Assembly: GCA_016188005.1 (NCBI GenBank)
Contig: JACPIQ010000088.1
Coordinates: forward strand, 1 to 34,719
Direction of reading: 5' to 3'
Origin: Candidatus Rokuibacteriota bacterium
GTDB lineage: Bacteria; Methylomirabilota; Methylomirabilia; Rokubacteriales; CSP1-6
DNA: 34,719 nucleotides
Position numbers and translations under genes: made by a program
In this document: one piece after another, positions 1-34,719 of the stretch
Layout: each line of letters starts with the position of its first letter
Numbering within the stretch: position 1 is the first letter of the stretch
Notes under the pieces: model-generated
Databases searched by the model: none
Seen by the model: the letters and a program-made list of their open reading frames with translations, nothing else
Told to the model about the DNA's origin: nothing

Positions 1-114
1 CCCGGAGCCCGACAGCCCGGTGATGACCACGAGCTGGTCCCGCGGGATCTCGAGATCGATGGCCTTGAGATTGTGCTCGCGGGCGCCCCGGATGACGATG
101 CGGTCGTTGGCCAT
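1..114 (-). CDS. uvrA: UvrA excinuclease ATPase subunit, N-terminal fragment
   Basis: Only the first 38 codons are inside the window; the gene runs off the left edge. The translation begins [17 protein letters not shown] and ends in [10 protein letters not shown], which is the very conserved UvrA N terminus leading into the first Walker A motif (GLSGSGKSS in the family). UvrA is the damage-recognition ATPase of UvrABC nucleotide excision repair and acts as a dimer in the cytoplasm. The ATG at 112-114 lies 12 bp after the stop of the membrane-protein gene upstream, so co-transcription with that gene is likely. The family identification is strong, but nothing can be said about the rest of the protein. 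Confidence 0.93.
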
Positions 115-126
115 CGAGGCCTCATT

Positions 127-1611
127 CTACCCCGGCGTGCGTCGACCGGCGAGCCAGAGCACGACGAGCGCGGCCGGCAGCGCCACGACGGCCGGATAAG
201 CGGCCGCCGCAGCGAGGAGCGCGCCGGACGGACGGCCACGCACGGACCCGGCGGCGGCGAGAGCGGCGAACAGGAGCAGCCCGACGCAGCCGGCCAGCGT
301 GGCAGCGCCCGGCCGCACCGCATGCTGCGGCAGGAGAACCGGTGGCGCGAGCGTCGAGGCCGCAGCCCCGAGGACGAGCACGACCAGCGCCCACGGGTCC
401 ACGGGCCAGAGGCTCGCGACCCCGGCGGTGCCGAAGGCCATGGCCCAGAGACTCAGGTCCCGGCCGATCTGCCCGTCTCCCGTGGCATCCACGCGGGCCA
501 CGCCTTCCCTGAGCGCGATGCTGGAGGCGAGGAAGCCGGCGAGGGCGCCCCCGAGGAGCAGCCCCTGGAGCCGGAGCGTGCCGGCGCTCTCGCCGAGCAC
601 GAGCCCGGGCACGTCGAGCAAGGCCTCGGCCGTCACCCCGCCGAGGAAGAGGTCCGGGGCCCGCAGCGCCGAGTAGACGGCCCACGCTTCGGCCCAGAGC
701 AGCGCGAGCACGAGCCCACCGCCCACGAGACCCAGACCGAGGCGCGAGGTGCGAGACGGCATGGCGGAGGGCAGGAGCGCGAGGGCGCCGCCGACGAGCG
801 TCACGACCAGCCCGACCCCTTCGCGGGCCCGGGGCCGTCGGCCCGCGGCCCAGGCGATACCCGACCGGGGCGCGCCCGGGACACGCCTGTCCGCCTGGAA
901 GCGGACGCGCATGCCCGCCATCGGCTCGAGGCGGTCCCCAGGCCGCGCGGTGACGGACTGGCCTGGCGAGAGCTTCCACTCCCGCTCGGCGCCCCGGCCG
1001 CCGTCCTGGCTGAAGAGCCGCACCGTCCCCTCGCCCGACACGGTGATGCGGTGCTCCTCGTCGAACACGATCCCCGTCTGCCCGCGAGCGAGGCTCAGGT
1101 CCCGGCCGTCGGTGACCCAGTGGCTCAGTCGCGGGAAGTGGAAGCCGGAGCGGCCGGCCACCACTTGCCAGGCGCTCACGGGGCCGATCCCCGAGGCCAG
1201 GGCAATCACGAGCAGCGGCCCCACGGCCCCCGCAAGCGCCACGAGCAGCAAGGCCGCGGTCCCTCGCTCGGCGCCCCGCCACGCGGTGAGCACGAGCCCG
1301 CTGGCCGCGGCGATGGCGATCCCGTGCACGCGCGGGAGGCCGAGCCGGCCGGCGAGATCGCCGAGGACGAGCAGGTTCGCCCAGATGAGCGCGGCAGCGA
1401 CCAGGAAGAGCGCGGCCACGTGGAAGAGGGGGACGGGGCCGGTTCCTGGACGCCCTCGCCCCGACCCGGCCACGAGGGCGAGGAGCGGCGCCACCACGGC
1501 CACGAGCCCCACCCAGAGTCCATCGGGGCCGCCCGCCAGGATGAGCGCCGGCAACGTGAGCCACACGGCAGGCGTGAGCCAGACGGCGAGGATGCCCGAG
1601 GCTCCCATCAC
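127..1611 (-). CDS. Polytopic membrane protein of unknown function
   Basis: A 494-residue protein that I cannot assign to a named family. It has several hydrophobic stretches in its N-terminal third (roughly residues 5-145). A polar, probably extramembrane segment follows at about 150-260, with a beta-rich look and motifs such as GIVFDEEHRITV and RLFSQDGG. Further hydrophobic segments run to the C terminus, consistent with around ten or more membrane spans flanking one soluble domain. The ATG overlaps the TGA of the small upstream gene by 4 bp (ATGA at 1608-1611), and the TAG is 12 bp before uvrA. The three genes therefore look like one transcription unit. A link to DNA repair is not implied by sequence. 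Confidence 0.7.
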   Translation of the reverse strand: MMGASGILAVWLTPAVWLTLPALILAGGPDGLWVGLVAVVAPLLALVAGSGRGRPGTGPVPLFHVAALFLVAAALIWANLLVLGDLAGRLGLPRVHGIAIAAASGLVLTAWRGAERGTAALLLVALAGAVGPLLVIALASGIGPVSAWQVVAGRSGFHFPRLSHWVTDGRDLSLARGQTGIVFDEEHRITVSGEGTVRLFSQDGGRGAEREWKLSPGQSVTARPGDRLEPMAGMRVRFQADRRVPGAPRSGIAWAAGRRPRAREGVGLVVTLVGGALALLPSAMPSRTSRLGLGLVGGGLVLALLWAEAWAVYSALRAPDLFLGGVTAEALLDVPGLVLGESAGTLRLQGLLLGGALAGFLASSIALREGVARVDATGDGQIGRDLSLWAMAFGTAGVASLWPVDPWALVVLVLGAAASTLAPPVLLPQHAVRPGAATLAGCVGLLLFAALAAAGSVRGRPSGALLAAAAAYPAVVALPAALVVLWLAGRRTPG

Positions 1612-1889
1612 TGGAGATCCGGGGGGCGCGCATCAGGCGCCGCCGCGGCAAGCGGCGCGCAGAGGGCGGCCACCACCGTGGCGGCAGCCACCGGAGCCAG
1701 GACGCCCCCGTACCACCAGAGGATGGACAGCCCCCCGACCCGGATTGCCGCAAGCTCGTTCGGCGAAAGCGCCAGCACGGGAAAGCCGCCGAGCAGCAGC
1801 AGGAGGAGGCCCGCGGCTGTGCGGCGGCGCCGGATGGCGGTGGACGGGGACGGCGGCGGGTCGCGGCGGGCGTGGGGTGATATGCTCAT
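1608..1889 (-). CDS. Small two-helix membrane protein, unknown function
   Basis: This is a 93-residue protein beginning MSISPHARR. A basic, proline-rich N terminus is followed by a hydrophobic helix around residues 24-42 (LLLLLLGGFPVLAL) and a second around 54-82 (WWYGGVLAPVAAATVV). An in-frame ATG exists further upstream at 2021, but that extension would run through the -10 element and the intergenic repeat, so the start at 1889 is preferred. A perfect TATAAT lies 31 bp upstream. No strong Shine-Dalgarno is visible (GAAGAAAG only). It is translationally coupled to the larger membrane protein by a 4 bp overlap, and the two probably act together. The function is not recognisable. Confidence 0.55.
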   Translation of the reverse strand: MSISPHARRDPPPSPSTAIRRRRTAAGLLLLLLGGFPVLALSPNELAAIRVGGLSILWWYGGVLAPVAAATVVAALCAPLAAAAPDARPPDLQ

Positions 1890-1919
1890 GCAACGCTTGC
1901 TTTCTTCGCCACGGGCCGC

Positions 1920-1925
1920 ATTATA
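1920..1925 (-). promoter_or_regulatory. -10 element upstream of the small membrane protein and uvrA unit
   Basis: A perfect TATAAT reads on the minus strand here. Transcription would begin near 1913, giving a leader of about 24 nt before the ATG at 1889. No convincing -35 hexamer is found at 16-18 bp spacing. The complementary strand has TATAAC (1922-1927) with a poor TTGCTT 19 bp upstream, so a divergent promoter toward the deacetylase operon is possible but weaker. Confidence 0.45.
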
Positions 1926-1967
1926 ACTGAGGCATCGCCCGTGCCCGGCCGACCGGGCGCCCCCGAT

Positions 1968-2089
1968 GAGGCCCGCAGGGCCGAAGAGGCCAAACCGCCA
2001 CGCGAACTCATCCACATTCAAGCGACATGGTCAGAGGCCCGCAGGGCCGAAGAGGCCAAACCGCCACGCGAGATCATCCACATTCAAGC
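1968..2089. repeat. Two direct copies of a 56 bp intergenic repeat
   Basis: Copy 1 is 1968-2023 and copy 2 is 2034-2089 (period 66 bp). They match except for two adjacent positions near the CGCGA core. Each copy starts with a GC-rich segment containing the short hairpin GGCCC-GCA-GGGCC and ends in CATCCACATTCAAGC. The second copy stops 5 bp before the AAGGAG ribosome binding site of the next gene, so both lie in the leader or promoter region of the deacetylase operon. No coding role is apparent, although an open frame runs through them by chance. It may be a genome-wide intergenic repeat family. Confidence 0.85.
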
Positions 2090-2106
2090 AAGATAAAGGA
2101 GTCTTC

Positions 2107-2808
2107 ATGGTCGAGCGCATCCAGCGGGTGATGGTGATCACGGCCCATCCGGACGACTCCGAGTTCGGCGCGGGAGGCACGGTGGCCCGGCTCGCCAAGG
2201 AGGGCAAGCAGGTCGCTTACTGCATCGTGACGGACGGGAGCAAGGGATCGGGCGACCGCGACATGACCCCGGAGCGCCTCGTGAAGATCCGCCAGGAGGA
2301 GCAGCGGGCCGCGGCCCGGGTCCTGGGTGTCGAGACGGTGGAGTTCCTGGGCTTCCCGGACGGCGAGCTGGAGGACACGCGCGAGTCCCGGATGGCGGTG
2401 ACCGCCGCGATCCGGCGCCACCGTCCGGACCTCATCATCACGCAGAACCCCCACCGCACCAAGAACCTCTTCGCCTCGCACCGCGATCACCGGATCGCCG
2501 CCGGCATCGTGCTCGACGTGGTCTATCCGCTGGCCAGGGACCACATGGCCTTCCCCGAGCTGCTCGCGCAGGGGCTCGAGCCCCATAAGGTCAAGGAGGT
2601 CCACCTGATGTGGTGGGAGGACCCCGAGGTCGTCGTGGACATCTCGGACACCATCGACCTCAAGCTCGAGGCGCTGGCTTGCCACGCCAGCCAGCTCCGC
2701 GACATCAGGGCCGTCGCGTCGCGCGTCCGCGACCGGGCCGCCCAGTTCGGTCGGCTCAAGGGCTACGCCTACGCCGAGACGTTCGACCGCATCCGGATCG
2801 AGCGGTAA
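2107..2808 (+). CDS. PIG-L / LmbE-like zinc-dependent deacetylase
   Basis: A 233-residue PIG-L family protein. These enzymes remove the acetyl group from N-acetylglucosamine-type or related amide substrates using one divalent metal ion. The metal-binding signature AHPDD is at residues 13-17, followed by the glycine-rich EFGAGGT. The distal histidine motif SHRDH is at about 124-128. The length is normal for the bacterial BshB/LmbE-like branch. The start is fixed by AAGGAG at 2095-2100, 6 bp before the ATG; a longer in-frame start at 1966 would translate the repeats and is rejected. The gene begins an operon with an acyl ligase (12 bp gap) and an LLM oxidoreductase. The substrate is unknown. 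Confidence 0.9.
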   Translation: MVERIQRVMVITAHPDDSEFGAGGTVARLAKEGKQVAYCIVTDGSKGSGDRDMTPERLVKIRQEEQRAAARVLGVETVEFLGFPDGELEDTRESRMAVTAAIRRHRPDLIITQNPHRTKNLFASHRDHRIAAGIVLDVVYPLARDHMAFPELLAQGLEPHKVKEVHLMWWEDPEVVVDISDTIDLKLEALACHASQLRDIRAVASRVRDRAAQFGRLKGYAYAETFDRIRIER

Positions 2809-2820
2809 GAGGATCCCTGG

Positions 2821-4413
2821 ATGATCAAGGCCGCGACCCTCACCGAGCTGATGGGGCAGCGGGCGGCCGCCGATCCCGAGACCCCGTACTTCCACCTCTT
2901 CGACAGCCCCGTCACCTACGGCATGCTCTGGCGCGAGAGCGCGCGCCACGCCGCCGGCCTCTCGCGGGCCGGCGTGGAGCGCGGGGACAAGGTCTGTCTC
3001 ATCTACCCCACCTGCGCCGAGTTCTTCTACACCTTCCTCGGCGCGCTCAGGCTCGGCGCCGTCCCGGTGCCGTTGTACCCCACGCTCGGCGTGGAGGGCA
3101 CCGCCAACATCTTCCGCGACTCCGAGGCAAAGGCGGTCGCCACCATCGGCTGGTTCAGGCGCGGCGTGGAGGAGGCGCGCGCCGCCGCCGGGAACGTGCG
3201 GGCGATCCTCGAGCCGCCCGACCTGGAGGCAGATGGGCCCGTGCCCGCCATGCCGGAATCGAGCGAGGCAGACACCGCCTTCATCCAGTACACCTCTGGC
3301 AGCACGGGGCATCCCCGCGGCGTGGTCCTGAGTCACGCCAACGTTTGCCGGACCGTGGAGTTCATGGCCGAGGCCGCCCAGCTCACCCGGGAGGACGTGG
3401 TCGTGTCGTGGCTGCCCCTGTACCATGACATGGGGCTCATCGGCTGCGCCTTCACGCCGCCGATCACGGGCTCACCGCTCTACCTCCTGCCGCCAGATCT
3501 GAGGAATCCGCGCCACTGGCTGGAGCTGATCACCCGCGTGCGGGCGACGTTCACCGTCTCTCCCGATTTCGGGTATCGCAACTGCGTGAGGAACATCCAC
3601 GATCCGAGCGGTCTGGATCTCTCCTCGCTCAAGCAGGCTCTGTGCGGCGCCGAGCCGGTACGGCTCAGCACCATCCGGGCCTTCGAGGAGAAGTTTGGCG
3701 TGCCCAACCTGATCACGCCAGCCTACGGGCTCGCCGAGGCCACGCTGGCCGTCGCCATCTGGCCGCGCGGAGTGCCGCTTCGCCTCGACCGCTCCGGCCA
3801 CTTCATGTCCGTGGGGCAACCGTGCCGCGGCGTCTCCGTCCGGATCATGCAGGAAGACCGGAGCGTGGCCGCCGACGTCGAGGGGGAGATCTGCGTACGG
3901 AGCCCGGGAGTGATGCAGGGTTACCACAACAACCCCGAGGCCACGCGGCAGGTGCTCTCTCCCGACGGCTGGCTCCGCACCGGGGACCTCGGCTTCGTGG
4001 ATGACGAGGGCTACCTCTTCATCACGGGCCGGCTGAAGGACCTGATCCTCCTCGGCGGCGAGAACATCATCCCCGGGGACATCGAGGAGGTCGTGGACAA
4101 CGTGCCCGGCGTGCGTTACTCTGCCGCGGTGGGGCTCGAGAGCGAGCGGCTCGGAACGCAGCGCCTCCACGTAGTGGCCGAGGTGCGGGAGGGGGTCGCC
4201 GACCGCGAGACCCTGTCAGGCCTCGTCCGCGAGATCGTGCAGCGCGTCCACCACGCTCGCGGCCACCGTCCGGCCAAGGTGCTGCTGGTGCAGTCCAGCA
4301 CGATTCCGAAGACCTCCAGCGGGAAGATCCAGCGGGCGCGGCTCGGACAGATGATCGCCAGCAACGAGCTCGGCGACCGGCTTCTCTACGCCTCGGGCGG
4401 CCACCGCGAGTAG
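2821..4413 (+). CDS. Fatty-acyl-AMP ligase-like / acyl-CoA ligase (AMP-binding)
   Basis: This 530-residue adenylate-forming enzyme activates a carboxylic acid with ATP to an acyl-adenylate. The phosphate-binding motif YTSGSTGHPRG is at about residues 157-167. SWLPLYHDMGLIG at 196-208 and the later AYGLAEATLAV are typical of the FAAL/FadD32-like subgroup. The C-terminal domain has GDLGF and ITGRLKDLI, and ends in PKTSSGKIQR with the adenylating lysine near residue 502. FAALs usually pass the acyl group to an acyl carrier protein. No carrier gene is adjacent, so CoA as acceptor remains possible. The gene lies 12 bp after the deacetylase and 4 bp before the oxidoreductase. Confidence 0.88.
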   Translation: MIKAATLTELMGQRAAADPETPYFHLFDSPVTYGMLWRESARHAAGLSRAGVERGDKVCLIYPTCAEFFYTFLGALRLGAVPVPLYPTLGVEGTANIFRDSEAKAVATIGWFRRGVEEARAAAGNVRAILEPPDLEADGPVPAMPESSEADTAFIQYTSGSTGHPRGVVLSHANVCRTVEFMAEAAQLTREDVVVSWLPLYHDMGLIGCAFTPPITGSPLYLLPPDLRNPRHWLELITRVRATFTVSPDFGYRNCVRNIHDPSGLDLSSLKQALCGAEPVRLSTIRAFEEKFGVPNLITPAYGLAEATLAVAIWPRGVPLRLDRSGHFMSVGQPCRGVSVRIMQEDRSVAADVEGEICVRSPGVMQGYHNNPEATRQVLSPDGWLRTGDLGFVDDEGYLFITGRLKDLILLGGENIIPGDIEEVVDNVPGVRYSAAVGLESERLGTQRLHVVAEVREGVADRETLSGLVREIVQRVHHARGHRPAKVLLVQSSTIPKTSSGKIQRARLGQMIASNELGDRLLYASGGHRE

Positions 4414-4417
4414 CCCC

Positions 4418-5344
4418 ATGGAGTTCGGCTGCCACCTCCCCATGTTCGGGCCCATCGCCACGCGCGACACCGTGCTCGGCTTCGCGCGACGCATGGAGGC
4501 GCTCGGTTACGATTCCCTCTGGGCGAGCGACCACGTGGCCCTCCCGCACGCGATCCGCTCCCGGTACCCGTACAGCGAGACCGGCCAGTTCCCGCTGCCG
4601 GCCGGCGCCGACTTCCTCGAGCCCCTCACCACCCTGGCCCTGGTGGCCGGCGTGACCGAGCGCGTCCGGCTGGGGACGACGATCCTCGTGCTGCCGCACC
4701 GCCACCCCGTGCTGGCGGCCAAGATGCTGGCGACCCTCGACCACCTCTCGGGGGGCCGCGTGATCCTCGGCGCGGGTGTGGGGTGGCTCCGCGAGGAGAT
4801 CGAGCTGCTGGGCGCCCCGTTCGACGGCCGGGGCGCCTGGTCGGACGAGGCCATCCGGATCATGCGCGCGTGCTGGGCGAGCGAGCGGGCCAGCCACCAC
4901 GGCCGCTTCTTCGCCTTCGACGAGATCAGCGTCGCACCCTTGCCCATGCGCCGGGCCATCCCGGTGTGGATCGGCGGACACACCCCCAGCGCTCTCCGGC
5001 GCGTGGCCGCGCTCGGCGACGGCTGGCATGCGGCCTTCCCGTCCTCCCTGGACGCACTCGAGCAGGGCATCGGGCAGCTGCGCGAGGAGTGCGCACGACA
5101 GGGGCGACGCTTCGACGAGCTGACCCTGAGCGTGCGCGCGGGACTCTCGATCCGCGCGACCCCGGCCGGCCCCGACCGCAAGCCCCTGCTGGGCTCGCCG
5201 GATCAGATCGTTTCCGACCTCAAGCGCTGCCGGGATCTGGGCGTGAGCACGGTGCTGTTCGAGACGCGGCTCCGGAACCTGGACGATCTCGCCGGGATCT
5301 ACGAGGCCTTCGCCCGCGACATCCGCCCCCGCCTCTCCGCCTGA
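4418..5344 (+). CDS. LLM-class (luciferase-like) F420-dependent oxidoreductase
   Basis: This 308-residue protein belongs to the luciferase-like monooxygenase TIM-barrel superfamily. It most resembles the probable F420-dependent group, from the opening FGCHLPMFGP, EALGYDSLWASDHV, the RVRLGTTILVLPHRHP strand and SGGRVILGAGVGWLREE. PVWIGGHTPSALRR near the C-terminal third is also typical. Members move hydride to or from coenzyme F420 or FMN on varied substrates. The cofactor and substrate cannot be read from sequence alone. The ATG follows the ligase stop by 4 bp, so the three genes are very probably one transcript. The first two could modify or activate a substrate that this enzyme reduces or oxidises. 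Confidence 0.9.
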   Translation: MEFGCHLPMFGPIATRDTVLGFARRMEALGYDSLWASDHVALPHAIRSRYPYSETGQFPLPAGADFLEPLTTLALVAGVTERVRLGTTILVLPHRHPVLAAKMLATLDHLSGGRVILGAGVGWLREEIELLGAPFDGRGAWSDEAIRIMRACWASERASHHGRFFAFDEISVAPLPMRRAIPVWIGGHTPSALRRVAALGDGWHAAFPSSLDALEQGIGQLREECARQGRRFDELTLSVRAGLSIRATPAGPDRKPLLGSPDQIVSDLKRCRDLGVSTVLFETRLRNLDDLAGIYEAFARDIRPRLSA

Positions 5345-5588
5345 GCGCCGGGCCCGTCGTGCCCCAGCCCTGCGTGCCTATCCCGGCCCGCGCGCTCGTG
5401 GACTCAGGGTCCCCCCGGCGTCTCCGCCATTCCCGGCTTTGCGCTCGACACTGCCGCGGTCTCCGGCGCAGGATCGCGCTGACTGCCCCCTCCGTGAGGC
5501 GGCCCGGGCCGAGAAGGGGCCCGTATGTTGACGATCGCCCGCCCGGACGGCCGAGAGATGGAGTTGCGTGAGCTGGCAGAGGTCAGCC
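5345..5588. other. Noncoding spacer between convergent units
   Basis: This 244 bp spacer lies between the oxidoreductase and the convergent toxin gene. It holds no recognisable gene or RNA. A 26-codon plus-strand ORF (5525-5605, ATG preceded by AAGGGG) overlaps the toxin 3' end, but its peptide matches nothing I recognise. A minus-strand open frame (5404-5643) has poor composition. No strong terminator with a U-tract is visible. Confidence 0.5.
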
Positions 5589-5924
5589 TCACGGCCATTC
5601 GATGATGGTCCCAGCGACCGGCTCGATCCGCCTTCGACGCCACGCGTGATCGAACGAGGAGAGATAGGCGGCCTCGCGCACCTGGGGCAAGGTCACGACG
5701 ACGATCGCAAGGTCGGGAAGCGCGTCGAGGACGCCCCGTGCAGCCACCCCAAAGCGCCGGTCCCGCGTCAGGAGAGTGCGAAACCCCTCACGAGCGGCCA
5801 CCTGGGCGAGCGCACCGTTCGTGAGTTCCCGCCACCCACGGGCCGCCGTCGTCTCGGCGGCGACGCCGTACCCCTGGAGGAGGGCGATCAGGGCGGTGGG
5901 GAGGTTGACGTCAAGCAGCCACAT
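5589..5924 (-). CDS. DUF5615 PIN-like toxin
   Basis: A 111-residue protein of the DUF5615 family, a compact PIN-like fold predicted to be a ribonuclease toxin. It opens WLLDVNLP, with the conserved acidic residue D5 followed by N and P. It carries LLTRDRRFG at about residues 50-58, the usual second acidic site, and IVVVTLPQ on a later strand. The ATG lies inside the 3' end of the DUF433 gene (14 bp overlap), the normal antitoxin-first order for this pair. Acidic residues are intact, so it is probably functional. Toxicity of this family is predicted from pairing and fold rather than shown here. Confidence 0.85.
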   Translation of the reverse strand: MWLLDVNLPTALIALLQGYGVAAETTAARGWRELTNGALAQVAAREGFRTLLTRDRRFGVAARGVLDALPDLAIVVVTLPQVREAAYLSSFDHAWRRRRIEPVAGTIIEWP

Positions 5925-6147
5925 CGCTGCGGTCGGTCACCTCGGCGGCGAACCGCAGCACCTCCGCCAGGCTCTCACGCGGGAAGGCCGAGTACTCCCG
6001 GACGATGTCCTCGTACGACATGCCGTCGGCCAGGCATGCAAGGATGAACGAGGCCGAGAAGCGGGTTCCGCGGATCGTCGGCCTCCCGCCAAGACGGTCG
6101 GGATTTCTCACCAAGTACGAGAACCCCGGAATCGGCGTGTCGCTCAT
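5911..6147 (-). CDS. DUF433 antitoxin (VapB-like)
   Basis: A 78-residue DUF433 protein with the family signature GRPTIRGTRFSASFILACLADG at residues 21-42, then MSYEDIVREY and a C-terminal helix EVLRFAAEV. DUF433 proteins have a helix-turn-helix-like fold and are encoded beside DUF5615 toxins. By analogy with VapBC they bind the toxin and autoregulate the promoter. The start ATG at 6145-6147 has GGAGGGAAGGGC just upstream. It also overlaps by 4 bp (ATGA) the stop of a possible 16-codon ORF, which would couple its translation to that ORF. Confidence 0.87.
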   Translation of the reverse strand: MSDTPIPGFSYLVRNPDRLGGRPTIRGTRFSASFILACLADGMSYEDIVREYSAFPRESLAEVLRFAAEVTDRSDVAA

Positions 6148-6194
6148 GCCCTTCCCTCCTCTGCCAGCTCCCGAAGCCCGCGCGGCGCAGCCAT
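6144..6194 (-). CDS. Possible 16-residue leader ORF of the toxin-antitoxin unit
   Basis: The ORF encodes MAAPRGLRELAEEGRA. Its ATG at 6192-6194 is preceded by a near-perfect Shine-Dalgarno, AAGGAGG, with 7 nt spacing. Its TGA overlaps the DUF433 ATG in an ATGA junction. A TATACT -10-like element about 48 bp upstream fits a short leader. This arrangement suggests translation that feeds into the antitoxin gene. The peptide itself resembles nothing known to me, and a decayed gene end is an alternative. Confidence 0.4.
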   Translation of the reverse strand: MAAPRGLRELAEEGRA

Positions 6195-6241
6195 CTGCTG
6201 GCCTCCTTGGCTCGCAGGAGCCGCGACCCGTTCCAGCACCC

Positions 6242-6247
6242 AGTATA
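6242..6247 (-). promoter_or_regulatory. Candidate -10 element of the toxin-antitoxin unit
   Basis: TATACT on the minus strand is placed so that transcription would start near 6235, about 40 nt before the leader ORF. No matching -35 hexamer is visible at 17 bp spacing (CGATCG). A regulated or activator-dependent promoter is possible, and so is chance. Confidence 0.3.
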
Positions 6248-6259
6248 CCGCGCGCTGCT

Positions 6260-6366
6260 GTGCGCGATCGCGACCTCCCGGGCGGGACTCCGCCGGGGCG
6301 GAGCGGTCCGGGGTCCGGATCGTGACGCCAGGGGAGTTCCTGGACATGCGAGGGCTGCTGCCATGA
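6260..6366 (+). pseudogene. Possible decayed C terminus of a PIN-family toxin
   Basis: One plus frame reads DRDL near 6266-6277. Another frame ends GVRIVTPGEFLDMRGLLP at 6364-6366. In PIN-family toxins (the putative toxin-antitoxin PIN group) a DRDLL motif near the C terminus is followed about 15-20 residues later by an IxTPxEFL tail, so the two pieces look like one C terminus broken by a frameshift. No intact upstream coding region accompanies them. The identification rests on two short motifs and is tentative. Confidence 0.22.
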
Positions 6367-6434
6367 GCGTCCGCTGCGGGGGGGCGGTGGCGCTTGATCG
6401 CCGCCAATCGTCGTCATGTTGGCTATCACCCCTG

Positions 6435-7163
6435 TCACCCCCGGCCCGCGCGCCCGGGGCCGGGGCGGCAGACGCGGCACGGCCGGTAGCCCAGCGAGCG
6501 CGCGTCCGCCACCGAGGCGAAGACCACCCGGTTGTCGGGGCGCATGTGCCGTCCGTGGATGCAGCCCACGCGGCAGACGATGTGTGTGCTCGTGCAGCCC
6601 TCGAAGACCGGTGTCGTGCGCTCGATCTGCAGGAGCCGATCCTTGACGTCGAGGCCGAAGATGTAGCCGCCGAGTCCGCCGTCGCTCCTGAGCACGCGGT
6701 GGCAGGGCACGATGACGGGCACAGGGTTCCGGCCCAGCGCCGTCCCCACCGCCCGCACCGCCCGCGGGTGACCGATGCGCCGGGCCACCCACGCGTAGGG
6801 GCGCGCCTCGCCGAACGGGATCTCGCGCGCCGCGGCGAGGACCTTCCGCTGGAATGCGGCAGCCCCGGACAGATCCACCGGCACCGAGAAGAACGCCCGC
6901 TTGCCGGCCAGATACTCGGCCAGTTCGATCCGCGCCCGCGCCACGAGCCGCCGCGCGGCGACGCTCGTGGCCGCCGGCTGCCGGCCGGCACGGATCAGCG
7001 AGACGCCGCGCGCCGTCGCGTGCACGGCGAGCCGCTCCACGAGCCCACCTGTCGCGCGGTCGGCCGCCGCCGCGCTCTCGAGCATCCGCCGCGCGAAGCC
7101 CTCCGGGAGCGGCGCCGGCTGGAAATACGCCGCCAGCACCCGGTCGAGGCGATCAGGATCCAT
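6435..7163 (-). CDS. O6-alkylguanine-DNA methyltransferase fused to C-terminal Ada-like zinc domain
   Basis: A 242-residue two-domain repair protein. Residues about 45-185 are an Ogt/MGMT-type methyltransferase: the acceptor motif VPCHRV places the reactive cysteine at 154, with RAVGTALGRNPVPVI before it and GGLGGYIFGLDVK after it. Residues about 187-234 match the Ada metal-binding domain in reverse domain order. Cysteines 197, 201, 229 and 232 reproduce the spacing of the four zinc ligands of Ada (38, 42, 69, 72), followed by the RPCRVCRP ending. Ada has this domain at the N terminus. A roughly 40-residue N-terminal extension (PAPLPEGFARRMLES) precedes the methyltransferase. The chosen ATG at 7163 has GAGGAGG 7 nt upstream; a longer start at 7181 lacks this. 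It overlaps the sigma gene by 11 bp. Confidence 0.88.
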   Translation of the reverse strand: MDPDRLDRVLAAYFQPAPLPEGFARRMLESAAAADRATGGLVERLAVHATARGVSLIRAGRQPAATSVAARRLVARARIELAEYLAGKRAFFSVPVDLSGAAAFQRKVLAAAREIPFGEARPYAWVARRIGHPRAVRAVGTALGRNPVPVIVPCHRVLRSDGGLGGYIFGLDVKDRLLQIERTTPVFEGCTSTHIVCRVGCIHGRHMRPDNRVVFASVADARSLGYRPCRVCRPGPGRAGRG

Positions 7164-7704
7164 TGCCGTCCTCCTCGCCAAGCGCCTTGCGGAGGATGGC
7201 CTTCCCCCGGGCGAGCTGGCTTTTCACCGTGTTCACGGAGATGCCCCGGACCCTCGCCAGCTCGTGGTTGGTGAGACCGTCCACGTAGGAGAGGGCCAAG
7301 AGCAGGCGCGCCTCGCGGGGCACGCGTTCGAGCGCCCGGGCCACATCGATCCGGCGCCCCGCCTCCCCGGGCCCCTCAAGGGGCACCGCCAGCGCCGCTG
7401 GATCGACCACCTGCGCGTGACTCGCACGGACGGTCCGCCGCCGCATCTCGTCGACGCAGACATTGGCGAGGATCCGGTAAAGCCAGGTCGAGACCGCCCA
7501 GCGGTATTGGTATCCGGCCGCGCCCAGATAACACTGGAGCAGCGCGCGCTGCACGGCGTCCTCGGCGTCGGCGCGCGAGCCCAGCAGCCTCCTGGCGACG
7601 GCCAGGAGCCGACCGCCATAGCGCTCCACCAGCTCGGTGAAGGCCGCGGCGTCCCTCTCGGCGACTCTCCGCATCAGCAGTCGGTCCTGGTCCATGGCTT
7701 TCAT
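7153..7704 (-). CDS. ECF-family RNA polymerase sigma factor
   Basis: A 183-residue extracytoplasmic-function sigma factor. Region 2 runs from about 20 to 90 (AFTELVERYGGRLLAVARR, then TWLYRILANVCVDEMRRR, the core-binding and -10-recognition helices). Region 4 runs from about 120 to 175 (LERVPREARLLLALSYVDGLTNHELA, then ISVNTVKSQLARGKAILRKAL, the -35 helix-turn-helix). No region 1.1 or 3 is present, as usual for ECF factors. MKAMDQ gives two possible ATG starts (7704 or 7695), and neither has a strong Shine-Dalgarno. Its 3' end overlaps the methyltransferase gene, where an anti-sigma gene would be expected. That makes an alkylation-response role an attractive inference. No classical anti-sigma zinc-finger gene is adjacent. 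Confidence 0.9.
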   Translation of the reverse strand: MKAMDQDRLLMRRVAERDAAAFTELVERYGGRLLAVARRLLGSRADAEDAVQRALLQCYLGAAGYQYRWAVSTWLYRILANVCVDEMRRRTVRASHAQVVDPAALAVPLEGPGEAGRRIDVARALERVPREARLLLALSYVDGLTNHELARVRGISVNTVKSQLARGKAILRKALGEEDGNGS

Positions 7705-7818
7705 CGAGGTATACGGCCCACGGGCCGAAACGGGGTGGAACGCGATGGAGACCAGGCTGCGACGTCGGGATGTGGCGCTGCGTCTGGCTTGCCGCGGGGC
7801 CCGACGGGCAGCCGGACC

Positions 7819-8469
7819 TCAGATTTGGGCGCCGGACTTGGCCCAGTCGTCCAGGAACTTCTTGAGTCCGATGTCCGTGAGCGGATGCTTGATCAGCATG
7901 TCGAGCACGTTGAAGGGCATGGTCGCCACGTGCGCCCCGGCCTTGGCGGCGTCGACCACGTGCAGCGGATTACGGATGGAGGCCGCGAGGACCTGGGTCG
8001 TGAAACCGTAGTTGCGGTAGATCTGGCAGATGTCGCGGATGAGGTCCATGCCCACCGCGCTGATGTCGTCGAGACGCCCGAGGAACGGGCTGATGTAGGT
8101 GGCGCCCGCCTTGGCCGACAGGAGCGCCTGGCTGGCCGAGAAGCAGAGCGTCTGGTTGACGCGGACGCCCTCGCCGCTGAGCCGCCGCACCGCCTTGAGG
8201 CCGTCCCGGGTCAGCGGGCACTTGACGACCACGTTGGGCGCCACCTGGGCCAGCTCTCGCCCCTCCTTGACCATGCCCTCGCAATCGGTCGCCACGACCT
8301 CGAGGCTGACGTCGCCGGGGACGATCGAGCAGATCTCCTCGACGAGGGGCCGGAAGGGGCGCTTCTCCTTGGCGATCAGCGAGGGGTTCGTGGTGCATCC
8401 GTCCACCAGGCCCATGGCCACGCCCTCGCGCAGCTCGCTCACGCTGGCGGTGTCCAGAAAGATCTTCAT
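7819..8469 (-). CDS. Small transaldolase / fructose-6-phosphate aldolase family
   Basis: A 216-residue protein of the TalC/FSA family, the short transaldolases that form a Schiff base on a TIM barrel in the non-oxidative pentose phosphate pathway. It starts [15 protein letters not shown], has [10 protein letters not shown] at about 23-32 and VVVKCPLT with the catalytic lysine at 83. [30 protein letters not shown] follows at about 103-132. Length and all motifs are complete. Transaldolase versus fructose-6-phosphate aldolase activity cannot be decided by motif alone. The ATG has GGAGGAG 4 nt upstream. It is the last gene of the minus-strand series running down from the PfkB kinase. Confidence 0.93.
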
Positions 8470-8501
8470 GCGCTCCTCCTGTGGCGCGCCCCGGCGGGGC
8501 G

Positions 8502-8876
8502 TCACGCGCGCTCGACTCGAACGGTGGTCCCCGAGCGGACCTTCCGGAACGTGGTCGCGTCCCCCAGCACCCGGCCGAACACGGTCACCGCGCTCGCGGG
8601 CCGGATCTCCGAGCCATGACTGGCCGGGGTGGGACCGAAGAAGATGCAGAAGGCGGAACCCGGCGGCCAGTAGCCGAGGTCGCCCATGTCGACCGTCTCG
8701 CGGGGCGCCTCGGGCCTCGCCTTCACGGGGATGCGGAAGTAGATCTCGTCGCCCCACGTCTCGGCGGCCGCGGCCAGCGGGAGCGCCTCCCACACCGCCA
8801 GGGCCGTCGTGGAGTCCTTCAGCACGGCCTCCGCCGTCACCGATCCCGCCGAGATCCTGATGCGCCGTCCGGTCAT
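8502..8876 (-). CDS. Cyclophilin-like fold protein
   Basis: A 124-residue protein of the small cyclophilin-like family (TM1367-type beta barrel). Diagnostic stretches are [12 protein letters not shown] at about 40-51, [21 protein letters not shown] at about 64-84 and [17 protein letters not shown] at about 90-106. The barrel resembles cyclophilin, but prolyl isomerase activity is not established for the family, and its substrate is unknown. The ATG at 8876 is preceded by no clear ribosome binding site, and an open frame continues upstream, so the start is the uncertain part. It lies 32 bp before the transaldolase gene and 46 bp after the PfkB kinase gene. Confidence 0.85.
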
Positions 8877-8922
8877 GGCCGGCGTCAGTGTAACCTCGCG
8901 CCGCACATCCTCGCAAGGCGCC

Positions 8923-9777
8923 TCACCCCGCGAGCCGGGCACGATACGCGGCGAGCCGGGCCGCGAGCGCCACCCGATCGGGAACGGCGGCCGCGCCGGT
9001 CCCCTCCACGGCGGCCGCCGCCGCGCACGCTGCGGCCGCCGCCGCCTCCCAGGGATCGGCGCCGCGGTGGTACTCGACGAGCAGTGCAGTCGCGAACACA
9101 TCTCCGGCACCGGTCACGTCGCGCTCCACGGCGGAGTCCGGCGCGACGGTGTAGGCCTCGCCGTTGACGAAGAGCGTGGCCCCGAGGGCGCCACGGGTGA
9201 CGGCACCCACGGGAACCTGCTGGAACCACTCGAGCGCCTCCTCCCGGAAGGGCGCCACGTCTTCCTCGCTCACCACCAGCACCTGGGCATGGGGGAGCAC
9301 GAGGGCAGCGTCCTCCCAGGCCCGGGGCGCGATAGCGCCCCCTGCCCCGCGCTCCCGCATCCAGCCCTGGGGCAGGACACCGAGCGAGCCGTCGGGGAAG
9401 CAGGCGGCCAGGAGCGGGTCCACCTCGCCCGCCACGGGACAGAGCAGCGCCAGCGGAACCTCTCGCCATGGCGCCGGCAGGTCCTCGACCTCGAGGTCGG
9501 CGGCGCGCCCGGTCATGCGCAGGGTCCTGCCGGACGCCGCCGCTCGGGCGTGCGCGAACGTGGTGGTGTGCCGGGCATCGACCTTCACGACGGAGAGGCC
9601 GTCGGGAAGGGCGTCCTCGGGGAAGTCGGGGCCATGGGAGGTGAGCAGCCCCACGCGCAGCCCGAGCCGGTGGGCCGTCACCGCGGCGTAGTAGGCGGCG
9701 CCGCCCGGACGCCTCTCCCCGTCGAACTGGTCGAGGGTCACGTGGCCCACCGCGACGAAATCCGGACCGGCCGTCAC
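8923..9777 (-). CDS. PfkB-family sugar or nucleoside kinase
   Basis: A 284-residue ribokinase-like kinase that phosphorylates a sugar or nucleoside hydroxyl with ATP. The N-terminal substrate-binding part has VAVGHVTLDQ and RRPGGAAYYAAVTAHRLG at about 8-40. The C-terminal PfkB signature RDVTGAGDVFATALL at about 227-241 contains the anion hole and catalytic aspartate. VLVVSEEDV and VTRGALGATLFV are the usual strands before it. The protein is somewhat shorter than ribokinase (about 300) and has an alanine-rich C terminus. The start is GTG with GAGG upstream. The adjacent transaldolase suggests a sugar-phosphate pathway; the substrate is not evident. Confidence 0.88.
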   Translation of the reverse strand: MTAGPDFVAVGHVTLDQFDGERRPGGAAYYAAVTAHRLGLRVGLLTSHGPDFPEDALPDGLSVVKVDARHTTTFAHARAAASGRTLRMTGRAADLEVEDLPAPWREVPLALLCPVAGEVDPLLAACFPDGSLGVLPQGWMRERGAGGAIAPRAWEDAALVLPHAQVLVVSEEDVAPFREEALEWFQQVPVGAVTRGALGATLFVNGEAYTVAPDSAVERDVTGAGDVFATALLVEYHRGADPWEAAAAAACAAAAAVEGTGAAAVPDRVALAARLAAYRARLAG

Positions 9778-9828
9778 CCGCGGGCCTCGGCGAGCTGGGC
9801 GGGCACGGTCCGCCTCGCCGGCCCGGCG

Positions 9829-10977
9829 CTAGAGCGCCATCTGCTTGGCGATGATCTCCTTCATGATCTCGGAGGTGCCGCCGCCGATGGTGAGGAGCCG
9901 GATATCCCGGAAGAAGCGCTCGATGGGGTACTCGCGCATGTAGCCGTAGCCGCCGTGGAGCTGGACGCAGTCGTAGGCGATCTTCTGGGCGATCTCGCCG
10001 CAGAAGAGCTTCACCATCGAGATTTCCTTCACCGCGTCCTCGCGGCTCTGGAACTTGAGGCACGCCGCGTAGGTGAGCCAGCGGGCAGCCTCGAGCAGCG
10101 TCGCCATGTCGGCGATCCGGTGCCGCACCACCTGCTTCCGGGAAAGCGGCTCGTCGAAGGCCTGCCGCTGCTGGACGTAGGCGATGGTGTCCTCCAGCGC
10201 CCGCGCGGAGCCGGCCACCGCCTGGATCCCCGCGACCAGCCGCTCGCGCTGGAAGACGCGCATCACCTCGTAGAAGCCCTTGCCCTCCTGCCCCAGCAGG
10301 TTCTCGACCGGCACCCGCATATCCTGGAAGGCCAGCTCGGCCGTGTCGGAGGCGCGGTTGCCCATCTTGTCGAGCTTGCGGCTCACGCTGAACCCGGGCG
10401 TGCCGCGCTCCACCAGGAACATGGAGATGCCCTGGTGGCGGCGCCCCTGGAGACTCGGCCCGAGCCGGGCGGCGACGAAGTAGAGGTCCGCAAGCACCCC
10501 GTTGGTGATGAACATCTTGGAGCCGTTGAGGACGTAGTGGTCGCCGTCGGCGACCGCCCGCGTCTTGACGGCGGCCACGTCCGACCCCCCGCCGGGTTCC
10601 GTCACGGCGATGGCGGAGAGCGCCTCGCCGCGGCAGATGGCCGGCAGGTACTTCTCCTTCAGGGCCTCCGAGCCCGTCCAGTAGAGGTGGGGCGAGGCCA
10701 TGTCCGTGTGGACGCTCACCGCCATGGCGAGGGAGGCGCAGCGCGAGCGGGCCAGCTCCTCGTTCAGCACGACCGTGGTGAGGAAGTCGGCGCCGCCGCC
10801 CCCGTACTTCTCGTCGTACTCGACGCCGAGCAAGCCGAGCCCGCCCATCCGGGGCCAGAGGCTCTTGGGGATCTGCCCGGCCTCCTCCCACGCGTCGATG
10901 TGGGGCACGACCTCCTTCTCGACGAAGCTCCGCACCGCCTGCCTGAACATCTCGTGCTGCTCGGTGAAGATCCTCAT
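9829..10977 (-). CDS. Acyl-CoA dehydrogenase
   Basis: A 382-residue FAD-dependent enzyme that introduces the alpha,beta double bond into an acyl-CoA and passes electrons to ETF. It has the N-terminal helical domain, the central [19 protein letters not shown] (about 121-139) and the C-terminal [20 protein letters not shown]. The usual medium-chain catalytic glutamate position reads GGGT, but E245 in FQRERLVAG aligns with the alternative base of isovaleryl- and long-chain acyl-CoA dehydrogenases, so activity is expected. The ATG at 10977 is preferred over one at 11028 because it follows the ligase stop by 4 bp. It ends the transporter and ligase operon and would oxidise the CoA esters made there. 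Confidence 0.92.
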
Positions 10978-10981
10978 CCCC

Positions 10982-12250
10982 TCAGTCCCACTTCCGCTGG
11001 TCGTCGATCTTCTTCGCGTTGTCGGCAATCGCGCCAGGGGGGACGATCTCGACGCGGCCCCGGAGCTTGATCACGTCGCGGATGGCAGCCTCCAGCGCGG
11101 TCGTCGCCGCCGCGGCATCCGCCCCCGGTGGCAGTTCCGCGCGGAGCGTGAGCCCGTCCTGGTGCCCCTCGCGCGTGACCAGGATCTGGTAGCGCGCGGC
11201 GCCGCCCCCCCGCGCCACCGTCTCGTCCACCTGGCGCGGATGAATGAACATGCCGCGCACCTTGGTCACCTCGTCGGCCCGCCCGCGCCAGCCGAGCATC
11301 CGCGCCGAGGTGCGGCCGCAGGGGCACAGGCTTCGGTCCACGACCGTGAGATCCCCCGTCCCGAAGCGGATCATGGGATAGCTCTCGTGCCGCACGGTGG
11401 CGACGATCTCCCCGAGCTGCCCATCCGCCAGGGGCTCGCCGCTCTGGGGATCGCACACCTGGAGCACGGCGTCGTCCACGAGGTGCATGCCACTGGCCTC
11501 CGCGCACTCATAGGCGATCATGCCCAGGTCGGCCGTGCCGAAGCCCTGGCGGGCGACGATGCCGTACTCGTCCTGGAAGGCGCGGCGCATGGATTCCGGG
11601 AACGGCTCGGCGCCCACCTGGGCCACCTCGATCGGCAGGCGCCCCCCGCCCATCTCGGCGGCGCGCTTGAGGATCGTCATGAGGAAGGAGGGCGTGCCCA
11701 CGTAGCCCGTGGCGTGAAGTGTCCGCGCCAGCAGCACCTGCGTGTCGGTGTTGCCCACCCCCGTCGGCACCGCGGTGCAGCCGAGGAGCGCCAGCGCCTC
11801 GTCGATCAGGTGCGCGGCCGGGGTCAGGTGGTAGGCGTAGGTGTTGAGCACGATGTCGCCCCGGCGGAACCCGCCGGCGTACATCCCCGTCTCGGCGTGG
11901 AAGCCGCCGAACTCCGGCCCCAGGGGCTCGAGGATGGGACCGGGAGAGACGAAGATGCGGCGGATCTTCTCCATGGGCACCGCGCAGAAGCCCCCGAAGG
12001 GCGGGTCAGCCTTCTGCAGATCGGGCAGCGCGTGCTTCTTCAGCACCGGCAGCCGAGCCAGGTCCCCGACACCGCGGATCGCCGCGGGCCCGAGCCCCGC
12101 CGCCTCCAGCCGCCGGCGCACGCCCGGCGCCCGGTCCCAGGCGTGGCGGACCAGGGCGCGCACCCAGCCATCCTGATAGCGCCGCCGGACCCCCGCGGTC
12201 ATGGTCTCCTTCTTGCGATCCCAGTAGCCCGTCCGACGGTCCACGCTCAC
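10982..12250 (-). CDS. Phenylacetate-CoA ligase-like adenylate-forming enzyme with variant P-loop
   Basis: A 422-residue PaaK-type protein. PaaK activates aryl acids such as phenylacetate to CoA thioesters. Family features are ALVRHAWDRAPGVRRRL near the N terminus, LPVLKKHALPD, RQGFGTADLGMIAYEC in the middle and YPMIRFGTGDLT then GRTSARMLGWRGRADEVTKVRGMFIHP. The C terminus has DNAKKIDDQR. The expected P-loop (SSGTTGKP in PaaK) is replaced by FVSPGPILEP at about residues 100-109, so ATP binding must differ, or the enzyme belongs to a variant subgroup. The preferred GTG start at 12250 overlaps the livF stop by 4 bp (GTGA); a GTG at 12259 is an alternative. Confidence 0.85.
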   Translation of the reverse strand: MSVDRRTGYWDRKKETMTAGVRRRYQDGWVRALVRHAWDRAPGVRRRLEAAGLGPAAIRGVGDLARLPVLKKHALPDLQKADPPFGGFCAVPMEKIRRIFVSPGPILEPLGPEFGGFHAETGMYAGGFRRGDIVLNTYAYHLTPAAHLIDEALALLGCTAVPTGVGNTDTQVLLARTLHATGYVGTPSFLMTILKRAAEMGGGRLPIEVAQVGAEPFPESMRRAFQDEYGIVARQGFGTADLGMIAYECAEASGMHLVDDAVLQVCDPQSGEPLADGQLGEIVATVRHESYPMIRFGTGDLTVVDRSLCPCGRTSARMLGWRGRADEVTKVRGMFIHPRQVDETVARGGGAARYQILVTREGHQDGLTLRAELPPGADAAAATTALEAAIRDVIKLRGRVEIVPPGAIADNAKKIDDQRKWD

Positions 12251-13041
12251 GACAGCCACCGCTTCCTCCGCTTGTAGTGCTTGACGTCGCGGTACGACTT
12301 GCGCGCCCCGACCTCGGTGAGCCCCAGGTAGAACTCCTTGATGTCGGCGTTCTCCTTGAGGGCCTCGGCCGTGCCGTCGAGCACGATGCGGCCGTTCTCC
12401 ATGACGTAACCGTGCTCGGCGATGCCGAGCGCCAGGGTCGCGTTCTGCTCCACCAGGAGCACGGTCACCTGCTCCTGCTGGTTCAGGCGCTGCACGATCT
12501 CGAAGATCTCCTCCACCAGCATGGGCGCCAGGCCAAGCGAGGGCTCGTCCAGCAGCATCACGCGGGGGCGCGCCATGAGCGCCCGGCCGATGACGAGCAT
12601 CTGCTGCTCGCCGCCCGACAGGTACCCCGACTGGACGGTGCGCCGCTCCTTGAGCCGGGGGAAATAGGTGTAGGTGCGCTCGATCCCCTCCTGCACCCGC
12701 TGCCGCGAGGCCTGGACGTGGGCGCCGGCGACGAGGTTCTCCTCGGTCGTCAGGTGCTCGAACACGCGCCGCCCCTCGAAGATCTGCACGACCCCGCGCT
12801 TGACGATGTCGTGGGGGGGCAGCCCGTCGATCCGCTCGCCGTGGAACTCCACGGAGCCCTTCGTGACCTCGCCGCGCTCGGAATGCAGCAGGCCGGAGAT
12901 GGCCTTGAGCGTGGTGGTCTTGCCGGCGCCGTTGGCGCCCAGGAGCGTGGTGATGCCGCCCGCGCGGACGGTGAGCGACCCGCCCTTGAGGACGAGGATC
13001 ACCCCGTCGTAGATCACCTCGATGTTGTTGAGTCCCAGCAT
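12247..13041 (-). CDS. livF: Liv-type ABC transporter ATP-binding protein LivF (copy 1)
   Basis: This 264-residue ATPase of a branched-chain-amino-acid-type importer has Walker A GANGAGKT at 35-42, signature LSGGEQQ at 141-147 and Walker B VMLLDEP at 161-167, followed by the H-loop region. VEFHGERIDG and the FEGRRVFEHLT stretch are LivF-like. The protein is about 25 residues longer than E. coli LivF. The tail, KSYRDVKHYKRRKRWLS, is strongly basic and is identical in the other LivF of the window. The ATPase works with LivG at the cytoplasmic face of LivHM. A strong hairpin separates it from the binding-protein gene upstream. The substrate is probably an organic acid rather than an amino acid, judged from the CoA ligases around it. 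Confidence 0.93.
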   Translation of the reverse strand: MLGLNNIEVIYDGVILVLKGGSLTVRAGGITTLLGANGAGKTTTLKAISGLLHSERGEVTKGSVEFHGERIDGLPPHDIVKRGVVQIFEGRRVFEHLTTEENLVAGAHVQASRQRVQEGIERTYTYFPRLKERRTVQSGYLSGGEQQMLVIGRALMARPRVMLLDEPSLGLAPMLVEEIFEIVQRLNQQEQVTVLLVEQNATLALGIAEHGYVMENGRIVLDGTAEALKENADIKEFYLGLTEVGARKSYRDVKHYKRRKRWLS

Positions 13042-13061
13042 GCCCTGTGCCCCGCGGCCGT

Positions 13062-13096
13062 GGCGGCGGGCCGGCCTACCTCGGCGGCCCGCCGCC
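13062..13096 (-). other. Strong intercistronic hairpin after the binding-protein gene
   Basis: A perfect 12 bp inverted repeat (13062-13073 with 13085-13096) with an 11 nt loop lies between the stop of binding protein 1 (13111) and the ATG of livF (13041). There is no U-tract, so it is unlikely to be a full terminator. Its place directly after the binding-protein gene is that of the mRNA-stabilising or attenuating hairpins that raise binding-protein output over the ATPase in other ABC operons. Confidence 0.7.
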
Positions 13097-13110
13097 GCGC
13101 GGCGTTCGCG

Positions 13111-14352
13111 CTACTTCGCCTCCTTGACGTGCTTGCCCACGACCTCCGGATAGGCCTTGAACCAGTCCGTCGCCTTCACGAACTTCCCGCCCTTCACCTG
13201 GAAGACCTGCACCCAGCCGCCCCCCTCGTGGTCCGACGGCGAGAACTCCAGGGGCGGGATGAGACCGCCCAGGGTCAGGCCCTTGACCTTCTCGAAGCCG
13301 GCCTTGACGTCGGCGCCCGTGATCTTGCCGTCCGGCTTGGCCTTGACGGCGTTGCGGATGGCCTCGAGGTGGACCGCGGCCACCATGGGCCCGCGGTTGT
13401 AGTAGGCCGACTGCGTCATCTCCTTCGGCGCCGGCTTGCCCTGCTTCTTGTACATCTCGCGGATCTCGTTCAGCACCGGGTAGTCCTGGCCGACGCCGGC
13501 GAATTGCAGCCCCGCGTACCCCTCCGCGACCCCGTACCCGCCGGCGGCCTCGACGTCGGCCTCGGCAGAGCCCCAGACGAAGGAGACGACCTTCTTGAGC
13601 GGATAGCCGACGCGCTTCAGCTCCTTGATGGACACCGACGGCGAGCGTCCGAACAGGTGCGCGATGACGAAGTCGGCGCGGTACCGCTGCGCGATGTCGA
13701 GCGTCTGCGCGCCCATCTCCACACCGGGAGGCGGCACGGCGAAGATCTTGAGCTCGAAGCCCTCGAGCTTGGCCAGGTCCTCGAAGATCTCCTTGGGCTC
13801 GTGTCCGGCGGGGTTGTCATACATGAGGTACGCGATCTTCTTGCCCTTGAGGCTGCCGCCCAGCTGATCCTTGGCCCACTTCACCGAGGCCGCCGCCTGC
13901 GACCAGTAGGTCGCGGCGATGGGGAAGATGTAGGGGTACTTGCTCCCGTTGGCAGCCCCCGCCGAGCCGAAGCCCGGGGAGGTGCCGGGGATCTTGTCCT
14001 CGGTCAGCTTCTTCATGAGGGCATACGTGTGCGGCGTGCCGTAGAGCCCGATCAGGACGGCGCCCTCCTTCTTGAAGCGCTCGTACCCCTCCATGGCGGG
14101 CGGCACCTTGTACTCGTGGTCGATCTCGAGCACCTTGATCTTGTGGCCCTCCACGCCGCCCTTGGAGTTCACGAGGGCGACGTAGTCGTGATAGCCCGGA
14201 CACCAGTTGACGCCGACCACCTGGGTCGCGCCAGTCCGGTCGCATTGCAGCCCGATGACGATCTCGTGGCTCGCCGCCGCGGGGGACACCCCGCCGAGCG
14301 ATGCTCCGAGTGCCACCATCAGTCCGATCAGGATGGCCAGGCCTCGTTTCAT
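13111..14352 (-). CDS. Liv-type ABC transporter substrate-binding protein (copy 1)
   Basis: A 413-residue periplasmic-binding protein of the Leu/Ile/Val type (type I fold). A signal peptide is clear: MKRGLAILIGLMVALGASLG then an alanine-rich region, with likely cleavage after SPAAA near residue 27. The mature part opens HEIVIGLQCDRTGATQ and contains VNSKGGVEGHKIKVLEID, the usual first-lobe pattern. The chosen ATG at 14352 has AAAGGAGA upstream and gives the signal peptide; an upstream in-frame start does not. It delivers ligand to LivHM in the periplasm. It differs clearly from the other binding protein in the window, so the two transporters probably take up different ligands. Confidence 0.92.
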   Translation of the reverse strand: MKRGLAILIGLMVALGASLGGVSPAAASHEIVIGLQCDRTGATQVVGVNWCPGYHDYVALVNSKGGVEGHKIKVLEIDHEYKVPPAMEGYERFKKEGAVLIGLYGTPHTYALMKKLTEDKIPGTSPGFGSAGAANGSKYPYIFPIAATYWSQAAASVKWAKDQLGGSLKGKKIAYLMYDNPAGHEPKEIFEDLAKLEGFELKIFAVPPPGVEMGAQTLDIAQRYRADFVIAHLFGRSPSVSIKELKRVGYPLKKVVSFVWGSAEADVEAAGGYGVAEGYAGLQFAGVGQDYPVLNEIREMYKKQGKPAPKEMTQSAYYNRGPMVAAVHLEAIRNAVKAKPDGKITGADVKAGFEKVKGLTLGGLIPPLEFSPSDHEGGGWVQVFQVKGGKFVKATDWFKAYPEVVGKHVKEAK

Positions 14353-14377
14353 GGATGGTCTCCTTTCTCGCGCACGG

Positions 14378-15445
14378 TCAGTACGCGAAGGGCCAGAGGC
14401 GAAAGTAGTTCCGGATGTTCCTCCAGAGCCGGTTGAGCCCCTCCGGCTCAACGACTAGGAAGAAGATGATCAGCGCCCCGAACAGGATCAGGCGGAGATT
14501 CGGGATGAGGTTGCGCACCGCCGCCTCGGAGAACAGGAGCCCGCCGGACGCCTCCATCGTGTACCGGATGACGATGGGGAGCAGCGTGACGAAGGTCGCG
14601 CCGAACACCGACCCGAGCACGGAGCCGAGCCCCCCGATGATGATCATCGCCAGGTAGTCGATGGAGGTGACGATCTGGAACTGCTCGTAGTTCGCGATCC
14701 CCTGGTAGTAGGTGTAGAGCACCCCGGTCACGCCCGCGTAGAAGGAGGAGATGGCGAAGGCGAGGAGCTTGTAGCGGAAGATGTTGACCCCGATGATCTC
14801 GGCGGCGATATCGTGGTCGCGGATGGCGATGAAGGCACGCCCGATGCGGCTCCGCACGAGGTTCATGGTGGCCACCAGCGCCAGCACGACGAAGATCAGG
14901 AGGAAGAAGTACATCTGTCGCTGCGTGGCGATCGGGTAGCCGAACAGCTCCGGGCGGGGCACCTGGATGGAGGCCTGCACCCCGCCGCTGATGAAGGTCA
15001 CGTGATTGATGGTCCATTCGATGATGAGCTGCCCGGCCAGCGTGGCGATGGCGAGGTAGAGCCCCTTGATCCGCAGCGACGGGATGCCCACCACGGCGCC
15101 CACCGCGGCGGCCATGAGCCCCCCCAGCGGCAGCGACAGCCAGAAGGGAAAGCCCAGGCGCACGGCGAAGTTGGCCGCGGTGTAGGCGCCCACCGACATG
15201 AAGGCCCCGTGGCCGATGGAGATCTGGCCCGTGTAGCCCACCAGGATGTTGAGCCCCAGCGCGCCCACGACGGAGATCGACACCAGGTTGACGATGGAGA
15301 GGTAGTACTCGTGCACGCTCAGCGGGAGGACGACGAACATGAGCACCGCCACGGCCGCCACTGTCCACCGGGCAATGGGCAGGGGGTAGAGAGCCATGTC
15401 GGCCTCGTACGTCGTCTTGAGGACCCCGCACTCGCGGTGGATCAT
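14378..15445 (-). CDS. livM: Liv-type ABC transporter permease LivM (copy 1)
   Basis: A 355-residue inner-membrane permease with multiple hydrophobic helices. Family motifs are LGLNILVGYTGQISIGHGAFMSVGAYTAA at about 64-92, GIPSLRIKGLYLAIATLA, and the coupling region RSRIGRAFIAIRDHDIAAEIIGVN, which contacts the ATPases. The later IIIGGLGSVLGSVFGA is also typical. The extended C terminus (LNRLWRNIRNYFRLWPFAY) resembles that of the paralogous permease here (LWPFPH). The ATG has GGAGG upstream. The gene lies 45 bp after livH and 25 bp before the binding-protein gene. Confidence 0.94.
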   Translation of the reverse strand: MIHRECGVLKTTYEADMALYPLPIARWTVAAVAVLMFVVLPLSVHEYYLSIVNLVSISVVGALGLNILVGYTGQISIGHGAFMSVGAYTAANFAVRLGFPFWLSLPLGGLMAAAVGAVVGIPSLRIKGLYLAIATLAGQLIIEWTINHVTFISGGVQASIQVPRPELFGYPIATQRQMYFFLLIFVVLALVATMNLVRSRIGRAFIAIRDHDIAAEIIGVNIFRYKLLAFAISSFYAGVTGVLYTYYQGIANYEQFQIVTSIDYLAMIIIGGLGSVLGSVFGATFVTLLPIVIRYTMEASGGLLFSEAAVRNLIPNLRLILFGALIIFFLVVEPEGLNRLWRNIRNYFRLWPFAY

Positions 15446-15490
15446 CCCCTCGCCTCCGGCCCATGCAGGCCGATCATCCTCTTCATCGGC

Positions 15491-16384
15491 CTAGACCCTC
15501 TCGATGGTCGCCTTGCCGAAGATGCCGTACGGCCGGACCATCAGCGCGATGATCATCAGCAGGTAGGGGGCGAAGTCCTTGGTCCCGCCCCCCACCCAGG
15601 GATCCACGTAGCCAGCGGCCACGTTCTCGACGATGCCGACGATCAGCCCGCCGAGGATGGCCCCGGGGACCGAGTCGAGGCCTCCCAGGATGACCACCGG
15701 GAAGACCTTGAAGCCCACCAGGGCCAGGTGCACGTCCACCCCCAGGAGGCTGCCCCAGATGATCCCGCCGAGGGCCGACACGACGCCGGCCATGGCCCAG
15801 GCCAGCGCGAAGTAGCGCTCCACGTTGATCCCCATGGCCATGGCCACCTGCTGGTTGTCGGCCACCGCCCGCATCGCGATGCCCTTGCGGCTCTTCAGGA
15901 AGAACCAGCCGAAGGCCGCCAGGAAGAGCAGGCTCACCACGGCGCCCAGGAGCTGGATGGGCGGGATGAAGAGCGGCCCCCACACGATGGGGGAATCGCT
16001 GATGGGCAGCGACAGGGACCGCGTCTCGGCCCCCCAGAGGAGCGGTCCGAGGCCGCGCAGCACGGCGGCGAGCCCGATCGTGGCCATGATCACGGCGACG
16101 ATGGGCCGGCCGATGAGCGGCCGCAGCACGACGCGCTCCAGCCCGAAGCCGAAGCCGATCATGCCGCCCAGTCCCGCCGCCACCGCCAGCCAGAGCGGGG
16201 CGCCGTACAGCGCCATCGCCGCGGCCACGCCCCACCCCGCGATCATGACGAACTCGCCCTGGGCGAAGTTGATGGCGTCCGTGGCCTTGTAGACCAGGAC
16301 GAAGCCGAGGGCGATGAGGGAGTACATCAGCCCGATCAGGATGCCGTTGGACAGGAGCAGCGAGAAGAACTGCCAGTCAAGCAT
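15491..16384 (-). CDS. livH: Liv-type ABC transporter permease LivH (copy 1)
   Basis: A 297-residue permease, the partner of LivM. The N-terminal helices carry NGILIGLMYSLIALGFVLVYKATDAINFAQGEF at about 13-45, the most diagnostic LivH stretch. The coupling motif SRKGIAMRAVADNQQVAMAMGIN and the late KVFPVVILGGLDSVPGAILGGLIVG are present. Its ATG overlaps the stop of the acyl-CoA synthetase by 8 bp, showing that the synthetase is an integral part of this transporter operon rather than an insertion. Confidence 0.94.
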   Translation of the reverse strand: MLDWQFFSLLLSNGILIGLMYSLIALGFVLVYKATDAINFAQGEFVMIAGWGVAAAMALYGAPLWLAVAAGLGGMIGFGFGLERVVLRPLIGRPIVAVIMATIGLAAVLRGLGPLLWGAETRSLSLPISDSPIVWGPLFIPPIQLLGAVVSLLFLAAFGWFFLKSRKGIAMRAVADNQQVAMAMGINVERYFALAWAMAGVVSALGGIIWGSLLGVDVHLALVGFKVFPVVILGGLDSVPGAILGGLIVGIVENVAAGYVDPWVGGGTKDFAPYLLMIIALMVRPYGIFGKATIERV

Positions 16385-18296
16385 GGGCCAGGGTCCCCGA
16401 GTCGACCTCTTGGATGCGCGCGCGCGACTGGAGCGTCGCCTGGCGGCCGTCCTCGTAGGTGATGACGGTCGCCAGCTCCACCTCGCCTCGGCCCGAATAG
16501 AAGGCGTCGATGATCGCGGCGTACTTCTCGGCGATGAACCGGCGCCGCACCTTCCGCGTGCGCGTCATCTCGGCGTCATCGGCCTCGAGATCCTTGGTGA
16601 GGAGCAGGAAGCGCCGGACCTTTGACGCCTCGGGCAGGGTCGCGTTGCACTTGGCGATCTCCTCCCGGATCAGCTCGCGCACCTCGTCCTTCTGGGAGAG
16701 GTCCATGTAGGAGGTGTACGGCAGCCCCCGGCGCTCGGCCCAGTTGCCCACCGTGCTGAGGTCGATGGCGACCATGGCGGCGACGAATGGTCGGTCGTGG
16801 CCGAACCCCACCGCCTCGCGGATGAAGGGGCTGAACTTCAGCTTGTTCTCGATGAACTGCGGCGCGAAGGGCGTCCCGTCGGCCAGCTGACCCACGTCCT
16901 TCGCCCGGTCGATGATGACGAGATGGCCGCGCGGATCGAGGAAGCCGGCGTCGCCCGTGTGGAACCAGCCCTCGGCGTCCAGCACCTCGCGCGTGGCCTC
17001 CTCGGCCTTGAAGTACCCCCGGAAGACACCGCCACCGCGGATCAGCACCTCGCCGCGCTCGGCGACCCTGACCTCGATCGCGGGGTACGGGCGGCCGGCG
17101 GTCGTGGGGTTCGCCTCCGTGTCCGGCTGCTGCGAGACGAAGCCCGTCGTCTCGGTGGAGCCGTACACCTGCTTGAGGTTGACCCCGATGGAGCGGAAGA
17201 AGCGGAAGGTGTCGGGCCCCAGCGGGGCGCCGCCCGTGTAGGCCCAGCGCGCCCGGCCGAGCCCCAGCTGGTCGCGGATCGGGCCGTAGACGAAGAACTC
17301 CCCCAGCAGACACGCGAGCCGGAGCCCCAGGGGCACGGGTGTGCCGTCTGCGCGCAGGATCTCCGCGCGCTCGGCGACGTCCCGGAACCGCTCGAAGACC
17401 CACCGCTTGAGGCGCGTCGAGTCCGCGGCACGCACCTGCACGGAGGTGAGCATGTTCTCCCAGATCCGGGGCGGTGCCAGGACGGCCGTCGGCCCCAGCT
17501 CGCGCAGGTCGCGCTGGACGGTCTCGGGGCTCTCGGGGCAGTTGCAGGTGAATCCGACCATGAGCCCCACGACGAGGGTGTAGAAGGAGTCACCCACCCA
17601 GGCCATGGGCAGGTAGGCGAGCCAGTCGTCCTCGCGCCGCACGTCCTCGACCGACAGGAAGCCCTCGGCGGTGGCAAGCGCATTGGCGTGGGTGAGCATC
17701 GCCCCCTTGGGGTTGCCGGTGGTGCCCGAGGTGTAGCAGATGAAGGCCAGGTCCTCGGGCGTCCCGCGCTCGATCGCCGCCTCGAAGTAGCGGGGGTGCT
17801 CCTCCCCGAACTTCCGGCCGATCTCCTCCACGTCGGTGAAGGCGCGGAGCCAGTCGAAGCGGTAGTGGGTCATCCCACGCGGGTCCTCGTAGATCACGTG
17901 GCGGAGGGCGGGAAGCTCGGCCCTGAGCGCAAGGATCTTGTCCACCTGCTCCTGGTCCTCGGCCACGATGATCGAGACCTCGGCGTGCGCCAGCACGTAC
18001 GCCAGCTCCCGGGCGATGGAGTCCTGGTACAGCGGCACGGAGGCACCGCCCAGCGCCTGCGCCGCGACCTGCGCCGCGTAGAGGCGCGGGCGGTTGTCGC
18101 CGATCACGGTGAGCTTGTCGCCCCGGCCGAACCCGAGCGCCGCCAGGCCGAGGGCGAAGTCGCGGATGTGGTCGTGGTACTGGCGCCAGGTGTAGGACTG
18201 CCAGATCCCACGGTCCTTCTCCCGCATGGCGGGCCGCTCGCCGAACTCCCTGGCGTTGCGCTCCAGCAGCCGGGGGAGCGTGCCGGGTTCAGCCAC
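16377..18296 (-). CDS. Long-chain acyl-CoA synthetase-like AMP-forming ligase (copy 1)
   Basis: A 639-residue enzyme of the long-chain acyl-CoA synthetase branch, which converts a fatty or other organic acid to its CoA thioester via an acyl-adenylate. The P-loop YTSGTTGNPKG is at 188-198, with YLPMAWVGD, KQVYGSTETTG, and GWFHTGDAGFLD then IDRAKDVGQL in the hinge. The C-terminal TRTRKVRRRFI fits this branch. The start is GTG, overlapping the livG stop by 8 bp, and the 3' end overlaps livH by 8 bp. Being wedged between livG and livH suggests uptake coupled to activation, with the synthetase trapping imported acid. It is a paralogue of the synthetase at 24154-26145. Confidence 0.93.
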   Translation of the reverse strand: MAEPGTLPRLLERNAREFGERPAMREKDRGIWQSYTWRQYHDHIRDFALGLAALGFGRGDKLTVIGDNRPRLYAAQVAAQALGGASVPLYQDSIARELAYVLAHAEVSIIVAEDQEQVDKILALRAELPALRHVIYEDPRGMTHYRFDWLRAFTDVEEIGRKFGEEHPRYFEAAIERGTPEDLAFICYTSGTTGNPKGAMLTHANALATAEGFLSVEDVRREDDWLAYLPMAWVGDSFYTLVVGLMVGFTCNCPESPETVQRDLRELGPTAVLAPPRIWENMLTSVQVRAADSTRLKRWVFERFRDVAERAEILRADGTPVPLGLRLACLLGEFFVYGPIRDQLGLGRARWAYTGGAPLGPDTFRFFRSIGVNLKQVYGSTETTGFVSQQPDTEANPTTAGRPYPAIEVRVAERGEVLIRGGGVFRGYFKAEEATREVLDAEGWFHTGDAGFLDPRGHLVIIDRAKDVGQLADGTPFAPQFIENKLKFSPFIREAVGFGHDRPFVAAMVAIDLSTVGNWAERRGLPYTSYMDLSQKDEVRELIREEIAKCNATLPEASKVRRFLLLTKDLEADDAEMTRTRKVRRRFIAEKYAAIIDAFYSGRGEVELATVITYEDGRQATLQSRARIQEVDSGTLAHA

Positions 18297-19104
18297 GGGC
18301 GGCTCCGGCGGCGGACTTCTTGGTCTCGCCGAGGTAGGCCTTGATCACCTTCGGGTTCGCCCGCACCTCGTCGGGCGTGCCCTCGGCGATCTTCTGCCCC
18401 ATGTCCAGCACCGCCACGCGGTCGGAGATGTCCATCACCACCCCCATGTCGTGCTCGATGAGGATGACGGTCGTGCCCCACTCCTCGTTGACGTCGAGGA
18501 TGAAGCGCGCCATGTCCTCCTTCTCCTCCTGGTTCATGCCCCCCATGGGCTCATCGAGCAGCAGCACCTTGGGCGAGAGCGCCAGCGCGCGGCCGAGCTC
18601 CACCCGCTTCTGCAGCCCGTACGCCAGCGAGCCCGTCGGGCGCCTCCGGAGGTCCTGGATCTTGAGGAAGTCGATGATGTCCTCCACCACGCGACGGTGC
18701 GCCACCTCCTCCTTCTGGGCGAGCCCCCAGTAGATCACGGAGCCGAGCACCCCCGACCGTATGTGGACGTGGCGCCCCAGCATGAGGTTGTCGAGCACCG
18801 TCATGCCCTTGAACAGGGCGATGTTCTGGAAGGTCCGCGCCACCCCCAGCTCGGCGATCCGGCTCGGCGAGAAGTCGGTGACCTCCGTCTCATCGAGGAC
18901 GATGCGCCCGCTGTCGGGGTGGTAGAAGCCGCTGATCATGTTGAGCAGCGAGGTCTTCCCCGCGCCGTTGGGCCCGATCACCGACATGAGCTCGCCGCGG
19001 GTCACATCCAGTCGCACGCCCGTCACGGCCTGGACGCCGCCGAAGGCTTTCGACACCCCCTCGATCCGCAGCTGCGTCTGCGGCGTCGCTGGCGGCCCGG
19101 TCAC
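18289..19104 (-). CDS. livG: Liv-type ABC transporter ATP-binding protein LivG (copy 1)
   Basis: This ATPase is about 271 residues, with Walker A GPNGAGKT near 44-51, the LivG-specific ARTFQNIALFKGMTVLDNLM, an atypical signature (LAYGLQKRVELGRAL in place of LSGGQ), Walker B LLLDEP and the H-loop IEHDMGVVMDISD. The degenerate signature is shared with the other LivG here and is known in this transporter class. The GTG at 19104 is preferred because it overlaps the livF stop by 4 bp (GTGA), as at two other junctions in the operon. A GTG at 19113 would add three residues. It pairs with a LivF at the LivHM cytoplasmic face. Confidence 0.92.
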   Translation of the reverse strand: MTGPPATPQTQLRIEGVSKAFGGVQAVTGVRLDVTRGELMSVIGPNGAGKTSLLNMISGFYHPDSGRIVLDETEVTDFSPSRIAELGVARTFQNIALFKGMTVLDNLMLGRHVHIRSGVLGSVIYWGLAQKEEVAHRRVVEDIIDFLKIQDLRRRPTGSLAYGLQKRVELGRALALSPKVLLLDEPMGGMNQEEKEDMARFILDVNEEWGTTVILIEHDMGVVMDISDRVAVLDMGQKIAEGTPDEVRANPKVIKAYLGETKKSAAGAARG

Positions 19105-19903
19105 GAGAGCCACCGCTTGCGCCGCTTGTAGTGCTTGACGTCGCGGTAGCTCTTGCGCTGGCCCACGCCCGAGAGCCCCAGGTAGAACTCCTTGACGTCC
19201 TCGTTCTCGCCGATGGTCGTACGGTCGCCGTCCAGCACGATCCGCCCGTTCTCCATGATGTAGGCGTACTGGGCCACGCGGAGCGCCATGGCGGCGTTCT
19301 GCTCGGCCAGGAGCACGGCCACCTTCTCGTCCCGGTTGAGCCGGGTGACGATGTCGAAGATCTCGGCGACCAGCATGGGCGCCAGGCCCATGGAGGGCTC
19401 GTCCAGCAGCATGAGCCTCGGATGGGCCATGAGCGCGCGACCGATCGCCACCATCTGCTGCTCGCCTCCGGAGATGTAACCGGCGTCGATCCCCCGCCGT
19501 TCCGCGAGCCGCGGGAAGTAGGCGTAGACGCGTTCCAGGTCCTGCTGGATGGCGCGGCCGTTGGGGCGCGTATAGGCGCCGGCCAGCAGGTTCTCCTCCG
19601 CGGTGACCGCCGCCCCTCCATCACCTGGACGATCCCGTGCCGCACCACCTCGGCCGCGTTCTTCCGCTGCAGGGGCTCGCCCAGGAGCTCGATGCTGCCC
19701 TTGGTGACGTCGCCCCGCTCCGTCCGCAGGAGCCCGGAGATGGACTTGAGCGTCGTCGACTTGCCCGCGCCGTTGGCCCCGAGGAGGGCGACGATGCCCC
19801 CCTCGGGGACCTGGAGCGACACGCCCTTCAACACGAGGATCACGTGGTCGTAGATCACCTCGATGTTGTTGACCGCCAACAGCGGTCGGGCAGCCTCCGT
19901 CAC
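19101..19903 (-). pseudogene. livF: LivF ATP-binding protein (copy 2), frameshifted
   Basis: The N-terminal part (GTG start at 19903 with AGGAGG upstream) carries Walker A GANGAGKS and runs to VMEGRR. The rest, including GRALMAHPRLMLLDEPS and the basic tail KSYRDVKHYKRRKRWLS, is in another frame. Aligning codons with the intact LivF at 12247-13041 shows that 13 nt are missing at about 19606/19607. The five codons for V-F-E-H-L after GRR are reduced to two bases before the T-A-E-E-N-L segment. The signature motif lies downstream of the break, so the unframed product would have no ATPase core. A real deletion, an assembly error or programmed shifting are all possible. A real deletion would leave the system relying on the other LivF. 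Confidence 0.85.
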
Positions 19904-19925
19904 GGCCCCGGCCTCCTCTGCTCGC

Positions 19926-21248
19926 CTACTTCTCTTTCGAGCAGTCCCGCATGGTATAGCCGAGCTTCTTGCCCTCCACCACCGCGGCCTCCTCGAGCTT
20001 GGGCCGCACCACGTCGCGCATGGGCTCGATCCAGTCGGAGACGATGTTCCACTTCCTGCCGTCCCACTGCTGGACCAGCGCCATCCCGTTACCCTCGTGG
20101 TTCTCGCAGGTGACGCGGAGCGGGCGCAGCATCCCCTTCATGCCGAGCTCCTCGAGCCGCTTCTCCGTGAGGTTCAGGTTCTCGAAGCCCCACCGCACCT
20201 GCTCGCCCGTGAGCGGCTTGTTGCCGTACTTGGTCATGGCCGTGCGGATGCCCTCGACGTTGAGCATGGTGTTGATGAGCATGCGGTTGTACAGCGCCTC
20301 CCCGACCTTGGAGCGGTCGTTGCCGTAGGCGCCCTTCCCCTTGTCGTACAGGTGCGTGAAGATCTCCTGGTGCAGCTTGAAACCGGCCCCCGGGGCGTTG
20401 AAGGCCATGGACTTGTAGCCCTTCGCGGCATCGCCCGCCGGGATCACGTCGACCTCGGTCCCCGTCCACCAGTTGCCGACGACGTGGTCCATGGCGAAAC
20501 CGATGGCCGCGGCCTCCTTCACGGCGACCTGGTTCATGACTCCCCAGCCGGAGATGTAGATCCACTTCGGGTTGAGGCGGCGGATCTGCAGCCACGTGGC
20601 CTTCTGCTCCTGGCCGGGATGGTCCACGGCGAGCAGCGTCAGCTCGTATCCGTGCTTCTTGGCCAGCTCCTCGAGCACCGGGTTCGCCTCCCGGCCGTAG
20701 GGGCTGTTGTGGTAGATGTGGGCGATCTTCTTCCCCTTGAGCTTGTCGAGCCCGCCCTCCTGCGCACCCACGTACTTGATGAAAGCCGAGGCCTGGCTCC
20801 AGTAGGTCATGGGGAAGTTGAACACCCACGGGAACCAGCGCCCGTCGGCCGATGCCGTCATGCCATAGCCCATGGAGTGGACGACGACCTTGTCCACCGG
20901 CGCCTTGGGGATGAGCTGGTAGGTGACGCCCGTGCTGTACGGGTTGACGATCACCGGGCTCTTCGACTTCAGCCGCTCGTAGCACTCCACCGCCTGCTTG
21001 GTGTCGTACTGCATCTCGCACTCCTCGAACACGATCTTGACGCCGTTGATCCCGCCGTCCCGCTGGTTGAGGAGGTTGAGGTAGTCATTGGCGCCGTTGG
21101 CGATGGGGATCCCGCTGGGAGCATAGGGGCCTGTCCGGTAGGTCAGGATCGGCAGGAAGATCTCCCCAGCTGCCTGGGCGATGCTGACCAGGGGACCAAC
21201 GGCAAGGGCCGCGGCCATCACGACGATCAAAAGGACTCTCGATTTCAT
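19926..21248 (-). CDS. Liv-type ABC transporter substrate-binding protein (copy 2)
   Basis: A 440-residue periplasmic-binding protein. It has a signal peptide (MKSRVLLIVVMAAALAVGPL, likely cleaved after QAA near residue 27). The mature protein starts GEIFLPILTYRTGPYAPSG, with NLLNQRDGGINGVKIVFEECE, the expected first-lobe pattern. Cysteines at about 72 and 88 and near the C terminus (MRDCSKE) could form disulfides. The ATG has GAGGAGA upstream. It lies 16 bp after livM and 22 bp before the frameshifted livF. Its sequence is clearly diverged from binding protein 1, which points to a different ligand; the ligand is not identifiable. Confidence 0.92.
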   Translation of the reverse strand: MKSRVLLIVVMAAALAVGPLVSIAQAAGEIFLPILTYRTGPYAPSGIPIANGANDYLNLLNQRDGGINGVKIVFEECEMQYDTKQAVECYERLKSKSPVIVNPYSTGVTYQLIPKAPVDKVVVHSMGYGMTASADGRWFPWVFNFPMTYWSQASAFIKYVGAQEGGLDKLKGKKIAHIYHNSPYGREANPVLEELAKKHGYELTLLAVDHPGQEQKATWLQIRRLNPKWIYISGWGVMNQVAVKEAAAIGFAMDHVVGNWWTGTEVDVIPAGDAAKGYKSMAFNAPGAGFKLHQEIFTHLYDKGKGAYGNDRSKVGEALYNRMLINTMLNVEGIRTAMTKYGNKPLTGEQVRWGFENLNLTEKRLEELGMKGMLRPLRVTCENHEGNGMALVQQWDGRKWNIVSDWIEPMRDVVRPKLEEAAVVEGKKLGYTMRDCSKEK

Positions 21249-21264
21249 GGATGTCTCCTCTCGG

Positions 21265-22341
21265 TTAGTGGGGAAACGGCCACAGCCGGAGCTTCTCCTT
21301 CCCGATCTGCCAGAGCCGCGCCAGCCCGTGCGGCTCGACGATGAGGAAGAAGAGGATGAGCCCCCCGAAGACCATCAACTCGAGCTGCTTCAGGATAGCC
21401 ACCGACAGGGCGATGCCGAGCGTGTGCGGCACGTTGGTCAGGAAGATGGGGACCACGATGATGAACGCGGCGCCGAGGATCGACCCCAGGACGCTGCCCA
21501 GGCCGCCGACGATCACCATGAAGAGCACGAGGAAGGACTGGGTGATGTCGAAGGCCAGGGTCTCGGCACTGCCGAGGAACAGGAAGACCAGCTCCGCGCC
21601 CGCGATCCCGCAGTAGAACGAGGAGATCGCGAAGGCCAGGAGCTTGGTCCTGAGCGGCCGCACCCCGATGATCTCCGCGGCGATGTCGCGGTCGCGGATG
21701 GCCATCCACGCCCGCCCCACCCGGCCGCGCACCAGGTTCTTCGCCAGGAGGGCGAAGACGACGACGAAGGACAACGCCACCACGTACCGCGCCGACGCGG
21801 TGGCGTTGGGGCCGGTGACCACGATGCCGAGCACGGTGCGCCCCGGCGCCGTGATCGTGCCGGACGAGGCGTAGTTCACGAACCACGGCACCTTGTTGAA
21901 GAGCCAGATGAGGAAGAACTGCGAGGCCAGGGTGGCCACGGCCAGGTAGAAGCCCTTGATCCTGAGGCTCGGGATGCCGAAGACGATGCCGACCAGGGCC
22001 GCGATCACGCCCGAGAGCAGGAAGACCAGGATGATGTTGAGCCAGGGGAAGGCCGTGGAGAGCTTGAAGGCCGAGTAGGCCCCCACGGCCATGAAGCCGC
22101 CGGTGCCGAGGGAGAGCTGCCCGGCATAGCCCGTGAGGAGGTTCAGGCCCAGCGCCGCCAGCGCGTAGACGAGGAACGGGATCAGGACCGCCTGGAGCCA
22201 GTACTCGCTGCCGAGAAGCGGCGGCACGAGGAAGGCCGCGACCACGGCCCCCAGCACCACCACGCGGTCCTGGATGATCGGGAAGATCGCCTGGTCGGTC
22301 GCGTACGTGGACTTGAACTGCCCCGCCTCGCGGTAGATCAC
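21265..22341 (-). CDS. livM: Liv-type ABC transporter permease LivM (copy 2)
   Basis: A 358-residue permease with the motifs LGLNLLTGYAGQLSLGTGGFMAVGAY at about 65-90, GIPSLRIKGFYLAVATLASQFF and the coupling stretch GRVGRAWMAIRDRDIAAEIIGV. FMVIVGGLGSVLGSILGA follows. The C terminus ends KLRLWPFPH. It starts with GTG at 22341. A GC-rich hairpin ends only 11 nt upstream of the start codon, where it could restrict ribosome access. The protein forms the channel together with LivH. Confidence 0.94.
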   Translation of the reverse strand: MIYREAGQFKSTYATDQAIFPIIQDRVVVLGAVVAAFLVPPLLGSEYWLQAVLIPFLVYALAALGLNLLTGYAGQLSLGTGGFMAVGAYSAFKLSTAFPWLNIILVFLLSGVIAALVGIVFGIPSLRIKGFYLAVATLASQFFLIWLFNKVPWFVNYASSGTITAPGRTVLGIVVTGPNATASARYVVALSFVVVFALLAKNLVRGRVGRAWMAIRDRDIAAEIIGVRPLRTKLLAFAISSFYCGIAGAELVFLFLGSAETLAFDITQSFLVLFMVIVGGLGSVLGSILGAAFIIVVPIFLTNVPHTLGIALSVAILKQLELMVFGGLILFFLIVEPHGLARLWQIGKEKLRLWPFPH

Positions 22342-22352
22342 GATTGACCAGC

Positions 22353-22384
22353 CTGGGGGGGAGCGACCGCCGCTCCTCCCCCAG
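22353..22384 (-). other. Hairpin immediately upstream of livM copy 2
   Basis: In the minus-strand RNA, CTGGGGGAGGAGCG pairs with CGCTCCCCCCCAG to give a 13 bp stem with one bulged A and a 5 nt loop. It lies in the 79 bp spacer between livH and livM, 11 nt before the livM GTG. There is no U-tract. It may stabilise the upstream mRNA segment, mask initiation or be partly an artefact of the C-rich run. Confidence 0.55.
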
Positions 22385-22420
22385 CCCCCCCCACCGATTC
22401 CCGGGCAACACGCAGCGCCG

Positions 22421-23356
22421 TCATACGCGCTCGATGATCCTTTCGCCGAAGAGCCCCTGGGGCCGGAACACGAGGAAGGCCAGCGCCACCACGTACGCGA
22501 ACCAGTTCTCGATGGCGCCGCCCACCAGCGGGCCCCAGTACACCTCCCCGATCTTCTCCCCCACCCCGATGATGAGCCCGCCGACGATGGCCCCGGGCAC
22601 CGAGGTGAAGCCGCCCAGGATCAGCACCGGCAGCGCCTTCAGCGCGATCAGCGACAGGCTGAACTGGACGCCGCTCTTGGCGCCCCACATGATCCCGGCC
22701 ACGATGGCCACGAGCCCCGCCACCGCCCAGACCACCACCCAGATGGTCTTCAGCGGGATGCCGAGGGACAGCGCCGCCTCGTGGTCGTCGGCGACGGCCC
22801 TGAGCGCCCGGCCGATCCGCGTGCGCTGGAAGAACACCGCGAGCACGGCCACCAGGACACCCGCCGTCACCGCCGCGGACAGCTCCAGCTGGTTGATCTG
22901 GATCCCCGAGACCAGGAAGGAGCGGTCGGGGATGCCCACGTCGAGCTTCTTGACGTTGGCCCCCCAGAGCATCTCGCCGAAGCCTTCCAGGAAGAAGTTG
23001 AGCCCGATGGTGGCCATGAACAGGATGATGTGCTCCTGGTTGACCAGCGGGCGGAGCACGACGCGCTCGATGGCGAAGGCCAGCGCCACCATGATCGCCA
23101 TGGTGAGGACCAGCGCGACGGGCACCGGGACCCCGAGATCCATGAGGCCCACGAGGTTGAGGGCGGCGAACAGCACCATGACACCCTGGGCGAAGTTGAA
23201 CACCCCCGAGGCCTTGAAGATGAGCACGAAGCCCAGCGCCACCAGCGAGTACATGAGCCCCGCGGCCACTCCGCCGATCAGCACCTCGGCGAAGAACCGG
23301 GGATTCGAAACGATGTCCGCGAAGGGAGCGACCAGGACCGCGTTCAGGAGGTCCAT
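22421..23356 (-). CDS. livH: Liv-type ABC transporter permease LivH (copy 2)
   Basis: A permease of 311 residues from the ATG at 23356; a GTG directly before it (23359) is an alternative. Diagnostic LivH stretches are GGVAAGLMYSLVALGFVLIFKASGVFNFAQG at about 28-58, the coupling motif RTRIGRALRAVADDHEAALSLGIP and KALPVLILGGFTSVPGAIVGGLIIG. The gene lies 12 bp after livG. It forms the membrane channel with LivM copy 2 and differs enough from LivH copy 1 to indicate an old duplication or separate origin. Confidence 0.93.
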   Translation of the reverse strand: MDLLNAVLVAPFADIVSNPRFFAEVLIGGVAAGLMYSLVALGFVLIFKASGVFNFAQGVMVLFAALNLVGLMDLGVPVPVALVLTMAIMVALAFAIERVVLRPLVNQEHIILFMATIGLNFFLEGFGEMLWGANVKKLDVGIPDRSFLVSGIQINQLELSAAVTAGVLVAVLAVFFQRTRIGRALRAVADDHEAALSLGIPLKTIWVVVWAVAGLVAIVAGIMWGAKSGVQFSLSLIALKALPVLILGGFTSVPGAIVGGLIIGVGEKIGEVYWGPLVGGAIENWFAYVVALAFLVFRPQGLFGERIIERV

Positions 23357-23368
23357 CACGCCGCCCCG

Positions 23369-24157
23369 TCACTCATGGGGCACGCCCAGGTAGGCGTCGA
23401 TCACCGCCGGGTCCTTGCGGACCTCGTCCGGCGTGCCCTCGGCGATCTTGCGCCCGTAGTCCAGCACCACCACGCGGTCGGAGATGTCCATCACCACGCT
23501 CATGTCGTGCTCGACGAGCGCGATCGTCGTCCCGAACTCGTCGTGGACGTCGAGGATGAAGCGGCACATGTCCTCCTTCTCCTCGATGTTCATCCCTGCC
23601 ATGGGCTCGTCGAGCAGCAGGAGGACGGGCTCGGCGGCCAGCGCCCGGGCCAGCTCCACCCGCTTCTGGAGACCGTAGGGCAGGCGCGCGGCGAGCGTCT
23701 TGCGGATCGCCTGGATCTCCAGGAAGTCGATGATCTTCTCCACGAAGGCCCGGTGCGCCAGCTCCTGGCGCCTCGCGGACCCCCAGTAGAGGGCCTCCAG
23801 GACGAAGGACCCGCGCATCTTGAGCAGCCGGCCCGTCATGATGTTGTCCAGCACCGTCATGCCCTTGAAGAGGGCCACGTTCTGGAAGGTGCGCGCGATC
23901 CCGAGGGCGGCCACGTCATAGGGCTTGAAGTTGGTCCGGTCCTGGCCGTCGAAGCGGATGTGCCCCTCGTAGGGATGGTAGAAGCCGCTGACGACGTTGA
24001 TCAGCGACGTCTTGCCGGCGCCGTTGGGCCCGATGACCGCCACGATCTCGCCCCGCCCGACCTCGATGCTCACGCGCTGCAGCGCCTGGACGGCGCCGAA
24101 GGCCACGCTGATCCCGTCCACCTCCAGCAGCGGGCGCGCCGCGGGCGCGGCTGTCAC
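23369..24157 (-). CDS. livG: Liv-type ABC transporter ATP-binding protein LivG (copy 2)
   Basis: A 262-residue ATPase with Walker A GPNGAGKT at 43-50, ARTFQNVALFKGMTVLDNIM at about 88-107, the degenerate signature LPYGLQKRVELARAL at about 159-173, Walker B LLLLDEP and VEHDMSVVMDISD. The GTG start at 24157 overlaps the acyl-CoA synthetase stop by 4 bp (GTGA). This excludes the long open frame that continues upstream in the same phase. It pairs with the LivF that is frameshifted in this assembly; sharing LivF copy 1 is a possibility. Confidence 0.93.
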   Translation of the reverse strand: MTAAPAARPLLEVDGISVAFGAVQALQRVSIEVGRGEIVAVIGPNGAGKTSLINVVSGFYHPYEGHIRFDGQDRTNFKPYDVAALGIARTFQNVALFKGMTVLDNIMTGRLLKMRGSFVLEALYWGSARRQELAHRAFVEKIIDFLEIQAIRKTLAARLPYGLQKRVELARALAAEPVLLLLDEPMAGMNIEEKEDMCRFILDVHDEFGTTIALVEHDMSVVMDISDRVVVLDYGRKIAEGTPDEVRKDPAVIDAYLGVPHE

Positions 24158-26145
24158 CGGGCCGCCCCCACGACCGCCGCCTCGGCATCGCAGATGCGGA
24201 CATCCGCACGGATCGTGCCGGTCCGCCCATCTTCGTAGGTCACCAGGGCCTCGACCTGGACGTGCCCGCGGTCCGAGTAGAGGGCGTCGATCAGGGGCGC
24301 GTACTTCTGCGCGATGAACCCGCGGCGCACCTTGCGGGTCCGCGTGATCTCCTGGTCGTCGGCGTCGAGCTCCTTGTGCAGGAGCAGGAAGCGGCGGATC
24401 TGCGCGCCCCGAAGCTCGGCGTCCTCCGACAGGCTCCGGTTCACCCGGAGGACCTCCTGGTGGACCAGGTCGTACACCTCGGGCTTCTGGGAGAGATCGG
24501 TGTAGCTCGTGTAAGCGATGTTGCGCCGCTCCGCCCAGGCGCCCACCGCGCCGAGGTCGATGTTGACCAGTGCCGTCACGAAGGGCCGGTCGTGGCCGAT
24601 GCACACCGCCTCCTTGAGGTAGGCGGAAAACTTGAGCTTGTTCTCGAGGTACTTGGGGGCAAAGAGCGTGCCGTCCTGGAGCCGCCCCACGTCCTTGGCG
24701 CGGTCGATGATCTTGAGGTGGCCGTCGCGGTCGATGAAGCCCGCGTCCCCGGAGTGCATCCAGCCCTCTTCCAGCGTTTCGCGGGTGGCCTCGGGGTTCT
24801 TGTAGTAGCCCAGGAAGACGCCGGGGCTCCGGTACAGCACCTCGCCGGTCTCGCCGATCCGCACCTCGACCCCGGGCAGCGGCGTGCCCACCGTGTCCAG
24901 CTTGATGTCGCCGTCCTTCTGGATGGAGACCAGCGCGCTGGACTCGGTCATGCCATAGGCCTGCTTCACGTTGACCCCGAGGGAGCGGAAGAAGCCCAGC
25001 AGCTCGGGGCTGATGGCCTCGCCCGCCGTGTACGCCAGGCGGATCCGTCCCATGCCCAGGTTGTCCCGCAGCGGGCCGTAGACGAGCAGCTGCCCGGCCT
25101 GGTAGAGCAGCCGGGCCCCGAGCGGCACGGGCTGATGCGCCAGCCGCCGCTGCTCCACCCGACGGGCCACGTCGAGGAAGGCATGCACCATCCGCCGCTT
25201 GAGGGCCCAGGCGTCGTCGACGCGGATCATGACCGTCGTGAGGATGTTCTCCCAGATCCGCGGCGGGGCGAAGAAGTAGGTCGGCCCGATCTCCCGCAGG
25301 TCGTGGAGCACGGTGGCCGCGCTCTCCGGGCAGTTCGTGGCGAAGCCGGCCACGATCGACTGGGCGTAGGAGAAGATGTTGTCCCCGACCCAGGCCATGG
25401 GGAGATAGGCCATGACCTCGTCGTCCGCGCGTAGGCCCTCGCGCTCGGCGGCGTTCCGGGCCGTCACGATCAGGTTCCCGTGGGAGAGCATGGTCCCCTT
25501 GGGCTGGCCGGTGGTGCCCGAGGTGTAGGCGATGATGGCGAGGTCGTCGGCTGAGCCCCGGGCCACCTCCTCGTCGTAGTACGTGGGGTGGGCCTGGGCG
25601 AACTTCCGTCCGAGGTCCTCGACAGCGGCAAGGCTCAGCAGGCACGGATCCGTGTAATGCCGCATCCCGCGCGGATCGTCGTAGACGATGTGCTGGAGCC
25701 GAGGGCACTGCTCCCGGACGTGCAGGAGCTTGTCCACCTGCTCCTGGTCCTCGACCACGGCGAAGCGCGCTTCGGCGTGGTCGACGATGTACTGCATCTC
25801 CTTCTCGATGGAGTCCTGGTAGAGCGGCACCGGCACGCCCCCCAGGGCCTGGGCCGACAGCATCGCCCAGTAGAGCTGGGGGCGGTTGTCCCCCACGATG
25901 GCCACCTTGTCGCCGCGGGCGAAGCCAAGGGCGGCGAGCCCCAGGGCGATGAGCCGGGACTGCTCGAAGTAGTCGCGCCAGGTGTAGGACTGCCAGATGC
26001 CGTAGTCCTTCTCGCGGATGGCGACCTTGCGCGGGAACTGCCGGGAGTTGCGCTCCACGAGCTTGGGGAAGGTGTCCAGGCCGGGCTCCAGCGCGTCGAC
26101 GGGACGGGTGGCGACCGGTCCAGCGTGGCGGGTGGTGACGTCCAT
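24154..26145 (-). CDS. Long-chain acyl-CoA synthetase-like AMP-forming ligase (copy 2)
   Basis: A 663-residue paralogue of the synthetase at 16377-18296, with the same order of motifs: YGIWQSYTWRDYF, LYQDSIEKEMQYIVDHAEA, P-loop YTSGTTGQPKG, YLPMAWVGDN, KQAYGMTESSAL, GWMHSGDAGFID, IDRAKDVGRL and TRTRKVRRGFI. It should form CoA thioesters of medium or long acyl, or aryl-alkyl, acids in the cytoplasm. The ATG at 26145 is chosen; a TTG directly before it is unlikely. It is the first gene of the long operon, with a sigma-70-like promoter about 110 bp upstream. The leader has only a weak Shine-Dalgarno. Confidence 0.93.
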   Translation of the reverse strand: MDVTTRHAGPVATRPVDALEPGLDTFPKLVERNSRQFPRKVAIREKDYGIWQSYTWRDYFEQSRLIALGLAALGFARGDKVAIVGDNRPQLYWAMLSAQALGGVPVPLYQDSIEKEMQYIVDHAEARFAVVEDQEQVDKLLHVREQCPRLQHIVYDDPRGMRHYTDPCLLSLAAVEDLGRKFAQAHPTYYDEEVARGSADDLAIIAYTSGTTGQPKGTMLSHGNLIVTARNAAEREGLRADDEVMAYLPMAWVGDNIFSYAQSIVAGFATNCPESAATVLHDLREIGPTYFFAPPRIWENILTTVMIRVDDAWALKRRMVHAFLDVARRVEQRRLAHQPVPLGARLLYQAGQLLVYGPLRDNLGMGRIRLAYTAGEAISPELLGFFRSLGVNVKQAYGMTESSALVSIQKDGDIKLDTVGTPLPGVEVRIGETGEVLYRSPGVFLGYYKNPEATRETLEEGWMHSGDAGFIDRDGHLKIIDRAKDVGRLQDGTLFAPKYLENKLKFSAYLKEAVCIGHDRPFVTALVNIDLGAVGAWAERRNIAYTSYTDLSQKPEVYDLVHQEVLRVNRSLSEDAELRGAQIRRFLLLHKELDADDQEITRTRKVRRGFIAQKYAPLIDALYSDRGHVQVEALVTYEDGRTGTIRADVRICDAEAAVVGAAR

Positions 26146-26257
26146 CAACTGCCCGAAATCCCGGCGCCGCTCGTGAGCGTCCTCATTCTCGATTCGAGGC
26201 GTTCTCCCTGCCGGTGCTGGTGGGGCGTCGTGTCATCCTTCGCCGAGGAGTTGCGAG

Positions 26258-26287
26258 AGTGTAGCCGAGGGCCGGCGGGCCTGTCAA
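26258..26287 (-). promoter_or_regulatory. Sigma-70-type promoter of the transporter and ligase operon
   Basis: On the minus strand TTGACA (26282-26287, perfect -35) is followed after 18 bp by TACACT (26258-26263, one strong and several matching -10 positions). Transcription would start near 26251, leaving a leader of about 105 nt before the ATG at 26145. The rest of this 209 bp spacer (26146-26354) shows no gene. This is the best promoter seen in the window, and it sits at the head of the 14-gene run. Confidence 0.72.
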
Positions 26288-26354
26288 GGACTTTGCCCGG
26301 AACGGCGAGGGTTTACGTGCGCCTGACTCAGTTTCCTGGTTCGAGTGACCGGCA

Positions 26355-27881
26355 TCAGTCCTCGGGCGCCGGCACGGGCACCCGGCGGATCCGGGAGGCC
26401 GCCGCCCGGAGGGCCCGCGCCACGGGCACCGCCACCGCCGCCAGCGCCGCCACCGTGAGCACGGCCGAGATGGGCCGGAGGAAGAAGATGCCGAGCCCTG
26501 CATCCGAGATGATGAGCGATTGCCGCAGGGCCCGCTCGGCCAGGGGCCCCAGGACCAGCGCCAGGGTGAGGGCGGCGGGCGAGTACCCGAGCTTCTTCAT
26601 GGCGTAGCCCAGCACGCCGAAGACGAGCATCTGGCCCACGTCCCACACGGCGTTCTTCTGTGCGTACGCGCCCGTGATGCAGAAGATGATGATCAGCGGC
26701 ATGAGGATGCTGTACGGGATGCGGAGAGCCCGGACGAACATGGGAATGAAGGCCACGTTCAGGATCAGCAGCATGACGTTGGCGATGTACTGCGAGGCGA
26801 TGAGCCCCCACACGAACTGGGGGTTCTTCTCGAACAGGAGCGGCCCCGGACGGAGCCCCCACATCATGAGCCCGCCCAGCATGATGGCCGTCGTGGCCGA
26901 TCCCGGGATGCCCAGCGTGAGCATGGGCACCATCGCGCCGGCCGAGGCGGCGTTGTTGGCGGCCTCGGGGGCGGCCACCCCCTCGATGGCGCCCTTGCCG
27001 AACTCCGCGGGGTGCCGCGACACCTTCTTCTCCAGGGCGTAGGCCAGGAAGGTGGCGATGGTGGGCCCCGCCCCGGGCAGCACGCCGATGAAGAAGCCCA
27101 GCACCGTGCCGCGGACGATGGCCCAGCGGCTGCGCACCCAGTCGCCGGCCGACAGCATGACGTCCCGGAGGCCATAGCGCCCCTGGAGGATGTGCAGCTC
27201 GGCCGCCTCTTCCGCCCCCACCAGCACCTCGCCCAGCCCGAACAGCCCGATGGCCACCGGCAGGAAGTCCACCCCGTCCATCATCTCGGGGATGCCGAAG
27301 GCGTAGCGCGCGTCCCCCGAGATGATGTCGAAGCCCACCATCGAGAGCATGAGCCCGAACAGCATGCTCATGTAGCCCTTGAGCGCGTTCTCGCCCGTGA
27401 GCCCCGTCACCGTGGTGAGGCCCAGGAGCATGAGCGCGAAGGTCTCGGGCGGGCCGAAGGACAGCGCCCAGCGCGCCAGCGCCGGCGACGTCAGCATGAG
27501 GAGGATCACGCCGAAGGTGCCGGCGATGAACGAGCCCAGGGCGGCCACGCCCAGGGCCGGGCCCGCGCGCCCCTGCAGCGCCATCTGGTAGCCGTCGAGA
27601 CAGGTCACCACCGAGGCCGACTCCCCCGGCGTGTTGATGAGCACCGAGGTGATGGTGCCGCCATACATGGAGCCCGCGTAGAGCGCGGCCAGCATGATGA
27701 TCCCGGAGGTAGGGTCCATGCCAAAGGTCAACGGCAGCAGGAGCGCGACCCCCGACACCGGGCCCACCCCGGGCAGGGCCCCGATGAGCGTACCCACGAT
27801 GACCCCGGCGGTCGCCATGAGGAGGTTGAACGGCGTGAGCGCGATGGAGAAGCCCATCGCGAGATTGCTCAGGACGTCCAT
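26355..27881 (-). CDS. tctA: Tripartite tricarboxylate transporter large permease TctA
   Basis: A 508-residue protein with many membrane helices, the large permease of the TctABC family of sodium- or proton-linked importers of carboxylates. The family signature is complete: GALPGVGPVSGVALLLPLTFGMDP at about 34-57, AALYAGSMYGGTITSVLINTPGES at about 65-88, and the repeat-related GVLPGAGPTIATFLAYALEKKVS in the second half. LGIPGSATTAIMLGGLMMWGLRPGP follows. The ATG lies 10 bp after tctB. The C-terminal 40 residues are basic and alanine-rich. Confidence 0.95.
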   Translation of the reverse strand: MDVLSNLAMGFSIALTPFNLLMATAGVIVGTLIGALPGVGPVSGVALLLPLTFGMDPTSGIIMLAALYAGSMYGGTITSVLINTPGESASVVTCLDGYQMALQGRAGPALGVAALGSFIAGTFGVILLMLTSPALARWALSFGPPETFALMLLGLTTVTGLTGENALKGYMSMLFGLMLSMVGFDIISGDARYAFGIPEMMDGVDFLPVAIGLFGLGEVLVGAEEAAELHILQGRYGLRDVMLSAGDWVRSRWAIVRGTVLGFFIGVLPGAGPTIATFLAYALEKKVSRHPAEFGKGAIEGVAAPEAANNAASAGAMVPMLTLGIPGSATTAIMLGGLMMWGLRPGPLLFEKNPQFVWGLIASQYIANVMLLILNVAFIPMFVRALRIPYSILMPLIIIFCITGAYAQKNAVWDVGQMLVFGVLGYAMKKLGYSPAALTLALVLGPLAERALRQSLIISDAGLGIFFLRPISAVLTVAALAAVAVPVARALRAAASRIRRVPVPAPED

Positions 27882-27891
27882 CCGGGGGCCC

Positions 27892-28347
27892 TCAGAAGCC
27901 GAGCGCGCTCACGGGGAACGGCACCCGGAGCCAGTAGGTGAACACGAGATAGTGGGCGCCGGCCGCGAGCACCGCCACCCCGAGCGTGACCGGCCACCGG
28001 TAGCCTTCCAGCCACCGCAGGAGCACGATCAGGAACAGCACCGTGCCCAGGATCATCCCGACCACCTTGAGCAGCGCCACGAAGGCCACGGTGACGGCCA
28101 GCACGACGACGAGCCGTCTGAGCCCCTCGCCCCGGGGCAGCCACGCCGGCCCGGCGACGCCGGAGCGGACGGCGCCCACCAGCTGCATCCCCGCCAGCAC
28201 GGCCATCCCCACGCCGAGCCAGAAGGGCAGGAAGGCCGATCCCGGGCCGCTGGCCCCCCAGTAGGTGTAGTGCCTGAGCGCCCCCACCGCGAAGGCCACG
28301 GAGAAGGCCAGGAGCGCGGCCCCGGCGATCCGGTCGGCGCAGCGCAT
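27892..28347 (-). CDS. tctB: Tripartite tricarboxylate transporter small permease TctB
   Basis: A 151-residue protein with about four hydrophobic helices (for example AGAALLAFSVAFAVGAL and LVVVLAVTVAFVALLKVVGMILGTVLFLIVLL). The pattern FLPFWLGVGMAVLAGMQLVGAV after the first helix is typical of TctB. TctB sequences are poorly conserved, so position between tctC and tctA is part of the evidence. It forms the membrane complex with TctA. The start ATG lies 18 bp after tctC. Confidence 0.9.
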   Translation of the reverse strand: MRCADRIAGAALLAFSVAFAVGALRHYTYWGASGPGSAFLPFWLGVGMAVLAGMQLVGAVRSGVAGPAWLPRGEGLRRLVVVLAVTVAFVALLKVVGMILGTVLFLIVLLRWLEGYRWPVTLGVAVLAAGAHYLVFTYWLRVPFPVSALGF

Positions 28348-28365
28348 GGCGGACGGGGCTCCCGG

Positions 28366-29349
28366 CTACTTCTTGATGGCCCCGAGGCCTTTCAGCGCGG
28401 CCTCGTACTTGCCGTTGAGGCCGTCCAGATACTGGTTCGCCTCCTCCCCCGTCCAGGCCGTGGGCGTGAGGAGGTTCCGCTTGATGTACTGCTCCTGCCA
28501 CTTCGGGGTCTCCACCACCTTCTTGAGCGTCTCCTGCCACCACCGGACGGCCTCCGGGCTCATCCCCGCCGGCCCCACGACGCCGCGCATCTGCTCCCAG
28601 TAGAACTCCCACCCCTTCTCGGCGAAGGTGGGCAGGTCCGGCGCGTCCTTCAGCCGCTTCCGGGCAGCCACCGCCAGGTTCTTGGCCTTCCTGGCCTCCA
28701 CCTGGGCCACGATCTCGTTGGGGTTCATGACGCCCGCGTCCACGTGCCCGCCCATGAGCGCCGCCGTGCACTCGCCGCCCGAGTTGAAGGGGACGTACTT
28801 GAGCTTGATGCCCGCGGCCTTCTCGAAGAGGTGGGTGAAGATGTGGTCCTCGCTGTTGGTGCCCGTCCCGGCCACGCTGAGCTGGCCGGGACGCTCCTTG
28901 GCGGCCCTGACGAACTCCTCGATGGTCTGGTACTTGGAGTCCGACCGCACCGAGATCATCAGCTCGTCGATGGCCACGATCATCAGAGCCGTCATGGCAT
29001 CCCGGTGGTTGCCCGGGAGCCGCCCCTCGACCTTGCCCGAGACGATGGTGGGGGCCGCCCCCGCGACCACGTGGGAGTCGCCCTTCTTGGTGATCAGGTA
29101 GGTGTAGCCCACGACGCCGCTGCCTCCGGCGCGGTTCACCACGTTGATGGGCACGGGCGACCACCTGTGCTCGTCGATGATGCCCACGATCATGCGCATG
29201 AGGTTGTCAGTGCCGCCGCCGGGGGCGAAGGGCACCACGACCTCGATGGCCTTGGACGGGTACTTGACCTGAGCCGTGGCCGGGGCCGCGGAGGTGGAGA
29301 CCAGCATGACGGCCGCGAGGCTCGCGGCCAGCAGACGCAGTGTCGCCAT
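28366..29349 (-). CDS. tctC: Tripartite tricarboxylate transporter substrate-binding protein TctC
   Basis: A 327-residue periplasmic-binding protein of the TctC/Bug family. It has a signal peptide (MATLRLLAASLAAVMLVSTS, likely cleaved after ATAQ near 27). The mature part starts VKYPSKAIEVVVPFAPGGGTDNLMRM, the diagnostic TctC/Bug opening with the carboxylate-binding loop. VNRAGGSGVVGYTYL follows at about 71-85. The ATG at 29349 is supported by GAGGAGGA upstream and by the signal peptide. Family ligands are di- and tricarboxylates or aromatic acids. The CoA transferase 14 bp upstream suggests that the imported acid is converted to a CoA ester by transfer. Confidence 0.93.
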   Translation of the reverse strand: MATLRLLAASLAAVMLVSTSAAPATAQVKYPSKAIEVVVPFAPGGGTDNLMRMIVGIIDEHRWSPVPINVVNRAGGSGVVGYTYLITKKGDSHVVAGAAPTIVSGKVEGRLPGNHRDAMTALMIVAIDELMISVRSDSKYQTIEEFVRAAKERPGQLSVAGTGTNSEDHIFTHLFEKAAGIKLKYVPFNSGGECTAALMGGHVDAGVMNPNEIVAQVEARKAKNLAVAARKRLKDAPDLPTFAEKGWEFYWEQMRGVVGPAGMSPEAVRWWQETLKKVVETPKWQEQYIKRNLLTPTAWTGEEANQYLDGLNGKYEAALKGLGAIKK

Positions 29350-29363
29350 GGGATGGATCCTCC

Positions 29364-30554
29364 TCACTGTTGAATGACTCCGCTGTCCTCCAGCTCCCGC
29401 TGTGCGCGCTCGCTGTACCCCAGCTCCGTCAGGATCTCGGCCGTGTGCTGGCCCAGCAGCGGGGCGGGACGGTCGACGGCGCCGGGCGTCTCGGAGAGCT
29501 TCACCGGGACGCCGAGCGCCTTGATGGGCCCGGCTCCCGGATGGATCAGGTCGACCACCATGGCGCGCGCCAGCACCTGCGGATCGGCCAGCGCCTCGGC
29601 GTAGTCGTGGATGGGGCCCGAGGGCACGCCGGCGGCGGCCAGCCGCTCCAGCCACACTGCGCGCGGCTGGGTGGTCGTGGTCCGCTCGAGCTCCGTGATC
29701 AGCGCGGCGCGGTTCACGAGGCGCTCCGCACCCCCCGCGAAGCGCGGGTCCCCGGGCAGGTCGGGGCGCCCGATGGCCGCGCAGAGGGCCCCGAAGAGCC
29801 TGTCGTCGGCGGCGCCCACCGTGACGTGACCGTCCGCCGCGCGGATGGCCTGATAGGGCGCCGCCAGGCGATGCGCCGAGCCCAGCGGCCCGGGGGGCCG
29901 GCCCGTCGCCCAGTACTCGGCCGACTCCCGGGCGGTGAGCGCCAGGGCGGCCTCGAGGAGAGAGGTGTCCACGAGCTGCCCCTCGCCCGTGCGCTCCCGG
30001 TGCTCCAGCGCGCACAGGATCCCGTAGGCGGCGAAGAGCCCCGCGGCGAGATCGCTCAGCGGGACGCCCGACTTGGCCGGCGGGCCCTCCTCGGCGCCGG
30101 TGACGCTGATGATCCCGCTCATGCCCTGGGCGATCAGGTCATACCCGCCGCGCGCGGCGTACGGCCCGGTGGCCCCGAAGCCGCTGACCGCGCAGTAGAC
30201 GAGCCGCGGGTTCGCGACGGACAGCGCGTCCCAGCCGAGCCCCAGCCGCTCCGCGACCCCGGGGCGGTAGTTCTGGACGAAGACGTCGGCCGTCTTCACC
30301 AGCCGCGTCATGATCTCCACACCCTCGGCGCGCTTGAGGTCCACGGCCAGATCGCGCTTGCCGCGGTTCATGGTCATGAAGGTGGCGCTGTGGCCGTTCC
30401 GGTGCGCTGCCCCGAGCTGACGGGTGGGCTCGCCCGCTCCCGGCGGCTCGATCTTGATGACATCCGCGCCCATGTCGGCGAGGTTCATGGTGCAGTAGGG
30501 CGCCGCCATGGCCTGGGTGAGATCGATGACCCGGATTCCCTCGAGGGGCTTCAC
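29364..30554 (-). CDS. Class III (CaiB/BaiF) CoA transferase, copy A
   Basis: A 396-residue family III CoA transferase that moves CoA from one acyl-CoA to a free acid through a mixed anhydride on an aspartate. Features are PLEGIRVIDLTQAMAAPYCTMNLADMGADVIKIEPP at about 3-38, FVQNYRPGVAERLGL, and the catalytic region VPLSDLAAGLFAAYGIL with D168 aligning with the active aspartate of formyl-CoA transferase. GQLVDTSLLEAALAL follows. The start is GTG at 30554. A copy of the 56 bp spacer repeat begins just 2 bp upstream, so the repeat would supply the ribosome-binding region. The gene is head of a transcript continuing into tctCBA. Confidence 0.93.
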   Translation of the reverse strand: MKPLEGIRVIDLTQAMAAPYCTMNLADMGADVIKIEPPGAGEPTRQLGAAHRNGHSATFMTMNRGKRDLAVDLKRAEGVEIMTRLVKTADVFVQNYRPGVAERLGLGWDALSVANPRLVYCAVSGFGATGPYAARGGYDLIAQGMSGIISVTGAEEGPPAKSGVPLSDLAAGLFAAYGILCALEHRERTGEGQLVDTSLLEAALALTARESAEYWATGRPPGPLGSAHRLAAPYQAIRAADGHVTVGAADDRLFGALCAAIGRPDLPGDPRFAGGAERLVNRAALITELERTTTTQPRAVWLERLAAAGVPSGPIHDYAEALADPQVLARAMVVDLIHPGAGPIKALGVPVKLSETPGAVDRPAPLLGQHTAEILTELGYSERAQRELEDSGVIQQ

Positions 30555-30556
30555 GG

Positions 30557-30735
30557 CTGCGGCTCGCCCCCTCGCTCCGCTCGGGGGATCACCATGTCCG
30601 CTCGCCTCGCCTGGGCTCGCTCACGCTCGCCCGGCCTGCCATATGCGCTCGCCTCGTCTTCGGCTGCGGCTCGCCCGGCCTGCGGCTCGCCGCCTCGCTC
30701 CGCTCGGGGGATCACCATGTCCGCTCGCCTCGCCT
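30557..30735. repeat. Two copies of a 56 bp GC-rich spacer repeat
   Basis: Copies at 30557-30612 and 30680-30735 (period 123 bp) differ at a single position. Each contains CTCGCTCCGCTCGGGGGATC followed by ACCATGTCCGCTCGCCTCGCC. The sequence between them has further short fragments of the same words (GGCTCGC, GCTCGCCT, TGCGGCTCGCC). The composition is unlike coding DNA and it fills the whole spacer between a CoA transferase and the carbonic-anhydrase-like gene. It is unrelated to the 1968-2089 repeat. Confidence 0.85.
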
Positions 30736-30753
30736 TCGGCTTCGGCTCGCCGG

Positions 30754-31272
30754 TCAACGAAGGCGCCCTCGGTAGTCGCGATGCCAGAGGGCGAGGTACT
30801 CCGTCGCGTTCCGCCTGATCTCCTCCAGCTCCTCCGCGCTCATCCTGCGCACGGGCTTGGCCGGCACGCCCATGACGAGCCAGCCGGCGGGCACGACCTT
30901 GCCCGGGGGGACCAGGGCGCCGGCGCCGACCTGGGCGCCCTCCTCGACCACCGCCCCCGTCAGCACCACCGCGCCGATGCCGATGCGCACGTCGTCCATG
31001 ATCGTGCAGGCGTGAAGCACGCAGCGGTGGCCGACGGTCACACCGGCGCCCACGAGGCACGGGAACCGCGGCGTCACGTGGAGGACCGAGCTGTCCTGGA
31101 CATTGCTGTTCCGGCCGACGGTGATGTGGTTGTCCTGATCCCCCCGCACCACGGTGAAGGGCCAGATGCTGGCGCCCGCCTCGATCGTCACGTCTCCGAT
31201 CACCTGGGCGGCGAGGTCGACGTAGGCGTCCGGATGGACGCGGGGCGTGCGGCCCGGAACCTCCCTGATCAT
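30754..31272 (-). CDS. Gamma-carbonic-anhydrase-like hexapeptide-repeat protein
   Basis: A 172-residue left-handed beta-helix protein of the YrdA/PaaY/CaiE-like gamma carbonic anhydrase family. Hexapeptide repeats run from about residue 20 to 135. Metal-ligand histidines fit H65 (SSVLH), H82 and H87 (VGHRCVLHACTI), and R43-D45 in VVRGDQDNHI match the conserved polar network, so a zinc or iron site is likely. PAGWLVMGVPAKPVRRM and a C-terminal helix complete it. Activity may be carbonic anhydrase or, as for PaaY, a thioesterase acting on CoA esters. The CoA-transferase genes on both sides favour the latter as a hypothesis. The ATG is 19 bp after CoA transferase B. Confidence 0.92.
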   Translation of the reverse strand: MIREVPGRTPRVHPDAYVDLAAQVIGDVTIEAGASIWPFTVVRGDQDNHITVGRNSNVQDSSVLHVTPRFPCLVGAGVTVGHRCVLHACTIMDDVRIGIGAVVLTGAVVEEGAQVGAGALVPPGKVVPAGWLVMGVPAKPVRRMSAEELEEIRRNATEYLALWHRDYRGRLR

Positions 31273-31291
31273 GGCGGGAGCGTACCCCGCA

Positions 31292-32506
31292 TCAGATCAC
31301 CCGCGCGCGGCGCAGCGCCGCGATCTCCTCGGCGCCGTAGCCCAGCTCGGCGAGCACCGCCTCGGTGTCCTCGCCCAGGAGCGGCGGGGCCTTGCGAAGT
31401 GCGGCCGGCGACCGCGAGAGCTTGACCGGGTTACCCAGGGTCTTCAGTGGGCCCGCCTGCGGGTGCTCGTACTCCTGCACCATGCCCCGCGCCTGCGCGT
31501 GCGGATCGGCAAGCGCCTCGGGGAGGGTGTAGATGGGCCCGGCGGGAATCCCCGTCTCCTCGCAGCGGGCGAGCCAGTGGGCCCGCGGCTTGTGGCGCGT
31601 CACCGCCTCCACCAGCGCCTCCAGCGCGGCCCGATTCTGCACCCGGTCGCCGACGGTCTTGAAGCGTGGATCGTCCACCAGGGCCTCGAGGCCGAGCAAG
31701 CCGGCGAACAGCGGCCAGAGCTTGCTGTTGGCGGCACCCACGGTGAAGTGGCCGTCGCTGGCCCGGAAAGCCTGGTAGGGCGCGTTGAGGCGGTGGGCCG
31801 TGCCCAGCCGCCGGGGAATCTGGCCCGTGTACCAGTACTCCGTGGCCTCCCACGCCGACAGCGCCAGTCCCGCCTCGAACAGCGAGGTGTCCACGAGCTG
31901 CCCGCGCCCGGACACGCGCCGGGCCCGCAGGGCGCAGAGGATCCCGAAGACGGCGAAGAGCCCCGCGCCGAGATCGGTGATGGGCACGCCCACCTTCACG
32001 GGCGGTCCGCCCTCGCTGCCCGTGGCGCTCATGATGCCGCTCATGCCCTGGGCCACGAGGTCGAGGCCAACGCGGCCAGCGTAGGGCCCCGTCTGGCCGA
32101 AGCCGGAGATGGAGCAGTAGATGAGCCGCGGGTTGCGCGCGGCGAGCGTCTCGTAGTCCACGCCCAGGCGCCTCGCCACGCCGGGCCGGTAATTCTCCAC
32201 GAGGACATCCGCCGTCGCCGCGAGCTTGCTGAGGACCGCGACGCCATCCGGCTTCGTGAGGTCGAGGGTGATCCCGCGCTTGTTGCGGTTGACGGCGAGG
32301 AAGACAGCCGACACGCCGGGGGCCTGGGGCAGCCCGGGCCGGCGGCCGGGCTCGCCCTCCGGCGGCTCCACCTTGAGCACCTCGGCCCCCATGTCGGCCA
32401 GCAGCATGCTACAGAAGGGGCCCGCCATGTCCTGGGTCTGGTCGATCACCCGAAGGCCCTGCAGGGCGCCCGTCGCGCTGCCATGCGTCGTCGCGTGCGT
32501 CGTCAT
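31292..32506 (-). CDS. Class III (CaiB/BaiF) CoA transferase, copy B
   Basis: A 404-residue paralogue of the enzyme at 29364-30554. It has LQGLRVIDQTQDMAGPFCSMLLADMGAEVLKVEPPEGEPG, VLVENYRPGVARRLGV, and VPITDLGAGLFAVFGIL with the catalytic aspartate at 178. GQLVDTSLFEAGLAL follows. All catalytic features are present. The donor and acceptor acids are not readable from sequence. It starts with ATG at 32506, facing away from the enoyl-CoA hydratase gene across a 176 bp divergent spacer, and is the first gene of a minus-strand run that may continue through the carbonic-anhydrase-like gene. Confidence 0.93.
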   Translation of the reverse strand: MTTHATTHGSATGALQGLRVIDQTQDMAGPFCSMLLADMGAEVLKVEPPEGEPGRRPGLPQAPGVSAVFLAVNRNKRGITLDLTKPDGVAVLSKLAATADVLVENYRPGVARRLGVDYETLAARNPRLIYCSISGFGQTGPYAGRVGLDLVAQGMSGIMSATGSEGGPPVKVGVPITDLGAGLFAVFGILCALRARRVSGRGQLVDTSLFEAGLALSAWEATEYWYTGQIPRRLGTAHRLNAPYQAFRASDGHFTVGAANSKLWPLFAGLLGLEALVDDPRFKTVGDRVQNRAALEALVEAVTRHKPRAHWLARCEETGIPAGPIYTLPEALADPHAQARGMVQEYEHPQAGPLKTLGNPVKLSRSPAALRKAPPLLGEDTEAVLAELGYGAEEIAALRRARVI

Positions 32507-32682
32507 TGGCGAGCCCGCCGTAGGCTAGCACAGCTGCCCGGAGGATGGAACCGATGCCGGTTTCACGGGGTAGAATGTATGGAGTCGGCGCGCCCGGCCC
32601 GCCGGTGCACTGGCCGCGAGACCCAGCGTGAGCCGACTCGCACACCGACTCCACACCATCACAGACCCAGGAGGCTCCTTCT
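32507..32682. promoter_or_regulatory. Divergent promoter region with inverted repeats
   Basis: This is the spacer between divergent CoA transferase B and the enoyl-CoA hydratase gene. GGAGTCGG (32581-32588) recurs inverted as CCGACTCC (32645-32652), and GAGTCGGC as GCCGACTC (32632-32639), which could be an operator. TAGAAT at 32571-32576 (plus) is a plausible -10, without a good -35 (GGAACCG lies at that distance). CAGGAGG near 32668-32674 is the ribosome binding site for the GTG at 32683. Confidence 0.35.
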
Positions 32683-33474
32683 GTGAACACCCCTGATCCG
32701 GGTAATGAGGTCCTCGTGACGCGTGACGGCCCCATCGTTACCCTCACCTTCAACCGCCCCGAGGCACGTAATGCCATGACGTGGGGTATGTACGAGCGGC
32801 TCCACCAGACCTGCGAGGCGGTGGACGCCGACGACTCCATCCGCGTTCTCGTGCTCAAAGGGGCGGGGGGCAAGGCCTTCGTGGCGGGCACCGACATCAG
32901 CCAGTTCACCAAGTTCGAGACCGCCGAGGACGGGCTCCGCTACGAGCGCGACGGTGATGAGCGCGCGGGCCGCATAGCCCGCGTCGAGAAGCCCGTGATC
33001 GCCCAGATCCAGGGCTTCGCCGTCGGGGGCGGCTTCGGCATCGCGGCCGGCGCCGACATCCGGATCGCCACGCCCGATGCCCGCTTCGGGGCCCCCATCG
33101 CGCGCACCCTCGGCAACTGCCTCTCGATGCGGGCCTACGCCCGCTACCTGGATCTCCTCGGCCCGTCACGCCTGAAGGAGCTGATCTTCACCGCGCGCTT
33201 GCTCTCGGCCGACGAGGCGCTGGCCGCCGGGTTCGTCCACGAGATCGTCCCCCCCGAGCGGATCGAGGCGCGGGTGCGCGAGGTCGCCGAGACCGTGGCC
33301 TCGCATGCCCCCATCACCTTGCGGGTGACCAAGGAGGCGATCCGGCGCCTGCAGGCAGCGCGCCCGCTTCCCGACGGGGACGATCTCATCGCCTTGACCT
33401 ATGGCAGCGCCGACTTCCGGGAGGGCGTGCACGCCTTCCTCGAGAAGCGCCCGCCGCGCTGGACCGGCACGTAG
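32683..33474 (+). CDS. Enoyl-CoA hydratase/isomerase-family protein lacking both canonical glutamates
   Basis: A 263-residue crotonase-fold protein. CoA-binding and oxyanion-hole segments are intact: KAFVAGTDISQF at about 64-75 and IQGFAVGGGFGIAAGADIRIATPDARFGAPI at about 109-139. In rat enoyl-CoA hydratase the catalytic glutamates are in GGGCE (E144) and QPE (E164). Here the aligned residues are G119 and I139. Classical hydration is therefore doubtful, while isomerase, hydrolase or decarboxylase-type chemistry remains possible. The start is GTG at 32683 with AGGAGG upstream; no nearby ATG fits better. The gene is divergent from CoA transferase B, consistent with a shared acyl-CoA pathway. 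Confidence 0.9.
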   Translation: MNTPDPGNEVLVTRDGPIVTLTFNRPEARNAMTWGMYERLHQTCEAVDADDSIRVLVLKGAGGKAFVAGTDISQFTKFETAEDGLRYERDGDERAGRIARVEKPVIAQIQGFAVGGGFGIAAGADIRIATPDARFGAPIARTLGNCLSMRAYARYLDLLGPSRLKELIFTARLLSADEALAAGFVHEIVPPERIEARVREVAETVASHAPITLRVTKEAIRRLQAARPLPDGDDLIALTYGSADFREGVHAFLEKRPPRWTGT

Positions 33475-33625
33475 CGACGGTCGGCCGCGCGCGCGAGTCA
33501 GGCCCGTCACCCCGCACAGGCCATCGCAACCGGACGGCCCGCTGTCGCATCCAAAGGACGCGGGGGCGACCCTGGGCCCCGCGGAATCCCACGCCGTAGC
33601 GAACCCATGACGCGGAGGGCATGCG

Positions 33626-34135
33626 ATGGCTGGAAAGATCGCGAGCGAGCTCAAGGCCAGGACCGACGAGAGCTGGGCGACCCTGACCCGCCAGCTCCGG
33701 GGCATGGAGCCCCACCTGGAGCGGTCCGACGCGCCAGGCGAGTGGACCACCCGCCAGGTGCTCTGCCACCTCCTGTTCGAGCCGGGCTGGCAGCCCGCGG
33801 AGTTCCTCAGACAGTTCTCCGAGCGCGATCTGCCCGACCGCGACATCGCGACCGGCCTGGCGGAGGTGACGCCCGAGCGCAAGGCGATGACGCTCCCGCA
33901 GCTGATCGACGCCCTCGACGCCCAGCGCCGTGCGATCTTCGCCTACGTGGACACGCTGAGCGACGCCGAGCTCCAGGGGCGGAAGGCCCGCATCCCGCTC
34001 TTCAAGCAGATCCAGGGCAGCGAGGAGGTCCCCATCGCCGTCTATGTCGGCGCGCTGTTCGGCTACCACTGGAACGACCACGCCGGGCAGGTCGCGAAGA
34101 TCCGCAAGGCGGCGGGCCTGCCGGACGCGACGTAG
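33626..34135 (+). CDS. DinB-family four-helix protein
   Basis: A 169-residue DinB/YfiT-like protein, a four-helix bundle that often binds a metal through three histidines. Visible features are WTTRQVLCHLLFEPGWQPAEFLR at about 40-62, with H48 a likely ligand. FGYHWNDHAGQVAKIRKAAG lies near the C terminus, with two further histidines in the usual place. Family members include thiol-dependent transferases and stress proteins, and the function of this one is unknown. The ATG has GGAGGG 6 nt upstream. The gene lies 151 bp after the hydratase-like gene, probably a separate unit, and faces the HIT-like gene convergently. Confidence 0.82.
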   Translation: MAGKIASELKARTDESWATLTRQLRGMEPHLERSDAPGEWTTRQVLCHLLFEPGWQPAEFLRQFSERDLPDRDIATGLAEVTPERKAMTLPQLIDALDAQRRAIFAYVDTLSDAELQGRKARIPLFKQIQGSEEVPIAVYVGALFGYHWNDHAGQVAKIRKAAGLPDAT

Positions 34136-34220
34136 CGGCGGCCACCGGCCATGCCGCGCACGATCCAGCAGCGGGGTGGCGTGCGTACCTGCGGAGGAAG
34201 ATCCTCGGGTCCGCCTGACG

Positions 34221-34565
34221 TCACCTCCGTCGCGCGTGGCGACCGAAGAAGCCTCCGTCGGGGCGTGCGTGGGCGTGGTAGTGGTGGGGGATGTTGCGCA
34301 TGTGATCGTCCACCCAGAACTCGCCGAGGCGCGCCGCGGCCACCTCGCGCAGGCAGGCGAGCATGTGCGCGACGTGATCCGGCGGCGGCGCGGTCCCGTG
34401 CCGGCGCCAGACCACCATCGGCACCTGACAGACGTCGCACTCGGCGATCCAGCAGATCTCATCCTCGTGATACCAGGGCGTCATCCGCGCCGCCCGGCAG
34501 AGATCGCAGCCGGCGGCACGGGCGGAGCCGGAGGCCGCTGCCTCGCCACCGTCGGTGCCGGGCAT
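34221..34565 (-). CDS. HIT-like protein with two CxxC motifs
   Basis: A 114-residue protein. CDLC at 20-23 and CDVC at 43-46 could form a zinc site. PMVVWRRHG at about 49-57 resembles the central strand of HIT proteins (VIPKRH). HHYHAHAR at about 94-101 contains an H-x-H-x-H pattern like the HIT active site. It is shorter than typical HIT hydrolases, and the loop between the two motifs is compressed, so activity is uncertain. The ATG at 34565 follows the stop of the upstream gene by 9 bp, with GGGGGAG before it, so the two genes are co-transcribed. Function is inferred only from these motifs. Confidence 0.6.
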   Translation of the reverse strand: MPGTDGGEAAASGSARAAGCDLCRAARMTPWYHEDEICWIAECDVCQVPMVVWRRHGTAPPPDHVAHMLACLREVAAARLGEFWVDDHMRNIPHHYHAHARPDGGFFGRHARRR

Positions 34566-34574
34566 GGGCTCCCC

Positions 34575-34719
34575 CTACGACAGCCGCTCGTAGAGGACGT
34601 GCCGGCGGTTCTTCGTGTGCGGCCGCACCTGCCCGGGCCAGCGGCCGCGGTCCACGGCGGCGGCCCAGGCCTCGCTCGTGAGCACCTCGGGGCTCTCGAG
34701 CTCGTAGAGCGCGTTGTAG
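34575..34719 (-). CDS. C-terminal fragment of a small conserved protein, unassigned
   Basis: The gene enters from the right edge. The visible 47 residues include YNALYELESPEVLTSEAWA, then RPHTKNRRHVLYERLS before the stop at 34575. The YxALYELESPEVLxSxAW pattern recalls DUF4286-like small ferredoxin-fold proteins, but too little is present for certainty. It lies 9 bp before the HIT-like gene, in the same direction. Confidence 0.6.
   Translation of the reverse strand, partial: YNALYELESPEVLTSEAWAAAVDRGRWPGQVRPHTKNRRHVLYERLS

Follow-up and report, generated by a model that had tools for sequence, protein, structure and literature searches.

Locus and architecture of the gene pair

Rokubacteria are uncultured bacteria of soil and groundwater. 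The window analysed here, a stretch of 34,719 nucleotides, is contig C88 of a 5.37-Mb Rokubacterial genome. On its minus strand it encodes an ECF sigma factor (7153-7704; 183 aa, ATG start) and, overlapping it, a fusion protein (6435-7163; 242 aa counted from the ATG at 7163, with an alternative TTG start open 18 nt farther upstream). The sigma factor matches the Pfam domains Sigma70_r2 (residues 25-91, 2.4e-14) and Sigma70_r4_2 (residues 120-169, 1.9e-11), both above cut-off, as well as the NCBIfam sigma70-ECF family (1.4e-23). Its 183 residues hold regions 2 and 4 only, with region 3 absent, which is the make-up of an ECF factor, and the solved structures nearest to it are SigW, SigE, SigH and RpoE.

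The fusion protein, whose best match in its own genome is itself (525.9 bits), consists of an N-terminal extension of about 40 residues (7044-7163), an O6-alkylguanine methyltransferase and an Ada zinc domain. The methyltransferase DNA-binding domain (PF01035) occupies residues 103-182 (6618-6857; 7.7e-30, above cut-off) and includes the acceptor C154 in a PCHRV motif (codon at 6702-6704). The zinc domain (PF02805, Ada_Zn_binding) occupies residues 188-234 (6462-6602; 1.4e-8, above cut-off, with the first ~18 profile positions unmatched), and its profile matches the N-Ada structures 1adn, 1zgw, 1u8b and 1wpk at about 1e-6. The zinc cysteines are C197, C201, C229 and C232, and C197, by its alignment with C38, the methylated cysteine of E. 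coli Ada, is a putative methyl acceptor. An earlier note on this DNA had read from it an 11-bp overlap, C154 as the acceptor, a methyltransferase followed by an Ada zinc domain in reverse order, and a short extension before the methyltransferase fold. All four features are present: the overlap of the sigma 3' end with the fusion 5' start lies at 7153-7163 by the coordinates of the open reading frames, and the reversal relative to Ada concerns the order of the domains only, the cysteines keeping the normal order C-x3-C ... C-x2-C.

The residues on which both activities would depend are well conserved. C154 and all four zinc cysteines are invariant in our alignment (A2), and all 55 relatives examined have the acceptor motif PCHR[VI] intact. 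The zinc motif was found by pattern in 50 of these; among the other five, one has a longer loop (L116), one is cut by a contig end (L130), and three are without it (L127, L128 and L134, the last being a second copy in genome G063).

Like E. coli Ada, whose domain order and acceptors C38 and C321 have been described (PMC4437013), the fusion combines a methyltransferase and a four-cysteine zinc domain in one protein, and, to judge from gene neighbours and promoter sequence, it appears linked both to genes of alkylation repair and to the induction of its own gene. Unlike Ada, it has the reversed domain order, an extra N-terminal extension and no AraC helix-turn-helix, none having been found in the protein by Pfam search. 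Ada acts at sigma-70 promoters, whereas the fusion is coupled to a dedicated ECF sigma factor. Behind the fusion gene, on the same strand (5589-6150), are a DUF5615 gene and, overlapping it on the upstream side, a small gene resembling DUF433 (Pfam confirmed DUF5615 only); the arrangement resembles a toxin-antitoxin pair and is unrelated to the sigma/fusion pair in other species.

A conserved promoter and a candidate regulon

A predicted sigma-specific promoter precedes the sigma gene (7710-7740, minus strand). It has a -35 element TTCCACCC (7733-7740), a 17-bp spacer and a -10 element CGTATA (7710-7715). The distance to the sigma ATG is 5 nt, which predicts a transcript with little or no leader. 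The pattern TTCC[AG]CCC-N16/17-CGTATA precedes the sigma gene in most orthologues, and in the 28 Rokubacterial upstream regions where it is conserved the spacer is always 16 or 17 bp. It is unique in the window and did not occur in 100 shuffles, and it has 48 matches in 95 genomes against 0 for a reversed-pattern control. About 32 of the 48 sites head the sigma operon, and we infer that this sigma factor recognizes the pattern as its promoter. In genera g13 and g19 the promoter lies before a small gene, thioesterase-like as read from sequence, that precedes the sigma gene.

The 16 other sites were inspected individually, with target domains confirmed by Pfam for representative members. EamA/DMT transporters (G042, G062, G063 and G074/G075), MFS transporters (G089, G046 and G057) and luciferase-like oxidoreductases (G042 and G057) lie behind such sites, and in G050 a PF09859 oxygenase gene lies ~200 bp downstream of one. 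In G084 (L251, L133) the promoter directly precedes a methyltransferase without sigma factor and extension, in a gene split over two contigs. About four of the 16 look like chance matches, and several precede transporters without a known alkylation role. The recurrence of transporters suggests an export arm of the regulon, perhaps directed against natural alkylating compounds. In the window genome, even a relaxed pattern gave no second site besides that of the sigma operon itself.

Sites before MFS or EamA/DMT genes were seen in several species (L235, L236, L238, L241, L244, L246 and L250), and orthologous luciferase-like genes lie downstream of a sigma-type promoter in two genera (L237, L242). 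One perfect site precedes an MFS gene in a member of the window's own genus (L235 in G089) in whose genome neither the sigma factor nor the methyltransferase was found, which may reflect either an assembly gap or another sigma factor reading the site. In a Thermomicrobiales locus (L143), the zinc anti-sigma/methyltransferase gene has an EamA transporter gene behind it, reminiscent of the transporter sites in Rokubacteria.

Conservation of the pairing and its repair context

We searched 95 genomes of the phylum with the fusion protein as query (E<=1e-30) and found 54 homologues in 53 genomes, 45 of which have an ECF sigma gene directly upstream on the same strand, mostly with an overlap of 4-16 bp or within 15 bp. 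In the reverse search, 41 genomes had a close sigma orthologue; in 40 it adjoins the fusion gene, and in the remaining one (G060) the contig ends where the partner would come next. Consistent adjacency to an ECF gene had been named beforehand as a check on the unit, and a fusion that is common without a sigma neighbour as grounds for giving it up. The adjacency at 45 of 54 and 40 of 41 loci therefore argues against the latter in this phylum, the sigma gene being absent at 9 of 54. The pairing is not due to chance. The partner gene overlaps or directly follows the sigma gene and is conserved jointly with it, as expected of an anti-sigma gene, and the two genes form a real, conserved unit that is probably linked to alkylation.

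Comparative evidence supports a place for the pair in alkylation repair. In nine genomes from four Rokubacterial genera (loci L264-L280; G057, G058, G059, G061, G068, G070, G071, G072 and G073), the fusion gene is immediately followed, on its own strand, by an AlkB-like gene carrying PF09859, which Pfam describes as an oxygenase acting on damaged DNA. A pair from Chloroflexota (L164) is followed by a gene for an HhH-GPD AlkA-like DNA glycosylase that overlaps the methyltransferase gene by 4 bp. The window genome has no PF09859 gene, and the downstream genes of the first Actinomycetota and Chloroflexota loci examined gave no match to this family.

In genome G063 there is a second sigma-methyltransferase pair (L134 on contig C123), which is divergent and has a PF09859 gene behind it. 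Its sigma factor is sister to an actinobacterial sigma factor (support 100/99), which suggests that this pair was horizontally transferred.

The N-terminal extension tracks with the sigma factor

The part of the fusion protein that comes and goes with the sigma factor is the N-terminal extension, not the zinc domain. The clearest case is a congener (G090) whose locus is collinear with the window (DNA identity 93% and 85% on the two flanks), where one gap of ~745 bp deletes the sigma gene, the promoter and fusion residues 1-31, and the methyltransferase and zinc domain are conserved and open behind a new ATG. Across the phylum, a homologous extension occurs at 43 of 45 loci with the sigma gene versus 1 of 9 without it (Fisher p 4e-7, kinship ignored), the exception being L121 in G007, where the extension is retained with no adjacent sigma gene. 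The methyltransferase tree shows 6 changes in the sigma label and 5 in the extension; among independent pairs on the tree, three of three informative ones change together, none change in opposite directions and one is without change, numbers too few for significance. A comparison of length to the acceptor cysteine in paired and unpaired proteins (median 163 versus 123 residues) was set aside because it is biased by the choice of start codon.

The zinc domain behaves differently. It is retained without a sigma gene in G090, in G065 and in three f10 genomes, and many sigma-methyltransferase pairs are without it, and we therefore rejected it as a general sigma-coupling element. The proposal that methylation of this domain couples the protein to the sigma factor is not supported on either count, and with no AraC helix-turn-helix in the protein, it is unlikely to bind DNA as Ada does.

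Relatives of the fusion point to the origin of the extension. Orthologues in f7, a sister family (L125, L126 and L130), begin with MTCAQVRERLRAEG...AHLEGCLRCRQWW, a match to H-x3-C-x2-C, the defining motif of zinc anti-sigma (ZAS) domains (PMC4598750). The PAPPSLLGRILAAVE segment that follows the motif aligns with LPEGFARRMLESA of the window protein, whose extension is homologous to the region after the f7 zinc motif. The ECF sigma gene of Thermomicrobiales is followed by one that encodes a zinc anti-sigma domain fused to a methyltransferase, without an Ada zinc domain. H-x3-C-x2-C is present in four of these loci (L051, L052, L053 and L148); the Pfam zf-HC2 domain is sub-threshold in the f7 orthologues and in L051-L053 and above cut-off in L148 (6.3e-9). 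When the L051 N-terminus was searched against the PDB with phmmer, only two chains were returned, RsiW (0.35) and RslA (3hug; 0.53), with weak E-values. The motif is absent from the window protein, in which C154 is the first cysteine. Because these relatives carry a zinc anti-sigma motif at this place, the place is read as that of an anti-sigma domain, and the extension in Rokubacteria seems to be the trimmed two-helix remainder of such a domain.

The fusion gene thus resembles those of the ZAS factors RsiW, RsrA, ChrR and RslA in directly following an ECF gene, and the f7 and Thermomicrobial relatives share with them the H-x3-C-x2-C motif; the linker and helix behind this motif survive in the window protein. 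It differs from them in having only the two-helix part without the zinc motif, and in that its putative sensor is a DNA-repair enzyme. An extension of about 40 residues had seemed short for an anti-sigma domain. This concern is weakened by CnrY, in which two helices are enough to inhibit an ECF factor, and by NepR, which superimposes on CnrY (PMC4598750). The match of the extension to these two-helix anti-sigma factors is one of size and predicted helices. CnrY and NepR answer to a metal sensor or a phosphorylated mimic of a sigma factor, and not to alkyl transfer.

Predicted structure of the extension

AlphaFold2 assigns helices to residues 3-13 and 23-38 of the extension. In the model of the fusion alone (mean pLDDT 63.5, poor in parts), pLDDT over residues 1-40, in blocks of ten, is 60, 49, 48 and 46; with the sigma factor present, the same blocks reach 85, 85, 82 and 70 in a joined chain built from a shallow unpaired alignment, without a contact or error map. 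For this model the sigma stop (TGAT) was read as one residue, at the cost of fusion residues 1-4. In a Foldseek comparison the sigma part of the joined model is closest to SigW bound by RsiW, with high scores also against RpoE-NepR and CnrH-CnrY (TM by target 0.77-0.84), and it is far from RNA polymerase-bound SigH and SigE (TM 0.3-0.4). A caveat is that a closed form might be predicted for a free ECF factor too. Residues 1-40 are accordingly a predicted sigma-binding, two-helix extension. Direct contact through the extension, one of two routes that the earlier note had considered, is now the favoured one, given that the extension is lost with the sigma factor, that orthologues have a zinc anti-sigma motif and that predicted order rises in the joined model. 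The alkylation-sensing unit proposed in that note holds up in outline, with a conserved pair, a repair context and a probable contact through the extension; the zinc domain as coupler does not, and the emphasis shifts from it to the N-terminus.

A DNA-repair enzyme as candidate anti-sigma factor

We hypothesize that the fusion is a soluble anti-sigma factor in which a suicide DNA-repair enzyme serves as the sensor, so that alkylation frees the sigma factor, and we assign this reading a probability of roughly 0.6. From the gene pair, its promoter, the conserved catalytic and zinc residues, the joint loss of extension and sigma factor, and the anti-sigma zinc domain of the relatives, we infer how the fusion might bind and inhibit the sigma factor and release it, which lesions would induce it and what each cysteine would do. 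The two N-terminal helices would hold the ECF sigma factor inactive. An alkyl group from O6-alkylguanine in damaged DNA would move onto C154, and possibly another, from a methyl phosphotriester, onto C197 of the zinc domain. The alkylated fusion would change in shape or stability and free the sigma factor, which would then transcribe its own operon from the TTCC[AG]CCC/CGTATA promoter and so replace the spent enzyme; in relatives it would also induce the AlkB-like oxygenase and the transporters. Alkyl transfer is irreversible, and fresh enzyme must therefore be made (PMC4437013). This makes the proposed mechanism plausible, as does its economy: the damage to be sensed would itself use up the anti-sigma factor, and nothing else would be required. 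Weighing against the reading are the extension kept at L121 beside no sigma gene, the promoter sites of G084 and G089 that stand apart from any sigma gene, the sites before transporters, the lack of a PF09859 gene and of a second promoter site in the window genome, and the absence of the zinc anti-sigma motif from the window protein.

The main alternative is a co-activator resembling Ada. Here transcription would be switched on by the alkylated and not the free fusion, through binding to the sigma factor or the promoter, and the extension would recruit the sigma factor in place of the AraC domain that recruits RNA polymerase. Methylation of C38 makes E. coli Ada an activator (PMC4437013), the title of a study by Landini et al. 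cited there names an interaction between Ada and a sigma subunit, and the zinc domain of the fusion keeps the acceptor cysteine and its motif; the joint loss of extension and sigma factor would fit any direct contact. The co-activator is nonetheless unlikely, given that Pfam finds no AraC or other DNA-binding regulatory domain in the fusion, that most sigma-methyltransferase pairs are without the zinc domain, and that relatives bear a domain from a family that inhibits sigma factors. The same relatives count against a plain operon, in which the fusion would merely be a target of a sigma factor controlled otherwise and the overlap would be ordinary translational coupling. One promoter before the sigma gene does cover both genes, and in nine genomes downstream repair genes lie in the operon, as this simpler arrangement would have it. 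It leaves unexplained the loss of the extension together with the sigma factor and the anti-sigma zinc domain on the f7 and Thermomicrobiales methyltransferases, and between the promoter and the fusion the window encodes no other anti-sigma candidate; we consider it rather improbable.

The zinc cysteines might instead react with oxidants or electrophiles, or sense metals or thiols, in the manner of RsrA or ChrR, with the methyltransferase fold as a scaffold. Zinc-thiolate sites of anti-sigma factors are known redox sensors (PMC8999054), and efflux-type transporters recur among the promoter sites. The catalytic motif of the methyltransferase, however, is kept in 55 of 55 relatives, the recurrent operon partners are of DNA alkylation-repair types, and it is the methyltransferase that is retained in pairs without an Ada zinc domain, all of which makes such sensing very improbable.

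If the anti-sigma reading is true, each repair event would directly free sigma factor for more repair protein. The Rokubacterial version could then have two inputs, O6-alkylguanine through C154 and, perhaps, phosphotriesters through C197 of the zinc domain. The system would be an irreversible, stoichiometric counter of DNA damage, usable as a biosensor. Anti-sigma factors sense oxidants, metals, envelope stress and phosphorelays. In the literature searched we found none that uses a DNA-repair reaction as its signal.

Related pairs in other phyla and ECF122

A Thermomicrobial methyltransferase protein, used as query in Chloroflexota (a 350-genome sample) and Actinomycetota (347 genomes), gave 27 and 30 best matches, of which 20 and 24, respectively, have an ECF sigma gene directly upstream; these fractions are biased upward because the query was itself a paired protein. 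The genes mostly show an ATGA-type overlap, and most partners have neither zinc domain and only a short helical N-terminus.

A group of ECF factors, ECF122, was defined by Casas-Pastor et al. in 2021 and is described in a 2022 review as having a conserved 6-O-methylguanine DNA methyltransferase neighbour, "without anti-sigma factor" and with the mechanism unknown (PMC8999054). The Rokubacterial loci share with it an ECF sigma factor next to a conserved methyltransferase gene, found at 45 of 54 loci. They depart from its description in the Ada zinc domain of the partner, and the anti-sigma zinc motif in related partners contradicts the filing of ECF122 as having no anti-sigma factor. Rokubacterial and f7 sigma factors form one supported clade (100/97), which in the best tree lies outside the paired clade of Actinomycetota and Chloroflexota, although the AU test does not reject a single clade for all paired sigma factors (p-AU 0.096). 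The Actinomycetota and Chloroflexota pairs fit the ECF122 description and probably belong to that group. The Rokubacterial pair is a variation on a pairing already catalogued by genome context without explanation, and no experimental study of such a sigma-methyltransferase pair was found in the literature searched.

We see about even odds that bacteria have here a second, independently designed adaptive response to DNA alkylation, with the repair protein as anti-sigma factor, in which case the Actinomycetota and Chloroflexota pairs would share the design. If true, this would account for sigma factors that have been catalogued as a class without being explained (ECF122 and relatives) and provide a sigma-based counterpart, in large environmental bacterial groups, to the textbook Ada response.

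Upstream of the Actinomycetota and Chloroflexota sigma genes (L143-L204) there is a CTCAC ... CGTTC-like pair of words, with the exact words in 7 of 47 regions, and its reading as an autoregulatory promoter of these pairs is suggestive only. At one locus (L071), the ECF sigma gene is followed by two tandem methyltransferase genes.
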